DNA of 64,000 nt from Shewanella loihica PV-4. GTDB lineage: Bacteria > Pseudomonadota > Gammaproteobacteria > Enterobacterales > Shewanellaceae. Both the position numbers and the translations under genes were made by a program. The notes below the pieces were generated by a model, which worked only from the letters and a program-made list of their open reading frames with translations, had not been told where the DNA came from and searched no databases. The number at the start of each line of letters is the position of its first letter. Position 1 is the first letter of the stretch. The DNA is taken from the NCBI RefSeq assembly GCF_000016065.1, contig NC_009092.1, positions 1,550,001-1,614,000 of the forward strand. The letters run 5' to 3'. Positions 1 to 64,000 of this stretch are shown here, piece by piece.

Positions 1-292
1 TCAAGGTGAGCTGCTGCTGACCCGTGACTGGCGCCAATTGCCAGCGGATCTGCCGGTTGAGCATGTACTGGTGTCAACCATGAGTCTTAAACCTGATGGT
101 GTGGTGGTAAACAGCCGTATCGTTAATGTAACTAATAACCGTGTGGTTTCGGTCGCAGCGGCGAGTGTGAGTCAGGCCGAGCTGGCGGACTACCTTAGCC
201 TGTCTGAGAAGGTGGTCGCCCAGGATGGCAAGCTTATTCGTTACAGCAGCCAAGGTCAGGGAGATGTCCAGATTAAAGGGGTTAAGCAATGA
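1..292 (+). CDS. flgO: FlgO-type outer-membrane flagellar protein, C-terminal part (5' end outside window)
   Basis: The reading frame is open from the left edge (first full codon at base 2) to a stop at 290-292, so only the last ~96 residues are present. The visible part contains LPVEHVLVSTMSLKPDG and NSRIVNVTNNRVVS, which resemble the end of the FlgO domain of Vibrio and Shewanella. FlgO is an outer-membrane protein needed for the stability of the sheathed or polar flagellum. The stop overlaps the flgP start by 4 bases (ATGA), so the two are translationally coupled. The family assignment rests on this fragment plus the neighbouring flgP; the N-terminus cannot be judged. Confidence 0.72.
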   Translation, partial: QGELLLTRDWRQLPADLPVEHVLVSTMSLKPDGVVVNSRIVNVTNNRVVSVAAASVSQAELADYLSLSEKVVAQDGKLIRYSSQGQGDVQIKGVKQ

Positions 293-735
293 GATATCTA
301 ATTAGTGTGTTGCTGCTCGTCCTGAGTGGATGTGCGTCTCAAGACAGATACATTCAATGGGAAACCCAAGCGCCGGAAAGTTTTCCTAAGTTAACCGCAA
401 TCGGTTATGCGCCGCTGGCGACTCAGCCGGCGAAAGAGGCATCTCAGCGGGTGTTGATGGCGATGCAGGCGTCGAAGATCGCCGCCTACCGTGAGCTTGC
501 CGAGCAGGTTTACGGCCAGCAGCTATCGGCGTCGAGCAGTGTGAAAGATTGGATGCTTTCCGATGATAATATTCAGGCCTCGGTGAGCGGGGTTATCCGC
601 GGCGCTAGAGTGGTGAAGAGCTACCCGGTCGGGGATCATTATGTGACTGAGCTGGAGCTCGACTTCCAGCAGGTGTGGGCCTTATACCAACAGCAGAATC
701 GGCCGCAGACGGTGAAGGAAGTGACCTATTTCTAG
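289..735 (+). CDS. flgP: Flagellar outer-membrane lipoprotein FlgP (LPP20 family)
   Basis: A 148-residue protein with a lipoprotein signal: a hydrophobic stretch (ISVLLLVLSGC) with the lipobox cysteine at residue 15. The mature part has the LPP20-like alternation (ASQRVLMAMQASKIAAYRE, then a region ending near ELDFQQVW). FlgP of Vibrio and related bacteria is an outer-membrane lipoprotein that builds the basal disk or H-ring and is needed for motility. The gene overlaps flgO by 4 bases and ends just before a strong terminator, so it is the last gene of the flgO-flgP unit. Length is normal for the family. Confidence 0.85.
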   Translation: MRYLISVLLLVLSGCASQDRYIQWETQAPESFPKLTAIGYAPLATQPAKEASQRVLMAMQASKIAAYRELAEQVYGQQLSASSSVKDWMLSDDNIQASVSGVIRGARVVKSYPVGDHYVTELELDFQQVWALYQQQNRPQTVKEVTYF

Positions 736-747
736 GTGTCAGCAAAC

Positions 748-775
748 AAAAAAGCCTCTATTAAGAGGCTTTTTT
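748..775. terminator. Bidirectional intrinsic terminator between flgP and flgN
   Basis: A perfect inverted repeat AGCCTCT / AGAGGCT (753-770) with a 4-base ATTA loop, flanked by an A run on the left and a T run on the right. It can act on both strands. It separates the convergent flgOP and flgAMN units. Confidence 0.9.
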
Positions 776-813
776 AATGTCTTCAGCTTGAGCCTGTAAC
801 TCTATTTTAGTGA

Positions 814-1239
814 TTAGGCTTTCAGATTATTGCCGAGCGTGGAGATAGTCGAAGTCATACCCTTGCCGTCATAGGTGAGGCTACTGGCATTACGACTGGC
901 CTGCAGTGCCTGGGAGAAACGATTGACGCTGGCCATGCTGTGTTCGATAAGCGCGGCGTTTTGCTCGTTAAGCTGTTTACACTCTGCCAATGCCTGCTTG
1001 GCATCGTCGACCAGGGCAATAAGCTGAGGCTCCTGAGTGAGTCTGCCCAGGTCAGGATGCGCAGCTAATTCGGTATCACCTAGTTTGATCTCATTTAACA
1101 GCTGGGCCTTCTCATTGGCCAGACGCAACAATTGATCCGCATCTTGCGCGATCAGGGCATCCTTCTCTGCCGTGATGGTCTGCTTTAAGCTGTCCAGTAA
1201 TTTGTGTTGATTGGCGATGATATCGGTTATCTGCGTCAT
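814..1239 (-). CDS. flgN: Flagellar export chaperone FlgN
   Basis: A 141-residue protein, largely alpha-helical and leucine/glutamine/alanine rich (TDIIANQHKLLDSLKQTITAEKD has the FlgN-type N-terminus). FlgN binds the hook-filament junction proteins FlgK and FlgL in the cytoplasm and delivers them to the export gate. It lies 10 bases downstream of flgM on the minus strand, the usual flgMN arrangement, and converges on flgP across a shared terminator. Sequence conservation in the family is low, so the call leans partly on context. Confidence 0.85.
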   Translation of the reverse strand: MTQITDIIANQHKLLDSLKQTITAEKDALIAQDADQLLRLANEKAQLLNEIKLGDTELAAHPDLGRLTQEPQLIALVDDAKQALAECKQLNEQNAALIEHSMASVNRFSQALQASRNASSLTYDGKGMTSTISTLGNNLKA

Positions 1240-1249
1240 AACGTATTAG

Positions 1250-1567
1250 TTAAAGATCCTGAAGTTCCTTTTCAAACTGCGCTATGTTGCTGGCGAGTTT
1301 GTCGGCATCTATCTTATAGCGTCCCTCGGCGATGGCCGCCTTAATCTGTTCGACCTTCTTGATATCGATTTCAGGAATGTCGTTTAGTTTGGCCTGGGCA
1401 CTTTGCAGCTGCTGCGCCTGAGAGGTGATAGAGACAGAATCGCTTTTCACCGTCTGCGCTGGTGCGCTGGTGGCCGCAGTGCTACCTTTTTGCTGCGAGG
1501 CTTTCGAGCTGGCGCTGCCGACCCGGCTGTTAGTGTTTGTATTTACGTGCTTAATATCTATAGGCAT
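1250..1567 (-). CDS. flgM: Anti-sigma-28 factor FlgM
   Basis: A 105-residue protein starting MPIDIKHVNTN. An in-frame TTG at 1579 would add four residues, but the ATG at 1567 fits the family better. The N-terminal half is rich in Ser/Ala/Gln and looks disordered. The C-terminal half (SVSITSQAQQLQSAQ, then VEQIKAAIAEGRYKIDADKLA) has the conserved FlgM sigma-binding helices. FlgM holds FliA inactive until the hook is complete, then leaves through the export channel. A sigma-28 promoter lies just upstream, giving the usual feedback loop. Confidence 0.92.
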   Translation of the reverse strand: MPIDIKHVNTNTNSRVGSASSKASQQKGSTAATSAPAQTVKSDSVSITSQAQQLQSAQAKLNDIPEIDIKKVEQIKAAIAEGRYKIDADKLASNIAQFEKELQDL

Positions 1568-1607
1568 TGTGGGGTCCAACTTACATAAATGAGATCAACA
1601 TACTTGT

Positions 1608-1634
1608 CTATCGGCACTCATGGTCAAAGCTTTA
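1608..1634 (-). promoter_or_regulatory. Sigma-28 (FliA) promoter for flgM-flgN
   Basis: On the minus strand the sequence reads TAAAGCTT, 11 bases, GCCGATAG. This is a close match in sequence and exact in spacing to the enterobacterial consensus TAAAGTTT-N11-GCCGATAA. It sits about 40 bases upstream of the flgM start. It would make FlgM synthesis depend on the sigma factor it inhibits. Confidence 0.85.
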
Positions 1635-1687
1635 GAATAAAGTTTCAAAAAACAGTATAAATTTTTGCGCGTCAAAGGTCATCAGGA

Positions 1688-2395
1688 TCACATCCTGACT
1701 TCCACCTCGCCAATGCCCGTTACATGTGCATCAACTGTCTTGTTGGAGCGACTATTGCGCACCTGTATCTTATCGCCAAGGTTACCATCTTTTAACGCTT
1801 CACCGTTGGTTTTTATCACGAAATTATCGGCCCGTGCATAGATGGCCACGATATCGCCCTTGCAGACGAAGCAGAGGTTGCTGGCAAACAGTGGCTGATT
1901 GGCGGGAATTCTGCGCTTTACCCGGGTGCCGGTCACTGCTACCGGGTCATCAAATTGCTGACCTCTGAGCTGGCTCTGCTCCACATAGTCGAGGCGTATC
2001 TGATCCGATTCGATGAGATCGCCGGGCCCCAAGGTCTGGTTCGCCACCACCACGGGGAAGAGCACCTCGACGCGAACCGAAATGTAGATCTGCCAGGGGT
2101 AGTCGAGATCTGGACTGGCACAGCTGATCTTGACCGTGTTGTTTTTACTGATGGCGCGATCGCTGGCAATTTCCGCCTTTGGCTCGCCTAAACAGGCGGG
2201 GGGATTTAGCCGGGTGTCCAGACTTTGGGGGGTAATGATGACCTTGGCATCTTGAGGGAAGGCCATTTTTTCCTGCACAGCCTCTGTAGCTAATCGCGCT
2301 ATGGTCGATACAGAGGGAACACTGGTGGTCTCAGCCGCCTTTAAGGGCAGAGAGATGAGTAGCAAAAACAGAAAATATGCAAAATTTACTTTCAT
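1688..2395 (-). CDS. flgA: P-ring assembly chaperone FlgA
   Basis: Starting at the ATG at 2395 gives 235 residues with a clear Sec signal peptide (MKVNFAYFLFLLLISLPLKA). A longer frame from 2452 would bury this signal behind a polar extension and is rejected. The C-terminal half has the SAF-domain pattern (VVVANQTLGPGDLIESDQIR ... TRVKRRIPANQPL) and ends in VRNSRSNKTVDAHVTGIGEVEVRM, as in FlgA. FlgA is periplasmic and helps FlgI polymerise into the P ring. It lies upstream of flgM on the same strand, separated by 120 bases holding the flgM promoter. Confidence 0.93.
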   Translation of the reverse strand: MKVNFAYFLFLLLISLPLKAAETTSVPSVSTIARLATEAVQEKMAFPQDAKVIITPQSLDTRLNPPACLGEPKAEIASDRAISKNNTVKISCASPDLDYPWQIYISVRVEVLFPVVVANQTLGPGDLIESDQIRLDYVEQSQLRGQQFDDPVAVTGTRVKRRIPANQPLFASNLCFVCKGDIVAIYARADNFVIKTNGEALKDGNLGDKIQVRNSRSNKTVDAHVTGIGEVEVRM

Positions 2396-2604
2396 AATGA
2401 ATTGACTAGCTTGATTAGCCAGATTACACCTATACTTCGTTTTAAGAGCCAAGGCTTTGCCATTTTTTGTGAGAAATGAGTGTCATAAATTTGACAAAGT
2501 AAAGGTCTGGTTGTCATATAACTAGATAAAGCAATTAGTATGCCTATACTCATATTTACAATGGGAACGGCTTCGCATTCACCCGACAACAGGGCAAAGG
2601 CATT

Positions 2605-3525
2605 ATGTCGAGTATTCTTGAATCAGTTAACAAACGCACCCAACTTGTAGGACAAAACCGCTTAGAGCTATTGCTGTTTAAGTTAAACGGGCGGCAAAGG
2701 TTTGGCATTAACGTATTTAAGGTGAAAGAGGTGCTGCAGTGCCCGCCACTGACAGGCCTGCCTAAGCTCAATCCCTATGTGAGGGGCGTGGCTCATATTC
2801 GCGGCCAGACCATTTCGGTGATCGATCTCAGTGCGGCCACCGGCGGCAGACCGATAGAAGATACAGAAGGCTGCTTCATCATCATCTCCGAGTACAACCG
2901 CAGTGTGCAGGGGTTCCTGGTTAAGTCGGTCGAGCGCATCATCAACATGAACTGGGAGGCGATCATGCCGCCGCCGCAAGGCGCAGGGCGCTACTCCTAC
3001 CTGACCGCCGTGACCGAGATTGAGGGGGAGCTGGTGGAGATCCTCGATGTCGAGAAGATCCTCGACGAGATCTCGCCGGTGAAGACTCAGATCAGTCAGG
3101 AAGTCGACGAGCAGTTGACCATAGACAGAGAGCGTCATTATCACATCATGGTGATCGATGATTCGGCCGTGGCGCGTAAGCAGATCATTCGTGCCCTGGA
3201 ATCTTTGAGCCTGCAGATAGATACCGCCAAAGATGGCCGCGAGGCCTTAGATAAGCTGGTAAGCGTCGCCGCCGAGATGGATAACGTAGCCCATGAGATC
3301 CCGCTAATCATTTCCGATATCGAGATGCCAGAGATGGATGGTTATACCCTGACGGCAGAGATCCGCGATAACCCTAAATTGAAAGACATTAAGGTAGTGC
3401 TGCATACCTCGCTCAGTGGCGTATTTAACCAGGCCATGGTGGAGAAGGTGGGCGCTAATGACTTTATCGCCAAATTTAATCCTGATGAATTAGCGGCGGC
3501 GGTGAATAAGCATCTTAGTTTGTAA
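2605..3525 (+). CDS. cheV: Chemotaxis coupling/response-regulator protein CheV
   Basis: A 306-residue protein. The N-terminal CheW-like domain (about residues 15-160) contains FGINVFKVKEVL and VRGVAHIRGQTISVIDL. A receiver domain follows (about 180-305) with the acidic pair in VIDDSAVARKQ, the phospho-acceptor Asp in IISDIEMPEMDG and the conserved Lys in DFIAKFNPDE. CheV links receptors to CheA and probably tunes the array through phosphorylation. The gene is divergent from flgA and precedes cheR, as in Vibrio and Shewanella. Confidence 0.95.
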   Translation: MSSILESVNKRTQLVGQNRLELLLFKLNGRQRFGINVFKVKEVLQCPPLTGLPKLNPYVRGVAHIRGQTISVIDLSAATGGRPIEDTEGCFIIISEYNRSVQGFLVKSVERIINMNWEAIMPPPQGAGRYSYLTAVTEIEGELVEILDVEKILDEISPVKTQISQEVDEQLTIDRERHYHIMVIDDSAVARKQIIRALESLSLQIDTAKDGREALDKLVSVAAEMDNVAHEIPLIISDIEMPEMDGYTLTAEIRDNPKLKDIKVVLHTSLSGVFNQAMVEKVGANDFIAKFNPDELAAAVNKHLSL

Positions 3526-3545
3526 TTTGTACTAAGTTGGGCCTG

Positions 3546-3570
3546 AGCCTAAATTTGGTAAGTTTAGGCT
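3546..3570 (+). terminator. Stem-loop after cheV, possible weak terminator
   Basis: Perfect 8-bp inverted repeat AGCCTAAA / TTTAGGCT with a 9-base loop, 20 bases past the cheV stop. No proper T run follows, so it may be a weak terminator or an mRNA 3' end stabiliser. Confidence 0.4.
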
Positions 3571-3616
3571 TGTATCAGTGAGTTAGCTAATGTATAACGC
3601 TGACCTCTGTAACGCT

Positions 3617-3625
3617 TGCTATAGT
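3617..3625 (+). promoter_or_regulatory. Possible extended -10 promoter for cheR
   Basis: TGCTATAGT has the TG-N-TATAAT form of an extended -10 element and lies about 45 bases upstream of the cheR start. No convincing -35 is seen. This is a guess from a short motif. Confidence 0.3.
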
Positions 3626-3668
3626 GTATGTTGTAGCCTGTTTTCTTTTTTGATATTGGGATATCAAG

Positions 3669-4502
3669 GTGCCGAATAAATCACTTGCCGAAGCCGAGTA
3701 CAACCAATTTAAATTATTTCTGGAACAACACAGCGGTATTGTGTTGGGCGACAATAAGCAATATTTGGTTCGTAGTCGACTCGCGCCTCTGATGGGGAAA
3801 TATAACCTTCCCTCATTATCTGAAGTGGTTAAACATTCGATGAAGCCCACCGAGCGGCAACTTCGTGCCGAGGTGATCGACGCCATGACCACCAATGAAA
3901 CCTTGTGGTTTCGCGATCGCTATCCCTTCGAGTTGTTGGGCAATAACCTGTTACCCGAATATGCCCGACTGGGACGGCCGCTGAAGATCTGGTCGGCCGC
4001 CTGCTCGTCGGGGCAGGAACCCTATTCGCTAGCCATGACCATCTTGGAATATCAGCAGCGCAAGCCTGGCGCCTTGCCCGGCAGTGCGACGATTCTGGCT
4101 ACTGATCTCTCCCCCTCTATGTTAGAACGCTGTAAGGCGGCCGAATATGACAACCTTGCCTTGGGGCGCGGTCTGTCCGAGGAGCGTAAACGTCAGTTTT
4201 TTGAACCCACGGGGAGTGGCTCCATGGTGGTAAAGGCTAACGTCAAGCGTTTGGTGAATTTCAGGGCGCACAATTTGCTTGAGAGTTACACCTTGCTGGG
4301 CAAGTTTGACATCATCTTCTGCCGCAACGTGCTGATCTATTTTGCCCCAGAGGCAAAGGCCAAGATATTGCGGCAATTTGCTGCCGCCCTCAATCCCAAG
4401 GGGATACTGTTTTTGGGAGCGTCTGAGTCGATTGCCGGTCTGACCGATGAGTTTGATATGGTGAGGTGTAACCCAGGGATCTATTATCAGAAGCGGACCT
4501 AA
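3669..4502 (+). CDS. cheR: Chemoreceptor glutamate methyltransferase CheR
   Basis: A 277-residue protein with a GTG start. The N-terminal helical domain is followed by MTTNETLWFRD, the hallmark CheR segment. The SAM-binding region contains IWSAACSSGQEPYSLAM, and FCRNVLIYF and LFLGASESI lie further on. CheR transfers methyl groups from S-adenosylmethionine to glutamates on chemoreceptors, opposing CheB. It follows cheV and is closed off by a strong terminator, so it is separated from the sigma-54-driven flgB operon. Confidence 0.95.
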   Translation: MPNKSLAEAEYNQFKLFLEQHSGIVLGDNKQYLVRSRLAPLMGKYNLPSLSEVVKHSMKPTERQLRAEVIDAMTTNETLWFRDRYPFELLGNNLLPEYARLGRPLKIWSAACSSGQEPYSLAMTILEYQQRKPGALPGSATILATDLSPSMLERCKAAEYDNLALGRGLSEERKRQFFEPTGSGSMVVKANVKRLVNFRAHNLLESYTLLGKFDIIFCRNVLIYFAPEAKAKILRQFAAALNPKGILFLGASESIAGLTDEFDMVRCNPGIYYQKRT

Positions 4503-4558
4503 GGTCGCAAACCAAGCTCTTGAAGGGGCTAACCCTCTGAGTTCGCAATCAAGTTTCA

Positions 4559-4585
4559 AATGCCAGCAGTCGCTGGCATTTTTTA
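4559..4585 (+). terminator. Intrinsic terminator after cheR
   Basis: Perfect stem AATGCCAGC / GCTGGCATT with a 4-base AGTC loop followed by a T run. It separates cheR from the flgB promoter about 55 bases downstream. Confidence 0.9.
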
Positions 4586-4640
4586 TGCCTGCCATTTCAA
4601 CATCCGCTTTGCCTGAGCAAGTTGCCGAGAGCTGATTTTA

Positions 4641-4658
4641 TTGGCACAAGTATTGCTT
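4641..4658 (+). promoter_or_regulatory. Sigma-54 promoter of the flgBCDE operon
   Basis: TTGGCACAAGTATTGCTT has GG and GC separated by exactly 10 bases and is a near-perfect -24/-12 element (consensus TGGCAC-N5-TTGC). It lies about 33 bases before the flgB ATG. FlrC is the expected activator by analogy with Vibrio class III genes. Confidence 0.92.
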
Positions 4659-4690
4659 TGTTTATGGCATTCGTGTGTGGAGGCAATTTT

Positions 4691-5089
4691 ATGGCGATTA
4701 GTTTCGATAAGGCATTGGGGATACATCAGTATACCTTGGGGATACGTTCGGCGCGTGCCGAGGTGATCTCGTCAAATATCGCCAATGCCGATACGCCCCA
4801 TTACAAGGCGAAAGACCTGGATTTTGATAAGGCGCTGCAGGCGGCGCGCACGGCCCAAAGCGGGCTTGCGATGAGCCGTAGCAACGAGAAGCACTTCGAT
4901 TTGGCGGCGCTTTCCCAGCAACACATTAGCTATCGGGTACCCAATCAGCCTGATACAGGTGATGGCAATACGGTGGATATTCAGCAGGAGCAGTCAGAGT
5001 TTATGCAGAATGCGCTCGAATATCAGATGTCGTTAGGTTTTCTTGACGGTAAGTTTTCCGGCCTGAAAAAAGCCCTTAAAGGAACGTAA
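4691..5089 (+). CDS. flgB: Flagellar proximal rod protein FlgB
   Basis: A 132-residue protein from the ATG at 4691. A longer TTG-started frame from 4622 runs through the sigma-54 promoter and is not real. It carries the rod-family N-terminal motif [19 protein letters not shown]. The C-terminus ([21 protein letters not shown]) is the second amphipathic helix that packs in the rod. FlgB is the first part of the rod above the MS ring. It is the first gene of flgBCDE, and flgC starts 2 bases after its stop. Confidence 0.95.
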
Positions 5090-5091
5090 TT

Positions 5092-5511
5092 ATGAGCCTT
5101 TTTAATATCTTCAATGTGGCAGGCTCTGGCATGTCGGCCCAGTCGGTCAGGCTAAATACCACTGCCAGTAACATCGCTAATGCCGATTCAGTCTCCAGCA
5201 GTGTGGATAAGACCTATCGCGCCCGCCATCCGGTTTTCGAGGCCGAGCTGGCCAAGGCCAGTCATCAGCAGAATACCAGCCAGGCGGTCAAGGTGGCCGG
5301 TATTGTCGAGAGCGATAAGCCGTTACAGAAAGAGTATTCACCCGATCATCCGTTAGCGGATGCCGATGGGTTTATTTATAAGCCAAATGTCAATGTGATG
5401 GAGGAGATGGCCAACATGATCTCGGCCTCTCGTTCCTACCAGATGAACGTACAGGTTGCCGATGCGGCAAAATCTATGCTTCAGCAAACCTTACGCATTG
5501 GCAATTCCTAG
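5092..5511 (+). CDS. flgC: Flagellar proximal rod protein FlgC
   Basis: A 139-residue protein with the rod/hook family signature at the N-terminus (SGMSAQSVRLNTTASNIANA). The C-terminus (KPNVNVMEEMANMISASRSY) is typical of FlgC/FlgG rod subunits. FlgC stacks with FlgB and FlgF in the proximal rod. Tight spacing to flgB (2 bases) and flgD (10 bases) shows one transcription unit. Length is normal. Confidence 0.95.
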   Translation: MSLFNIFNVAGSGMSAQSVRLNTTASNIANADSVSSSVDKTYRARHPVFEAELAKASHQQNTSQAVKVAGIVESDKPLQKEYSPDHPLADADGFIYKPNVNVMEEMANMISASRSYQMNVQVADAAKSMLQQTLRIGNS

Positions 5512-5521
5512 GGGGTAAGTC

Positions 5522-6304
5522 GTGAGCCTAGTTAATCCGTTAAATACTCAGGTTGCGCAAACCAGTTCGACCCAGAGCGCCAAGTCGGTGACGCCTCAGG
5601 CGTCGAGCAGTCAGGCAACCACCCAGACTACGGGAAATCCGTTTCTCGACAGCATGCGCCTGCAAGAGGAGTCCTCGATCCCTGAGGCCAAGAGTCAGGA
5701 GCTGACCCAGGAGGATTTCTTCTCCCTGCTCAGTCAGCAGCTGTCGATGCAGGATCCTTTTAAGCCGGTGGACAACGATCAGATGATCGCCCAGATGGCG
5801 TCTTTCTCCACCGTGGATGGCATCACTAAGCTCAACGAGGAGATAGTTAACCTCAATACCGTGATGACCTCGAGCCAGGCGCTGCAGGCCTCGGGGCTAG
5901 TGGGGCAGAAGGTGTTGATCCCATCGGATACCGGGCATATCTCGGCGGAAGATCCCGTGCTCAAAGGGGTGATCAGTACCCCTGAGCCTATCGAGTCGAT
6001 AACCGTGCGAATCGAAGATGAGAAGGGCCAGCTAGTGAAGACCTTCACCGTCGATGGTAGCGACGGCGGCAACATAGATGTCTCCTGGGATGGACTGGAT
6101 AAGGATGGGGAGCCCGTTGCCAGTGGTAATTATTCCATTAAGGCATCGGGCAAGGTAGATGGTAAGAGTGAAGATTTAGCCGTATCGACCTACGCTCACG
6201 TGACGAGTGTTTCGCTGGGAACGGCAAGTACCGGCGCAATTCTCAACTTGAGAGGCATAGGCGGTATCAAACTCGGTGATGTTCTGGCCGTGTCTGAAAC
6301 CTAG
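5522..6304 (+). CDS. flgD: Hook-cap protein FlgD
   Basis: A 260-residue protein with a GTG start. The conserved FlgD core (LTQEDFFSLLSQQLSMQDPF, then DNDQMIAQMASFSTVDGI) lies near residues 60-105. Beyond it is a Tudor/Ig-like region (VRIEDEKGQLVKTFTVDGSD ... WDGLDKDGEPVASGNYSI). FlgD forms the scaffold on which FlgE subunits assemble and is removed when the hook is complete. The N-terminal ~45 residues are Ser/Thr/Gln rich, as expected for a secretion signal. Confidence 0.95.
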   Translation: MSLVNPLNTQVAQTSSTQSAKSVTPQASSSQATTQTTGNPFLDSMRLQEESSIPEAKSQELTQEDFFSLLSQQLSMQDPFKPVDNDQMIAQMASFSTVDGITKLNEEIVNLNTVMTSSQALQASGLVGQKVLIPSDTGHISAEDPVLKGVISTPEPIESITVRIEDEKGQLVKTFTVDGSDGGNIDVSWDGLDKDGEPVASGNYSIKASGKVDGKSEDLAVSTYAHVTSVSLGTASTGAILNLRGIGGIKLGDVLAVSET

Positions 6305-6367
6305 ACAAAGCAGAGCGTTAGGGCTGTAAGGTCCAGAACAGATAACAAATTTTTAGTGAGGTGATTT

Positions 6368-7729
6368 ATGTCATTTAACATTGCATTGAGTGGTATCGCA
6401 GCGGCGCAAAAAGATCTCAATACCACGGCGAATAACATCGCCAACGTTAATACCACAGGCTTTAAGGAGTCGCGCGCCGAGTTCGCCGACGTGTATGCCA
6501 GCTCTATCTTTGCCAACAGCAAGACCACAGTCGGTGGCGGTGTTACCACGGCTCAGGTGGCGCAGCAATTCCAGCAGGGCAGTCTGCAATTTACCAGCAA
6601 CGCGCTGGATATGGCGATCAATGGCGGCGGTTTCTTCGTAACCTCATCAGAAGTGGGCTCGCAGGATCTATCCTACACCCGTGCCGGTGCCTTTAAGGTC
6701 GATGCCGACAGCTATCTGGTGAACTCGGCCGGTAACTACCTGCAGACCTTCCCGGTGGACAAAGATGGCAACTCGACCTCTGTGAGTCTGACAACTACTC
6801 AGCCTGTGAAGATCCCTGACACTGCAGGTAGTCCACAGAAGACAGACAATATCGGTATTCAGATGAACCTTAACGCGGGTGAGGGCACGCTGGATCCGGC
6901 AAACTTTAATCCGAACGACCCCGATACCTACAATAACTCGACGTCGGTCACCATGTACGACTCACTGGGTGAGCCACATATTCTGACCACCTATTTCGTG
7001 CGTCCACCCGAGGCGGCTTACACAGGCACCAGTAACTGGGTGGCCTTCTATGCGGTTGACGGCAAGCAGGTGGATTTGGCGGGCGCAGCGGGCACCTATG
7101 GTCGTGATACTACGGGTGACGGCGTTGCTGACTCGACCGGCACAGCGGTTAACGCCAGCGGCTGGAAGGGCTCGGTTTTATCCTTCAACGACACAGGAGC
7201 CTATACCGGCAGCGATCCTGCGGTGATCACCACAGAGACACTCGGTGTTGGCGGCGCTAATGTGTTAGGCCCAGGTACAGATGGTAGCCAGACGCTTACC
7301 CTTAACTTCAACAGCCCGACTCAGTACGCCTCGCCATTTGAGGTAACCGAGCTGAGCCAGGACGGTACCACAGTGGGTCGTCTGACTAACGTGGAAGTGG
7401 GCGCCGATGGCTTGATTAACGCCAGCTACAGTAACGGCTCTACCGTGCCTCTGGCGCGTGTCGCCCTGGCACGTTTCTCTAACGAGCAGGGCCTGACTCA
7501 GGTGGGTAACACCTCCTGGAAGGAGAGCCTTGACTCGGGTCCGGCACTGGCGGGTGAGGCCAACAGCGGCACCTTCGGTAGCATTCGCTCATCGGCGCTG
7601 GAACAGTCAAACGTCGACCTGACCACAGAGCTGGTGGACCTTATCTCGGCCCAGCGTAATTTCCAGGCGAACTCGCGTACCTTGGAAGTGAACAACACCC
7701 TGCAGCAGACGGTACTGCAGATCCGTTAA
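6368..7729 (+). CDS. flgE: Flagellar hook protein FlgE
   Basis: A 453-residue protein with the N-terminal rod/hook motif (TTANNIANVNTTGFKESRAE). The C-terminus ends in VDLTTELVDLISAQRNFQAN plus a coiled-coil tail. The middle is the variable surface domain (about residues 150-330). FlgE polymerises into the universal joint outside the cell. It is the last gene of the flgB operon: a 13-bp hairpin follows, then a fresh sigma-54 promoter for flgF. Its length is close to that of Vibrio and Shewanella hook proteins. Confidence 0.95.
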   Translation: MSFNIALSGIAAAQKDLNTTANNIANVNTTGFKESRAEFADVYASSIFANSKTTVGGGVTTAQVAQQFQQGSLQFTSNALDMAINGGGFFVTSSEVGSQDLSYTRAGAFKVDADSYLVNSAGNYLQTFPVDKDGNSTSVSLTTTQPVKIPDTAGSPQKTDNIGIQMNLNAGEGTLDPANFNPNDPDTYNNSTSVTMYDSLGEPHILTTYFVRPPEAAYTGTSNWVAFYAVDGKQVDLAGAAGTYGRDTTGDGVADSTGTAVNASGWKGSVLSFNDTGAYTGSDPAVITTETLGVGGANVLGPGTDGSQTLTLNFNSPTQYASPFEVTELSQDGTTVGRLTNVEVGADGLINASYSNGSTVPLARVALARFSNEQGLTQVGNTSWKESLDSGPALAGEANSGTFGSIRSSALEQSNVDLTTELVDLISAQRNFQANSRTLEVNNTLQQTVLQIR

Positions 7730-7751
7730 GCTGCCGCTTAGTGGGACGAGT

Positions 7752-7782
7752 GAAATGTGTTGCCCAGGCGGCAACACATTTC
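7752..7782 (+). terminator. Large hairpin between flgE and the flgF promoter
   Basis: Perfect 13-bp inverted repeat GAAATGTGTTGCC / GGCAACACATTTC with a 5-base CAGGC loop. It is followed by pyrimidine-rich sequence (TCCGCTTCTC twice) rather than a clean T run. It could terminate the flgBCDE transcript partially or protect the abundant flgE mRNA end. Confidence 0.6.
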
Positions 7783-7863
7783 CGCTTCTCTTGCCGCTTC
7801 TCCTTTCCTTCCTTAGCTTCATTTCTATCTGCTTGATTTCATCTGCTTAACCAAATCTATTGC

Positions 7864-7881
7864 TTGGCATGATGTTTGCTT
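7864..7881 (+). promoter_or_regulatory. Sigma-54 promoter of the flgFGHIJ operon
   Basis: CTTGGCATGATGTTTGCT has GG-N10-GC spacing and matches the -24/-12 consensus. It lies about 48 bases before the flgF start and after the flgE hairpin, giving flgFGHIJ(KL) its own promoter. Confidence 0.9.
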
Positions 7882-7928
7882 TGTTCTGTTATTAGACAGT
7901 TTTAGTTGAAACATTGACGGAGCAGCAA

Positions 7929-8672
7929 GTGGATAAATTACTCTATGTCGCCATGAGTGGCGCCAAGCAGAATATGAATTCGCTGGCAGTGCGTGCCAAC
8001 AACCTTGCCAATGCCAATACCGACGGCTTTAAGTCGGATCTGGAACAGGCCAGATCTATGCAGGCCTTTGGCGAAGGGTTGCCGACACGGGTGTTTTCGA
8101 TGACAGAGAACCCGTCGGCCAACTTTGCCGCCGGTCCCATAAAGACCACGGGACGGGATCTCGATATCGCGGTGAAAGGCGACGGTTGGATTGCCGTGCA
8201 GGCCGTCGATGGCGGTGAGGCCTACACTCGCTCTGGCAGCCTGAGTTTCGATACTTCAGGCCTGCTGCGTAACGACAGAGGCAACCCCGTCATGGGCGAT
8301 GCCGGTCCTATCGTGCTACCCCTTCCTATCGAAAAGGTCGAGATTGCCCAGGACGGCACCATCTCGGTCAGACCGCTCGGCTCAACCGCTGAGGTGATCG
8401 AGGAGGTCGGCCGTATCAAGTTGGTTAACCCTGGTAATCAAAACCTGATGCGTGGCGAGGATGGTCTGTTCCGTCAATTGTCTGGCGTTAATGCCCCGGC
8501 CGATCCCAATGTCGCCGTGGAGAGTGGCGCCATCGAAGGCAGCAATGTCAACGCCGTCGACGAGATGGTCTCTTTAATCGATCTGCAGCGCCAGTTTGAG
8601 ATGCAGGTCAAGATGATGAAAACCGCCGAAGAGATGGATCAAGCCTCTTCGTCATTAATGCGCATTAGTTAG
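7929..8672 (+). CDS. flgF: Flagellar proximal rod protein FlgF
   Basis: A 247-residue protein. The GTG at 7929 (product MDKLLYVAMSGAKQN) is chosen over the in-frame TTG at 7914 because a GGAG ribosome-binding site sits just before it and the product then starts as FlgF proteins do. The N-terminal motif RANNLANANTDGFKSD and the C-terminal VDEMVSLIDLQRQFEMQ are those of rod proteins. FlgF sits between FlgC and FlgG in the rod. flgG starts 10 bases after the stop. Confidence 0.94.
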   Translation: MDKLLYVAMSGAKQNMNSLAVRANNLANANTDGFKSDLEQARSMQAFGEGLPTRVFSMTENPSANFAAGPIKTTGRDLDIAVKGDGWIAVQAVDGGEAYTRSGSLSFDTSGLLRNDRGNPVMGDAGPIVLPLPIEKVEIAQDGTISVRPLGSTAEVIEEVGRIKLVNPGNQNLMRGEDGLFRQLSGVNAPADPNVAVESGAIEGSNVNAVDEMVSLIDLQRQFEMQVKMMKTAEEMDQASSSLMRIS

Positions 8673-8682
8673 GAGATAGGTT

Positions 8683-9471
8683 ATGCATCCGGCGTTATGG
8701 ATTAGTAAGACTGGCTTAGATGCCCAGCAAACAGATATCTCGGTGATCTCCAACAATGTGGCGAACGCGAGCACCGTTGGATACAAGAAGAGCCGGGCCG
8801 TTTTCGAAGACCTGCTCTATCAAACCGTCAACCAGGCGGGGGGCATCAGCGCCTCTAATACTAAGCTACCCAACGGCTTAAACATAGGCGCGGGGACTAA
8901 GGTGGTGGCGACCCAAAAGATGTTTACCCAGGGTAACATGCTTACCACTGACAACTCACTGGATCTGATGATCGAAGGCCCGGGTTTCTTCGAGGTGCAG
9001 CTGCCAGACGGCACAACCGCCTATACCCGAAATGGTCAATTTACCTTGGATGATACCGGGCAGATCGTGACCCCGGGTTCTGGCTATGTGTTGCAACCGG
9101 CGATCACCATCCCGGATGATGCGACTAGCATTACCGTGTCTGCCGAAGGGGAGGTCTCGGTGAAGACCCCTGGCGCGGCGGAAAACCAGGTGGTGGGTCA
9201 GTTGAGCATGTCAGATTTCATCAATCCGAGCGGCCTGGATCCCATGGGGCAGAACCTCTATCTGGAAACCGGTGCCAGCGGCACGCCTATTCAGGGCACC
9301 GCCTCTCTGGATGGCATGGGCGCCATTCGTCAGGGCGCGCTGGAAACTTCTAACGTTAACGTGACCGAGGAGCTGGTGAACCTGATCGAGAGCCAACGTA
9401 TCTACGAGATGAACTCTAAGGTGATCTCGGCCGTCGACCAGATGCTCTCTTACGTCAATCAGAATCTGTAG
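8683..9471 (+). CDS. flgG: Flagellar distal rod protein FlgG
   Basis: A 262-residue protein, the standard FlgG length. Motifs include MHPALWISKTGLDAQQTDIS, ISNNVANASTVGYKKSRAVF and the C-terminal VNVTEELVNLIESQRIYEMN. FlgG forms the distal rod that passes through the P and L rings. It lies in the flgFGHIJ operon with short gaps on both sides, and nothing is missing. Confidence 0.96.
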   Translation: MHPALWISKTGLDAQQTDISVISNNVANASTVGYKKSRAVFEDLLYQTVNQAGGISASNTKLPNGLNIGAGTKVVATQKMFTQGNMLTTDNSLDLMIEGPGFFEVQLPDGTTAYTRNGQFTLDDTGQIVTPGSGYVLQPAITIPDDATSITVSAEGEVSVKTPGAAENQVVGQLSMSDFINPSGLDPMGQNLYLETGASGTPIQGTASLDGMGAIRQGALETSNVNVTEELVNLIESQRIYEMNSKVISAVDQMLSYVNQNL

Positions 9472-9480
9472 AGGTTTGAT

Positions 9481-9519
9481 ATGACTAAGTTTGTTATGGC
9501 TAAGTTTGTTATGGCTAAG
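9481..9519 (+). repeat. 15-base tandem repeat at the flgH start
   Basis: ATGACTAAGTTTGTT (9481-9495) is followed by ATGGCTAAGTTTGTT (9496-9510) and a third partial copy ATGGCTAAG. Each copy supplies an in-frame ATG and lengthens the positive N-region of the FlgH signal peptide by five residues. It looks like recent slippage. Confidence 0.85.
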
Positions 9520-10185
9520 TCATCTGTCTTAGTGGTTGCGCTGGCGTTGGTGGGCTGTGCCTCAACCAACCAGAAGCCGATCGCCGATGACCCTTACTAT
9601 GCGCCTGTGTATCCCGAGGCGCCGCCGACTAAGATCGCCGCCACGGGCTCTATGTATCAGGATAGCCAGGCCTCTAGTCTCTATTCGGACATCAAGGCGC
9701 TTAAGGTCGGCGATATCATTACCGTGATCCTGCAAGAGTCGACCAAGGCGAAGAAGAGCGCTAACAACGAGTTGAAGAAGGGCTCAGATCTGACGCTGGA
9801 TCCCATCTATGCCGGCGGCGGCAACGTCACCATCAGCGGCTCGCCCATCGACCTGCGTTACAAAGACAGCATGAACACCAAGCGTGAGTCGGATGCCGAT
9901 CAGAGCAACAGCCTGTCGGGCAGCATCTCGGCCAACGTGATGCAGGTGCTGAACAACGGCAACCTGGTGATCCGCGGCGAGAAGTGGATCACCATCAATA
10001 ACGGCGATGAGTTTGTCAGGCTGACCGGCATAGTACGCTCGCAGGACATCCGTCCCGACAACACCATAGACTCTCAGCGTGTGGCCAATGCCCGTATTCA
10101 ATACAGCGGCACGGGCACCTTTGCCGATGCGCAGAAAGTGGGTTGGTTAAGCCAGTTCTTTATGAGCGACTGGTGGCCCTTCTAA
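9481..10185 (+). CDS. flgH: Flagellar L-ring lipoprotein FlgH
   Basis: A 234-residue protein with a lipoprotein signal ([11 protein letters not shown], Cys at residue 26) and typical FlgH blocks ([60 protein letters not shown]). FlgH forms the L ring in the outer membrane. The first 13 codons contain a 15-base tandem duplication that repeats TKFVMAK-like residues, so three in-frame ATGs (9481, 9496, 9511) are possible starts. The first is best placed behind the AGAGG site; starting at 9511 would give a shorter, normal signal. Confidence 0.94.
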
Positions 10186-10196
10186 GGAGCGATGCC

Positions 10197-11288
10197 ATGA
10201 AGATAAAATTAATATTGGCCTGTGCCCTGATGGTGTTTTCCGCAGCCAGCTCGGCCCAGCGCATCAAAGATATCGCCAACGTACAAGGAGTGCGTAGCAA
10301 CCAGCTGATCGGCTATGGTCTGGTGGTCGGCTTGCCGGGTACCGGCGAGAAGACACGTTATACCGAGCAGACCTTCAAGACCATGCTGAAAAACTTCGGC
10401 ATCAATCTGCCCGATAACTTCCGTCCTAAGATCAAGAACGTCGCCGTGGTGGCGGTAAGTGCCGACATGCCCGCCTTTATCAAGCCGGGCCAGACGCTTG
10501 ATGTCACCGTCTCTAGCCTAGGTGAGGCCAAGAGCCTGCGCGGCGGTACCTTGCTGCAGACCTTCCTCAAGGGCGTCGACGGTAACGTGTATGCCATTGC
10601 CCAGGGCAGCATGGTGGTCAGTGGCTTTAGCGCCGAAGGACTCGATGGCTCTAAGGTGATTCAAAATACGCCTACCGTGGGTCGTATCCCTAACGGCGCC
10701 ATCGTCGAGCGCACCGTGGCGACGCCATTTTCTACCGGCGATCATCTGACCTTTAATCTGCGCCGCGCCGATTTTTCGACGGCTAAACGTCTCGCCGATG
10801 CCATCAATGATCTCTTAGGCCCTGGCATGGCCCGTCCACTGGATGCCGCCTCGGTGCAGGTGAGTGCGCCGCGGGATGTGTCCCAGCGTGTCTCATTTCT
10901 GGCGACCTTGGAAAACATCGAGGTGGAGCCAGCGTCCGAGTCGGCCAAGGTGATCGTCAATTCCCGTACCGGCACCATAGTGGTGGGTAAAGATGTGCGC
11001 CTGCTGCCGGCGGCGGTGACCCATGGCGGCCTGACGGTAACCATCGCCGAGGCGACCCAGGTGTCTCAGCCTAATCCCTTGGCGGGGGGCGATACCGTGG
11101 TGACCAGCGACAGCACCATAGATGTGTCCGAAGCGGATAATCGCATGTTCCTGTTTAACCCTGGTACTACCCTCGATGAGTTGGTGCGGGCGGTGAATCT
11201 GGTCGGCGCCGCGCCATCTGACGTGTTAGCCATACTGGAAGCGTTAAAGGTGGCAGGTGCTTTGCATGGTGAGCTTATCATCATCTAA
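10197..11288 (+). CDS. flgI: Flagellar P-ring protein FlgI
   Basis: A 363-residue protein from the ATG at 10197, preceded by an AAGGAGC ribosome-binding site. A longer frame starting inside flgH at 10143 is rejected because it masks the signal peptide ([17 protein letters not shown]). Conserved FlgI blocks include [39 protein letters not shown] and the C-terminal [17 protein letters not shown]. FlgI forms the periplasmic P ring with help from FlgA. It starts 11 bases after the flgH stop. Confidence 0.96.
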
Positions 11289-11335
11289 ATTTTGTCGCAG
11301 ACGATTCAGTCGTCGCCAAGGCATCGGGATTCAAC

Positions 11336-12361
11336 ATGGATAAGCTGTCAAACGCATCGCATTTCTTGGACATAGGGGGCCTGGACTCCCTACGTGCCAA
11401 GGCGCAAAAAGATGACAAGGCGGCACTCAAAGAGGTGGCGCAGCAGTTTGAGGGCATCTTCGTGCAGATGTTGATGAAAAGCATGCGCGATGCCAATGCT
11501 GTGTTTGAGTCCGACAGCCCCATGAACAGCCAGTACACCAAGTTTTATGAGCAGATGCATGACCAGCAGATGTCAGTCAATCTGTCGGACAAGGGGATGT
11601 TGGGCCTTGCAGATCTCATGGTGCAGCAGCTCTCGCCGCAGACCAGCCGGATGACGCCGGCTTCCGTGCTGCGGGGCGGGATGGTGAGTCCGGTTGCCAA
11701 CAGCGGGCAACAAGTTGATAGACAATCTCTGGCCCAATCAGAGGCTCAAAGTAAGGTATCAAGTGGTGATAAGCCCTTGCCGCGGATATTTGATGAGCTA
11801 GTGAGCGGCAAGGTCTTGCCGTCTCAGGCGCCAACAGGTTTGGCTAATAAGGGCTTCGAGAGCCGTGAGGCGTTCGTCAAGGCGGTCTATCCCCATGCAG
11901 AGCAGGCGGCCAAGGTCTTGGGTACCAGCCCAGAGGTATTGATTGCCCAGTCGGCACTCGAGACAGGTTGGGGGCAGAAGATGGTGCGCCGCGCCGATGG
12001 TCAGCCTAGCAATAACCTATTTAACATCAAGGCCGATCGCCGCTGGGATGGCGAGCGGGCCGGTGTCAGTACTCTGGAGTTTGAACATGGGGTTGCGGTG
12101 AAGCAGCGCGCCGATTTCAGGGTATATCAGGATATCAAACAAAGTTTTGACGATTTCGTCTCTTTCATCTCCGAAGGCGAGCGTTATCAGGATGCGATGG
12201 ACAAGGCCGCTAATCCCGCCGCCTTCATCCGTGGCCTACAAGATGCCGGTTATGCCACAGACCCAGATTACGCCGACAAGGTGATCAAGGTGATGCAGGC
12301 GGTAACTCAGACAGTCGCCCAGACGGTAAACAAACAGCTTGGCGCAGCCATTGGCAAGTGA
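11336..12361 (+). CDS. flgJ: Rod-cap and peptidoglycan hydrolase FlgJ
   Basis: A 341-residue two-domain protein. Residues ~20-105 are the rod-binding domain (EVAQQFEGIFVQMLMKSMRD). Residues ~175-325 are the glucosaminidase-type domain (PEVLIAQSALETGWGQKM with the likely catalytic Glu, then NLFNIKADRRWDGERAGV and FRVYQDIKQSFDDFVSFI). FlgJ caps the growing rod and opens the peptidoglycan. The fused form seen here is typical of beta- and gammaproteobacteria. Last gene of flgFGHIJ, 64 bases before flgK. Confidence 0.95.
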   Translation: MDKLSNASHFLDIGGLDSLRAKAQKDDKAALKEVAQQFEGIFVQMLMKSMRDANAVFESDSPMNSQYTKFYEQMHDQQMSVNLSDKGMLGLADLMVQQLSPQTSRMTPASVLRGGMVSPVANSGQQVDRQSLAQSEAQSKVSSGDKPLPRIFDELVSGKVLPSQAPTGLANKGFESREAFVKAVYPHAEQAAKVLGTSPEVLIAQSALETGWGQKMVRRADGQPSNNLFNIKADRRWDGERAGVSTLEFEHGVAVKQRADFRVYQDIKQSFDDFVSFISEGERYQDAMDKAANPAAFIRGLQDAGYATDPDYADKVIKVMQAVTQTVAQTVNKQLGAAIGK

Positions 12362-12425
12362 CAAGTGGAGAGTGAAAAGTGATGAGTGCTCAGTTAGCAA
12401 CAGGTGCAATAAGAGGTAAAGCATA

Positions 12426-14342
12426 ATGTCGATGGATCTGCTGAATATCGCCCGTACCGGCGTGCTTGCCTCTCAGTCGCAGCTGGCGGTGACCAGTAAC
12501 AACATTACCAATGCCAATACTCAGGGTTACCACCGTCAGGTGGCTGAGCAGTCTAGCCTGGAGTCCCAGCGTCTGGGCAACAGCTTCTATGGTGCCGGTA
12601 CCTATATTACCGACGTCAAACGTATCTATAACGAATATGCCGCCCGTGAGCTGCGTATCGGCCAAACCGCACTGAGCCAGGCGCAGACCACCCAGACTAA
12701 GATGAGCGAGCTGGACCAGCTGTTTTCTCAGATTGGTAAGGCGGTGCCGCAGAGTCTTAACGATCTCTTTGCCGGGCTCAACAGCCTGGCGGATCTGCCC
12801 GATGATATGGGCATTCGCGGCAGTCTGCTGGGTAATGCTGACCAGATCGCCAAGGCGCTCAATCAGATGCAGTCGCAGCTCGATGGTCAGATGAAGCAGA
12901 CTAACGATCAGATCTCGGCTATGACAGATAGGATCAATGAGATCAGTACCGAACTTGGCCATATCAATCAGGAACTGATGAAGTCTCAGGGCGCCGACAT
13001 GCAGCTGCTCGATAAGCAGGATGCCCTGATCCAGGAGCTCAGCGAATACGCTCAGGTTAACGTGATCCCACTCGAATCTGGCGCCAAGAGCATCATGCTG
13101 GGCGGCGCCGTGATGTTGGTATCCGGCGAAGTCTCTATGCAGATGGGCGCGACCACGGGTGACCCGTATCCTGGTGAGTTGCGTATCACCACTACGGCCG
13201 GCAATCAGACCTTAGTGGTCGACCCCAGCAAGATGGGCGGCAGCCTGGGGGCTCTGTTTCAATTTCGCGACGAGACACTGATCCCGGCGCAGCTAGAGAT
13301 GGGCCAGCTGGCGCTGGGTATTGCCGACAGTTTTAATCAGGCGCAGTCCCAAGGCTTCGACCTCAACGGTGAAGTCGGCAGCGATCTCTTCCTGGATATT
13401 AACGATCCAGCCATGTCTGTGGGCCGCGCCGGCGCTTATGGCAACAACACGGGCAATGCGGCACTAAGAGTCAACATAGATGATGTCAATGCCCTGTCCG
13501 GTGGCAGCTACGAGCTGACCTTTACCGCACCTGCTACTTATGAGCTTAGAGATCAAGAAACCGGCACCGTGACGCCACTTACCTTAAATGGCAGTCAGCT
13601 GACCGGTGGCGACGGCTTTAGCATCAATATCGATTCCGGCGCCATGGCCTCTGGAGATAGATTTGAGATACGTCCCACATCCGGCGCTGCGGCCGGTATC
13701 AAGGTGGTGATGACAGATCCTAAGGGGATTGCCGCCGCTGCGCCAAAAATCACACAAGATGCCGCAAATTCTGGCAATACCCAGGTGAAACTGGTGAGTA
13801 TCGACAATCGCAGTGTGGCTAACTTCCCTTTAACCGGCAGCGAGTTGACCTTCGAGATAGATACCACGGCAAATACCTTCGAAGTATTCGATGCGGCGGG
13901 CAACTCGCTTGGTGCGCCGACAGCCTTTACGCCGCCATCCATCAGTGCCTATGGCTTCACCTTCGAGGTGGATGCCAGCGCGCCAGCCACTGACAGGTTT
14001 ACCTTCGACCTCAGCTTCGCCGAAGGGGATAACACCAATGCGGTCGCCATGGCAAAGCTCGCGGAAACCAAACTGATGAACAATGGCGGCTCGACTCTGG
14101 CCGATGTTTACGAAGGCACCAAGTTGCAGGTGGGTGGCAAGGCCAAAGCCGCCGAGGTGGCCTTCGGGTCGGCAGAAGCCGTCTATTCTCAGGCTTATAC
14201 CCGGGTGCAGAGTGAGTCAGGGGTAAACCTGGATGAAGAGGCCGCCAATTTGATGCGCTTCCAACAGTCTTATCAGGCCTCGGCGCGGATCATGACCACG
14301 GCCACTGAAATTTTCGACACCCTCTTTAGTTCGGTGAGATAG
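12426..14342 (+). CDS. flgK: Hook-filament junction protein FlgK (HAP1)
   Basis: A 638-residue protein with the N-terminal motif VTSNNITNANTQGYHRQVAE. A long central coiled region (about residues 140-200) and variable surface domains follow. The C-terminus (SGVNLDEEAANLMRFQQSYQ) is the FlgK signature. FlgK forms the first junction ring between hook and filament and is delivered by FlgN. flgL starts 11 bases later. No separate promoter is clear in the flgJ-flgK gap, which instead holds AGTG-rich low-complexity sequence. Confidence 0.95.
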   Translation: MSMDLLNIARTGVLASQSQLAVTSNNITNANTQGYHRQVAEQSSLESQRLGNSFYGAGTYITDVKRIYNEYAARELRIGQTALSQAQTTQTKMSELDQLFSQIGKAVPQSLNDLFAGLNSLADLPDDMGIRGSLLGNADQIAKALNQMQSQLDGQMKQTNDQISAMTDRINEISTELGHINQELMKSQGADMQLLDKQDALIQELSEYAQVNVIPLESGAKSIMLGGAVMLVSGEVSMQMGATTGDPYPGELRITTTAGNQTLVVDPSKMGGSLGALFQFRDETLIPAQLEMGQLALGIADSFNQAQSQGFDLNGEVGSDLFLDINDPAMSVGRAGAYGNNTGNAALRVNIDDVNALSGGSYELTFTAPATYELRDQETGTVTPLTLNGSQLTGGDGFSINIDSGAMASGDRFEIRPTSGAAAGIKVVMTDPKGIAAAAPKITQDAANSGNTQVKLVSIDNRSVANFPLTGSELTFEIDTTANTFEVFDAAGNSLGAPTAFTPPSISAYGFTFEVDASAPATDRFTFDLSFAEGDNTNAVAMAKLAETKLMNNGGSTLADVYEGTKLQVGGKAKAAEVAFGSAEAVYSQAYTRVQSESGVNLDEEAANLMRFQQSYQASARIMTTATEIFDTLFSSVR

Positions 14343-14353
14343 GAGCCTTTATT

Positions 14354-15544
14354 ATGCGGATCTCAACGGCGCAGATGTTTAATCAAAACATTAATAGCGT
14401 GCTTAACAAGCAATCGGCGACCAGCAAGATCATCGATCAGATTGCCAGTGGTAAGCGGGTCAATACTGCGGGCGACGATCCTGTGGCGGCTATCGGAATC
14501 GATAACCTTAATCAGCAAAATGCCCTGGTCGATCAGTTTATGAAGAATATCGACTACGCCACCAATCGCCTGGCCTTAACAGAGAGCAAACTAGGCACAG
14601 CCGAAACCCTGACTGGCTCGGTTAGAGAGCAGATCCTGCGTGCAGTGAATGGCAGCCTGTCTGATTCTGAGCGGCAAATGATTGCCGATGAGCTGAAAGG
14701 CACATTGGAAGAGTTGGTTTCTGTGGCCAACACCAAAGATGAATCGGGCAACTATATGTTTGCCGGCTATGAAACTGGCAATCAGCCTTTTGCTTTCAAT
14801 GCGGCGGGAAATGTGGTTTATAGCGGTGACAGTGGTGTGCGCCAGGCCATAGTGGCTTCAGGTGTCACGCTGGGCACCAATGTGCCTGGCGATCAGGCCT
14901 TTATGAATGCGCCATCAGGTCTTGGCGACTTTAGTGCCAATTATTTGTCGACTCAGACGGGGGATTTTCGTGTTCTGAGCGCAGCGATCAGCGATCCCGC
15001 CACCTATGTTGATGATACCTATAGCTTTACCATGAATGGGGCCAATCTTGAGATCCGCGATTCGTCCGCGACTCTGGTAACGACTGTTCCTAATTTCGAC
15101 GCCGCCAATCCCATTAACTTTAACGGTATCGAGGTGAAACTCGATGGCCAGCCTGCCCCAGGGGATACCTTTAGTATCACGCCGCAATCTCAGGTGAGCG
15201 TCTTCGATACCATCAACCAGGCGATCACCTTGCTTGAAGATCCTAATAAGGTGAATACTCCCCAAGGTAAAGCTGAGTTGGCACAGATGTTGAATAATAT
15301 CGATAGTGGTGTCAATCAGTTGAGCACTGCCCGGGGAGAAGCCGGTAATAGCTTAAAGCAAATTGAGCGTTACAGTTCGACCCATGTGGAAGAGAAACTG
15401 GTGAACAGTTCGGCGCTCTCAATGCTGGAAGATTTAGATTATGCCTCGGCGATAACTGAGCTCGAGAAACAACAGTTGGCCTTAAATGCCGTATCGAGTG
15501 TGTTTAGCAAAGTCGGGTCGACGACACTTTTTGATTATATCTAA
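14354..15544 (+). CDS. flgL: Hook-filament junction protein FlgL (HAP3)
   Basis: A 396-residue flagellin-related protein. The N-terminus (MRISTAQMFNQNINSVLNKQ, then QIASGKRVNTAGDDPVAAIG) and the C-terminus (LEDLDYASAITELEKQQLAL) are the D0/D1 helices shared with flagellin. The middle (about 150-280) is variable. FlgL forms the second junction ring, between FlgK and the filament. It follows flgK by 11 bases and precedes flaA by 87 bases. Confidence 0.95.
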   Translation: MRISTAQMFNQNINSVLNKQSATSKIIDQIASGKRVNTAGDDPVAAIGIDNLNQQNALVDQFMKNIDYATNRLALTESKLGTAETLTGSVREQILRAVNGSLSDSERQMIADELKGTLEELVSVANTKDESGNYMFAGYETGNQPFAFNAAGNVVYSGDSGVRQAIVASGVTLGTNVPGDQAFMNAPSGLGDFSANYLSTQTGDFRVLSAAISDPATYVDDTYSFTMNGANLEIRDSSATLVTTVPNFDAANPINFNGIEVKLDGQPAPGDTFSITPQSQVSVFDTINQAITLLEDPNKVNTPQGKAELAQMLNNIDSGVNQLSTARGEAGNSLKQIERYSSTHVEEKLVNSSALSMLEDLDYASAITELEKQQLALNAVSSVFSKVGSTTLFDYI

Positions 15545-15558
15545 ACGGGCTCAGGCCT

Positions 15559-15586
15559 TTGACAAACTTAACTTCTAATTTATTAG
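15559..15586 (+). promoter_or_regulatory. Possible sigma-70 promoter for flaA
   Basis: TTGACA, 16 bases, TATTAG. The -35 is perfect and the -10 matches 4 of 6 positions. It lies about 45 bases upstream of flaA. No sigma-54 or sigma-28 element is visible in this gap, so this may be how flaA is transcribed unless it is read from flgKL. Confidence 0.4.
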
Positions 15587-15631
15587 CCAAGCTCAACGTC
15601 TTGGCAGTGCAACCAAGAAGAGGAAAACACA

Positions 15632-16453
15632 ATGGCTATTAATGTTAATACCAATGTCACATCGATGAAGGCGCAGAAGAACCTAAATACTTCTTCTCAA
15701 AATCTGGCAACCTCTATGGAGCGCTTGTCGAGTGGCCTTCGCATCAACAGTGCGAAAGACGACGCCGCCGGTCTTGCGATCTCAAACCGTTTGAACTCTC
15801 AGGTTCGTGGTCTTGAGGTGGGGATGCGCAACGCGAACGATGCTATCTCTATCGCGCAGATCTCTGAAGGCGCAATGCAAGAGCAAACCAACATGCTGCA
15901 GCGTATGCGTGATCTGTCGATTCAATCTGAAAACGGCGCCAACAGCACTGCCGATCTACAAGCGTTGAAAGATGAGATGGACCAGCTCGCAGAAGAGATC
16001 ACCGCTATCGGTAACAGTACCGCCTTTGGTAACACTAAGTTGCTTACGGGTGAGTTTTCTGCTGGTAAGCTGTTCCAGGTGGGCCACCAGGACGGTGAAG
16101 ATGTCACTATCTCAGTAGGCACATTGAACGCAGGTGTACTGTCAGTAAATAGCCTTACTGTGTTAACGTCAGCCGGCCGAGATTCCGCTATCGGTAAAAT
16201 TGATGCGGCTATTAAGGTTATCGATACCCAGCGTGCCAAGTTAGGTGCGGTGCAAAACCGTCTGGCGCACAACATCAGTAACAGCGCAAATACTCAGGCT
16301 AACGTTGCCGATGCCAAGAGCCGCATCGTGGATGTGGATTTTGCCAAAGAAACCTCAACCATGACGAAGAATCAGGTGCTACAGCAGACAGGCTCTGCCA
16401 TGTTGGCACAGGCTAACCAGTTACCTCAGGTTGCCCTGTCACTACTGGGTTAA
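15632..16453 (+). CDS. flaA: Flagellin FlaA
   Basis: A 273-residue flagellin with complete D0/D1 helices: N-terminus [18 protein letters not shown], then [20 protein letters not shown], and C-terminus [19 protein letters not shown] and ending ALSLLG. The middle (about 140-195) is short, so D2/D3 domains are missing, as usual for Shewanella flagellins. It is nearly identical to the product of the next gene, differing mainly at residues ~20-25 and ~130-190. It has its own terminator. Naming as flaA follows gene order in Shewanella. Confidence 0.94.
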
Positions 16454-16476
16454 TCTCTCAGTTTTGGCCCACAATA

Positions 16477-16512
16477 AAACGGTGCAAATTAGTTTTTTGC
16501 ACCGTTTTTTTC
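16477..16512 (+). terminator. Intrinsic terminator after flaA
   Basis: Stem AAACGGTGCAAA / TTTGCACCGTTT with a short loop (TTAGTT), followed by a T run. It isolates flaA from flaB. Confidence 0.92.
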
Positions 16513-16583
16513 GTCTCTGCGTGATGTAAATGTATGATATATATGTATTATAAAAAATAGCCTATTTTTTATAAAAAATTTTC

Positions 16584-16610
16584 TAAAGATCGAAAACCCT
16601 CTGCCGTTAA
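16584..16610 (+). promoter_or_regulatory. Sigma-28 (FliA) promoter of flaB
   Basis: TAAAGATC, 11 bases, GCCGTTAA: a close match in sequence and exact in spacing to TAAAGTTT-N11-GCCGATAA. It is ~80 bases upstream of the flaB ATG, in an AT-rich region just after the flaA terminator. Confidence 0.88.
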
Positions 16611-16689
16611 ATATACTGTAACCCAGTAAGACCGGCCTGGCTTAAGTAGACAGGCTTAGTTTTAAGCCAGGTATAAAGAGGAATCGATT

Positions 16690-17508
16690 ATGGCTATTAC
16701 AGTAAACACTAACGTAACATCTCTAAAAGCACAGAAAAACCTAAACGCTTCAGGTAGCAACTTAGCGACTTCTATGGAACGTCTGTCTAGTGGTCTTCGC
16801 ATTAACAGTGCAAAAGATGACGCAGCCGGTCTTGCGATTTCTAACCGTCTGAACTCTCAGGTTCGTGGTCTTGAAGTAGGTATGCGTAATGCTAACGACG
16901 CTATCTCTATCGCCCAGATCTCCGAAGGTGCGATGCAAGAGCAGACCAACATGCTGCAACGTATGCGTGACCTGTCTATTCAAGCTGAAAACGGCGCGAA
17001 CAGCACTGCAGACCTTCAAGCTCTGAAAGATGAGATGGATGCACTTGCGACCGAGATCACTGCAATTGGTACTAACACTGCTTTTGGTGATACTAAGCTG
17101 CTTAACGGTGATTTCTCTGCTGGTAAGACTTTCCAGGTTGGTCACCAAGATGGCGAAGACATTAAGGTTTCTGTCGGTAAGTCTGATGCAGCTGCACTTT
17201 CAGTTAACTCACTGACAGTATTGACCTCTGCTGGTCGTGCTTCAGCTCTGACTAAAATTGATGCTGCAATCAAGAAGATCGATACTTCACGCGCTAAACT
17301 AGGTGCTGTGCAAAATCGTCTGGCACACAACATCAGCAACAGCGCTAACACTCAGGCTAACGTCGCTGACGCTAAGAGCCGTATCGTAGACGTGGATTTC
17401 GCGAAAGAAACCTCTGCTATGACTAAGAACCAAGTGCTTCAGCAAACCGGTTCAGCTATGCTAGCTCAAGCTAACCAGCTGCCACAGGTTGCCCTATCTT
17501 TACTCTAA
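16690..17508 (+). CDS. flaB: Flagellin FlaB
   Basis: A 272-residue flagellin with N-terminus [18 protein letters not shown] and C-terminus [19 protein letters not shown], ending ALSLL. It is a close paralogue of the upstream flagellin. Codons differ: flaB favours AAC, CGT, GCT and GAC, the pattern expected for very highly expressed genes, so it is probably the main filament subunit (inference). A sigma-28 promoter and a possible terminator flank it. The two flagellins likely arose by tandem duplication. Confidence 0.94.
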
Positions 17509-17542
17509 TAAAGTAATGGGTTAGACCGAGTTTGATGAAGAC

Positions 17543-17580
17543 AAGGGAGGTTCGGCGACGGATCTCCCTTTCGTGATTTT
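17543..17580 (+). terminator. Likely terminator after flaB
   Basis: Inverted repeat AAGGGAG / CTCCCTT (17543-17549 and 17564-17570) with a 14-base loop, followed by TCGTGATTTT. The T run is interrupted, so some read-through into flaG is likely. Confidence 0.5.
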
Positions 17581-17612
17581 AAGGATAAATTAACGAAGTA
17601 GAGGTATAGGTC

Positions 17613-18002
17613 ATGGATATTAATACTGTTAATTCATCCAATGCTACAGCTGCTAAAATTGATATAGGCATGACGCCTGTTAAAGCAAATGCGGCAGAGG
17701 ACGTGGAATTAGCCAAAGGTTCGATCAAGGCGGTCGAACAGAGCAATCAAGCCGAAGCGGCTCAGGCCGAAGAGCAATCGCCCGAAGCGATGCAGAAGTT
17801 GGTTGAAGAGATGTCAAATATGATGTCTGTGATGCGTAAAGGCTTGGCTTTTAAGATTGACGAAGATTCTGGCACAAATATTGTTAGCGTTATGGACATT
17901 GATTCGGGTGATGTGATCCGTCAAATTCCAAACGAAGAAGCATTGAGGTTGGCGCAGAAACTTTCTGAAGTCACTGGATTATTAATGAAAACTGAAGCCT
18001 AG
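17613..18002 (+). CDS. flaG: FlaG family protein
   Basis: A 129-residue protein. The N-terminal half is disordered and Ala/Glu/Gln rich. The C-terminal half has the FlaG fold pattern (GLAFKIDEDSGTNIVSVMDI, then GDVIRQIPNEEALRLAQKL). FlaG of Vibrio and others affects filament length, but its mechanism is not settled. It lies between flagellin and fliD, the usual place. fliD starts 30 bases after the stop. Confidence 0.9.
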   Translation: MDINTVNSSNATAAKIDIGMTPVKANAAEDVELAKGSIKAVEQSNQAEAAQAEEQSPEAMQKLVEEMSNMMSVMRKGLAFKIDEDSGTNIVSVMDIDSGDVIRQIPNEEALRLAQKLSEVTGLLMKTEA

Positions 18003-18032
18003 GTTTCAGCTGGCGTTTGAGTAGAGGTAGTT

Positions 18033-19406
18033 ATGGCATTAACGGCAACAGGCATAGGTTCAGGGCTTGATATCAACACGATTGTGGGGGTGCTGGTTGA
18101 TGCTGAGAAGGTGCCTAAAGAAGCGATCTTTAATAAGACAGAAGACACAATCGATGCGAAAGTCTCAGCCATGGGCTCGCTAAAGAGTGCTCTGTCAAAG
18201 TTTCAGGATGCCCTTGAAAAACTCAAAGATGGCAGCAGTCTAAATCAACGTCAGGTGTCAACCGGTGACAGCAGTTTCTTTACGGCTACGGCTGATAAGA
18301 ATGCCCAGACGGGTAGCTATAACATAGTCGTAGAGCAACTCGCCCAGCGTCACAAGGTGGCAGGGGCCTTCACGGCAGATGCCAGTGCAGCAGTAGGTGA
18401 GGGCAGTCTCGGCTTTACCGTTAATGGTCAGAGTTTCTCGGTCGATGTGGCCGCGGGAGACTCGCTGTCAGCCATTGCAGACAAGATTAACAGTGCCGAC
18501 GACAATGTCGGGGTTACCGCAACGATAGTTACTACCGATGGTGGCAGTCGTCTGGTGATCAGTTCCGATACCGAAGGGCCGGATAATAACATCAGCGTAA
18601 CTGCAAGCGATACGTCTGGTACAGGTCTTAGCGACATGTTTGGCCTAGGAAATCTGAGCGAAGTGCAGGCCGCCAAAGAGTCAATTGTTTACATAGATGG
18701 TCAGAAGCTACAGTCGCAAACCAACGAAATCAAAAATGCGATAGCCGGCGTGACCCTTAATCTCACCGACGCCGATCTCAATAAGACCTCTGTACTTAAG
18801 ATCGAACTCGATGAAGATGCGGTAAAAGAGAATGTTCAGGGTTTTGTCGACGCCTATAACAGCTTAATGAGCACCATAGATAAGGTCTCTTCCTATGATG
18901 CGGAAAAGGAAGTGGCATCGGCACTCCAAGGGGATTCGATGATACGATCAATCGAGTCTCAGATGCGTAATATGATTTCAAATCGTGTCGATCTTGGTGG
19001 TGGGCAGTCGGTTGCCCTCTATGACATAGGCATAGAGGCGGATCGCTACGGCAAACTGTCGGTCAATAGCACTAAGCTGGATAAAGCCATCAGTGAAGAT
19101 ATGAGTAGCATCGAGAGTTTGTTTGCGACAGATACCACAGGTTTGGCCAACAGATTGGATAGTTTAGTTGAGGGTTACGTTAAGAGTGGTGGCCTGATCG
19201 ATTCTCGTAATAATATCTACACCGCTGATAAGAAGCGACTCGATGCGCAGCGCGAAGCATTTTCTTTGAAGATGGAGCAATTAGAATCCCGTCTATTTAA
19301 GCAGTTTAATGCGATGGATCTGGTTGTGGGTAAGCTGAATCAACAGTCTGCTGGTATTGTTAATGGGCTGAACTCGCTACCAGGCGTTGTTTCTCAGAAA
19401 GCCTAG
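18033..19406 (+). CDS. fliD: Filament cap protein FliD (HAP2)
   Basis: A 457-residue protein. The N-terminus (TATGIGSGLDINTIVGVLVD) and the FliD N domain (about 1-110) are followed by hook-IN-like segments and a C-terminal coiled region (KRLDAQREAFSLKMEQLESR, then LFKQFNAMDLVVGKLNQQS). FliD forms the pentameric cap that folds flagellin at the tip. Neighbours flaG, a FliT-like gene and fliS make the usual filament-assembly group. Confidence 0.95.
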   Translation: MALTATGIGSGLDINTIVGVLVDAEKVPKEAIFNKTEDTIDAKVSAMGSLKSALSKFQDALEKLKDGSSLNQRQVSTGDSSFFTATADKNAQTGSYNIVVEQLAQRHKVAGAFTADASAAVGEGSLGFTVNGQSFSVDVAAGDSLSAIADKINSADDNVGVTATIVTTDGGSRLVISSDTEGPDNNISVTASDTSGTGLSDMFGLGNLSEVQAAKESIVYIDGQKLQSQTNEIKNAIAGVTLNLTDADLNKTSVLKIELDEDAVKENVQGFVDAYNSLMSTIDKVSSYDAEKEVASALQGDSMIRSIESQMRNMISNRVDLGGGQSVALYDIGIEADRYGKLSVNSTKLDKAISEDMSSIESLFATDTTGLANRLDSLVEGYVKSGGLIDSRNNIYTADKKRLDAQREAFSLKMEQLESRLFKQFNAMDLVVGKLNQQSAGIVNGLNSLPGVVSQKA

Positions 19407-19433
19407 TTGAGAGTGCTGTAAGAAGGAAGAGCA

Positions 19434-19754
19434 TTGGAGCCTTTAGATAAGCTAAACGAACAAATTACTCTAGTTATGCGGCGTCTGGAACAGTTACCTG
19501 CCGAACAGGAAGACGCCGATGAGTTGGTATCGAACTTGCTAGACTTGGTTGGAAAGCGTCAACTTTTGCTCGACGAGGTGCTCGTCTCACCGAAAGAGGA
19601 AGACAGAGCTCTATTGCAGGCTCAACTGGAATTAACCAGCAGCTTTACGACGCAGGCGGTAAGCCTGTTAAAGCATCGTCAGGAGTTACTGCATGTCGGA
19701 CGTAAGAGTCAACGCCAACTTAATGTTTATAAGTCTATAGATGCAGAAAGGTAG
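19434..19754 (+). CDS. FliT/FlaI-like flagellar chaperone (hypothetical)
   Basis: A 106-residue, mostly helical protein with a TTG start preceded by an AGGAAGA site. It is Leu/Glu/Gln rich (LNEQITLVMRRLEQLPAEQE). The position between fliD and fliS is that of Vibrio flaI and enterobacterial fliT, which encodes the FliD chaperone. The sequence itself carries no strong motif, so the role as FliD chaperone is inferred from position, size and helical content. fliS follows after 6 bases. Confidence 0.65.
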   Translation: MEPLDKLNEQITLVMRRLEQLPAEQEDADELVSNLLDLVGKRQLLLDEVLVSPKEEDRALLQAQLELTSSFTTQAVSLLKHRQELLHVGRKSQRQLNVYKSIDAER

Positions 19755-19760
19755 GTTTTT

Positions 19761-20171
19761 ATGAGAAAGTCACTGCAGTCATATCGAAAGGTGTCATTAG
19801 AGAGCGAGATCTCAGTCGCCTCTCCACACCGAATTATCCAAATGATGTTTGAAGGTGCGCTGCAACGACTAGCCCAGAGTCGTTATGCAATAGAAAACAA
19901 CGATATAGAAAATAAAGGTATCTATATCGGCAAGGCAATCGGCATCATCACAGGGCTTAACAACAGCCTGAATATGGAAGCGGGTGGCGAGATCGCCAGC
20001 AACCTTAGCGACCTCTATGATTTCATGCTGCGTAAGCTCTCTGAGGCCAACATGAATAACGATGTGCAGGCGATCGATGATGTGAGTGAAATCATCCGTA
20101 CCATCAAGGAAGGGTGGGACGCCATTCCCCAAAATGAGCACCATCTAGCGTCACACACAGAGGCAATTTAA
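19761..20171 (+). CDS. fliS: Flagellin export chaperone FliS
   Basis: A 136-residue protein with the FliS pattern: SYRKVSLESEISVASPHRII, QMMFEGALQRLAQ, then IGKAIGIITGLNNSLNMEAG and NLSDLYDFMLRKL. FliS binds the C-terminus of flagellin in the cytoplasm and prevents early polymerisation. It is the last gene of the flaG-fliD-flaI-fliS unit; a hairpin follows ~36 bases after the stop. Confidence 0.95.
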   Translation: MRKSLQSYRKVSLESEISVASPHRIIQMMFEGALQRLAQSRYAIENNDIENKGIYIGKAIGIITGLNNSLNMEAGGEIASNLSDLYDFMLRKLSEANMNNDVQAIDDVSEIIRTIKEGWDAIPQNEHHLASHTEAI

Positions 20172-20207
20172 TCGTCTCGACTATCTTTCTGAACAACAAC
20201 TTTTTGT

Positions 20208-20231
20208 CAGGCGTCAAACGATTGGCGCCTG
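20208..20231 (+). terminator. Hairpin after fliS, possible terminator
   Basis: CAGGCGTCAA / TTGGCGCCTG pairs over 10 bp (two wobble or mismatch positions) with an ACGA loop. No strong T run follows. The remaining ~200 bases to flrA are AT-rich, and no clear promoter was identified in them. Confidence 0.45.
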
Positions 20232-20437
20232 ATGCTTGATACGTTGAGAATTTGCTCTAAAATCAGATGAGTTAGTCAGAAAATGAATCTGATACTTGCT
20301 AATGTGCTGCTGATAATACACTATTCCGTGTGATAGTCATTTTTTGGAAAACTGGATTAAAACGATTATCTCGCTTTCGAAGCAACTAACACTAATAATT
20401 AATGCGAATAACACTGAGTGCTTTACGGCCTTCTTAA

Positions 20438-21871
20438 ATGATGCAAACAGATCAACGAATTCTACTTGTCGGTAATCAGTCAGAGCGAATTAATCGCTTA
20501 TCTTGTGTTTTTGAGTTTCTTGGTGAGCAGGTAGAGTTGCTTGCCGTCGACAGACTCGAATCTCGAATGTCGAATACCCGCTATAGAGCACTTGTCATTG
20601 CACAAGAGGCTCAATCTAAGACCTTGTTGCAATCTATTGCCACCTCAATGCCTTGGCAACCCATCTTGTTGTTAGGCTCTAATGGCGACGTGACTGCAGG
20701 CAATGTATTAGGTTGTATTGAAGAGCCGTTAAATTATCCTCAGTTGACCGAACTCCTGCATTTTTGCCAGGTGTTTGTGCAGGCTAAGCGTCCGGATATA
20801 CCTACCAGTGGTAACCAGACTAAGTTATTTCGCAGCCTGGTGGGCCGCAGTGAAGGTATCGCCCAGGTGCGTCACCTGATCAACCAGGTGGCCGGTTCCG
20901 ATGCCACCGTATTGGTTCTAGGTCAGTCTGGTACCGGCAAAGAGGTGGTTGCACGCAATATCCACTATATTTCCGATCGCCGTGATGGCCCCTTCATCCC
21001 GGTAAACTGTGGCGCCATTCCGCCAGAATTGCTCGAGAGTGAGCTGTTTGGTCATGAGAAGGGCTCATTTACCGGCGCAATCAGTGCCCGTAAGGGACGC
21101 TTCGAGCTCGCCGAAGGGGGCACCCTGTTTCTCGATGAGATAGGCGATATGCCCCTGCAGATGCAGGTGAAACTGCTGCGTGTATTGCAGGAGCGCGTCT
21201 TCGAGCGTGTCGGTGGCAGCAAACCGATTCATACCAATGTGCGCGTCATCGCGGCAACCCACAGAGAGCTAGAGACCATGATCGCCAACGGCGAGTTTAG
21301 GGAAGATCTCTTCTATCGCCTCAATGTGTTTCCTGTCGAGATGCCCGCCCTGTGTGAGCGCAAAGACGATATCCCGCTTTTGCTGCAGGAGTTGGTCAGC
21401 CGCGTTTATAACGAGGGGCGTGGCAAGGTGCGTTTTACCCAGCGTGCGATTGAGTCACTCAAGGAGCATAGCTGGTCGGGTAACGTGCGTGAACTCTCTA
21501 ACCTGGTCGAGCGTCTGACGATCCTTTATCCGGGTGGCTTGGTCGACGTTAATGACCTGCCGCTTAAATACCGCCATATTGATGTGCCTGAATATCAGGT
21601 GCAGGTCAGTGAAGAGGAGTTGGAACGCGATGCGCTGGCCTCTATCTTCAGCGATGAGGTAGCGGTCGATATTCCCGAGAGCCGTTTCCCCAGCGAGTTG
21701 CCACCCGAAGGAGTGAACCTTAAGGATCTATTGGCCGAGCTTGAGATCGATATGATTCGCCAGGCACTGGATCAACAAGACAATGTGGTGGCCCGCGCCG
21801 CAGAAATGCTTGGCATTCGCCGTACCACACTGGTTGAGAAGATGCGCAAGTATGGCATGAGTAAAGATTAA
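20438..21871 (+). CDS. flrA: Flagellar master regulator FlrA (sigma-54 activator)
   Basis: A 477-residue protein. The N-terminal ~125 residues form a FleQ-type receiver-like domain that lacks the usual phospho-acceptor Asp. The AAA+ domain (about 140-380) has Walker A GQSGTGKE, Walker [11 protein letters not shown] and a sigma-54 contact loop GSFTGA in place of the common GAFTGA. The C-terminus is a Fis-type helix-turn-helix ([20 protein letters not shown]). FlrA activates flrBC and other early flagellar genes and, in Vibrio, is blocked by c-di-GMP. It is transcribed alone and closed by a terminator. Confidence 0.95.
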
Positions 21872-21896
21872 CTCCTGCTCGCCGCACTCCATAAAC

Positions 21897-21920
21897 AAGG
21901 GCCCATTTCTGGGCCTTTGT
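21897..21920 (+). terminator. Intrinsic terminator after flrA
   Basis: Stem AAGGGCCCA / TGGGCCTTT (one G-T pair) with a short TTTC loop, then TGT. It separates flrA from the sigma-54 promoter of flrBC. Confidence 0.75.
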
Positions 21921-21972
21921 CGTATCTGACTCATAATTCTCTGTTAATTCTGACTTTTTGTTAGCTTTTTAA

Positions 21973-21990
21973 TTGGCATGTTACCTGCAT
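21973..21990 (+). promoter_or_regulatory. Sigma-54 promoter of flrBC
   Basis: TTGGCATGTTACCTGCAT has the GG-N10-GC arrangement. It lies ~37 bases upstream of the flrB ATG. FlrA is the expected activator (established in Vibrio). Confidence 0.88.
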
Positions 21991-22026
21991 CGGCCTGTTT
22001 AGCAGCAAATTATTGACGGAGTGGTT

Positions 22027-23115
22027 ATGGCCGCGAATCCAAAGGTGGCATATACAGCGCAGGCGCAGGTAACACTGGCTCCTTCCCAAGTCATGGGTGG
22101 TGAGGTGGCAAACGATGCCATCTCCAGCCGCATGGAACATATACTCCAGGCTATGCCATCGGGTGTAGTGATCCTCAATGGCGATGGTGTGGTGACAGAT
22201 GCCAATCCGGTTGCGGTGCAATTGTTAGGGCAGCCCCTGGCGGGCATACGCTGGTTACAGGTGATTAACCGTGCCTTTTCGCCCCAAGATGACGACGGTC
22301 ACGAGGTCTCGTTGAAGAACGGTCGCCGGGTGAAGCTGGCGATCACGCCGCTAACGCCCGAGCCTGGTCAGCTCATCGTCTTGACCGACTTGACCGAAAC
22401 CCGTCTGCTGCAGAAGAATCTCTCGCATCTGCAACGACTATCCGCCTTAGGTAAGATGGTAGCCAGCCTGGCCCACCAGGTGCGAACACCTTTGTCGGCG
22501 GCCTTACTCTACGCCGCGAACCTGGGGAGCCCTAAGCTGACCCAGGTCTCAAGGGAGCGTTTTCAGGGCAAGCTTATCGACAGGCTCAATGAACTGTCGC
22601 AACAGGTGGATGACATGTTGCTGATGGCCAAGGGGCGTCAGCAGGAATTGACCGAAGTCTGCAACATGCAGCAGGTGATGACTAGCGTGATGGCCAACTG
22701 CGAACCTATCGCCGAGCGTAAGGGCTGCCAGCTGCTTCTTAAGCTAGACACTCACTTGCGCTTTAAGGCTAATCCGGCGGCGCTCAGCTCGGCGATCAAC
22801 AATCTTGTTATGAACAGTATCGAGGCCGGGGCCAGTCAGATCTGGCTTAATGCCCAAGATGAGACGGGGACTGTCGCCTTCGAGGTAGTCGACAACGGTA
22901 AGGGGCTCGATGCCAAATTGCAAGAGAAGGTGTTAGAGCCTTTCTTCACCACTAAGGCCCAAGGCACAGGTCTGGGCTTAGCTGTCGTGCAGACGGTTGT
23001 GGCAAATCATCAGGGCCGCTTGCAACTCAATTGTATCGCGGGAAAGGGATGTCGCGCCTCGTTTAACCTGCCGGCTGTTTCGGCCGATTCTGGGCTGGAG
23101 GTAAGCCATGGCTGA
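22027..23115 (+). CDS. flrB: Sensor histidine kinase FlrB
   Basis: A 362-residue soluble kinase. The ATG at 22027 is chosen because GGAG lies 5 bases upstream; the in-frame GTG at 22021 overlaps that site. A PAS-like region (about 35-125, MPSGVVILNGDGVVTDANPV) precedes the dimerisation/phospho-acceptor segment (KMVASLAHQVRTPLSAAL, His in AHQVRTP). The ATPase domain has N box NNLVMNSIEAG, G1 DNGKGLD and G2 GTGLGLAVV. No membrane segment is present, so it senses a cytoplasmic cue, possibly basal-body assembly. It overlaps flrC by 8 bases. Confidence 0.95.
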   Translation: MAANPKVAYTAQAQVTLAPSQVMGGEVANDAISSRMEHILQAMPSGVVILNGDGVVTDANPVAVQLLGQPLAGIRWLQVINRAFSPQDDDGHEVSLKNGRRVKLAITPLTPEPGQLIVLTDLTETRLLQKNLSHLQRLSALGKMVASLAHQVRTPLSAALLYAANLGSPKLTQVSRERFQGKLIDRLNELSQQVDDMLLMAKGRQQELTEVCNMQQVMTSVMANCEPIAERKGCQLLLKLDTHLRFKANPAALSSAINNLVMNSIEAGASQIWLNAQDETGTVAFEVVDNGKGLDAKLQEKVLEPFFTTKAQGTGLGLAVVQTVVANHQGRLQLNCIAGKGCRASFNLPAVSADSGLEVSHG

Positions 23116-24451
23116 AGCCAAGATATTACTCGTTGAAGATGATGCGGCGCTGCGCGAAGCCTTAGTCGATACCTTGCTGCTGGCGCAGTATGAATGTGTC
23201 GATGTTGAATCGGCCGAGGCGGCCATCGTCGCGCTCAAGGGTCAGGAATTCGACATGGTGATCAGCGACGTGCAGATGGAGGGGATAGGCGGTCTCGGGC
23301 TGGTGAACTATCTTCAGCAGCATAACGCCCAGGTGCCCATCTTATTGATGACGGCTTTTGCCACCATAGACAGTGCGGTAAGTGCCATTAAGCTCGGCGC
23401 GGTGGACTATCTGGCGAAACCCTTCGCCCCTGAGGTCTTGCTTAACCAGGTGTCTCGTTATCTCAAACCTAAGCTAATCGAAGATCAACCCGTGGTGGCC
23501 GACGAGCGCAGCCTGGCGCTCTTGGCGCTGGCACAGAAGGTGGCCCAATCCGATGCCTCCGTGATGATCATGGGGCCGAGTGGTTCGGGTAAAGAGGTGC
23601 TTGCCCGCTATATTCATCAACACAGCCAGCGTGCCAACGAGCCATTTGTGGCAATCAACTGTGCGGCAATTCCTGAAAACATGCTCGAAGCCACACTGTT
23701 TGGCTACGAGAAGGGGGCCTTCACCGGGGCCTATCAGGCCTGTCCCGGTAAGTTTGAACAGGCTCAGGGCGGCACCTTGCTGCTCGATGAAATCTCCGAG
23801 ATGGATCTGGGGCTGCAAGCCAAGCTGCTCAGGGTATTGCAAGAGCGCGAAGTCGAGCGACTCGGCGGTCGTAAGACGATTAAGCTCGATGTGCGTGTGC
23901 TGGCCACCTCTAACCGTGACCTTAAGGCGATGGCGACCAAAGGCGATTTTAGGGAAGATCTCTATTACCGCATCAATGTGTTCCCGCTGACCTGGCCGGC
24001 ACTGCATCAACGCCCGGCGGATATCTTGCCGCTGGCGAGGCACCTGGTGTTGCGTCATGCCAAGGCTGCCGGTTTAGCCGTGGCGCCAAGCCTGGACGAT
24101 CAGGCGAGCAGGCGTCTATTGGGCCACAGATGGCCGGGGAACGTTCGAGAGCTGGATAACGTGGTTCAGCGCGCCCTAATTCTACAGACAGGTGACACTA
24201 TCTGCGCCAAGGATATCGTTATCGATACTCAGGATGTGATGCTGGAGCCTGCTTTTGATAGTGAAAAAACTGTCGAGCCCGAGGGGCTGGGGGATGAGCT
24301 TAAGGCACAGGAGCATGTGATCATCCTAGAGACCCTCAATCAGTGTAATGGCAGTCGCAAGCAGGTGGCCGAAAAGCTGGGTATCAGCGCCCGGACCCTG
24401 AGATATAAGATGGCGCGTATGCGTGACATGGGTATTCAGATCCCTGCCTGA
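23108..24451 (+). CDS. flrC: Response regulator FlrC (sigma-54 activator)
   Basis: A 447-residue NtrC-type regulator. The receiver domain (1-120) has Asp54 as phospho-acceptor (VISDVQMEG) and the conserved Lys in DYLAKPF. The AAA+ domain has Walker A GPSGSGKE, the intact GAFTGA loop and LLLDEISEMD. A Fis-type DNA-binding C-terminus (SRKQVAEKLGISARTLRYKM) follows. Phosphorylated by FlrB, it is expected to activate the class III operons whose sigma-54 promoters occur in this window. Confidence 0.96.
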   Translation: MAEAKILLVEDDAALREALVDTLLLAQYECVDVESAEAAIVALKGQEFDMVISDVQMEGIGGLGLVNYLQQHNAQVPILLMTAFATIDSAVSAIKLGAVDYLAKPFAPEVLLNQVSRYLKPKLIEDQPVVADERSLALLALAQKVAQSDASVMIMGPSGSGKEVLARYIHQHSQRANEPFVAINCAAIPENMLEATLFGYEKGAFTGAYQACPGKFEQAQGGTLLLDEISEMDLGLQAKLLRVLQEREVERLGGRKTIKLDVRVLATSNRDLKAMATKGDFREDLYYRINVFPLTWPALHQRPADILPLARHLVLRHAKAAGLAVAPSLDDQASRRLLGHRWPGNVRELDNVVQRALILQTGDTICAKDIVIDTQDVMLEPAFDSEKTVEPEGLGDELKAQEHVIILETLNQCNGSRKQVAEKLGISARTLRYKMARMRDMGIQIPA

Positions 24452-24536
24452 TAGGCGTATTCGTTTTAGCTGACATGTGTCAGTGAAGGAAGCAAACCGC
24501 CGCTTTAGCGTCTCTACGGCCCATTTGAACGTTTCG

Positions 24537-24570
24537 AAGCCGACACCCAATCTGGGTTTGTCGGCTTTTT
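24537..24570 (+). terminator. Intrinsic terminator after flrC
   Basis: AAGCCGACACCCA pairs with TGGGTTTGTCGGCTT (one bulge), followed by TTT. It ends just before the fliE promoter. Confidence 0.85.
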
Positions 24571-24576
24571 CTATTT

Positions 24577-24594
24577 TTGGCAAACATATTGCAT
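24577..24594 (+). promoter_or_regulatory. Sigma-54 promoter of the fliE operon
   Basis: TTGGCAAACATATTGCAT keeps the GG-N10-GC spacing and the TTGCA -12 box. It begins within 10 bases of the flrC terminator and 54 bases before fliE. Confidence 0.9.
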
Positions 24595-24647
24595 TGGTCT
24601 GAATAAGAATAGATTTCGTCAATTTCACGACGATAGCGGAGGCCAAG

Positions 24648-24980
24648 ATGCAGATAGGTGCCAATTCATTACTGCAAGAGATGCAGACACTCACGGGCGA
24701 AATCAAGCCTAATGGGATCACACCTAATATCACTCAGCAGGTGGCGAACACCAGTGGTAGCGACTTTGGCAGCCTCTTGTCTGAAGCTGTGGGCAATGTA
24801 AATGCGCTGCAGGCCACCTCATCCTCGCTGCAGACACGTCTGGATATGGGCGACACCCGGGTGACACTGTCAGATACCGTGATCGCCAGAGAGAAGGCCA
24901 GCGTGGCATTCGAGGCCACCGTTCAGGTGCGCAACAAGCTGGTGGAAGCCTATAAAGAGATCATGAGTATGCCTGTCTAG
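24648..24980 (+). CDS. fliE: MS ring-rod junction protein FliE
   Basis: A 110-residue protein with the FliE C-terminus (VTLSDTVIAREKASVAFEAT, then QVRNKLVEAYKEIMSMPV). FliE joins the MS ring to the rod and is the first exported rod-type protein. It heads the fliEFGHIJ operon, with fliF starting 46 bases later. Length is normal. Confidence 0.95.
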   Translation: MQIGANSLLQEMQTLTGEIKPNGITPNITQQVANTSGSDFGSLLSEAVGNVNALQATSSSLQTRLDMGDTRVTLSDTVIAREKASVAFEATVQVRNKLVEAYKEIMSMPV

Positions 24981-25026
24981 GCATGGACTCCCTAAAGATT
25001 AAGAAAGATAACGGCAGGTATTTATC

Positions 25027-26736
25027 GTGAGCACAGATATGGTAGTCGGAACTGGCGCTGGCACAACACAGGATATGTTGGCAGGCGGCGTACAAGAAGA
25101 ACATAAGCCGAGCGGCGGAATGTTTGGCGGTGTCGACATGCTCAGACAGATCACCATGATCCTGGCGCTGGCTATCTGTCTGGCGTTGGCCGTCTTCGTC
25201 ATGTTGTGGGCTCAGGAGCCCGAATACCGTCCTCTGGGTAAGATGGATACTCAGGAGATGGTGCAGGTCCTGGATGTGCTGGACAAGAACAAGGTCAACT
25301 ATCAGATCGATGTCGATGTGCTCAAGGTGCCGGAAGATCAGTACCAAGACGTCAAGATGATGCTGAGCCGCGCCGGTATCGATAACTCGCCGAGTCGTGA
25401 CGATTACCTATCAAAAGACAGCGGCTTTGGCGTGAGCCAGCGCATGGAGGCCGCCAGACTCAAGAACAGCCAGGAGCAAAACCTGGCACGTACCATCGAA
25501 GAGTTAAAGAGCGTCAGCCGCGCCAAGGTGATCCTGGCCATTCCTAAAGAGAATGTGTTTGCCCGTAATCGCTCCAAGCCAAGTGCAACCGTGGTGGTTA
25601 ATACCCGCCGTGGCGGTCTGGGTCAGGAGGAGGTCGATTCCATCGTAGATATCGTTGCCTCGGCGGTGCACGGTCTCGAGCCGACTCGAGTCACTGTGAC
25701 CGATGCTAACGGTCGCCTGCTAAACTCGGGCAGTCAAACTGCAGGCTCGGCCAGAGCCAGACGCGAGCTCGAGCTGGTGCAGCAGAAAGAAGCCGAATAC
25801 CGCAGCAAGATTGAATCGATTCTGATGCCGATTCTGGGGCCGGAAAACTTTACCGCTCAGGTCGACGTGAACATGGACTTCACCTCGGTCGAGCAGACCG
25901 CCAAGCGTTATAACCCGGATCTGCCCGCGGTGCGCAGCGAGATGACGGTTGAGAATAACTCTACCGGTGCCAGCACTGGCGGCATCGCCGGCGCGCTGAG
26001 CAACCAGCCACCGATGGAAGCCAATATTCCTCAGCAGGCTACCGGGACTAGTGCTCAGGAGCAGACCCTGCCGGGTTCTAGCCACAAGGAGGCAACCCGC
26101 AATTATGAGCTAGACACCACCATCAGCCATACCCGCCAGCAGGTGGGGGTGGTCAGACGGGTTAGCGTGTCGGTGGCGGTCGATTTCAAGACGGGACCTG
26201 CCGGTGAAGACGGTCAGGTGACCCGCGTTGCTCGCACCGAGCAGGAGCTGAGCAACATACGCCGCCTGCTAGAAGGGGCTGTAGGTTTCAATACCCAACG
26301 TGGCGACATGATAGAGGTGGTCACAGTTCCCTTCATGGATCAACTGGTAGAAGAGGCGCCAGCGCTGGCTATCTACGAGGAGCCTTGGTTCTGGCGAGCC
26401 ATCAAGCTAGTGATGGGCGGTCTAATCATCCTGGTGCTTATTCTGTTCGTGGTGCGCCCTATGCTCAAGCGCCTTATCTACCCAGATGGTCAGAAGATGC
26501 CGGATGCGCCATCTTTGGGTGATGAGTTAGCGGAGATTGAGGATCAGTATGCCGCCGATACCCTTGGCATGCTTAATCGTCCCGATGCGGAATACAGCTA
26601 CGCCGATGATGGGTCAATTTTGATACCGGATCTGCATAAAGACGATGATATGATAAAGGCCATACGTGCATTGGTGGCCAACGAGCCTGAGTTGTCTACG
26701 CAAGTCGTCAAGGGATGGTTACAAGAAAATGAGTAA
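25027..26736 (+). CDS. fliF: Flagellar MS-ring protein FliF
   Basis: A 569-residue protein with a GTG start. The first membrane segment (about 40-62, ITMILALAICLALAVFVMLW) precedes a YscJ-type periplasmic domain (VNYQIDVDVLKVPEDQY, RMEAARLKNSQEQNLARTI). A second membrane segment follows near residue 460 (LVMGGLIILVLILFVV). The C-terminal tail (DKDDDMIKAIRALVANEPEL region) binds FliG. FliF forms the base on which the motor assembles. It overlaps fliG by 8 bases. Confidence 0.96.
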   Translation: MSTDMVVGTGAGTTQDMLAGGVQEEHKPSGGMFGGVDMLRQITMILALAICLALAVFVMLWAQEPEYRPLGKMDTQEMVQVLDVLDKNKVNYQIDVDVLKVPEDQYQDVKMMLSRAGIDNSPSRDDYLSKDSGFGVSQRMEAARLKNSQEQNLARTIEELKSVSRAKVILAIPKENVFARNRSKPSATVVVNTRRGGLGQEEVDSIVDIVASAVHGLEPTRVTVTDANGRLLNSGSQTAGSARARRELELVQQKEAEYRSKIESILMPILGPENFTAQVDVNMDFTSVEQTAKRYNPDLPAVRSEMTVENNSTGASTGGIAGALSNQPPMEANIPQQATGTSAQEQTLPGSSHKEATRNYELDTTISHTRQQVGVVRRVSVSVAVDFKTGPAGEDGQVTRVARTEQELSNIRRLLEGAVGFNTQRGDMIEVVTVPFMDQLVEEAPALAIYEEPWFWRAIKLVMGGLIILVLILFVVRPMLKRLIYPDGQKMPDAPSLGDELAEIEDQYAADTLGMLNRPDAEYSYADDGSILIPDLHKDDDMIKAIRALVANEPELSTQVVKGWLQENE

Positions 26737-27772
26737 AGACAAAGAGATCGACACAGCTAACGGTGAGTTCAATACCAAAGATCTGACCGGTATCGAGAAG
26801 ACAGCCATCCTGCTACTCAGCCTTAGCGAAGCCGACGCCGCCTCAATCCTAAAACACCTCGAGCCTAAGCAGGTGCAGAAGGTGGGTATGGCCATGGCGG
26901 CCATGAAAGACTTCGGCCAAAACAAGGTGATCGGCGTACACAAGCTGTTTCTGGAGGAGGTACAGAAATACTCCTCCATCGGATTTAACAGCGAAGAGTT
27001 CGTGCGTAATGCCCTTACCGCCGCCTTGGGTGAAGATAAGGCGGGTAACCTTATCGAGCAGATCATCATGGGGGGCGGTGCCAAGGGCCTAGAATCACTC
27101 AAGTGGATGGACGCCCGTCAGGTGGCCACCATCATTCAGAACGAACACCCGCAGATCCAGACGATTGTGCTCTCCTATCTTGAGCCGGATCAGGCCGCCG
27201 AGATATTTGCCCAAGCACCGGAAAATACCCGTCTCGACTTGATGATGCGAATCGCCAACCTCGAAGAGGTACAACCGGCGGCACTGCAAGAGCTTAACGA
27301 CATCATGGAGAAACAGTTTGCCGGTCAGGGCGGCGCGCAGGCGGCGAAGATGGGCGGCCTGAAGGCGGCGGCCAACATCATGAACTACCTGGATACTGGC
27401 GTCGAGAGTCAGCTGATGGAGACGCTGCGCGAGACCGACGAAGAGATGGCGCAGCAGATCCAAGATCTGATGTTTGTCTTCGAAAACCTGGCAGATGTCG
27501 ACGACATGGGTATTCAGACCTTGCTGCGTGAAGTGCAGCAGGATGTGTTGATGAAGGCCCTCAAGGGCGCAGACGATCAACTCAAAGAGAAGATCCTCGG
27601 CAACATGTCCAAGCGTGCCGCCGAGCTGCTTAAAGACGATCTCGAGGCCATGGGCCCAATACGGATCAGCGAAGTGGAAGTGGCTCAGAAGGAGATCCTC
27701 TCTATTGCCCGTCGCTTAAGTGACGCCGGTGAGATCATTCTAGGTGGTAGCGGCGGAGAAGAGTTCCTCTAA
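26729..27772 (+). CDS. fliG: Flagellar motor switch protein FliG
   Basis: A 347-residue protein from the ATG at 26729; a longer frame beginning inside fliF at 26666 is discarded. The N domain (LTGIEKTAILLLSLSEADAA) binds FliF. The middle contains the EHPQ motif region (IIQNEHPQIQTIVLSYLEPD). The C domain (VFENLADVDDMGIQTLLREV, then LSDAGEIILGGSGGEEF) carries the charged helix that meets the stator. FliG passes torque to the rotor. Its stop shares one base with the fliH start (TAATG). Confidence 0.96.
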   Translation: MSKDKEIDTANGEFNTKDLTGIEKTAILLLSLSEADAASILKHLEPKQVQKVGMAMAAMKDFGQNKVIGVHKLFLEEVQKYSSIGFNSEEFVRNALTAALGEDKAGNLIEQIIMGGGAKGLESLKWMDARQVATIIQNEHPQIQTIVLSYLEPDQAAEIFAQAPENTRLDLMMRIANLEEVQPAALQELNDIMEKQFAGQGGAQAAKMGGLKAAANIMNYLDTGVESQLMETLRETDEEMAQQIQDLMFVFENLADVDDMGIQTLLREVQQDVLMKALKGADDQLKEKILGNMSKRAAELLKDDLEAMGPIRISEVEVAQKEILSIARRLSDAGEIILGGSGGEEFL

Positions 27773-28791
27773 TGACCATGTCTGGCGACAAGAAGCCCCA
27801 AGAGGGCAAAGGCGTACACACCACACAAGCCGATTTTAGCCATTGGCAGCTGCCGGATGTGACCCCTGTGGTGCATGAGCCCAAGGAGAACATGTTCGGC
27901 CGCATCGCCCCGCAAAAGGCGGCTAAGGCGGTCGATGAGCCGGTGATGCCCCCCACCCTGGAAGAGATCGAGTCGATCCGCGCCGAGGCCGAGGCCGAAG
28001 GCTTCGCTCAGGGCCAGGAAGCCGGTATGGCCAAGGGCTTGGAAGAGGGGCGACTGAAAGGCCTGGAGCAGGGCCACGAAGAGGGCTATCGTCAAGGACA
28101 GGCTCAGGGTATGGAGGCCGGCCTCGTCGAGGCCAAACAGACGATTGCGCATTTTGAAGCCCTGATGCAGCAGTTATCAATGCCGCTCTCTCTGCTCGAC
28201 ACCGAAATAGAACAAGCCTTGGTACAACTGAGCATGACGCTGGCTAAGGCGGTGATCGGCCATGAGCTTAAGACACATCCCGAACATATTCTAGCCGCCC
28301 TGCGTCAAGGGGTCGACGCCCTACCGCTGAAAGAGCAAGGGGCGCATCTGCGTCTACATCCAGAGGATCTCGCTATCGTCGAGCGACTCTATGAAAGCGC
28401 GCAGCTAACAAAAAATCATTGGGAGTTAGAGGCCGACCCGACCTTGAGCCGCGGCGAGTGTATCGTAAGCAACAGCCGTAGCCGGGTGGATATGGGGCTG
28501 GAGCATCGCATCAAGGCGGTGTTCGATAAGCTTATCGCCAGTGAGCAGCGCCTCGAGCAGCAAAGGCTACAACAGCTAGCTGCCATGGAGAAGGTCCCCG
28601 AGCATCAAGACCAAAACCAAGACCTAGACGGCGACGCTGCGCAAGCGGGCCTCGAAACAGATAGCCAGACAAGCGATCCGCAACAAACGCAAGTAGTTGA
28701 CGCATCGCAAGTCGCGCCGAGCGAACAGATTGCACCTGACGCACCGCAAGAGACGAGCCCAGATGAAGACACGTCAAAACCGGCTTCTTGA
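27772..28791 (+). CDS. fliH: Flagellar export apparatus stator FliH
   Basis: A 339-residue protein. A region near residues 70-125 holds the GxxxG-type repeats typical of FliH ([19 protein letters not shown]). The C-terminal FliH/HrpE-type domain (about 130-270) follows. The last ~70 residues are Gln/Asp/Pro rich and look disordered; they extend beyond the usual FliH end and overlap the start of fliI. FliH holds the FliI ATPase and links it to the C ring. A second ATG six bases downstream is an equally possible start. Confidence 0.9.
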
Positions 28792-30103
28792 TAAGTTAAG
28801 GCAGCATACCCAGGCGGTCGCCCCTTTTATGCCGGAGGCCTCGGGCCAGCTGGTGCGCGTGGTAGGCCTAACGCTGGAGGCCACCGGCTGCAAGGCGCCC
28901 GTGGGCAGTCTGTGTAGCATAGCCACCATGGCAGGAGATCTGATCGCCGAGGTGATAGGCTTCGATGACAAGCTACTCTATCTGATGCCCATCGAGGAGC
29001 TCAGCGGCGTGATGCCTGGTGCCAAGGTGACGCCGCTCGGCGAGCAGACTGGGCTGAATGTCGGCATGGGCCTGCTTGGCCGCGTGCTCGATGGCAATGG
29101 TGCGCCGATAGACGGCTTGGGGCAGCTGCATACCGATCAGAAAGCTACCCGTCATGCCACCATGCTAAACCCCTTGGCGCGCCGCGCCATCAGCGAACCT
29201 TTGGATGTGGGGGTTCGTGCCATCAACGCCATGTTGACCGTGGGTAAGGGCCAACGTATGGGTCTATTTGCCGGTTCGGGTGTGGGTAAGAGTGTGCTGC
29301 TGGGCATGATGACCCGGGGCACCACGGCCGATGTGATTGTCGTTGGTCTGGTGGGGGAACGTGGCCGCGAAGTGAAAGAGTTTATCGAAGAGATCTTGGG
29401 CGCCGAGGGACGTTCCCGCAGCGTGGTGGTGGCGGCGCCCGCCGATACCTCGCCGCTGATGCGTCTTCGAGCCTGTGAGACCTCGACCCGTATCGCCGAA
29501 TATTTTCGCGATCTGGGTTACAACGTATTGCTGCTGATGGACAGCCTGACTCGTTACGCCCAGGCGCAGCGTGAGATCGCCCTGGCCGTCGGTGAGCCGC
29601 CGGCCACCAAAGGCTATCCGCCCTCTGTGTTTGCCAAGCTGCCTAAGCTGGTGGAGCGCGCCGGTAACGGCGGCGCCGGCCAGGGCTCAATTACCGCCTT
29701 CTATACCGTGCTGACCGAGGGCGATGATCTGCAGGATCCGATCGCCGATGCGGCGCGGGCGATCCTCGATGGCCATATTGTGTTATCGCGGGCATTAGCC
29801 GATTCGGGTCATTACCCTGCCATCGACGTCGAGGCCTCTATCAGCCGTGTGGCGCCTATGGTGATCAGTGACGCTCATCTGGAGGCGACGCGCCGGGTGA
29901 AGCAGATGTATTCTCTGTACCAACAAAATCGCGACCTCATCTCTATCGGTGCCTATACTCAGGGGAGCGACCCTCGTATCGATAACGCCATACGGCTGCA
30001 GCCAGCCATGAACGCCTTCCTGCGCCAGACCATGAAGGAAGCCATCAGCTTCGATTCCAGCGCCTTGATGCTGGGTCAATTGAGCGCCCAGTGTCAGGTC
30101 TAG
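28763..30103 (+). CDS. fliI: Flagellum-specific export ATPase FliI
   Basis: The ATG at 28763 (product [15 protein letters not shown]) gives 446 residues, matching the family; the longer frame from 28697 is only an out-of-frame run through fliH. Motifs: P-loop [17 protein letters not shown], Walker [14 protein letters not shown], and the conserved [15 protein letters not shown]. FliI is homologous to the F1 beta subunit and energises early substrate unloading at the export gate. It overlaps fliH by 29 bases, a larger overlap than elsewhere in the operon. Confidence 0.96.
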
Positions 30104-30132
30104 CCTGAATTTTATCGGAGAGCGTAACGGCC

Positions 30133-30579
30133 ATGGCAAAGCATGACCCCTTAGAGACAGTACTCAAGTTAGCCCTCGACGCCGAGGAGGCCGCGGCGAC
30201 TCAGCTAAGAGGCGTGCAGTTGACGTTGAATAAATGTCGCCAGCAGCTCGATGCCTTGCAGCAGTATCGTCTCGATTACATGAAACAGATGGAGGCGCAA
30301 CAGGGGCAAGTGATTGCCGCCAGCAGTTATCATCAGTTTCATCAGTTTATCCGTCAGATCGATGAGGCGATCGAGAAGCAGGTCTTCGCCGTGTCGGAGA
30401 CGGATAAGCAGCGTCAGAAGGCCCAGCAATATTGGCAGGGTAAGCAACAAAAGCGCAAGGCTGTCGAGCTGTTACTCGCGCATAAAGCCGAAGCAAAACA
30501 AAAGTTTGAGGCTAAACAGGAACAGAAGATGATCGACGAGTTTGCCTCGCAACAATTTTTCCGCCAGTCTACCCGTTAA
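30133..30579 (+). CDS. fliJ: Flagellar export protein FliJ
   Basis: A 148-residue, almost wholly helical coiled-coil protein (LKLALDAEEAAATQLRGVQL, LDALQQYRLDYMKQMEAQQG), the usual FliJ length and composition. FliJ sits in the centre of the FliI ring and contacts FlhA. It is the last gene of fliEFGHIJ; a MITE-like repeat and a new sigma-54 promoter follow before fliK. Confidence 0.92.
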   Translation: MAKHDPLETVLKLALDAEEAAATQLRGVQLTLNKCRQQLDALQQYRLDYMKQMEAQQGQVIAASSYHQFHQFIRQIDEAIEKQVFAVSETDKQRQKAQQYWQGKQQKRKAVELLLAHKAEAKQKFEAKQEQKMIDEFASQQFFRQSTR

Positions 30580-30669
30580 TCCCCTAATAGGTACAATCAG
30601 TAGAGGCGTGCGTCTCTTCATCATCCCCATACAATTCTACTGTCTCGCCACTTTTTTCAAGTCAAATTG

Positions 30670-30835
30670 TAATACCAATCACGGTAAGTAAGTGATCAGA
30701 AGTAGTGTAGGAAAGACGTTCGAGGACAAGGCATGATCTTTCGATAAGCAGTTATTCTACAATCAAAAATAGTAACGCCGTTATCGGGCATTTTAACAAG
30801 CTAGCATGATTGGTTATTTACTAGGATTGGTATGA
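30670..30835. repeat. MITE-like element with terminal inverted repeats
   Basis: The ends are ATACCAATC (30672-30680) and GATTGGTAT (30825-30833), exact inverted copies. The similarity extends inward (ATACCAATCnnnGTAAnTA on both ends, ~20 bp imperfect). A further TGATTGGT copy lies inside at 30808. The element is ~165 bp with no coding capacity. ATACCAATC-ended short repeats of this type are, to my recollection, dispersed in Shewanella and related marine genomes. It separates fliJ from the fliK promoter. Confidence 0.65.
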
Positions 30836-30840
30836 TTAAC

Positions 30841-30858
30841 TTGGCATTTTTATTGCTT
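30841..30858 (+). promoter_or_regulatory. Sigma-54 promoter of the fliK-flhB operon
   Basis: TTGGCATTTTTATTGCTT, with GG-N10-GC spacing. It lies five bases after the MITE-like element and ~100 bases before fliK, so the 5' leader is longer than at the other sigma-54 units. Confidence 0.9.
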
Positions 30859-30959
30859 GATGTTGATTAGTAAGGGCCAATGAGTCCAAAGCTTAGCGAA
30901 TAATTGACGCTCGGGTGGCACGTGACATTGTCGTGCCCAAGATGAGTGTTGGAGGAAGC

Positions 30960-32666
30960 ATGCCACAGATGACCCAAATACTCCTATCTAATGTCGAGCC
31001 CGGCAAAGAGAAAGTCGGGGTGTTGCCCAGTGCATCAGATGCGAAGTCGACCGCAGAGTCTAAGTCAGAAAACAAAGGTTTTTCAGAGGCTTTGGCTAAG
31101 GCGAGTGGCCAGGATGAGGTGAACTCACAGGCAAAAACGCGCCACCAGTCCCAAGCCGAAAACGTGGCTCAACGCGATAACACTGATAAGGCCGATGTTA
31201 AGCAGGAGAAGGCGCCCACGCAGGACAAAGAGAGCGACGATGTCTCCAACGTGCTGGCGCAGATCCATCTGGCGAACAAGCTGGGGGATGAGGCGGAATT
31301 TGCCGCCGACGGCGTCATTTTGCCGCCGGGTGATGCTGATGGTGAGTCATCTGCCGACAATGAGCTGCTTCCTACCTTTGTAAAAGGGGCTAAGGACAAG
31401 GTCGATACCGAAAAAGCGGCCTTAGAGGGTATAGATGAGCTGCTTAACCCCGGCGCCGGAGATGATCATATCTTACCCGTCATCAATCCAAATAGCCTGG
31501 GGAGCGAGGCGATATTGGCTCAGCTTCCCGAAGATGCTTTAAGTGAGGTGATGGCGCAAACCGGTTTGTCCAAGGATGAGCTGACGGCCTTACCGCCGCA
31601 GATGCTAGAGGGGCTTATTCATGGCATAGCGGGTAAGAATAAGTCTGGAAATGGTGAGCTTGGTCAAGCTGAGGCGCTAGAGAGTGATGCTGCCAAGCTG
31701 GCGGCACTTATTAATGACGCCAAGCAATATCTCTCGGCCAAGGCGAGTCAGTCGCAAAGCAACCTTGCTGCAACTCAAACTGAGCCTTCACAAGGTGCAG
31801 GCGGTGCCAGTCAGGCGGGACTAAATCAGGTTGGGCTAAATCAGAATGAGATTAGTCAAACAGGCCTAACCTCGGCCAATAACGCGAGCGGCGTGGAAAG
31901 TGCCGTTAATGAGAAAGGCGTGAAAGCCATATTGGGTGAATCCAAGGTTGGTGAGTCTAAGTTTGGTGAAGCTAAGCTAGCTGACGCCAAGCTTGCCGCC
32001 GAGCAGGCACAAAATGGTGCTCTGAAGACGACCTCGGGCGCAGAGGGCCGCGATGGCAAAGCCGCGCAGGAGCTGCTGAAGGGCGCTAACCTTGCCGTGA
32101 CCATGTCGCCAAAGGCCGGTGAAATGCCAGATGCCGCGGCAGATACTAAGCTAAACGCCTTATCGCTGCAGGGCTTGCAAGGCGCAAGAAATGAGGTCCT
32201 CCCACAATATCAAGTTTCTATCAAGCCTCAGGGCGAACCTGTGACGCAGATGCAGGAGATGATCCATAAATTCTCGCCCGTGATGCGTCAGCAGCTGGTG
32301 GCCATGGTGAGCCAAGGCGTGCAGCAGGCTGAGATTCGCCTGGATCCGCCCGAGCTTGGCCACATGATGGTTCGGGTTCAGGTGCAGGGCGACCAGACTC
32401 AGGTGCAGTTTCATGTAACCCAGACCCAGACGCGGGATCTGGTTGAGCAAGCCATCCCGCGTCTGCGAGAGCTACTGGCCGAGCAGGGGATGCAGCTGAC
32501 CGATAGTAACGTCTCTCAAGGCGGCAAAGAGCAGGGCGGCAATGGCGAGCAAGGCGAGGGAGTGGGCCATGGTCTGTCTGAGATGGATGAAATTTCGGCA
32601 GAAGAGAGCCTGTTAGTGTCGAATAACGCAACAAGTTATCGTTCGGGTATAGATTATTACGCGTAA
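30960..32666 (+). CDS. fliK: Hook-length control protein FliK
   Basis: A 568-residue protein. The ATG at 30960 follows a GGAGGA site at 30951-30956; an in-frame GTG at 30915 lacks one. Residues 1-~400 are low-complexity and exported, with degenerate repeats such as GESKVGESKFGEAKLADAK. The C-terminal Flg_hook domain (about 440-530, VQQAEIRLDPPELGHMMVRV, then VQFHVTQTQTRDLVEQAIP) switches FlhB specificity. FliK measures the hook. It heads the unit fliK-fliLMNOPQR-flhB. Confidence 0.93.
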   Translation: MPQMTQILLSNVEPGKEKVGVLPSASDAKSTAESKSENKGFSEALAKASGQDEVNSQAKTRHQSQAENVAQRDNTDKADVKQEKAPTQDKESDDVSNVLAQIHLANKLGDEAEFAADGVILPPGDADGESSADNELLPTFVKGAKDKVDTEKAALEGIDELLNPGAGDDHILPVINPNSLGSEAILAQLPEDALSEVMAQTGLSKDELTALPPQMLEGLIHGIAGKNKSGNGELGQAEALESDAAKLAALINDAKQYLSAKASQSQSNLAATQTEPSQGAGGASQAGLNQVGLNQNEISQTGLTSANNASGVESAVNEKGVKAILGESKVGESKFGEAKLADAKLAAEQAQNGALKTTSGAEGRDGKAAQELLKGANLAVTMSPKAGEMPDAAADTKLNALSLQGLQGARNEVLPQYQVSIKPQGEPVTQMQEMIHKFSPVMRQQLVAMVSQGVQQAEIRLDPPELGHMMVRVQVQGDQTQVQFHVTQTQTRDLVEQAIPRLRELLAEQGMQLTDSNVSQGGKEQGGNGEQGEGVGHGLSEMDEISAEESLLVSNNATSYRSGIDYYA

Positions 32667-32765
32667 GCAGGTAACCTATAGGTTGGTATGATTGCCCAAT
32701 CGTTTGATATGCGCTAAAAAATCATGACGATGCTGAGTGTGAGCCGAGTGTGATAGGGATAAGAG

Positions 32766-33287
32766 ATGGCGGAAGAAGAATCGTTAGAACTTGAAGAGAA
32801 TGTAGAGCCTAAGAGTAAGAAGAAGCTCATTATCTTTGCGGCTATTGGTGCACTCTTGGTGGTCCTGTTAGGTGTGGGTGCCTGGTTGTTCTTGTCGGGC
32901 GGCGAACCGAGTGATGAGACCATGGCCGAAGGGGAGCAAACCGAGCAGAGCGAGCCGGCAAACAGCCGTGAAGCCTTCTATGTGGGGATGCCGAGACCCT
33001 TCCTGTTCAACCTGCCGGGGCAGAATCGCTCCCGTCTGGTGGAGATCAAGGTGCAGCTCATGGTGCGTGGCTCTGACGATGACGTCTTGATCAAGAAGCA
33101 TATTCCGCTTATCGAGGATGCGTTGCTGACCACCTTTAGTAGTGCCGATGTGCAGAAGCTCAGCTCCCTTGCTGGTAAGGATGAGCTGCGCCAGTTGGCC
33201 CTGCTGAATGTGCAGAATACCCTGCAACCTGTGACCGGACGTAAAGTGGTTGAAAAGGTGCTGTTTACCGGCTTCGTGATGCAGTAA
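32766..33287 (+). CDS. fliL: Flagellar basal body-associated protein FliL
   Basis: A 173-residue protein with one N-terminal membrane segment (about 22-44, IIFAAIGALLVVLLGVGAWL) after an acidic cytoplasmic stretch. The periplasmic domain has the FliL core (YVGMPRPFLFNLPGQNRSRL, then EIKVQLMVRG). FliL rings support the stators. fliM follows after 42 bases, and 99 bases separate it from fliK with no obvious promoter. Confidence 0.94.
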   Translation: MAEEESLELEENVEPKSKKKLIIFAAIGALLVVLLGVGAWLFLSGGEPSDETMAEGEQTEQSEPANSREAFYVGMPRPFLFNLPGQNRSRLVEIKVQLMVRGSDDDVLIKKHIPLIEDALLTTFSSADVQKLSSLAGKDELRQLALLNVQNTLQPVTGRKVVEKVLFTGFVMQ

Positions 33288-33329
33288 TGCCGGTGATTTA
33301 TAAGCTAACAAGTATGATAGGACGATATT

Positions 33330-34355
33330 GTGAGTGATCTATTAAGCCAAGACGAAATTGATGCGCTACTTCATGGTGTCGACGACGTCGAAGAGGAAGA
33401 GGTGAGTGACGCGCTCGATGCGCGCGCCTATGACTTTTCATCACAAGATCGTATCGTCCGTGGTCGTATGCCGACCCTGGAGATCGTCAACGAGCGTTTT
33501 GCCCGCCACCTGAGGATCAGCATGTTTAACATGATGCGCCGTGCGGCCGAGGTGTCGATCAACGGCGTGCAGATGCTCAAGTTTGGCGAATATGTCCATA
33601 CCCTGTTTGTACCGACCAGCCTGAATATGGTGCGTTTCAGTCCCTTGAAGGGTACTGCGCTGATCACCATGGAGGCCCGTCTGGTGTTTATCCTGGTGGA
33701 TAACTTCTTCGGCGGCGACGGCCGTTTTCACGCCAAGATCGAGGGGCGGGAATTTACTCCCACCGAGCGGCGCATCGTGCAGCTGCTTTTGAAGATCATC
33801 TTCGAAGATTATAAGGAAGCCTGGGCACCTGTGATGGATGTCGAGTTCGATTATCTTGACTCCGAGGTGAACCCTGCGATGGCTAACATCGTCAGCCCGA
33901 CCGAGGTGGTGGTGGTGAGCTCCTTCCACATCGAGGTGGATGGTGGCGGCGGTGATTTCCATATCACCATGCCATATTCGATGATCGAGCCGATTCGTGA
34001 ACTGCTCGATGCCGGGGTACAGAGTGATACTCAAGATACCGACATGCGTTGGTCTCAGGCCCTGAAGGATGAGATCATGGATGTCGAGGTGGGCCTGGAT
34101 GCCACCATAGTCGAGAAAGAGATCTCGCTGAAGGATGTTATGGGCTTTAAGGCCGGCGACATTATTCCGGTGGAGATGCCCGAATATATCGTGCTGCGGG
34201 TCGAGGACCTGCCCACCTATCGTTGTAAGCTGGGGCGTTCGCGCGAGAATCTAGCACTGAATATCCGGGAGAAGATCCCACGGCCCGAGACGGTAAAGAC
34301 CGAGCTGCAACTTGTGACTAAGAAGAGTAAGTCTCGGGATCTCAACAATATTTAA
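33330..34355 (+). CDS. fliM: Flagellar motor switch protein FliM
   Basis: A 341-residue protein with a GTG start. The extreme N-terminus (LLSQDEIDALLHGVDD) is the CheY-P docking peptide. The middle CheC-like domain is followed by a C-terminal SPOA domain (VGLDATIVEKEISLKDVMGF). FliM forms most of the C ring and sets the rotation direction with FliG. fliN follows after 25 bases. Confidence 0.96.
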   Translation: MSDLLSQDEIDALLHGVDDVEEEEVSDALDARAYDFSSQDRIVRGRMPTLEIVNERFARHLRISMFNMMRRAAEVSINGVQMLKFGEYVHTLFVPTSLNMVRFSPLKGTALITMEARLVFILVDNFFGGDGRFHAKIEGREFTPTERRIVQLLLKIIFEDYKEAWAPVMDVEFDYLDSEVNPAMANIVSPTEVVVVSSFHIEVDGGGGDFHITMPYSMIEPIRELLDAGVQSDTQDTDMRWSQALKDEIMDVEVGLDATIVEKEISLKDVMGFKAGDIIPVEMPEYIVLRVEDLPTYRCKLGRSRENLALNIREKIPRPETVKTELQLVTKKSKSRDLNNI

Positions 34356-34380
34356 TGGAATGCGTTTAAGGTAGAAATCA

Positions 34381-34764
34381 ATGAGCACAGAAGATACAGG
34401 TGACGATTGGGCCGCAGCCATGGCCGAACAGGCGCTGGAGGAGGCTCAGGCGGTCGAACTCGACGAGCTGGCCGATAGCTCAAAGCCGCTGACCGAAGAG
34501 GAAGCGGCCAAACTCGATACCATCATGGATATTCCTGTGACCATCTCCATGGAGGTGGGCCGCAGCTTCATCAATATTCGTAACCTGCTGCAGCTCAACC
34601 AGGGCTCAGTGGTGGAGCTTGACCGGGTGGCCGGTGAGCCGCTGGATGTGATGGTAAACGGTACCCTGATCGCCCACGGTGAAGTGGTGGTGGTCAACGA
34701 CAAGTTTGGTATTCGTCTCACCGACGTTATCAGCCAAACCGAGCGTATTAAGAAACTCAAATAA
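34381..34764 (+). CDS. fliN: Flagellar motor switch protein FliN
   Basis: A 127-residue protein. An acidic N-terminus precedes the SPOA domain (IMDIPVTISMEVGRSFINIR, then LLQLNQGSVVELDRVAGEPL, and ending VVVNDKFGIRLTDVISQTER). FliN forms the bottom of the C ring and also receives FliH-FliI. Short spacing to fliM and fliO. Confidence 0.96.
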   Translation: MSTEDTGDDWAAAMAEQALEEAQAVELDELADSSKPLTEEEAAKLDTIMDIPVTISMEVGRSFINIRNLLQLNQGSVVELDRVAGEPLDVMVNGTLIAHGEVVVVNDKFGIRLTDVISQTERIKKLK

Positions 34765-34773
34765 GGAAGGCCT

Positions 34774-35151
34774 ATGGGGATCTCATCCTTGATGGCCGTT
34801 GCGGCCGCCGCGACGACTACTCAGGTAACCGGTGAGCGAGAGTCGGCATTGGCCACCATGACCAATATGCTGGGTGGCTTGCTGGTGGTGATCGCCTTGA
34901 TCTTCCTGCTCGCCTATCTGGTCAAGCGTCTCAAGCTTGTGCCCAGCTCCCACGGCGTGCTTAAGACCCTGGCGGTCACCCCGCTGGGGCAGAGAGAGAA
35001 GATGGTGTTGGTCGAGGTCGATGGCCAACAATACCTGCTGGGGGTTACGCCGCAGCAGGTTTCGCTTATCGATAAACTCGATACTCCAATCACCATAGAA
35101 CAGGACTCCTTTGCCAGCCGTCTGCGTCAGGCAAAGTCATCACAGTCATGA
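34774..35151 (+). CDS. fliO: Flagellar export assembly protein FliO
   Basis: A 125-residue protein with one membrane segment (about 31-49, [18 protein letters not shown]) and a cytoplasmic domain ([20 protein letters not shown], then [18 protein letters not shown]) characteristic of FliO. It helps assemble the FliP pentamer. It overlaps fliP by 4 bases. Confidence 0.92.
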
Positions 35152-35915
35152 ACCCAATAAAAATCATGAAACGGATCTTGACCCCACTCTTGTTACTCCT
35201 GGCCGTGATGGCGCCGCAACTGGCACTGGCACAGGATGGGATTCTCCCTGCGGTAACTGTCACCACAGGCGCCGATGGCTCGACCCAATATTCGGTGACC
35301 ATGCAGATATTGCTGCTGATGACGGCGCTGAGTTTTCTGCCCGCCATGGTCATCATGCTGACCTCTTTTACCCGCATCATAGTGGTGCTGTCGATTCTGC
35401 GCCAGGCGATCGGCCTGCAGCAGACGCCGTCGAATCAGGTGCTGATCGGTATGAGTCTGTTTATGACCTTCTTCATCATGGCGCCCGTGTTCGACAAGAT
35501 CTACGACCAGGCGGTGAAGCCGTATATCGACGAGACCATGACCATAGAGCAGGCCTATGACAAGGGCAAGGAGCCGCTGCGGGCCTTTATGTTGGCTCAG
35601 ACCCGGCTCACGGATTTGGAGACCTTCGTCCAGATCTCTGGCTATCAGAATATTCAGTCGCCCGAAGATGCGCCCATGAGCGTGCTGATCCCTGCTTTCA
35701 TTACCAGTGAACTCAAGACCGCCTTCCAGATAGGCTTCATGCTGTTCGTGCCCTTCCTGGTGCTTGATCTCGTGGTGGCCAGTATCCTGATGGCCATGGG
35801 TATGATGATGCTGTCGCCCATGATCGTCTCCTTGCCCTTTAAGATCATGTTGTTTGTGTTAGTGGATGGTTGGAGCCTGGTGATGGGCACCCTGGCCAAC
35901 AGTTTTGGGATCTAG
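35148..35915 (+). CDS. fliP: Flagellar export gate protein FliP
   Basis: A 255-residue protein with a cleavable-type signal ([19 protein letters not shown]) and the conserved FliP blocks ([59 protein letters not shown]). Two possible Met starts (35148 and 35166) lie close together; the first overlaps the fliO stop. FliP forms the core of the export pore with FliQ and FliR. Confidence 0.95.
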
Positions 35916-35923
35916 GAGCCGTT

Positions 35924-36193
35924 ATGACACCCGAAGCCCTCATCGACATCTTTCGTGAAGCCCTCTCGGTTATCGTGACCATAGTGTCGATGATCATCGT
36001 GCCCGGGCTGGTGGTGGGTCTGGTGGTGGCGGTGTTTCAGGCGGCGACCTCGATCAACGAGCAGACCCTGAGCTTCCTGCCCCGTCTACTGACCACGCTC
36101 TTTGCCCTGATGATCTTAGGCCATCTGCTGGTGCAGACCATGATGGAGTTTTTCCTGCAGATGGTGAATCTTATCCCTCAGGTGGTGGGCTAG
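35924..36193 (+). CDS. fliQ: Flagellar export gate protein FliQ
   Basis: An 89-residue protein from the ATG at 35924; the upstream extension (from 35870) lies in fliP in another frame and is discarded. Two membrane helices and the conserved MTPEALIDIFREAL and VAVFQAATSINEQTLSFLPR are seen. FliQ surrounds the FliP5-FliR1 pore. It lies 8 bases after fliP. Confidence 0.95.
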   Translation: MTPEALIDIFREALSVIVTIVSMIIVPGLVVGLVVAVFQAATSINEQTLSFLPRLLTTLFALMILGHLLVQTMMEFFLQMVNLIPQVVG

Positions 36194-36235
36194 GTATGAA
36201 TCGCCGCGCCCGCCCGGCTATCGAGCGTCGCTGAG

Positions 36236-37033
36236 ATGGAGATCTTGCTATCGACTATCATGCAGACGCTGTCGGCCTATATGTGGCCGCTGTTTCGAGT
36301 GTCGAGCATGTTGATGGTGATGGCGGTATTTGGCGCCAATACCACACCGACCCGTGTGCGCCTGCTGCTTTCGGTGGCGATCACCTTCGCCATCGCCCCC
36401 ATGTTGCCGGTCAATACCGAGGTCGAGCTATTTTCATTAGGCGCCGTGTTCGTGACCGTGCAGCAGATCTTGATTGGCGTTGCCATGGGGTTTGTCACCT
36501 TGCTTATCATGCAGACCTTCGTGTTGACCGGACAGATCATCGGCATGCAGACCAGCTTAGGTTTCGCCTCCATGGTGGACCCCGGCTCAGGCCAGCAGAC
36601 CCCGGTTATCGGTAACTTCTTCTTGCTGCTGACGACCATGATCTTCTTGGCGGTGGATGGTCATCTGGTGATGATCCGCATGTTGGTGGCCAGCTTCGAT
36701 ACCATTCCCGTGTCCATGCAAGGAATAAGCATCGCTAGCTATCGGCGTCTGGCGGAGTGGGGCGCCTATATGTTCGGTGCGGCGCTGACCATGTCCATCT
36801 CGGCGATTGTGGCGCTCTTGCTGATCAACCTCTCTTTCGGGGTGATGACCCGCGCCTCGCCGCAGCTTAACATCTTCGCCATCGGTTTCCCCGTGACCAT
36901 GGTGAGTGGTTTGATTATTCTCTGGTTGACCTTGACGCCTATTATGGCGCATTTCGACGAGGTCTGGCGTTCGGCCCAGTTGTTGCTGTGCGATCTGGTG
37001 CAGCTGCAATGTAGCACTGCTGGGAGCTTCTGA
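36236..37033 (+). CDS. fliR: Flagellar export gate protein FliR
   Basis: A 265-residue polytopic membrane protein with about six hydrophobic segments. It shows FliR features (FRVSSMLMVMAVFGANTTPT, IIGMQTSLGFASMVDPGSGQ). FliR completes the pore with FliP and FliQ. Its stop overlaps the flhB start by one base (TGATG). Confidence 0.95.
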   Translation: MEILLSTIMQTLSAYMWPLFRVSSMLMVMAVFGANTTPTRVRLLLSVAITFAIAPMLPVNTEVELFSLGAVFVTVQQILIGVAMGFVTLLIMQTFVLTGQIIGMQTSLGFASMVDPGSGQQTPVIGNFFLLLTTMIFLAVDGHLVMIRMLVASFDTIPVSMQGISIASYRRLAEWGAYMFGAALTMSISAIVALLLINLSFGVMTRASPQLNIFAIGFPVTMVSGLIILWLTLTPIMAHFDEVWRSAQLLLCDLVQLQCSTAGSF

Positions 37034-38166
37034 TGGCCGATAACGATACCAGTCAGGAGAAGACCGAAGAGGCGACCCCCAGGCGACGCGAACAGGCGCG
37101 AGAGAAAGGGCAGGTCGCCCGATCTAAGGAGCTGGGCACCTCAGCTGTGTTGATGTCGGCGGCGGTAGGGTTTGCCGTCATAGGGCCGAGCCTGGGCCAG
37201 TCGTTGATGAGCGTGATGACCAAGCTGTTTACCATGAGCAGACAGGAGATCTACGACACCAATAGCCTGTTCAATATCTGGATGATGGTCTTCAAGGAGC
37301 TGGCGATCCCTATGGCCAGCTTCGTGCTGTTTCTCGCCTTTATCGCCTTCTTGGGTAACGTGGTGCTCGGTGGGATAACCTTCTCCGCCAAGGCGTTCAT
37401 GCCCAAGGGTAATAAGATGAATCCCATCAGCGGCTTTAAGCGTATGTTCGGGGTACAAGCCCTGGTGGAGCTGACTAAGGGAATCGCCAAATTCTCCGTG
37501 GTGGCCCTGATGGCCTATCTGCTGCTGAGCTACTATTTCAACGATATTCTTACCCTGTCCCAGGGGCATCTGCCGGGCAATGTCTATAACGCCCTGGATC
37601 TGCTGGTGTGGATGTTTATTGTGCTCTGCTCCTCTACCGTGATCATCGTGGTGATCGATGTGCCGTTTCAGATCTGGAACCACAATAAACAGCTGAGAAT
37701 GACCAAGCAGGAGATCAAGGACGAGTACAAGGACACCGAGGGTCAGCCTGAGGTGAAAGGCCGGGTGCGTCAGATGCAGCGTGAGATGGCGCAGCGGCGC
37801 ATGATGGCCGAGGTGCCCAATGCCGACGTGATTGTGGTCAACCCAGAGCACTATGCTGTGGCGGTAAAATATGATGTGACCAAGGCCGCCGCGCCCTATG
37901 TGCTTGCCAAGGGGGTAGACGATGTGGCCTTTAAGATCCGTGAGATCGCCCGCGAGCATGATGTAGCCATCGTCTCGGCGCCGCCATTGGCCAGGGCCAT
38001 CTATCACACCACCAAGATAGATCAGGAGATCCCCGAGGGGCTGTTTACTGCCGTGGCCCAGGTATTGGCTTATGTGTTCCAACTGCGTCAATATCAGCAA
38101 AAAGGTGGTAAGCGTCCGACACCTATCCCTATCAATCAGCCGATCCCTGATGAGCTAAAATACTAA
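37033..38166 (+). CDS. flhB: Export specificity switch protein FlhB
   Basis: A 377-residue protein. It begins ADNDTSQEKTEEATPRRREQ, and four membrane segments span about residues 30-215. The cytoplasmic C domain has the self-cleavage site as N270-P271-E272-H273 (VVNPEHYAVAVKYD) instead of the usual NPTH. Cleavage normally occurs after the Asn, which is kept. After cleavage and contact with FliK, FlhB switches export from rod/hook to filament proteins. A separate FlhB-CTD homologue is encoded at 51587-51943. Last gene of the fliK unit. Confidence 0.95.
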   Translation: MADNDTSQEKTEEATPRRREQAREKGQVARSKELGTSAVLMSAAVGFAVIGPSLGQSLMSVMTKLFTMSRQEIYDTNSLFNIWMMVFKELAIPMASFVLFLAFIAFLGNVVLGGITFSAKAFMPKGNKMNPISGFKRMFGVQALVELTKGIAKFSVVALMAYLLLSYYFNDILTLSQGHLPGNVYNALDLLVWMFIVLCSSTVIIVVIDVPFQIWNHNKQLRMTKQEIKDEYKDTEGQPEVKGRVRQMQREMAQRRMMAEVPNADVIVVNPEHYAVAVKYDVTKAAAPYVLAKGVDDVAFKIREIAREHDVAIVSAPPLARAIYHTTKIDQEIPEGLFTAVAQVLAYVFQLRQYQQKGGKRPTPIPINQPIPDELKY

Positions 38167-38263
38167 CGCTTTAAGTTGGTTAACTCTTATTTTGCGTCTG
38201 TACTGTCTGATATTTGTTCGTTTGTTATCCGCTCGAGTCGCTGCGAACTAAGCCGGCCTTAAG

Positions 38264-38281
38264 TTGGCGTACTTTTTGCTG
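38264..38281 (+). promoter_or_regulatory. Sigma-54 promoter of flhA-flhF-flhG-fliA
   Basis: TTGGCGTACTTTTTGCTG with GG-N10-GC spacing; the base after TGGC departs from the consensus A. It is 38 bases before the flhA ATG, in a 150-base gap after flhB. Confidence 0.85.
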
Positions 38282-38318
38282 AATCCTAGCTAGATGTCAA
38301 AGTTCAGGCGCTAGATTG

Positions 38319-40418
38319 ATGGATTTGAAAGCAACGCTCGGTCAGATAAAACAGGTAAAACCCGCCAATTTTAAAGGGATAGGTACGCCCATATTGGTGC
38401 TTGCGGCGCTGGCGATGATCGTCTTGCCCATGCCGGCCTTCCTGTTGGATATCCTGTTTTCTTTTAATATCGCCTTGGCCCTGGTGGTCTTGCTGGTGGC
38501 CATCTATACCGACCGCCCCCTGGATTTTGCTGCCTTTCCCACAGTGCTGCTGGTTGCTACCTTGCTGCGTTTGGCGCTTAACGTCGCCTCGACCCGTATC
38601 GTCTTACTCGAGGGGCACAACGGTGGCGACGCCGCCGGTAAGGTGATTGAGGCCTTCGGCTCAGTGGTGATTGGCGGTAACTATGCCGTGGGTCTGGTGG
38701 TGTTTCTTATCCTGATCATCATCAACTTCGCCGTGGTAACCAAGGGCGCCGGACGTATCTCAGAGGTGAGCGCTCGCTTCACACTAGATGCCATGCCAGG
38801 TAAGCAGATGGCAATCGACGCCGACCTTAACGCCGGGATCCTTAATCAAGATCAGGCGCGTATTCGCCGCGCCGAAGTAACCAAGGAGGCCGACTTCTAT
38901 GGTGCGATGGATGGTGCCTCCAAGTTTGTAAAAGGCGATGCCATCGCCGGTATCATGATTCTGGTGATCAACATCCTGGGCGGTTTCGTCATAGGTATGG
39001 CCCAGCATGGGCTGGACTTCTCCTCTGCGGTTGAGATCTACACCCTATTGACTATCGGTGATGGCCTGGTGGCGCAGATCCCTGGTCTCTTGCTCTCCAT
39101 CGCGGCGGCCTTGATGGTGACCCGTCAAAACGAATCTGGCGACATGGGACAGATGGTTATGAGCCAGATGTTCGACAACCCTAAGTCGCTGGCCATCGCC
39201 GCCGGCGTCCTGCTGACCATGGGCATAGTGCCTGGCATGCCGCATTTCGCTTTTCTCAGCTTTGGCCTGATCACCGCGGGTGGTGCCTATTTTCTGCATC
39301 GTAAGAAAGATCTCGACAGACAACGTGCCTTGGAGATCGCCAAGTCCTCACCAGCGACTCCCGGCGATGCCAAGCCCAAAGAGCTTAGCTGGGATGATGT
39401 GCAGCAGGTGGACACCATTGGTCTGGAGGTGGGCTATCGTCTGATCCCGCTGGTGGATAAGGGCCAGGGTGGTGAGCTGCTTGGACGTATCAAGGGCGTG
39501 CGTAAGAAGCTCTCTCAAGAGCTGGGCTTTCTTGTTCCCGCCGTGCATATTCGCGATAACCTGGATCTGGCGCCAAACACCTATAGGATCTCCCTGATGG
39601 GTGTGGCCTCAGGTGAGGCGGATATTCGTCACGATTGTGAACTGGCCATCAACCCAGGTCAGGTTTACGGCAAACTAGATGGTGTCGAGACCACAGATCC
39701 CGCATTTGGTTTAGAGGCGGTATGGATCGCCCCTGAGCTCAGAGAACATGCTCAGACTCTAGGTTATACCGTGGTGGATGCCGCTACCGTAGTGGCGACT
39801 CACCTGAGTCAGCTGTTAACCAATAACGCCTCCAAGCTGCTGGGCTACGAAGAGGTGCAGCAGCTGATGGATATGCTGGCCAAGCATTCGCCTAAGCTGG
39901 TCAGTGGTTTCATTCCCGATGTCTTGCCGCTGGGCACTGTGGTCAAGGTGATGCAGAACCTGCTTAACGAAGGCGTGTCGATCCGCGACCTTAAGACCAT
40001 AGTTCAGACTCTGCTCGAGTACGGGCCTAAGAGTAACGATACCGAGGTGCTTACCGCTGCTGTACGTATTGCACTTAAACGCATGATTGTTCAAGAAATA
40101 AGCGGTCCAGAGCCGGAAATTCCTGTCATTACTTTGGCGCCCGAATTGGAACAGATGTTGCATCAGTCTATGCAGGCAACGGGAGGCGAGGGGCCGAATA
40201 TCGAACCTAGCCTTGCCGAGAGGATGCAAAAGTCGTTACTCGACGCATCCCAGCGTCAGGAGATGGTGGGCCAACCAGCCATCCTACTGACATCGGGTAT
40301 GTTACGTTCGACGCTGTCGCGTTTTGTTAAACATACGATTCCAAATCTGCGGGTGATCTCTTACCAAGAGGTACCCGATGAGAAACAAATTCGCATCGTA
40401 TCAGCGGTCGGCCAGTAG
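38319..40418 (+). CDS. flhA: Flagellar export gate protein FlhA
   Basis: A 699-residue protein from the ATG at 38319 (a TTG directly in front is the frame's first start codon). The N-terminal half has about eight membrane segments and the FHIPEP signature region (LLRLALNVASTRIVLLEGHN). The C-terminal cytoplasmic part (about 340-699) forms the nonamer that docks chaperone-substrate complexes. Motifs such as VIDADLNAGILNQDQARIRR are family-typical. First gene of a four-gene unit, and flhF follows by 11 bases. Confidence 0.96.
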   Translation: MDLKATLGQIKQVKPANFKGIGTPILVLAALAMIVLPMPAFLLDILFSFNIALALVVLLVAIYTDRPLDFAAFPTVLLVATLLRLALNVASTRIVLLEGHNGGDAAGKVIEAFGSVVIGGNYAVGLVVFLILIIINFAVVTKGAGRISEVSARFTLDAMPGKQMAIDADLNAGILNQDQARIRRAEVTKEADFYGAMDGASKFVKGDAIAGIMILVINILGGFVIGMAQHGLDFSSAVEIYTLLTIGDGLVAQIPGLLLSIAAALMVTRQNESGDMGQMVMSQMFDNPKSLAIAAGVLLTMGIVPGMPHFAFLSFGLITAGGAYFLHRKKDLDRQRALEIAKSSPATPGDAKPKELSWDDVQQVDTIGLEVGYRLIPLVDKGQGGELLGRIKGVRKKLSQELGFLVPAVHIRDNLDLAPNTYRISLMGVASGEADIRHDCELAINPGQVYGKLDGVETTDPAFGLEAVWIAPELREHAQTLGYTVVDAATVVATHLSQLLTNNASKLLGYEEVQQLMDMLAKHSPKLVSGFIPDVLPLGTVVKVMQNLLNEGVSIRDLKTIVQTLLEYGPKSNDTEVLTAAVRIALKRMIVQEISGPEPEIPVITLAPELEQMLHQSMQATGGEGPNIEPSLAERMQKSLLDASQRQEMVGQPAILLTSGMLRSTLSRFVKHTIPNLRVISYQEVPDEKQIRIVSAVGQ

Positions 40419-40429
40419 AGGGTATTTAA

Positions 40430-41854
40430 GTGAAAATAAAACGTTTTTTGGCAAAAGATATGCGCTCTGCATTGGCCCAGGTGAAAGAGACATTAGGTTC
40501 GGATGCGGTGATCATGTCGAACAAGAAAGTTACCGGCGGTATCGAGATCGTCGCCGCGGTAGACTACGATGAGCCTAAGCCGAGCGTGGCGAAAAATGAT
40601 GCCGCGCCTTTGTCACCCAGCTTTCTCGATCTGGCCGAGGAGAAGGTTTCTATCGGTCGTCAGCCCATTAAGACAGAGTCAAAAAAACAGCCATCACCCG
40701 TAGCCGATTCGCTGCAAGCGCTGCTCGAGCGTCAACAAAATCGCGTCAGTCAGCAATTAAGCCAATCGAATGAAGCACTCGAGATGCCTGCCTGGGCCCA
40801 GGGATTGAAGGCGCCAAGCGATGAAATGGCCGCGCCTAATATGCATGGCGGCATGCAGGCTAATCCCCATGCCAACACACACGAGAGCCAGAATTTTAAC
40901 CGTGCCAAGCGTGATAAGAGCGCGCCGGCCAGCGAGATCGAGTCTATGCGTGAAGAGCTGGCATCACTTCGCAACCTACTGACACATCAGGTGACCTCAC
41001 TGCTGACTGAGCAGAAGAGTCGTCTGGATCCTGTGGGCGCCATGTTAGAGAGCCGCCTGCTGGATGCCGAGTTTAGCCCTGAGGTCGCCGCCAAGTTATC
41101 GGCCTTGAGCGAGCACTATGTGCCAGCGGACTTGGTGAAGGCCTTGCCACGCAGCCTGGCGAACATGCTCGACAACCAGGGGGACGACATCGTTCGTCAG
41201 GGCGGTGTGGTCGCCTTCGTGGGCCCAACTGGTGTGGGTAAGACGACGAGTGTCGCAAAATTAGCCGCTCGATTCGCCGCGCAGCATGGTTCAGATCAAG
41301 TTGCACTCATTACAACGGATCATTATCGCATTGGAGCCTATGAGCAGCTGGCAACCTATGGCAAAATAATGGGGTGCCCGGTCAAGCAAGCTCATGATCT
41401 CAATGAGTTGGAACAAATTCTTTATCAGTTCCGCAATCGCAAGCTAGTATTGATAGATACGGCGGGCATGGGACAGAGAGATGTGAGATTGTTCCAGCAA
41501 CTTGATAATTTAACTGCAAATAGCAGATTACCTATTCGCAGTTATCTGGTACTGTCATCTACAAGTCAAAGAAGAGTGCTTGAAGATGCCGTCGCGCAGT
41601 TTACCCGGATTCCATTATCCGGCGCGATTTTGACCAAATTAGATGAATCAGTGGCCTTGGCACCGGCGTTGAGTGTGTTGATTCAAAGTGGATTACCTTT
41701 GAGTTATGTCACCGATGGACAAAGAGTGCCAGAAGATATGCAAGTGGCCGACACCTTAGCCTTAGCCAACAAGGCCCTGTCGGTACTCGAAAAGAAAGTG
41801 CAACCAATACAGAATAACGAAAGGTCATATGAACAGGCCTACGCATTTGAGTAA
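40430..41854 (+). CDS. flhF: SRP-type GTPase FlhF (polar flagellum placement)
   Basis: A 474-residue protein with a GTG start. The N-terminal ~70 residues (KIKRFLAKDMRSALAQVKET) are FlhF-typical. The middle (about 80-200) is low complexity and charged. The C-terminal NG domain has G1 GPTGVGKTTSVAKLAARFA, the DTAGMGQRD switch and TKLDESVALAPALS. FlhF recruits the first basal-body parts to the cell pole. FlhG limits it. Confidence 0.95.
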   Translation: MKIKRFLAKDMRSALAQVKETLGSDAVIMSNKKVTGGIEIVAAVDYDEPKPSVAKNDAAPLSPSFLDLAEEKVSIGRQPIKTESKKQPSPVADSLQALLERQQNRVSQQLSQSNEALEMPAWAQGLKAPSDEMAAPNMHGGMQANPHANTHESQNFNRAKRDKSAPASEIESMREELASLRNLLTHQVTSLLTEQKSRLDPVGAMLESRLLDAEFSPEVAAKLSALSEHYVPADLVKALPRSLANMLDNQGDDIVRQGGVVAFVGPTGVGKTTSVAKLAARFAAQHGSDQVALITTDHYRIGAYEQLATYGKIMGCPVKQAHDLNELEQILYQFRNRKLVLIDTAGMGQRDVRLFQQLDNLTANSRLPIRSYLVLSSTSQRRVLEDAVAQFTRIPLSGAILTKLDESVALAPALSVLIQSGLPLSYVTDGQRVPEDMQVADTLALANKALSVLEKKVQPIQNNERSYEQAYAFE

Positions 41855-41858
41855 TATA

Positions 41859-42740
41859 ATGAGTCGGGATCAAGCAAGCGGTTTACGTATGATGAATCAA
41901 CCATATAACGAAAAAGTAAAAGTAATTGCCGTAACCGGTGGTAAGGGTGGCGTAGGTAAAACCAGCGTGTCGATCAATACCGCCGTCTCCCTGGCCGAGA
42001 AGGGCAAGCGTGTGCTTGTGCTCGATGCCGACTTGGGGCTAGCCAACGTCGATGTCATGTTGGGCCTGAGAGCCGAGCGCAATCTCTCCCACGTATTATC
42101 TGGCGACGCTGACCTTGACGATATTATCGTACGTGGTCCAAAGGGGATTGGCATTATTCCAGCCACCTCTGGCACCCAGGCCATGGTCGAGCTGACACCG
42201 GCCCAGCATGCGGGCCTGATCCGTGCCTTCAGCGAGATGAAGACCCAGTTTGATATCCTGGTGGTCGATACAGCGGCAGGTATCTCAGACATGGTGCTCA
42301 GCTTCTCTCGCGCCTCTCAAGATGTGTTGGTTGTGGTGTGCGACGAGCCGACCTCTATTACCGACGCCTATGCTTTGATTAAGATTCTTAGCCGTGAGCA
42401 TGGCGTATTCAGATTTAAGATTGTGGCAAACATGGTTAGAAGTTTGCGAGAAGGGATGGAGTTGTTTGCTAAACTTAGCAAGGTAACCGACCGTTTTCTC
42501 GACGTGGCCCTGGAGCTGGTTGCGACTATCCCCTTCGATGAAAACCTTCGCAAATCAGTTCGTAAACAAAAGTTGATCGTCGAGGCATTTCCTAAGTCAC
42601 CGGCGTCAATTGCTTATCACGGCCTAGCGAATAAGATCATTAGCTGGCCAGTGCCACAACAACCGGGCGGACACCTGGAGTTCTTTGTAGAGCGATTGGT
42701 TCAACGTCCCGAATATCAAGAGGATCGTACGAGTGAGTAA
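41859..42740 (+). CDS. flhG: Flagellar number regulator FlhG (MinD-like ATPase)
   Basis: A 293-residue protein from the ATG at 41859, which places the family N-terminal motif DQASGLR at residues 4-10. An in-frame ATG at 41829, inside flhF, with a better ribosome-binding site would add ten residues and cannot be excluded. Walker A is GGKGGVGKTSVSINTA, followed by LDADLGLANVDVMLG. FlhG limits flagella to one by acting on FlhF and, in Vibrio, on FlrA. Overlaps fliA by 8 bases. Confidence 0.94.
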   Translation: MSRDQASGLRMMNQPYNEKVKVIAVTGGKGGVGKTSVSINTAVSLAEKGKRVLVLDADLGLANVDVMLGLRAERNLSHVLSGDADLDDIIVRGPKGIGIIPATSGTQAMVELTPAQHAGLIRAFSEMKTQFDILVVDTAAGISDMVLSFSRASQDVLVVVCDEPTSITDAYALIKILSREHGVFRFKIVANMVRSLREGMELFAKLSKVTDRFLDVALELVATIPFDENLRKSVRKQKLIVEAFPKSPASIAYHGLANKIISWPVPQQPGGHLEFFVERLVQRPEYQEDRTSE

Positions 42741-43452
42741 AGCCGCTGCGTATACTTGTTTAGATAACAAAGCTTCTATTGTCGAACAGTATGCACCGTT
42801 GGTAAAAAGGATTGCTCACCATTTACTCGCTCGTCTACCCGCCTCGGTGCAATTGGATGATCTGTTACAAGCAGGTATGATGGGCCTGCTTGAAGCCTCG
42901 GCCAAGTTCGATGGCAGCAAGGGTGCCAAGTTTGAAACCTTCGCCGGTATACGTATTCGCGGCTCCATGCTCGACGAGATTAGGCGAGGAGACTGGGTAC
43001 CCAGGTCGGTTCACCGTAATCAGCGACGCATAGCCCAGGTGATTGACGAGCTAGAACAAGAACTTGGACGTGACGCAAAAGACAATGAAATTGCGGATCG
43101 ACTTGATATGACGCTCGATGAGTACCATCATATTCTTAATGATGTTTCCGTCGGGAAAGTAGTTGGAATTGAAGATCTTGGTGTATCGGTCGATGTAGTA
43201 AGACAGGAAGACGATCATCAGGACGACGCATTTGAGTCACTGGCAGAGACACAGTTCCACGAGGCCCTCGTCGAGGCGATTAAATTACTGCCAGAAAGAG
43301 ATGGATTAGTTTTGTCGTTATATTATGACGAAGCATTAAATTTAAAAGAGATCGGTGCCGTACTTGATGTAAGCGAATCCCGAGTAAGCCAGATACACAG
43401 CCAGGCGATGCTCAGACTCAAAGCTAAACTCAAGCATTGGACCAAAATATAA
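42733..43452 (+). CDS. fliA: RNA polymerase sigma-28 factor FliA
   Basis: A 239-residue sigma factor with a GTG start. Region 2 (VQLDDLLQAGMMGLLEASAK, FETFAGIRIRGSMLDEIRRG), region 3 and region 4 (LNLKEIGAVLDVSESRVSQI) are complete. FliA reads flagellin and late genes, including flgM and flaB, whose promoters are in this window. FlgM inhibits it. Confidence 0.96.
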   Translation: MSKAAAYTCLDNKASIVEQYAPLVKRIAHHLLARLPASVQLDDLLQAGMMGLLEASAKFDGSKGAKFETFAGIRIRGSMLDEIRRGDWVPRSVHRNQRRIAQVIDELEQELGRDAKDNEIADRLDMTLDEYHHILNDVSVGKVVGIEDLGVSVDVVRQEDDHQDDAFESLAETQFHEALVEAIKLLPERDGLVLSLYYDEALNLKEIGAVLDVSESRVSQIHSQAMLRLKAKLKHWTKI

Positions 43453-43494
43453 CGATTACATGAGCAATATAAAAACAGCTCCGCGGAGGAAACC

Positions 43495-43878
43495 TTGGAC
43501 AAGAATATGAAGATTCTCGTTGTTGACGACTTCTCAACAATGAGACGCATCATCAAGAACTTGTTGAGAGACTTGGGTTTTAATAACACTCAGGAAGCAG
43601 ATGACGGTTCGACAGCCTTGCCTATGTTGCAAAAAGGCGATTTTGACTTTGTCGTGACCGATTGGAATATGCCTGGCATGCAGGGGATCGACCTGTTAAA
43701 GGCTATCCGTGCTGATGACAACCTGAAGCACATTCCTGTGTTGATGGTGACTGCGGAAGCAAAAAGGGAACAGATCATTGCAGCGGCGCAGGCCGGTGTG
43801 AATGGCTATGTGGTGAAACCTTTTACTGCGGCGACATTGAAAGAGAAGTTAGACAAAATTTTCGAACGACTCGGTTAA
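43495..43878 (+). CDS. cheY: Chemotaxis response regulator CheY
   Basis: A 127-residue single receiver domain. The TTG at 43495 has a GGAGGA site at perfect distance; the first ATG (43507) lies too far from it. Residues: acidic pocket D11/D12, phospho-acceptor D56 ([10 protein letters not shown]), Thr in MVTAEA, Lys in VVKPF. CheY-P binds FliM and reverses rotation. cheZ starts 13 bases after the stop. Confidence 0.97.
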
Positions 43879-43891
43879 TCAAGGTTGAGCT

Positions 43892-44629
43892 ATGCAGGCA
43901 GAAACTTCAGGGCTGATCAATCTAGCACAGGCCAAGCAACTCGTTGATCTGCTAGAGGCGGGTCAACAAGAGATGGCCGATGAGCTAATTCGCGATATCG
44001 CCAGCCCGATTCAGAAAGAGCTGTTTGACGAGGTGGGTCGCCTAACCCGTCAGCTTCACAGTGCCATAGTGGACTTTCAGGTGGACGGTCGTCTCGTGGA
44101 GCTGGCCAATAGCGAAATTCCCGATGCCAAAGAGCGCCTCAATTATGTCATCGACATGACGGAGCAGGCCGCCAATAAAACCATGGACGCCGTCGAAGAG
44201 TCTCTGCCTCTTGCAGATGCCCTTACCATGAACGTACAGGCCGTTAAGCCTTCTTGGGATCGCCTGATGCGTCGCGATATTCAGCTGCACGAATTTAAGG
44301 CGCTCTGCCATGATGTTCAGCAGTTTATCGAGCGCAGCGAATCCGATTCCAATCGTTTAAAAGAGTTACTCAACAACATATTGCTGGCCCAGGACTTCCA
44401 AGATCTGACCGGACAGATGATCCGCCGGGTGATCGAGCTGGTGCGAGAGGTTGAGAGTAACCTGGTCTCTATGTTGACCGTATTTGGCGAGCAGCCCGCC
44501 ACGGATAAACCCCGTGCATCAGAGAAGTGTGTCGAAGCTGAAGGTCCTATTATGAACGCTGATCAGCGTGATGATGTCGTGACAGGGCAAGATGAAGTCG
44601 ATGACTTGCTGTCGAGTCTAGGTTTCTAA
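43892..44629 (+). CDS. cheZ: CheY-P phosphatase CheZ
   Basis: A 245-residue helical protein. The catalytic segment AQDFQDLTGQMIRRVIELV (about residues 168-186) matches CheZ. The C-terminus (GQDEVDDLLSSLGF) is the CheY-binding tail. CheZ speeds dephosphorylation of CheY-P. It lies between cheY and cheA in the usual order; cheA starts 15 bases after the stop. Confidence 0.95.
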   Translation: MQAETSGLINLAQAKQLVDLLEAGQQEMADELIRDIASPIQKELFDEVGRLTRQLHSAIVDFQVDGRLVELANSEIPDAKERLNYVIDMTEQAANKTMDAVEESLPLADALTMNVQAVKPSWDRLMRRDIQLHEFKALCHDVQQFIERSESDSNRLKELLNNILLAQDFQDLTGQMIRRVIELVREVESNLVSMLTVFGEQPATDKPRASEKCVEAEGPIMNADQRDDVVTGQDEVDDLLSSLGF

Positions 44630-44644
44630 GTAGGAGTCATATGA

Positions 44645-46885
44645 ATGTCCTTTGATGTTGATGAAGAGATACTGCAGGACTTTTTGATTGAAGCGGGCGA
44701 GATCCTTGAGCTTCTCTCTGAACAGCTGGTGGCGTTAGAAAATAACCCCGACGACACCGAACTACTCAATGCCATCTTCCGTGGATTCCATACCGTTAAA
44801 GGCGGCGCCGGCTTCCTGAGCCTGACGCCCATGGTGGATGTTTGTCACGAAGCGGAAAACACCTTCGACCTGTTGCGCACGGGTAAGCGTAGTGTCTCTG
44901 CCGAGCTGATGGATATCATTCTCCAGGCCGTCGACACCATCAACTCTATGTTTGCCGAGACCCAGGCGGGTGTCGAGCAAAGCCCTGCCGATGAAGGCCT
45001 GTTAGCTAATCTTAAATTATTGAGCTCTGGTGGCTTATTGCCATCTGAGCAGGGCGGGGCATCAGTTGAAGCCGTTGCCGAGACGCCGGCCGAACCGGCT
45101 GTCGAAATACCAGCTGACGACGGTATAGAGCTATTTGATATGCCGCTCGATGACGGTGTCGAACTGTTCGACGAGCCGGTAAGCGATGCACCCGTGACCT
45201 CTATCGCCGGAGAAGGCGATATCGATGAGATCGATGAATCTGAATTCGAAGCCCTGCTCGATGCCCTTCATGGCAGCGGTAAGGGGCCATCAAGTACGGC
45301 GCCTGCAGGTGTGGCGCCGATTCAGGCGAGCGATAGCGACGACATCACAGACGATGAGTTCGAGTCGCTGCTCGATGAACTGCATGGCTCGGGTAAATTT
45401 CAGGCCCCTTCGGCTCCTATTGCCAAGGTGCCAGAGCCGACCTCGCCGCCGGTGGACGCCGATGAGATCACCGACGATGAATTTGAAAAGCTGCTCGATG
45501 AGCTGCATGGCGCCGGTGCTGGCCCTGGCAGTGAGACAAGCAAACCAGTAGCTTCTGCCGCTAAGGCGCCAGCAGCCCCTGCGCCGAATAAAGTCGCCAC
45601 CCCGGCGCCAAGCAGCGTTAAGTCGCAACCCGTGGAGGTGCCAGCTCCTAAGCCTGTGGTGAAAGAGAAGGCTGCGGCAAAGGCGCCAGCGACCAATATG
45701 CCTCAGGCGGAAACCACAGTGCGCGTCGATACCGCGCGCCTGGATCAGATCATGAACATGGTCGGTGAGCTGGTATTGGTGCGTAACCGCCTGCTTAGCT
45801 TAGGGATTTCCCGCGATGATGAGGATATGTCTAAGGCGCTGGCCAACCTGGATCTGGTGACAGCCGATCTCCAGGGCGCGGTGATGAAGACGCGCATGCA
45901 ACCGATCAAGAAGGTCTTCGGCCGCTTCCCTCGCGTGGTGCGGGATCTGGCGCGCAGCCTGAATAAAGAGATCGATCTTCGCATGATAGGTGAAGATACG
46001 GATCTGGATAAGAACCTGGTGGAAGCCCTTGCGGATCCTTTGGTTCACTTGGTGCGTAACTCGGTTGACCATGGTATCGAGATGCCTGACGAGCGTGAAG
46101 CTAACGGCAAGTCGCGTACCGGGACTATTACCCTTTCTGCCAGTCAGGAAGGTGACCATATCCTGCTCAAGATTGAAGATGATGGCGCGGGGATGGACCC
46201 CGAGAAGCTTAAGCAGATCGCCATCAAGCGCGGCGTGCTCGATGAAGATGCTGCGGCGCGCATGTCTGATGAAGAGGCCTATAACCTTATCTTCGCCCCG
46301 GGCTTCTCTACCAAGGTGGAGATCTCCGATATTTCCGGCCGCGGCGTCGGCATGGATGTGGTGAAGACGCGTATCACTCAGTTAAACGGTACCGTGCATA
46401 TCGACTCCTTAAAAGGTAAGGGGACTTGCCTGGAGATCAAGGTGCCGCTCACCCTGGCTATTATGCCGACCCTGATGGTGGAAGTGGCTCAGCAGGTATT
46501 TGCTCTGCCGCTGTCGAGCGTTAGCGAGATCTTCCACCTGGATCTGACCAAGACCAATGTTGTCGATGGCCAGCTAACTGTGATTGTGCGGGAAAAGGCC
46601 GTGCCGCTCTTCTATCTCGAGCATTGGCTGAGTCGTAAGGCGGTGAGCTTTAAGCATGGCGACAAGCAGCACGGTCACGTGGTGATAGTGCAGCTGGGTA
46701 CCATGCAGATAGGCTTCGTGGTTGACTCCTTGATCGGTCAGGAAGAGGTAGTGATCAAGCCTCTGGGCACCTTGTTACATGGCACCCCAGGCATGGCTGG
46801 CGCGACTATTACCTCTGACGGTGGCATCGCATTGATATTAGATGTGCCCGGCTTATTGAAACATTACGCCAAGAACAAGAAATAA
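44645..46885 (+). CDS. cheA: Chemotaxis histidine kinase CheA
   Basis: A 746-residue protein. HPt domain with phosphorylated His49 (FHTVKGGAGF). A long linker (about 135-355) contains three copies of an acidic motif of type DDEFExLLDELHGSGK (residues ~195-212, 234-250, 273-292) and two copies of IELFD/VELFD. Dimerisation, ATPase (NSVDHGIEMPDEREANGKSR, DDGAGMDPEKL, SDISGRGVGMDVVK) and CheW-like domains follow. The linker probably includes the region that in Vibrio CheA binds ParP/ParC for polar placement (inference from the parC/parP neighbours). Confidence 0.96.
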   Translation: MSFDVDEEILQDFLIEAGEILELLSEQLVALENNPDDTELLNAIFRGFHTVKGGAGFLSLTPMVDVCHEAENTFDLLRTGKRSVSAELMDIILQAVDTINSMFAETQAGVEQSPADEGLLANLKLLSSGGLLPSEQGGASVEAVAETPAEPAVEIPADDGIELFDMPLDDGVELFDEPVSDAPVTSIAGEGDIDEIDESEFEALLDALHGSGKGPSSTAPAGVAPIQASDSDDITDDEFESLLDELHGSGKFQAPSAPIAKVPEPTSPPVDADEITDDEFEKLLDELHGAGAGPGSETSKPVASAAKAPAAPAPNKVATPAPSSVKSQPVEVPAPKPVVKEKAAAKAPATNMPQAETTVRVDTARLDQIMNMVGELVLVRNRLLSLGISRDDEDMSKALANLDLVTADLQGAVMKTRMQPIKKVFGRFPRVVRDLARSLNKEIDLRMIGEDTDLDKNLVEALADPLVHLVRNSVDHGIEMPDEREANGKSRTGTITLSASQEGDHILLKIEDDGAGMDPEKLKQIAIKRGVLDEDAAARMSDEEAYNLIFAPGFSTKVEISDISGRGVGMDVVKTRITQLNGTVHIDSLKGKGTCLEIKVPLTLAIMPTLMVEVAQQVFALPLSSVSEIFHLDLTKTNVVDGQLTVIVREKAVPLFYLEHWLSRKAVSFKHGDKQHGHVVIVQLGTMQIGFVVDSLIGQEEVVIKPLGTLLHGTPGMAGATITSDGGIALILDVPGLLKHYAKNKK

Positions 46886-46914
46886 CAGTTAGCGGCACAG
46901 TGAGCTATAGGATC

Positions 46915-46945
46915 AGCGTGATGCCCAGAGGCGTCACGCTTTGTT
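46915..46945 (+). terminator. Hairpin between cheA and cheB
   Basis: AGCGTGATGCC pairs with GGCGTCACGCT around a CAGA loop, followed by TTGTTT. Likely a partial terminator that lowers cheB expression relative to cheA. Confidence 0.6.
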
Positions 46946-46978
46946 TAGGCAAGGATCCTGTTGCAGATAGGAATTTGA

Positions 46979-48088
46979 ATGGCCATAAAAGTATTAGTTG
47001 TCGATGATTCAAGCTTTTTTCGTCGCCGAGTCAGTGAGATTGTCACCAAGGATGCGGAGTTAGAGGTCATAGGCACGGCGTCTAATGGCGCCGAGGCGGT
47101 CAAGTTGGCGCAGCAGTTAAAGCCACAAGTTATCACCATGGATATTGAGATGCCAGTGATGGATGGCATCAGCGCCGTGCGTGAGATCATGGCGAAGTGT
47201 CCGACCCCCATCTTGATGTTCTCATCCCTTACCCACGACGGCGCCAAGGCAACCCTGGATGCCCTGGAAGCGGGTGCGTTAGATTTTCTTCCTAAGCGAT
47301 TTGAAGATATTGCCACCAACAAGGATGAGGCGATCGCTCTGTTGCAGCAGCGCATCAAGGCGCTGGGCCGCCGCCGTGTGTTCCGCCCCATATTGCCAAG
47401 AAGTGTACCACCAAAGCCTGCGACAACAACTGCTTCTACGACGCCGACAAGAGAGATGGCGCAGCGTCCTGCAACGCGTCCGAGCGCGCCTGTTACCCGC
47501 GCCAGCGGTAAGAGATATAAGCTTTTATTGATCGGCACCTCAACCGGCGGCCCCGTTGCGCTGCAGCGGATATTGACCAAGCTGCCGGCGAACTATCCTC
47601 ATCCTATTTTGCTTATCCAGCATATGCCGGCAGCCTTTACGCCCGCCTTCGCCACGCGCTTAAATGGCCTGTGTGCCATCGAGGTGAAAGAGGCGCAAAA
47701 TGGCGATCAGCTCAGGGCAGGCTGCGCCTACCTGGCACCCGGTGGCATGCAGATGATGTTAGAGCGTGGCGGCAGCTTTGGACGCATCAAGATAGTGGCC
47801 GGTAGCATGGATATGAATTACAAGCCCTGTGTCGACATTACCTTTGCCTCGGCCTCAAAGCTGAGTGGCGGTGAGACCCTGGCCGTGGTATTGACTGGTA
47901 TGGGCGCCGATGGCCGCGAAGGGGCCAGGATGCTTAAGAATGTCGGGGCGACTATCTGGGCTCAAGATGAGGCCAGCTGCGTCGTTTACGGCATGCCACA
48001 GGCGGTGACCGCCGCCGGGATCTCCAGTCAGTCGATAGCGCTCGATGATATGGCAGAGGCCATCATTCGCGAGAGCGGACGTGGCTAG
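46979..48088 (+). CDS. cheB: Chemoreceptor glutamate methylesterase CheB
   Basis: A 369-residue protein. The receiver domain (1-120) has D55 ([13 protein letters not shown]). A Pro/Thr/Ala-rich linker of ~50 residues precedes the esterase domain with catalytic Ser in [11 protein letters not shown], His in IQHMP and Asp in [13 protein letters not shown]. CheB removes methyl groups from receptors and opposes CheR. It overlaps the next gene by 8 bases. Confidence 0.96.
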
Positions 48089-48704
48089 GCAGCGACAAGG
48101 CCTCAGCACCACAGTGCTGTTGCTGTTTTTTCTCTTGTTAGTTTGCTGCCTGGTGACCGGATCACTCTATCTCGACCTGAGGCATAAGAATGGCTTGCTT
48201 GAGGAGAAGGTAGCCCAGCTAGAGAAGAGTCAGGTGCTGCTGATGGTGCCCGACGAGCAGGCAAAGGCCTTGGCAGATTGGATGGAGAATAATCCAGAGT
48301 TTACTCAGTCTATCATCAAGCAGGCCGAGCCTGGCAGCCAGGTAAGAGTCGAGATTGGCCCCGACGTGCCTGAGGCGATCGCCAGGCAAGAGGCAGTTAG
48401 TCTTACAGACAGACATAGTGAACGAACCGATAGTCTCGATGAACAGACAGCTAATCTTAATGAACAGCAGGATCAGACCAGGCTAACGCCCTTGTTACCT
48501 GAGGCGGGAGCTGAAGAAGCAAGCCAGAGTGAACATCTGAGCAAGAACCAGCGCGAGCAAAAGGTGGCCAGCGCCACAGATAAGGTGACACAGGATGGTA
48601 AAACGCCATCGCAGCCGGTTAAGCTGTCAGAAGATAAAGATGGTGTTAAAGTAATAAGCCTGCCCCATGGCGGCATTCGAGTCACGACTCGCGAAGATAA
48701 TTAA
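48081..48704 (+). CDS. Membrane protein of unknown function in the che cluster
   Basis: A 207-residue protein from the GTG at 48081, overlapping the cheB stop by 8 bases (an upstream extension to 48045 lies in cheB). One membrane segment near residues 8-31 ([20 protein letters not shown]) precedes a short coiled coil ([18 protein letters not shown]). A segment [20 protein letters not shown] and a long Gln/Glu/Ser-rich tail follow. The end ([17 protein letters not shown]) may be structured. No family is recognised. Coupling to cheB and the position before parC suggest a role near the polar array. Confidence 0.75.
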
Positions 48705-48750
48705 AACGATAACCTGATGGCGATACGCTCGAGGATTTAAGGGGTTTTAC

Positions 48751-49542
48751 TTGAAGATCTGGACCATAGCAAATCAAAAAGGGGGCGTGGGTAAGACGAC
48801 CACAGTGGCGAGCCTGGCTGGCGCCATGGCAAAACGGGGCAAACGAGTCTTGATGATAGACACGGATCCCCACGCATCTTTGGGCTATTACCTGGGCATA
48901 GATTCCGAAGAGGTGCCCGCCTCGCTCTATGATCTGTTTCTGAAACACAAGAACCTGAATAAAGATCAGGTGCTTGCCCATATAGTTCCCACTAAGGTGG
49001 AAGGGATAGATCTCTTGCCGGCCACCATGGCGCTGGCAACGTTGGATCGCTCGCTCGGCCATCAGGAAGGGATGGGCTTGATCCTTAAACGCCTGCTTGC
49101 CTTAGTCGCCGACCAGTACGACGTCGCCCTCATCGATTGTCCGCCGGTATTAGGTGTGTTGATGGTCAACGCCCTCGCGGCCAGCGAGCACATCATTATC
49201 CCGGTGCAGACTGAGTTTCTGGCGATCAAGGGGCTAGATCGCATGGTCAAGACCATGACGCTCATGGGGCGTTCTAAGAGCACCAACTACAGCTACACAA
49301 TCGTTCCGACCATGTACGACAGACGTACCAAGGCGTCGCCCGCCGCCCTGCAGCAGCTGGGGGAAGAGTACGGCGATGTACTTTGGCCAGATGTCATCCC
49401 TGTGGATACCAAGTTTCGTGACGCCAGCCTGGCGCACCTGCCAGCCTCGCACTACGCCAGCCATTCACGTGGTGTTAAGGCCTATGAGAGATTGCTCGAC
49501 CACCTGCTGACCAAGGAGTTTGCGCATGTCAAACTCGGTTGA
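48751..49542 (+). CDS. parC: ParA-like ATPase ParC (polar chemotaxis array positioning)
   Basis: A 263-residue protein with a TTG start behind AAGGGG. Walker A NQKGGVGKTTTVASLA at the very N-terminus, IDTDPHASLGYYLG and IDCPPVLGVLMVNAL are ParA/Soj features. In Vibrio, ParC of the che cluster takes signalling arrays to the pole and passes them to daughter cells. It overlaps the next gene by 17 bases, as expected for a ParC-ParP pair. It should not be taken for the chromosome partition ParA or for topoisomerase IV ParC. Confidence 0.9.
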   Translation: MKIWTIANQKGGVGKTTTVASLAGAMAKRGKRVLMIDTDPHASLGYYLGIDSEEVPASLYDLFLKHKNLNKDQVLAHIVPTKVEGIDLLPATMALATLDRSLGHQEGMGLILKRLLALVADQYDVALIDCPPVLGVLMVNALAASEHIIIPVQTEFLAIKGLDRMVKTMTLMGRSKSTNYSYTIVPTMYDRRTKASPAALQQLGEEYGDVLWPDVIPVDTKFRDASLAHLPASHYASHSRGVKAYERLLDHLLTKEFAHVKLG

Positions 49543-50515
49543 CGAAGCGGTCTTTAATTATTTTTCCTTGCTGCTCTCCGAGCCCGGTGAAGAGAGCGTC
49601 ACGGCCGACAAGCCTGAAGTAAAGGGCGAGCAGGCGATAGCACAAAATGGTCAAATGAGAGGCCCTGCACCTGCAGTAAAACGTCAGCCTCTTACCGAAC
49701 AGTCTAAACCGCGCCCGGTGGTCACTCAGGCTACGCCGACACCACTCAATAAGCTCGCGCTCGAGCAATTGCTGGCGCCGGTGAGTGAGATTGCTACTCA
49801 GACAGAGACTCAAACAGCAAGCAAGGTCGAGCTCAAAACGCTCGATACCAAACCTGCTAGCGTCGAAACGATGACACAAGCTGTATCGGTTCAAACGAAA
49901 TCTGAGTCGCAAGTTAAGCAAAAAATCGAAGAAAAATTAGAAACTTCGGCTAGTATTAAGCAAGAGGAAATTGTAACCGAAAAGGTCGATCTGGCCGCGG
50001 CACCACAGACGCAAACTGGCGCGACACCACCAGGGGTGACAGAGGCGCTAGTCGAGCAGCTCGACGATGAGTTTCAGGTGCTATTTTTCAAGGTGGCGGG
50101 TCTCACGTTGGCCGTGCCCTTGGTGAGCCTTGGCGGAATTGTTAAGGTGGAGCGGATCAATCACATTATGGGGCGACCGGCCTGGTATCTTGGGGTTCAG
50201 ACCCACAGGGATTCGCAACTCAATATTGTCGATTCGGGTGCCTGGGTGATGCCGGAAAAATATGATGATAAACTGGCGCAATCCGTTGATTACCAATATA
50301 TTGTACTCTTAGAGGACAGTAATTGGGGGCTGGCCTGTGAGTCGCTGGTGAATTCCGTCAGAATTTTAAAGTCAGAAGTTAATTGGCGTACCAAAGCGGG
50401 TAAACGCCCTTGGCTGGCTGGCGTCGTAAAAGAACAGATGTGCGGCATTCTACATGTGCAGGCACTGATTGAATTATTAAATTTGGGTTTAGGTAGTCAG
50501 GACTCTATTGGCTGA
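49526..50515 (+). CDS. parP: CheW-like array-integration protein ParP
   Basis: A 329-residue protein from the ATG at 49526 (a TTG two codons upstream opens the frame). Residues 1-~180 are Gln/Thr/Glu-rich and disordered. The C-terminal ~150 residues are CheW-like (FKVAGLTLAVPLVSLGGIVK, LGVQTHRDSQLNIVDSGAWV). In Vibrio, ParP inserts into the array through this domain and links CheA to ParC. cheW follows after 7 bases. Confidence 0.88.
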   Translation: MSNSVDEAVFNYFSLLLSEPGEESVTADKPEVKGEQAIAQNGQMRGPAPAVKRQPLTEQSKPRPVVTQATPTPLNKLALEQLLAPVSEIATQTETQTASKVELKTLDTKPASVETMTQAVSVQTKSESQVKQKIEEKLETSASIKQEEIVTEKVDLAAAPQTQTGATPPGVTEALVEQLDDEFQVLFFKVAGLTLAVPLVSLGGIVKVERINHIMGRPAWYLGVQTHRDSQLNIVDSGAWVMPEKYDDKLAQSVDYQYIVLLEDSNWGLACESLVNSVRILKSEVNWRTKAGKRPWLAGVVKEQMCGILHVQALIELLNLGLGSQDSIG

Positions 50516-50522
50516 GGTTAAT

Positions 50523-51017
50523 ATGGCAGATGCAAAAAACGTCGCGGCAGTTGCCGCAGGTAAAGATGATGAAGTGTTGCAGTGGGTAACCTTCCGTTTA
50601 GACAATGAAACCTATGGTATCAATGTGATGCAGGTGCAAGAGGTGCTGCGTTACACCGAAATAGCACCTGTACCTGGGGCACCTCATTATGTGCTGGGGA
50701 TCATTAACCTGCGCGGTAACGTGGTTACCGTTATCGATACCCGCTCTCGTTTTGGTTTGCCTTCTGCCGAGGTGGATGACTCTACCCGTATCGTGATCAT
50801 CGAAGCAGAGAAGCAGGTGATAGGGATTCTTGTCGACAGTGTCGCCGAAGTGGTCTATCTGCGTGGCTCAGAGATAGATAACGCGCCGAATGTGGGCACG
50901 GAAGAGAGTGCCAAGTTCATTCAAGGCGTGAGCAATCGTGATAACGAATTACTCATTCTGGTGGATCTCGATAAGTTACTCTCTGATGAAGAGTGGATGG
51001 AGTTGGCTCAGCTTTAA
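50523..51017 (+). CDS. cheW: Chemotaxis coupling protein CheW
   Basis: A 164-residue protein from the ATG at 50523, with GAGG 5 bases upstream; a TTG at 50508 is in frame but inside parP. CheW blocks: FRLDNETYGINVMQVQEVLR, VLGIINLRGNVVTVIDTRSR and ILVDSVAEVVYLRGSEIDNA. It links receptors with CheA. A strong terminator follows 49 bases after the stop. Confidence 0.97.
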   Translation: MADAKNVAAVAAGKDDEVLQWVTFRLDNETYGINVMQVQEVLRYTEIAPVPGAPHYVLGIINLRGNVVTVIDTRSRFGLPSAEVDDSTRIVIIEAEKQVIGILVDSVAEVVYLRGSEIDNAPNVGTEESAKFIQGVSNRDNELLILVDLDKLLSDEEWMELAQL

Positions 51018-51065
51018 GGGCTTAGCCGTCGACGATAGTGCATTGACGATATAGCCATTGACGAT

Positions 51066-51097
51066 AAAAAGCCGTCGCCTAGTTCGATGGCTTTTTT
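51066..51097 (+). terminator. Intrinsic terminator after cheW
   Basis: AAAAAGCCGTCG pairs with CGATGGCTTTTT around a 7-base loop, followed by further T. It ends the che transcript; the short gene after it would need read-through or its own promoter. Confidence 0.9.
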
Positions 51098-51133
51098 CGT
51101 GTTGTAAAAGGTCGAGCGTAGAAATGAAGGTTA

Positions 51134-51556
51134 ATGGAGTTGGCATTTATGATAGGCGATGAGATCTTAATCGCGGCATTACTGTATGTGGTTGCCTGTC
51201 TCGCACTGGTGCTGTATCAGCAAAAACAAACTAGCAAGCTCAGAGCCAAGATTGACGCCCTGACGCTGCTGGTTAAAGAGAACGATAGGCAGCGCGAGGC
51301 GGTTAAGCAGGAGCTACAGGAGCTGAGATCGGGCACCATAGGCGTTGGTCGCCGCATGCTCGAGCTGGAAAAGCGGGTGACCAAGCAGGAGGCGCGCATC
51401 GATGAGACGGTGGCGGATGAACCTCAGGCAAGGCTCTATACCCGAGCGATGAAGATGGTCGAACTCGGCGCCGATATCGATGAGCTGGTTAAGGAGTGTG
51501 AGCTGCCTAAGGCCGAGGCCGAACTATTGCTGCGCCTTCACGGTAAGGGGCGATAG
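51134..51556 (+). CDS. DUF2802-type membrane protein downstream of cheW
   Basis: A 140-residue protein with one N-terminal membrane segment (about 6-25, MIGDEILIAALLYVVACLAL) and a cytoplasmic coiled coil (about 30-90, KLRAKIDALTLLVKENDRQR, RRMLELEKRVTKQEARIDE). A helix-turn-helix-like end follows (AMKMVELGADIDELVKECEL, then LPKAEAELLLRLHGKGR). This layout and position fit the DUF2802 proteins that follow cheW in polar flagellates. Function unknown. AAGG lies 4 bases before the ATG. Confidence 0.78.
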   Translation: MELAFMIGDEILIAALLYVVACLALVLYQQKQTSKLRAKIDALTLLVKENDRQREAVKQELQELRSGTIGVGRRMLELEKRVTKQEARIDETVADEPQARLYTRAMKMVELGADIDELVKECELPKAEAELLLRLHGKGR

Positions 51557-51586
51557 CGCTCCTTTATTGAATTAGTTGTCTAAACA

Positions 51587-51943
51587 CTACACCTCTTGCA
51601 TGATCCTTTTGTGCATATTGTCCCAACGCTCAGGGAACTTGCCGTCCAGCATATAGACGAAGGCGATCAGTTCGGCGATGAGCAGATATAGCTCCTTGGG
51701 GATCTCTTCACCTATCTCGAGTTTTTGAAGAAAGTTACTCAAGTTGGCATCTTGATGGATATAGATGCCAGCCTCCTTGGCGATGGCGATGATCTCCTCG
51801 GCGACTAAATCCTCCCCCTTGGCTGTGATTTGCGGGGCCAACTTTCCGTCATAGCGCAGCGCCGCAGCTTGAGTGGGCCTGCGTGGTTTGTTGTCTGAAC
51901 CACCTTGTAAGTCATCTGGTTTATTGTCGTATGTGTTCATCAT
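51587..51943 (-). CDS. Free-standing FlhB C-terminal-domain-like protein
   Basis: A 118-residue soluble protein. Residues ~25-118 match the part of FlhB after the cleavage site: AAALRYDGKLAPQITAKGED parallels AVAVKYDVTKAAAPYVLAKG, and GEEIPKELYLLIAELIAFVY parallels DQEIPEGLFTAVAQVLAYVF. It lacks membrane segments and the NPTH cleavage motif. Such FlhX/YlqH-type proteins are known; FlhX can take over part of FlhB function in some species. The start overlaps the stop of the upstream FliK-like gene by one base. An alternative ATG lies one codon inside. Confidence 0.85.
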   Translation of the reverse strand: MMNTYDNKPDDLQGGSDNKPRRPTQAAALRYDGKLAPQITAKGEDLVAEEIIAIAKEAGIYIHQDANLSNFLQKLEIGEEIPKELYLLIAELIAFVYMLDGKFPERWDNMHKRIMQEV

Positions 51944-54096
51944 TAGGCCTTAATTTTTACCAAGTAGTGCTCGCCTGGTAGTAAGGAGGCGGGTACCTGA
52001 GAAACCTGGGTGCGGATCTTGTTTGGGGTTAAGCCGATTGCCTGGATCTTCTGCTCCAGACCCATGAGTCTTTGTTCGATACTGTCGAGCAGACTCTGAT
52101 CTTCTGAGGTGAAGCCCAGGTTCAAGCGCCCATCTTTAACATCTGCGTTGATCAATAGTCCAGCCTGACTCAGATTAAACTTAAGCTGCAGCCGCCAGTG
52201 GGGCGATGCGTTTTTTTCCTGCGCTTCCTGGCTGAAGTGCCCCTCAAGCTCCTCGTGCCTGTGCTCTATCATATAGGGCAGGGTAAAGTACCAGTTCGTT
52301 GACTGCGGCGTATCGCTGCTCGCCTGCTGATAGAGGGACAGGTTAGATACTAGTTTGCCAAGTGATTCGAGACCGCCGCTTTTCTCGAGTAGGCCGAGTA
52401 GCTGGCTGTTTGATGCTAGCTGCTGCAGGGTTTGTACCTGGCTTGTGGCTTTACCGCCGGCCTGGGTTTTCACCTGTCTGCCAAGGAGCAGCTGAAACAG
52501 TACCCCTATGGTGCCGGCATGGCTGGTGATATTGGCAAGACTAGATACTGGAGTTGCCGGCGCAGCGATGCCGATGAGGCTATCGAAAAGCTCCTGTTTC
52601 AATGAGCTAGGACTCGCTAACTCGGTAAGCGGCTTGGGGAAGGCGAGTGGGAGAAGCTGTTGCATCAACTGCAGCAAGTTTCGACCCTGCGCGCCTTTAG
52701 CTGCCGGCATGGCTTTATCTGCGAGTTGACCGAGCGCGAGATTCAGCCCTCTATGATTTAGCTCCATGGAATTGAGCCCTTTAGCGTTTAATGCTGCCGA
52801 TTGTGTTGTTTGGCTCATATCTGCTGATTGCGGTGCTATGCCCCTTGGCGATATTTGTCCTTCCTGTTTTCCTAAGGCGGCAAGCTGAGCCAGCGCGGCA
52901 GGGCTAGATTGCAACTGGCTGCTAGCCTTGGCGTTTCCTTGTTCACCTGATGTGGCTTGGGATATGGATTGGAGCATGGCATGGCGGACAAGCTGATCGT
53001 TAGCATCGAGCCTGATCCCTGTAACCATGGCGCTGACCCTCTGAAAGAGTTGGCTCTGATTTATTTGGGCAATATCTTTTAGCTGCTGGGTCTGGGTACT
53101 TTTAGGCTCAACAGCAGCTACTGAAGTTAGACTTGAGGCAAGCGACTTACCTGTCAGCGATCTGAAAGTCATAGCTGCCATGTCGTTGTTTTGGGCTGTT
53201 TGAAGCGGTATCTGGCTAATCTGCTGATTAGTTGATGCCTTGATTGCTGGTACTTGATTTGAAGGTGATTGATTTGCTGGTACTTGATTTGAAGCAGCCT
53301 TGTTTGGCATAAGACCTGGCCTGGGCTCACCGGCCCCCTTTGGCGTTGTTAACTCTCTGATAAGCCCATTTAACGATTCTGGGGTTAACGAGGTTTTTGC
53401 CAAGCTGTTTATTAGCTGATGGTAAGCGCTGGCTAACTCAGGTTTGCTGATAAGTGCTTGTGAAGCTTGGGATGATAGATAGAGTGCGGGGGAGCTGGTA
53501 TTGCTCAGCAGCGCCTCTTTACCCATAGGCGTCAGCAGCAGATTCACTTCTGCCAATTTAGGAGTGAGAGCCAGGGTTAACTGTCCATTATCCATGGTAA
53601 TTTTGGCTAGGTACTGACCATCAGCGATGGGAGGGCTAGGTAATCTAACCAGCTGTTGAGCGCTAAAAAACAGCTGATTTGCGGTTATTTGCACCTCACC
53701 TAAGGGGTAGCCCTGTGGGCGGTTAGCGAAGTTAGTGAGCTGGGCCAGACTTATCTGGTTGGCATTGATATAGGCAACCAGCCCTTTGGGTAAGGGTAGG
53801 GCGATAGCTTCTCCATGGGCCTGCACGGTAGCACTTAACATAGAGCTTGAATTCGCGGCGGCGCTCAATTGGGTCAATACTGTAAGACGGACGGCATCTT
53901 GTTTTAAGCTTTGCTGATCTTTGCTGTCTTGATAGGTGATAGCCAGCTCGCGATGATTGAGCCTGAGCTTGTCGCCCTGAGGAGTCGATGCTACCTCAAT
54001 CGGAATATTTTTGGCCTGAGCAGCCTTGTCTGTTTGATTGAGAAGCTCACCGCCAGATACCGCTGGGGCGGGCATGTCGATACGGGAATTACTCAA
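51943..54096 (-). CDS. FliK-like hook-length-control family protein
   Basis: A 717-residue protein. Most of it is low-complexity (Gln/Ser/Leu/Ala) with imperfect repeats such as SNQVPANQSPSNQVPA. The last ~120 residues resemble a Flg_hook domain (HWRLQLKFNLSQAGLLINAD, then SLLDSIEQRLMGLEQKIQAI). A true FliK is encoded at 30960-32666, so this is a second, divergent member. It forms a two-gene unit with the FlhB-CTD-like gene. A weak sigma-28-like sequence lies at 54152-54178 on this strand, but its spacing is off by one. Function unknown. Confidence 0.78.
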   Translation of the reverse strand: MSNSRIDMPAPAVSGGELLNQTDKAAQAKNIPIEVASTPQGDKLRLNHRELAITYQDSKDQQSLKQDAVRLTVLTQLSAAANSSSMLSATVQAHGEAIALPLPKGLVAYINANQISLAQLTNFANRPQGYPLGEVQITANQLFFSAQQLVRLPSPPIADGQYLAKITMDNGQLTLALTPKLAEVNLLLTPMGKEALLSNTSSPALYLSSQASQALISKPELASAYHQLINSLAKTSLTPESLNGLIRELTTPKGAGEPRPGLMPNKAASNQVPANQSPSNQVPAIKASTNQQISQIPLQTAQNNDMAAMTFRSLTGKSLASSLTSVAAVEPKSTQTQQLKDIAQINQSQLFQRVSAMVTGIRLDANDQLVRHAMLQSISQATSGEQGNAKASSQLQSSPAALAQLAALGKQEGQISPRGIAPQSADMSQTTQSAALNAKGLNSMELNHRGLNLALGQLADKAMPAAKGAQGRNLLQLMQQLLPLAFPKPLTELASPSSLKQELFDSLIGIAAPATPVSSLANITSHAGTIGVLFQLLLGRQVKTQAGGKATSQVQTLQQLASNSQLLGLLEKSGGLESLGKLVSNLSLYQQASSDTPQSTNWYFTLPYMIEHRHEELEGHFSQEAQEKNASPHWRLQLKFNLSQAGLLINADVKDGRLNLGFTSEDQSLLDSIEQRLMGLEQKIQAIGLTPNKIRTQVSQVPASLLPGEHYLVKIKA

Positions 54097-54283
54097 TTGT
54101 TAACCTCAAATTGATGCTCCATGAATGTCTTATTACAAAATTCAATTTGACCTATCGCTTTAGCTGAGTATCCTTAGCGATCTGAAAAGGAAAACCAAAC
54201 TGTGTAGTCTAGTATTGATACTTTATCGTCAACAATAGCTGGTGACTTTAGCCGTGTTAATACTAATTAGGAAACTAATTTAT

Positions 54284-55066
54284 ATGAAGTGTAAATGGAT
54301 TGCGTTGAGTCTGCTATTGGTTGGTGCCCAGGCGATGGCACAAACAGACACAAGCGATGAGCGTGCAACGGATAGCACCACAGCAGAAGTCACCATTATC
54401 TATAACGATGAGCGCGATCCCCTGGAAGGCTTTAACCGCGCCATGTGGGATTTCAACTATCAGTTTCTCGACAAATATTTCTATCGCCCCGTGGCTCATG
54501 GCTACAATGATATCTTGCCCAGGCCGGTGAAGACTGGTGTTAATAACTTCGTCCTCAACTTCGAAGAACCCAGTTCTATGGTGAATAACGCCCTGCAGGG
54601 CAAGTGGGGTTGGGCGGCCAATGCCGGCGGGCGGTTTACCATCAACACCACCATTGGTTTGTTAGGGGTGATCGATGTTGCCGACATGATGGGCCTGCAA
54701 CGTAAACAGGACGAGTTTAATGAGGTGTTAGGCTATTATGGTGTGCCTAACGGTCCTTACTTTATGGCACCGTTTTTAGGCCCCTATGTGACTCGAGAAT
54801 TGGCCTCAGACTGGGTGGATGGTCTCTATTTTCCGCTGTCTGAGTTGACCATGTGGCAATCCTTGGCCAAGTGGGGGCTGAAAAACCTACACAGGCGCGC
54901 ATCGGCGATTGACCAAGAAAGACTTGTCGATAATGCACTTGACCCCTACACTTTTGTTAAGGAAGCGTATTTTCAGCATCTTGACTATAAAGTTTATGAT
55001 GGCGACATACCCGTGTCGACTGATGATGACGAATTGCTCGACGAATACATGACAGAGCTTGATTAA
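54284..55066 (+). CDS. mlaA: Phospholipid-removal outer-membrane lipoprotein MlaA (VacJ)
   Basis: A 260-residue protein from the ATG at 54284, giving a signal peptide (MKCKWIALSLLLVGAQAMAQ); the longer frame from 54242 is rejected. The signal lacks the usual lipobox Cys, so lipidation is doubtful. MlaA core: DPLEGFNRAMWDFNYQFLDK, YRPVAHGYNDILPRPVKTGV, NNFVLNFEEPSSMVNNALQG. MlaA pulls misplaced phospholipids from the outer leaflet with the Mla pathway. It is divergent from the FliK-like gene; rssB follows 130 bases later. Confidence 0.93.
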   Translation: MKCKWIALSLLLVGAQAMAQTDTSDERATDSTTAEVTIIYNDERDPLEGFNRAMWDFNYQFLDKYFYRPVAHGYNDILPRPVKTGVNNFVLNFEEPSSMVNNALQGKWGWAANAGGRFTINTTIGLLGVIDVADMMGLQRKQDEFNEVLGYYGVPNGPYFMAPFLGPYVTRELASDWVDGLYFPLSELTMWQSLAKWGLKNLHRRASAIDQERLVDNALDPYTFVKEAYFQHLDYKVYDGDIPVSTDDDELLDEYMTELD

Positions 55067-55196
55067 CATCAGTGTCCCGCATAACCCATTGTTTCATAAT
55101 AGGCGAAGGAACTAGCGATAAGATGTTGCTTATCTAGGCGTATATGGATGTACTAGATTTTGCGGCTTAGCCAGAGTGCAAGCCTGGGGAAGCTAA

Positions 55197-56300
55197 ATGG
55201 CGTTAGAAGATCTAGTGATACTGTTAGTGGAAGACGACCCGGTATTTCGCAGTATTGTGGCCGCCTTCTTGACCAATCGCGGTGCGACCGTGATCGAGGC
55301 CGATGATGGTCAGCAGGGATTAGAGCGGTTTAGTCAGCACGATTTCGATATTGTACTGGCGGATCTCAGCATGCCTATCCTGGGTGGGCTGGATATGCTC
55401 AAGCAGATGATAAAGCGCAAGCCAGATACCCTTTCAATCGTCATTTCCGGTAACCAGGTGATGGCCGATGTGGTCGAGGCGCTCAGAGTGGGCGCAAGCG
55501 ATTACTTAGTTAAGCCGGTTAACGACCTCTGTCTTATCGAGAATGCTATCCGTCAATGTGTGGGCGGCAGTAGTCAGCAAGATGTGCAGCTGGAAGATCT
55601 CGACGAATTATCCTATCAAGAGTTGGAAGAGCACCTTAATCTGCTTGAGCAGAACGCCGAGGCAGCTAAGAGCGTTCAGCAGCAGCTGTTTCCTCCCTCT
55701 GTCATCGATTATCCCAAGGCCAAGATCGACTATAGCCTGTTCAAGCATGACGAGGTCAGCGCTTACTTTATCGATAGTGTCAATGTGGGCGAGCGTTATC
55801 TCATCATGTATATGGCGCATTTTCATCCCCAAGATAATCGCTGCGCCTTTGCGAGTGTACTGCTGAAGAGCTTTGTCAATCAGAAGCTTAAACAGTTTCG
55901 CAATGACAATACCGAAACTGTCATCGAGCCTTTCAATATGTTGAGTTACCTCAATGAGCGGATGAGTAAGTCGGGGTTAGATATCTATGTGGATATCGTC
56001 TATGCCGTGGTTGAGCTGACTCATTATCGGGCGTCTATCGCCCAGGCGGGGAAGGGGCTGAGATGCTATATCCGCAACGAAGAAGGCTTGATGCCGCTAG
56101 CGATGCCAGACGCTTTGCAGCTGGGTATTTTAGAGTGGGGCCAGCCCAGCACTCAGTTTCGAAACTTAATGCCGGGAGAGAGCCTGTGTGTGGCTTCTAG
56201 CAATATCGAGCATAGGGATATGTTACTCAATGATGAGTTTGTCGGTTTGAGCTATAGCCCTGAGGTTGCCCCTGGTGGCTATGTGCAGATGAGCTTCTAG
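55197..56300 (+). CDS. rssB: RssB-like response regulator (sigma-S adaptor type)
   Basis: A 367-residue protein. The receiver domain (1-120) has D56 (IVLADLSMPILGG) and Lys in DYLVKPVND. A signalling helix (residues ~140-165) leads into a PP2C-type domain (about 165-365). Its sequence and size follow E. coli RssB (337 residues), whose phosphatase domain is inactive and which hands RpoS to ClpXP. The metal-binding aspartates of true PP2C are not evident here. No STAS partner gene lies beside it, unlike partner-switch regulators. Confidence 0.82.
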   Translation: MALEDLVILLVEDDPVFRSIVAAFLTNRGATVIEADDGQQGLERFSQHDFDIVLADLSMPILGGLDMLKQMIKRKPDTLSIVISGNQVMADVVEALRVGASDYLVKPVNDLCLIENAIRQCVGGSSQQDVQLEDLDELSYQELEEHLNLLEQNAEAAKSVQQQLFPPSVIDYPKAKIDYSLFKHDEVSAYFIDSVNVGERYLIMYMAHFHPQDNRCAFASVLLKSFVNQKLKQFRNDNTETVIEPFNMLSYLNERMSKSGLDIYVDIVYAVVELTHYRASIAQAGKGLRCYIRNEEGLMPLAMPDALQLGILEWGQPSTQFRNLMPGESLCVASSNIEHRDMLLNDEFVGLSYSPEVAPGGYVQMSF

Positions 56301-56341
56301 TTATTCCTCGAAATTTTTCCATTTTCACCAAGTCTAAAAAC

Positions 56342-56370
56342 AAAAAACGCCACATTGAGTGGCGTTTTTT
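56342..56370. terminator. Bidirectional terminator between rssB and the POT transporter
   Basis: Perfect stem AAAAAACGCCAC / GTGGCGTTTTTT with loop ATTGA. A runs and T runs flank it, so it serves both convergent genes. Confidence 0.95.
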
Positions 56371-56405
56371 ATGGAATTAAATTTTAGTTATCTAGCGATA
56401 AGTCA

Positions 56406-57875
56406 TTAGCGCTTAATTGCTTCATGCTCGGCAGTGATAGCAATCTCTTCTTCTAAGGCTTCTTCTTCTGTGTGGTGGCTATCTTCGGCGCCATGCATCC
56501 AGTCAACCAGTTTATCCGCCATGAAGTAGAGGATAACGCCTGACAGTGCGGCCGTGATAGCGATACCGGCGAAGATAGACATAGCGTTGGCTAGCTGCTC
56601 CTCTTTTGCACCACCATGGCCGATGAATGAACCGATGATACCGCCAATCTTGTTAGCCGCGGCAACAAACAGGAACCATGCACCCATCATGAGTGATGCG
56701 ATACGCAGTGGAGCCAGCTTAGTGACCATAGACAGGCCGATTGGAGAGAGACATAGTTCACCCATGGTGTGGAAGAAATAAGCACCTACCAACCACCACA
56801 TGCTTGACTTGGCATTAGCGTCACCGCCCATCTCGAGTACCGCACCGATCATGAACAGGAAGCCTGTTGCAAGCAGTACCAGGCCTAGCGCGAATTTCAC
56901 CGGAGAGTTTGGCTCTCTGTCACCCAGGCGAACCCAGATAGAGGCAACTACAGGGGCGAAGATCACGATGAACATAGCGTTCAGCGATTGGAACCAGGTA
57001 GTTGGGACTTCCCAGCTGCCGATCATACGGTCGGTGAAGTCGTTGGTGAAGAGGTTCATTAGGCCACCGGCTTGCTCGAAGCCTGCCCAGAAGATAATGG
57101 TAAACAGACCCATGACCATGATCACTTTGATGCGATCACGCTCAACTTTGGTTAGCGGCTCTTTGCGCACTTCACCTTTTTCTGCTGCTCTCTGCTTTTC
57201 AAGTTGGGCGGCTGGTACACGACCGATATCGCCTAGCAGCTTTTGTGCGAACAGGAACTGGATGATCAGTGAGAGGATCATACCGATACCGGCGCAGATG
57301 AAGCCTGCTTGGAAGTTACCATCGAAGTAAGCCACGACCGAACCAACTATGATGCCCGACAGGAAGGCACCTACGTTAATACCCATGTAGAAGATGGTGA
57401 ATGCACCGTCTCGGCGGTGATCGCCTTCTTCATAGAGGTCACCTACCATGGTAGAGATGTTTGGCTTGAATAGGCCGTTACCTAAGATTAGGACGCCCAG
57501 ACCAACATAGAAGACTTCAGTTTCCATGCCTTGTACCCAAGCGTGAGGAGTACCAAGAATAAATTGACCAGCGGCCATCAGGGCGCCACCTATCATGATG
57601 GCTTTACGTTGACCTAGGAATGTATCGGCGAGCCAGCCACCGATGAGGGGAGTCAGATAAACAAGACCTGTGAATGTACCATAAAGATTTAGGGCGTCTG
57701 CCTGGGTCCAACCTAGACCGTGACCACCTTGGGATTGTACTGCATCGACGAGATAAAGTACCAGGATGGCTCGCATCGCATAGTAACTGAAACGTTCCCA
57801 TAACTCAGTTGTAAACAACAGGAACAGTCCCTTAGGATGGCCGAGCATCGTACCTTGGGGTTTTGCTGCACTCAT
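56406..57875 (-). CDS. Proton-dependent oligopeptide transporter (POT/PTR2 family)
   Basis: A 489-residue membrane protein with about 12-14 hydrophobic segments. The signature ELWERFSYYAMRAILVLYL holds the ExxER motif that couples protons, followed by PLIGGWLADTFLGQRKAIMI. It imports di- and tripeptides with H+, as DtpA/TppB do. The C-terminus is a charged tail (HTEEEALEEEIAITAEHEA). It stands alone on the minus strand, convergent with rssB. Substrate preference cannot be told from sequence. Confidence 0.93.
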   Translation of the reverse strand: MSAAKPQGTMLGHPKGLFLLFTTELWERFSYYAMRAILVLYLVDAVQSQGGHGLGWTQADALNLYGTFTGLVYLTPLIGGWLADTFLGQRKAIMIGGALMAAGQFILGTPHAWVQGMETEVFYVGLGVLILGNGLFKPNISTMVGDLYEEGDHRRDGAFTIFYMGINVGAFLSGIIVGSVVAYFDGNFQAGFICAGIGMILSLIIQFLFAQKLLGDIGRVPAAQLEKQRAAEKGEVRKEPLTKVERDRIKVIMVMGLFTIIFWAGFEQAGGLMNLFTNDFTDRMIGSWEVPTTWFQSLNAMFIVIFAPVVASIWVRLGDREPNSPVKFALGLVLLATGFLFMIGAVLEMGGDANAKSSMWWLVGAYFFHTMGELCLSPIGLSMVTKLAPLRIASLMMGAWFLFVAAANKIGGIIGSFIGHGGAKEEQLANAMSIFAGIAITAALSGVILYFMADKLVDWMHGAEDSHHTEEEALEEEIAITAEHEAIKR

Positions 57876-58452
57876 GTAAGTCTTCCACCTTCAGCTTGTG
57901 ATTGCCTACATAACAAAAACTATGTAGAAAAATGGTTGTTGCTAATATAGCTCGCTTGTTGGATAGATACGCTCTATTAGTCTAACTTGATGAAAATGTT
58001 ATCTAATCTGTCTTTTTGCGTTCTAAGCTTGTTGCGAGAATTTATTATATTTTAATATTTAGGGTATTAAATTTTATCAAACCCATCTTATATACCCTTT
58101 TCATCGCCTAAAAGTCAATTTACCTGGGTTAACTGACCAACAAATCATCACTGGTTGGAGGGGCTAGGGCATGATTGTTCATGGTCTGTTGCGCTTAGCA
58201 GAAAGATTTGACCTGAGTTAACAAAGTGGGTGGGAAAAATAGAGGAAAAACGCTCTTTTCTTTGACCTAGAGTATTTGCTATGATTTCGGCCGTGAATTG
58301 GATGTCACCTGAATTATCTCGTTATCTTTGCGTTGCGCGTTATTCTGAGCGTCTTGCAAAACACAGCAATTGTGAAAGTAAGTCCGCAGTGGTTTCTGTC
58401 ATAGCGGTTATTAAGTGTTAGCTAACGATAAAACTAGGTTTTTAAGGAAATT
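57876..58452. promoter_or_regulatory. 577-base intergenic region between the peptide transporter and rfaH
   Basis: Divergent regulatory region, AT-rich. It contains two copies of ACCTGRGTTAAC as direct repeats (58122-58133 and 58211-58222, 89 bases apart) that may be operators. The rfaH promoter candidate is described separately; no clear promoter was resolved for the transporter. No gene is seen here. Confidence 0.5.
58257..58285 (+). promoter_or_regulatory. Candidate extended -10 promoter of rfaH
   Basis: TTTGCTATGAT carries TG-N-TATGAT (58277-58285), a good extended -10; the -35 position reads TTTCTT. It implies a ~160-base 5' leader on rfaH. Confidence 0.5.
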
Positions 58453-58980
58453 ATGAAGTCTTGGTATCTTGTGTATTGCAAACCTCGCGGCGAAACGCGT
58501 GCGCAGCAAAATCTTGCATTGCAACAGATAGAGACCTACCTGCCCACTCTCCCGCAACAGATCACTAAGTCCGGCAAAAACAGCGTAAAACGTCTACCGC
58601 TATTTCCCTGTTACCTGTTTATCTATTTCGACCCGCTAGAGATCAGCGTAAGTAAGATTCACTCGACACGAGGCGTGTCTCGAATCATAGGTTGCCGAGA
58701 AGAGATGACGGCGATCGACGATGCCATAGTGCATTCCATCAGGATGCGTGAGGCCAAGCTGCTTAACGCGTTGCAATTGCCCAGTGATGATTTGTTGAGT
58801 GGCAACGCTGAGCCTAGGTTGTCTGTTGGCGATAAGGTGAAGTTTGTTGAAGGGCCATTTAAGGAGCTCGAAGGGATCTTCGAAGAGCAGAGTGGCGATA
58901 AGCGCTGTCACATTCTTTTTGAGATCATGGGCCAGCAAAAGAGGGTGTCGGTCTCAAGAGTCAGTATCAAGGGTATTTGA
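58453..58980 (+). CDS. rfaH: Transcription antiterminator RfaH
   Basis: A 175-residue NusG paralogue. N-terminal NGN domain: MKSWYLVYCKPRGETRAQQN, QIETYLPTLPQ, RLPLFPCYLFIYF and STRGVSRIIG. The C-terminal KOW-type domain (about 118-175) has DKVKFVEGPFKELEGIFEEQ. RfaH joins RNA polymerase at ops elements, suppresses pausing and termination, and recruits ribosomes to poorly translated surface-polysaccharide mRNA. Two ops elements lie 450-540 bases downstream, so it probably controls the adjacent operon directly. AAGGA precedes the ATG. Confidence 0.93.
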   Translation: MKSWYLVYCKPRGETRAQQNLALQQIETYLPTLPQQITKSGKNSVKRLPLFPCYLFIYFDPLEISVSKIHSTRGVSRIIGCREEMTAIDDAIVHSIRMREAKLLNALQLPSDDLLSGNAEPRLSVGDKVKFVEGPFKELEGIFEEQSGDKRCHILFEIMGQQKRVSVSRVSIKGI

Positions 58981-59426
58981 GAAAGGTAGCTGATTGAGTA
59001 GCTTCTGATTGGTCAAATAGCACTTTGAAGCAATACGTAGACGTTTATAAGGGATAAGAAGTAGGTCGTTGGCGCTAATCTTTGTAAGAGATCTGCTATA
59101 ACGCGCGATTCGTTGTTAGATTAATCTTCCCGTTTTGTTGGTGTTTTGGTTATTCGGTAACAGATTTTGGTCGTTGAAGGCCTGTATTGAGTGATTTTAA
59201 GCTGATTGTGCTTACCGCATTCGATTGTATTAAACGATTGACGAGTATATGAGCAGTAATTGTCATTTTGTTCCAGTACAATGAATCGCTTTTCTTCAAG
59301 ATAGCGCAAAAGTACTTTGTTTAATGTGTCATTTTGTAGGGCATCTTAACCAAATTATTTTAGTAAAGAGTGATTTAAAAGTTGAATTTCGCGTGGCGAA
59401 GGGCATGTTGGGAGCCGTAACCTATG

Positions 59427-59438
59427 GGCGGTAGCGTG
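59427..59438 (+). promoter_or_regulatory. ops element 1 (RfaH recruitment site)
   Basis: GGCGGTAGCGTG is an exact match to the ops core known from JUMPStart sequences upstream of capsule and O-antigen clusters. The hairpin TGCCC-GCA-GGGCA follows directly. Confidence 0.9.
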
Positions 59439-59509
59439 CCCGCAGGGCATCGAATGAAAAGTTTCATTCGTTAAGCGATAGCCGAAGGCCTCTGGCCGCC
59501 ATGCGGATC

Positions 59510-59518
59510 GGTAGCGTG
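59510..59518 (+). promoter_or_regulatory. ops element 2 (second RfaH site)
   Basis: GGTAGCGTG, the conserved 3' part of ops, preceded by GGATC in place of GGC. It is 83 bases downstream of ops 1 in register, and followed by its own hairpin TGCCT-GAA-AGGCA, so the ops-hairpin unit is duplicated. Confidence 0.75.
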
Positions 59519-59558
59519 CCTGAAAGGCAAAGACAGAACAGTTTCTGTCTTTTAGTGG

Positions 59559-59597
59559 AAGCTGCTAATGATTGTCAGGAACCATCATTAGCAGCTT
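59559..59597 (+). terminator. 14-bp stem-loop in the polysaccharide leader
   Basis: AAGCTGCTAATGAT pairs perfectly with ATCATTAGCAGCTT around an 11-base loop, followed by TAG rather than a T run. It lies 40 bases after ops 2 and about 155 bases before the first gene. It may be an attenuator or pause signal that RfaH overcomes. Confidence 0.55.
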
Positions 59598-59751
59598 TAG
59601 CTGGCTTGAAAAGTGAAGTACAGGATGTACTGAGTCAGATCCCCGCCACATGGGCATGTATCGTGTCCGAATGCCAGTAATTGGCTTAGATTTTATCTGC
59701 TTAAGCCGGAAAGTTTTATTTAGACCTTGCCTTTATCAATGGAGAGTATCG

Positions 59752-62514
59752 GTGTTACAACGAACCAAAAAAGTCATTATAACAGCGGTTGCCGCACTGT
59801 TTTTGGTGGGGACCCAGGTGCAGGCCATCACGCCTTCGCCGCAAATGATAGAGCAGTTTAAAAATCTGCCAGCTTCTGAGCAGCAAAGACTTGCCCGCCA
59901 GTATGGAATCGATCCTGCGATGCTCGGCGGCGCGAGTGTATCGCAGCAAAATCTCGATAATCCGCAAGTCGTTCAGCCTCGAGTAAATGATCAATTTAGT
60001 CAGCCTCGTGCAACTAATGACGTGGTCGATCATTCCCGCGATGCGGCTAATGAACTTAATTTCTCACAGGATGAACAGAAGAAGCAGCTAGCACGTTTTG
60101 GTTATGAGCTTTTTCAAGGTGAACCTACCACTTTTGCGCCCGTCTCTGACGTGCCAGTTCCTGGTGAATATTTGGTTGGTCCTGGCGACAGAATTAAGGT
60201 ACAGCTCTTTGGCAAAGAGAATAAAGAATATGACCTGGTGATTAATCGAGAGGGGAGCATTCAATTCCCCGAACTAGGTCCTATCTCAGTAGCGGGTTTA
60301 AGTTTTGCCGAGCTTCGAGAGTCTCTGAGTCATCGTATTTCTCAGCAGATGATAGGGATTGAGTCGAACATCACCATGGGTGAGCTACGCTCTATTCGTA
60401 TCTTTATCGCGGGTGATGCCTATAAGCCAGGTTCATACACCGTCTCGAGTCTGTCTACTATCACCCAAGCGTTGTTTGTCGCAGGCGGGGTGAACGAGAT
60501 TGGTTCACTGCGTAACATTCAGGTCAAGCGTAACGGAAAACTAGTCGGCAGCATGGATCTGTATGATCTACTTATGCGAGGTGATGCGTCGGGAGACATA
60601 CGTTTGCGTTCAGGCGATGTAGTGTTTATTCCCCCAGTAGGTGGGCTCGTAAGTATTACTGGCGAAGTGCGTCGCCCTGCTATCTACGAGCTAAAACGTA
60701 ACGAAACGGTTGCCGATATCGTCGCTATGGCCGCTGGCGTGAAACCCGGTGCCTATCCAAAGAGCAGTAGCATAGAGCGATATAATAGTAATGGCCTTCG
60801 CAGTATCGTGAATGTCGATCTGACTTCTACTCAAGGTAAATCAACAAAGGCCCAAGCCGGTGACTTTATTCGCGTAAAAAATGCTTCTGGTCAGTTTGAA
60901 GATGCCATTACCGTGGTTGGTGCCGTCGTTCGACCAGGAAAATATCAATGGTTTGATGGCCAAAAAGTAAGCGATCTTCTGCCGTCACTTTGGGGCGATC
61001 TTTCAATTTCAGCCGATCTCAATTATGCGATTATTGTGAGAGAGGTGAATCGCTACGGAAAGGTTAAGGTACTTCAATTCTCTCCTAGCCGCGCTATCGC
61101 CGAGAAAGATGTCACGCAAGATTTGTTATTAGCCCCTCGTGATAAGGTCATGCTGTTCAACTATAGCGATGATACACAAAATCGTTACGAGCTTAATAAG
61201 TTGGTTAAACATAGAGTTAAAAAGGTGACCTCACTTACGGGTGATAGCCTTGTAGGTAATGATCTGTTTAAGGCTGGCTTCTCTCAGCTCGATAAGATGC
61301 AACTTTCACAACGTAGTCAAATTGGTGGTGTAGTTGTAGCTAAAGAAGCGCCTGATGATAAAGAGCAGCTTGTAAAGGGTGAAGTCAATAAGATGCTGGC
61401 TAACCTATTTGAGGATAAGGAGCTCATTAAGCTTAGTGGCTCAATGAATCGTAGTGAGCTGCTTTATCCCGTTGTTGCACAGCTAGCTGCTCAAGGTAAC
61501 TCAGATAAAGGCACGCAAGTCGTCGCCATCAGCGGTAAGGTACGTCATCCAGGTGTGTATCCCCTTTCTCAAGGGGCTAAGGTTAAAGACTTAGTCATTG
61601 CTGCGGGTGGATTGGTTGAAGGTGCCTACACGGCTCGAGCAGAATTGACTACTACGGTAATTGGAAGCGAAGAGTCTAGCGTTAACCATTCAAGTGTTAA
61701 TTTAGATGACGCATTGGCAGGGATTGATAGTGCCAATGTGGTGTTAAGTTCCAGAGACATCTTGACGGTAATGACAACGCCTGATTGGCAGGAAAACAAG
61801 GCGGTTGAGATTCGTGGTGAGGTAAAATTCCCAGGCATGTATAACATTCGCCGTGGTGAAACGCTTGCCGACGTGATCGATCGTGCAGGTGGCTTTACTC
61901 AGTACGCGTATTTACCTTCTTCTGTGTTTGTTCGCGAGTCAGTGCGTCAACAAGAACAGCTGGAAATTAAAAAGCTTGCCGATCAACTTAGACGAGACAT
62001 AGCTACTCGCGGTGTATCTAAAGATGGCAATGTGGTGAATTACAGCGATGCAAAAATGATGCTTACCGACCTTGAAAACATCAAGGCGGTAGGCCGTTTG
62101 GTTGTTGATTTGTCTGCTATATCGATTGGTATCGAACAGGCCGATATTCAGCTTGAAGATCAAGATATTCTTTATGTGCCGTCGGTCAAGCAGACGATTG
62201 CGGTAATGGGTGAGGTGCAACACGCTGCCACTCATAGGTTTAAAGAAGGCTTAACGTTAGATCAGTATCTTGAGATGTCTGGTGGAGCCAGAGAGCGCGC
62301 CGATGAAGACAGAACCTACATTATTAAGGCAAATGGTTCGGTGCTCCTCCCGAATCGTTCAATGTGGTTTAGCAGTAATACTGAGCTCAATCCTGGTGAC
62401 ACCATTATTGTACCGCTGGATACAGAGTATAAAGATAACCTCACACTCTGGACCCAGGTTACCGGCATTATTTATAACAGCGCCGTTGCATTGGCCACGA
62501 TTGCCAAACTATAG
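59752..62514 (+). CDS. Polysaccharide export outer-membrane protein (Wza/OtnA-like, multiple SLBB domains)
   Basis: A 920-residue protein from the GTG at 59752, with GGAG 7 bases upstream; a longer frame from 59650 is rejected. Signal peptide: VIITAVAALFLVGTQVQA. The Poly_export domain (about 130-210, VPGEYLVGPGDRIKVQLFGK) is followed by several SLBB-type segments (IFIAGDAYKPGSYTVSSLST, ITGEVRRPAIYELKRNETVA, AISGKVRHPGVYPLSQGAKV, EIRGEVKFPGMYNIRRGETL, VMGEVQHAATHRFKEGLTLD). It is much longer than E. coli Wza (379) and resembles V. cholerae O139 OtnA. It probably forms the export channel for a capsule or O-antigen-like polymer. Confidence 0.9.
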   Translation: MLQRTKKVIITAVAALFLVGTQVQAITPSPQMIEQFKNLPASEQQRLARQYGIDPAMLGGASVSQQNLDNPQVVQPRVNDQFSQPRATNDVVDHSRDAANELNFSQDEQKKQLARFGYELFQGEPTTFAPVSDVPVPGEYLVGPGDRIKVQLFGKENKEYDLVINREGSIQFPELGPISVAGLSFAELRESLSHRISQQMIGIESNITMGELRSIRIFIAGDAYKPGSYTVSSLSTITQALFVAGGVNEIGSLRNIQVKRNGKLVGSMDLYDLLMRGDASGDIRLRSGDVVFIPPVGGLVSITGEVRRPAIYELKRNETVADIVAMAAGVKPGAYPKSSSIERYNSNGLRSIVNVDLTSTQGKSTKAQAGDFIRVKNASGQFEDAITVVGAVVRPGKYQWFDGQKVSDLLPSLWGDLSISADLNYAIIVREVNRYGKVKVLQFSPSRAIAEKDVTQDLLLAPRDKVMLFNYSDDTQNRYELNKLVKHRVKKVTSLTGDSLVGNDLFKAGFSQLDKMQLSQRSQIGGVVVAKEAPDDKEQLVKGEVNKMLANLFEDKELIKLSGSMNRSELLYPVVAQLAAQGNSDKGTQVVAISGKVRHPGVYPLSQGAKVKDLVIAAGGLVEGAYTARAELTTTVIGSEESSVNHSSVNLDDALAGIDSANVVLSSRDILTVMTTPDWQENKAVEIRGEVKFPGMYNIRRGETLADVIDRAGGFTQYAYLPSSVFVRESVRQQEQLEIKKLADQLRRDIATRGVSKDGNVVNYSDAKMMLTDLENIKAVGRLVVDLSAISIGIEQADIQLEDQDILYVPSVKQTIAVMGEVQHAATHRFKEGLTLDQYLEMSGGARERADEDRTYIIKANGSVLLPNRSMWFSSNTELNPGDTIIVPLDTEYKDNLTLWTQVTGIIYNSAVALATIAKL

Positions 62515-62599
62515 CCTTTACTATGAGCACTTTGATGAGCTTAGTTATCGAAGTGCTTTGTTTCTTCTTAGGATAATGAGACTCAGAGACACAAATTCT

Positions 62600-63574
62600 A
62601 TGTCCACCGAGATAAAAAACTACGGCGATGCCCAATTTTCCGATATGCGCGCTCAAGTACAACAAGCTAATGATGAAATAGACCTTAGAGAACTGTTTTC
62701 AGTCATCTGGCAAGGCAAGTGGTTAATTATAGCCATAACGGCCGTATTTGCGATTGGTTCGGTTGTTTTTGCGATTATGCAGCCTAATATCTATAAATCT
62801 GAGGCGCTTTTAGCCCCCGCAAGTGAGGAGCAAGGAGGCGGTTTAAGTGCTTTAGCTTCTCAGTTTGGCGGCTTAGCGAGTATGGCTGGTATTAACTTAG
62901 GTAGCGGCGGTGGCGTTGATAAGACTAAGATGGCCATTGAGGTGATGAAATCGCGCCAGTTTGCGAGTGATTTCATTAAAAAGCACAATCTTTTACCTGA
63001 TTTGATGGCCGCAGAAAAATGGAACATGGCTGATAACGGCATTGTCTATGACAATGAGTTATATGATGTTGAATCAAAAAAATGGGTAAGAGAAGTTAAA
63101 GCCCCTTTCAAGCCTGAACCATCAATGCAGGAAGCTTTTAAAGAATTTAGCAAAGTAGTTAGTGTTAACTCAGCAAAGGACACTGGCATGGTAACCGTAT
63201 CTGTAGAGCATTTATCGCCAGCGGTTGCTCAACAATGGGTCAATTGGCTAGTTGAAGATATCAATAAAGTCATGAAAGAGCGTGATGTAGCAGAGGCTAT
63301 CCGCAGCAGCGACTTTTTAAACAAGCAAATTGCACAGACGAACGTTGCTGATATACGCGCTATTTTATACAAGCTAATCGAAGAGCAAGCCAAAACCATT
63401 ATGTTCGCTGAAGTACGTGATGAATATGTATTCAAGACGATCGACCCAGCATTGGTCCCTGAAGAAAAGGCCAAACCCAAAAGAGCACTAATATGTGTAT
63501 TAGGTACCATGCTAGGTGGTATGTTAGCTGTAATGCTGGTTCTTATAAAATATTTCGTAAGAAGAGAAAGCTAG
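62600..63574 (+). CDS. Polysaccharide chain-length regulator (Wzz/OtnB-like)
   Basis: A 324-residue protein from the ATG at 62600 (an ATG at 62576 adds eight residues and has a close AGGA; either is possible). N-terminal membrane segment about 50-72 (WLIIAITAVFAIGSVVFAIM), a periplasmic domain, and a C-terminal membrane segment after VPEEKAKPKRALI with the proline-rich Wzz motif. It sets polymer length with Wzy. It follows the exporter by 85 bases, and no kinase domain is present. Confidence 0.9.
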   Translation: MSTEIKNYGDAQFSDMRAQVQQANDEIDLRELFSVIWQGKWLIIAITAVFAIGSVVFAIMQPNIYKSEALLAPASEEQGGGLSALASQFGGLASMAGINLGSGGGVDKTKMAIEVMKSRQFASDFIKKHNLLPDLMAAEKWNMADNGIVYDNELYDVESKKWVREVKAPFKPEPSMQEAFKEFSKVVSVNSAKDTGMVTVSVEHLSPAVAQQWVNWLVEDINKVMKERDVAEAIRSSDFLNKQIAQTNVADIRAILYKLIEEQAKTIMFAEVRDEYVFKTIDPALVPEEKAKPKRALICVLGTMLGGMLAVMLVLIKYFVRRES

Positions 63575-63791
63575 ACGAAAACTTTTAAGGGTCTATGGGG
63601 ACCAATGCTGTTTAATAAAGAGCAGAAAAAAGTAAAACCTAAGCTCTGTAAGGGATAACGAAGATTCGATTGTCTCAAAATGGATAAAAAGTGTCTCAGT
63701 TGGGTTTGAAAGACTGAGATGTGATAGTGAAATTTATCATTCCTAAATAGCCATTTAGTATGGCTAAATTCATCAAATTTGGTAGTAAAAA
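63575..63791 (+). other. 217-base gap between wzz and rmlB with small hairpins
   Basis: AT-rich. It contains stem-loops CTCAGT...ACTGAG (near 63694-63719) and TAGCCAT / ATGGCTA (63748-63754 and 63760-63766). Neither is followed by a T run. No gene seen; no clear promoter for rmlB. Confidence 0.5.
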
Positions 63792-64000
63792 ATGAAGATT
63801 CTAGTCACAGGTGGAGCCGGATTTATCGGCTCTGCGGTCGTTCGTCATATTATCAACAATACACAAGATAGTGTAATTAATGTCGACAAGTTAACTTACG
63901 CTGGCAATCTTGAGTCACTCGTGAGCGTAGATAAAGATGAAAGATACGCTTTTGAGCAAGTTGATATCTGTGATCGAGCAGAATTAGATAGGGTCTTTAA
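63792..64000 (+). CDS. rmlB: dTDP-glucose 4,6-dehydratase RmlB, N-terminal part (runs off window)
   Basis: The first 69 residues start [20 protein letters not shown] with the NAD-binding GGAGFIG motif. [14 protein letters not shown] is the typical RmlB continuation. RmlB makes dTDP-4-keto-6-deoxyglucose for rhamnose and related sugars. It marks the start of the sugar-nucleotide section of the cluster. The rest is outside the window. Confidence 0.92.

Follow-up and report, generated by a model that had tools for sequence, protein, structure and literature searches.

The leader between rfaH and a wza-like polysaccharide export gene in the window (the whole stretch of Shewanella loihica PV-4 DNA analysed, 64,000 nucleotides long) carries two copies of the ops element separated by a structured unit. 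We lean towards reading it as a tandem array of RfaH loading sites, which would give polymerase a second chance to load RfaH while the leader is kept structured. RfaH serves as the model of how a NusG paralog is recruited sequence-specifically; to our knowledge a single ops is the described rule for RfaH operons. The observations on which this reading builds are the sequence, its conservation, covariation, the genus-wide distribution and a position-specific constraint on the downstream ops, from which we infer RfaH loading at ops2. The window belongs to a single-contig genome of 4,602,594 bases, in which rfaH is followed by a long leader and then by the export gene. The main features of the locus are as follows.

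58453..58980, + strand: rfaH, 175 aa, NusG-family antiterminator; TIGR01955 at 168.8 bits (cut-off 144.5); PDB RfaH chains, best E 4.7e-21
59388..59400, + strand: hairpin TTCGC-GTG-GCGAA, immediately 5' of JUMPstart; stem of at least 5 bp at the same place in 77 of 86 leaders
59401..59438, + strand: JUMPstart RF01707, covariance-model match of 40.8 bits (gathering 35)
59427..59438, + strand: ops1, GGCGGTAGCGTG, exact, 12 of 12, 0 mismatches
59507..59518, + strand: ops2, ATCGGTAGCGTG, 10 of 12, two mismatches, both at positions 1-2; conserved in relatives
59654..59665, + strand: decayed third ops, GCATGTATCGTG; the aligned place in S. insulae (locus L002) has an intact GGTAGCGTG
59752..62514, + strand: polysaccharide export (wza-like) gene, an ORF with a likely GTG start after GGAGA; export-protein families match below their cut-offs; start region similar in relatives

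The antiterminator gene does lie directly upstream of the leader, as had been read from the sequence alone, and its product is RfaH by the equivalog cut-off of TIGR01955 (NCBIfam); its closest PDB relatives are RfaH chains. Alignment to these chains shows that both K10 and R73, which the available text of PMC7593976 names as DNA-binding residues of RfaH, are kept. RfaH-related loci numbered 21; 17 of these, among them the closest, are from Shewanella. A scan of 58900-59800 found no promoter-like site (shuffles 1.8); its single terminator-like site, at 59673-59685, is weak (shuffles 0.8).

We defined an ops element by GGCGGTAGCGTG, where C3-G8 serve RfaH and T11-G12 serve pausing (base roles from the available text of PMC5995543). 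The copies match it at 12 and 10 of 12 positions, ops2 differing solely at positions 1-2, so that the sequence-only reading of two ops beside rfaH, one exact and one with a conserved core, is borne out; the distance from start to start is 80 bases and not the 83 it had given. Exact GGTAGCGTG occurs just twice in the 64-kb window, at these two sites. GGTAGCGTG-like strings number 12 against a chance mean of 11.96, that is, without excess by number alone; it is the exact copies standing in tandem, together with their conservation in the genus, that exceed chance, not the string count. The first copy forms the 3' end of JUMPstart, whereas the second gives no RF01707 match. The third copy is expected to be dead in this genome, because C3, G4 and G8 are changed. 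Among 86 distinct leaders that share one JUMPstart class, 77 have the stem of at least 5 bp directly 5' of JUMPstart, against a mean of 12.3 and a maximum of 22 after shuffling; the sequence of this hairpin changes between leaders, and it lies outside the Rfam model.

The three loci closest by RfaH (S. insulae, S. marisflavi and S. aquimarina, with 95, 91 and 90% identity) all have two ops 80 apart, with a third exact ops 148 beyond the second in S. insulae and a third with one change in S. aquimarina. The S. benthica KT99 record has two ops at 80 and the DSM 8812 record one. At least one GGTAGCGTG is present in the fetched flanks of 13 of the 17 Shewanella rfaH loci. Spacing searches of 129 Shewanella genomes, made without choice of loci and thus unbiased, found an exact GGTAGCGTG pair 74-104 apart in 30 genomes (reverse-read control 1/129) and 139-169 apart in 14 (control 2/129). 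Both ranges combined give an exact pair in 36 of the 129; the other 93 are without one in these ranges, and three further genomes (G105, G012 and G026) have pairs at 222-305. In a class-wide sample, a pair with a gap of 60-90 occurs in 1 of 369 genomes, which is this one, against 4 of 369 in the backward control, and outside this genome the sample holds the tandem pair no more often than chance would give. Because of the excess in the genus, set against a class sample at or below chance, the tandem pair is a feature of part of Shewanella. A chance origin is rejected for the genus by the relatives and by the spacing searches with their reverse-read controls.

The spacer between the two ops belongs to a structured element of about 80 nt, here termed X, which reaches from one ops up to the following one; a further structured module is termed Y. 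Their parts in the window are listed below (A1 is an alignment of 35 X units; R1 and R2 are covariance models).

59430..59506, + strand: X1 (complete), in alignment A1; R1 85.9 bits
59434..59437, + strand: 5' strand of a possible closing helix P0, inside ops1; pairs with 59501-59504
59438..59448, + strand: X1 hairpin P1, GCCC-GCA-GGGC; covarying helix, absent from the whole-leader minimum fold
59451..59470, + strand: X1 hairpin P2, CGAATGAA-AAGT-TTCATTCG; covarying helix, in folds
59487..59497, + strand: X1 hairpin P3, GGCC-TCT-GGCC; covarying helix
59501..59504, + strand: 3' strand of possible P0; 95.7% of cells paired over A1, no pair changed on both sides
59510..59579, + strand: X2, with P1 and P2 intact and the P3 slot taken by Y; R1 45.6 bits
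59518..59528, + strand: X2 hairpin P1, GCCT-GAA-AGGC; in folds, covaries in other units
59530..59551, + strand: X2 hairpin P2; in folds
59559..59597, + strand: long hairpin, an extended form of the first Y hairpin; fold z -5.2 for 59507-59605
59568..59635, + strand: structured module Y; R2 84.0 bits, in the model's own seed set; covariation

Over A1, whose units were hand-picked for length and variety, 96.7% of cells are paired and 14 of 22 pairs are changed on both sides, counts that are favoured by the structure having been derived from the same alignment. The covariation score is 0.441, compared with 0.149 for shuffled alignments and at most 0.110 with partners slid. P1, P2 and P3 are the covarying helices. 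The 5' strand of P0 is the GCGT of ops itself, and this helix is unproven because it is conserved without compensatory change. The P1 sequences after ops1 and ops2 are GCCCGCAGGGC and GCCTGAAAGGC, and the P2 arms are CGAATGAA..TTCATTCG and AAGACAGAA..TTCTGTCTT.

Contrary to this structural reading, thermodynamic folding does not favour the full X fold, which comes to within 3 kcal/mol of the minimum for just 6 of the 35 units. Mean pair probabilities are 0.93 for P2, 0.61 for P1, 0.37 for P0 and 0.36 for P3, so that solely P2 is strongly predicted. In the window, the minimum folds contain both P2 hairpins and the second-copy P1; the first-copy P1 appears in the fold of 59427-59485 and is missing from those of 59427-59506 and 59380-59720. 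Each ops had been described as followed by a small hairpin and then a stem-loop; this stands in that hairpins do follow each copy and that P1 and P2 covary, and it falls short in the first P1, which the longer minimum folds lack. The 5' end of JUMPstart, GGGCA at 59402-59406, is complementary to UGCCC at 59437-59441 (the end of ops and the 5' strand of P1), and the leader minimum fold pairs these regions in place of the first P1, making an alternative state possible.

Module Y is often found in the P3 slot of X or after X. In alignment A4 (the 16 units remaining after thinning 35 full-length Y matches), 97.7% of cells are paired, 11 of 19 pairs are changed on both sides, and covariation is 0.382 against 0.158. 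A search of 30 genomes, among them the present one, found Y in 9, of which two belong to other genera. The present genome has Y a second time, at G000:C1:2607415-2607482 (60 bits). The 4227 Rfam models gave no match over gathering score to the window's X and Y; for the window, JUMPstart alone is over gathering and the other five matches listed fall well short of theirs, by which a known Rfam RNA is rejected for X and Y.

By the covariance model, X is present in 58 of the 129 Shewanella genomes, at 1 to 15 matches per positive genome, and in 11 of 295 genomes of an order-wide sample, all of them Shewanella (1 of 99 genera). Within this genome X is found in this leader only. Simple duplication of the leader is ruled out because the spacer is a distinct unit present in those 58 genomes. 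Of the earlier view of a duplicated unit, the two ops-competent sequences are retained, and the duplication becomes one case of a modular array. Leader X matches begin at the ops that ends JUMPstart in 53 of 78 cases (78 of 86 matches were used, the seven lowest-scoring and that of L010 being left out); the split into 53 first and 25 internal units was made by pattern, and for 8 of the 25 the start lies in Y or in other sequence instead of at an ops box. Arrays reach up to four units (L103), mostly close with another ops or its remnant, and sometimes hold an inserted second structured module. A single exact GGTAGCGTG in the 900 nt read is the state of 53 of 84 recognised leaders, the recognition pattern having missed 23 of 107 loci, which were assessed by eye. 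Altogether, some Shewanella carry the modular array, and the others lack it or have it in decayed form. A variant unit with a different 3' half (AGAGCTCTGCGA...ATCAGGA) was seen in L167, L171 and L052, and the first two of these retain the next exact ops at a spacing of 80. In L172 and L174, P2 is weakened by mismatches, as judged by eye, and the second exact ops is still kept. L025 and L034 have another JUMPstart type (CAGCAATCTGGAAGCTG), with ops then a T run, and are without X.

Constraint on the downstream ops was read base by base from 69 distinct boxes that follow an X tail (CATGC here, CACGC in most units) in fixed register, taken from the 52 of 58 leaders with a findable tail; 58 of 60 leader loci were used for the box counts, with L052 and L170 left out. 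In this set, which still contains tails due to chance (such as L081 at 367 and L110 at 430) and whose leaders are mutually related and not an unbiased sample because they were fetched largely for matching X, the consensus is kept at frequencies of 0.30 and 0.04 at positions 1 and 2, and of 0.83, 0.86, 0.77, 0.83, 0.84 and 0.81 at C3, G4, G5, T6, A7 and G8, with 0.61-0.72 over C9-G12 (G10 0.61, T11 0.70). Exact GGTAGCGTG is in register in 35 of 69 boxes, always after C, or in 39 of 69 when shifts of up to 2 are allowed; non-exact boxes are at least 30 of the 69 distinct. Boxes classed by a simple test as lacking a following X are exact in 22 of 50, a figure that includes coding-sequence noise (the loose tail pattern behind it dropped 22 of 100 boxes and left several coding-sequence matches) and is superseded by the fixed-register count.

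According to the available text of PMC5995543, all single ops substitutions but G2C lower the RfaH effect in vivo, with T11G among the strongest defects, and recruitment in vitro is abolished by G4C, G5A, A7T and G8C and weakened by C3G and T6A. The sequence-only reading withstands its own check, in that the second ops is conserved in relatives, most strongly at the published RfaH-recognition bases, and this match between the natural profile and the published substitution data is the main reason for seeing the extra ops as working sites. The match is imperfect, since T11 is kept in 0.70 only although the T11G defect is strong, and in downstream boxes conservation is lower at T11-G12, the pause bases, than at the bases for RfaH. 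The downstream ops could also be alike through recent duplication of units. G1-G2 belong to the consensus pause, and pausing at ops2 may be weaker than at a full consensus because they are absent there. On this profile, selection has probably maintained the repeated ops as RfaH loading sites within a modular leader.

In E. coli, polymerase pauses at ops U11, where a C3:G8 DNA hairpin offers its loop to RfaH, and bound RfaH delays escape of polymerase from ops (available text of PMC5995543 and PMC11001881). In the leader studied here, polymerase would meet ops1 at the 3' end of JUMPstart and, 80 bases later, ops2, which keeps all the bases published for RfaH recruitment together with the T11-G12 pause dinucleotide and is without G1-G2. 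A polymerase that missed or lost RfaH at ops1 could load it at ops2, and with such a second chance a larger share of polymerases would be protected against Rho on entering the long polysaccharide operon. On this view the locus might be the self-contained control module with two recruitment chances that had been proposed from the sequence alone. The X and Y hairpins would keep the untranslated leader structured, and therefore poor in Rho-accessible RNA, until translation of wza starts. Alternatively, a polymerase already carrying RfaH might be delayed again at ops2, possibly favouring ribosome loading. Because each unit ends flush with the next ops, arrays could grow and shrink by recombination between units, and the third ops here has decayed.

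We regard as tentative, and on balance doubtful, an extension of this scheme to a composite DNA/RNA antitermination array of a kind not known before, in which ops DNA hairpins would alternate with a new RNA unit, one that would fold on the arrival of polymerase at the following ops and would act on that polymerase, with array length evolving as an expression setting. As a matter of sequence geometry, the tail of X stops 13 nt short of where the paused 3' end is expected at ops2, so X would just be leaving polymerase as the next ops is reached.

The tandem array of loading sites has to be weighed against the possibility, which we consider unlikely, that X and Y are dispersed structured repeats spread through intergenic DNA, with the leader ops as a passenger and the tandem arrangement without function of its own. 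X does lie away from JUMPstart in some genomes, with 14 matches in G043 and 15, one of them at its JUMPstart, in G040; these dispersed copies mean that X can live without RfaH sites, and some of them sit within larger repeated blocks (the dispersed loci were drawn from few genomes, chiefly G043, G040, G007, G112, G050 and G110). The second genomic copy of Y and its occurrence in two other genera point the same way, as does the resemblance of L013 and L015 to filled and empty states of one leader. Dispersed X seldom keep ops, however: among 34 of the 35 matches, one starts with GGTAGCGTG (L085), and none of 34 tail-like strings in 29 loci with dispersed X is followed by it, with one more exact GGTAGCGTG after the Y module of the dispersed locus L093. 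In leader copies, by contrast, C3-G8 are mostly retained and positions 1-2 are not, a pattern that a passenger would not be expected to show, and in this genome X is confined to the leader.

The dispersed copies differ from GTAG REPs, in most members of which a GTAG tag stands beside a single palindrome, in that 32 of 34 are without GGTA at their start and X has three hairpins. A JUMPstart-like stretch precedes dispersed X in L085, L086, L089 and L093, three of which have A in place of T6 of ops (GGAAGCGTG); L086 and L093 adjoin a similar 160-aa ORF. Some dispersed X have tails such as ATACAAATGTTAGGC before an ORF, resembling integron attC ends, and an integron integrase scores over the cut-off in G007 and G040, with none over it in G043 or G000 (this genome). 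At nine loci (L135-L139, L146 and L151-L153), a dispersed X stands at the start of an ORF of the same direction, several with ATACAAATGTTAGGC-like tails; the ORF starts 7-53 nt after X in six of them and inside X in three.

We think it improbable that the array works chiefly as an antiterminator or pause device made of RNA, in which X RNA acts on polymerase in the manner of put or EAR, or holds RfaH as in the LoaP system, with ops serving for pausing. put RNA is a structured leader RNA of processive antitermination. In keeping with such a device, the X and Y structures covary, the helices of X are kept in dispersed copies mostly without ops, and LoaP offers a precedent with an RNA hairpin in the leader (available text of PMC12691694). 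Against it, the T11-G12 pause bases are less conserved than those for RfaH, the predicted full X fold is not dominant, and JUMPstart remains the sole Rfam family over gathering for the window copies. Most improbable of all, in our view, is that the number of units is itself the setting, with recombination between near-identical units tuning operon expression between lineages: units are identical within the array of L081 (two) or nearly so in L103 (four), and close relatives differ, as in the third ops (exact in S. insulae, with one change in S. aquimarina, decayed here) and in the tandem and single S. benthica records, but the pattern also fits neutral duplication and loss.

If the arrays work as RfaH loading sites, the number of such sites would be an evolvable control of polysaccharide operons, and X and Y would be candidate new RNA families. 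A genus that repeats ops offers a natural experiment on which ops bases stay fixed under free drift, on the gain from a second site and on the contribution of the leader RNA.

Much of the setting is already known: JUMPstart, ops and RfaH, GTAG REPs, which are reported in some Shewanella species (available text of PMC3733652), the JUMPstart stem-loop (available text of PMC2864571, which also names EAR RNA), and rfaH inside putative exopolysaccharide operons, described for the Shewanella RfaH cluster CL7 (available text of PMC7593976). No description of repeated ops, X or Y in Shewanella leaders was found in the titles and abstract openings of the literature searched; neither "tandem" nor "two ops" occurs in the available text of PMC7593976, the "tandem ops" in that of PMC2871177 refers to a test template that combines ops with his pause signals, and "duplicat" in that of PMC13015549 does not concern ops. 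PMC2659441 contains none of the relevant terms, and PMC1847822 nothing of relevance. GTAG REPs share with X a GTAG adjoining a hairpin and their repetition, but consist of one 20-40 bp palindrome (PMC3733652, in the same text), whereas X has three hairpins over about 80 nt and its dispersed copies are mostly without GTAG. The LoaP hairpin, EAR and put RNA resemble this leader as structured leader RNAs before long operons in processive antitermination; here, in contrast, the recruiting element is a DNA site, the RNA role is putative and the window units have no Rfam match. Cluster CL7 shares the placement of rfaH beside the operon (PMC7593976, in the portion available). The E. coli RfaH operons with JUMPstart and ops are alike in the complete JUMPstart, the exact ops, the polysaccharide operon downstream and a genuine rfaH, and the leader described here differs from them by a second ops 80 bases on and by the structured unit between the two.
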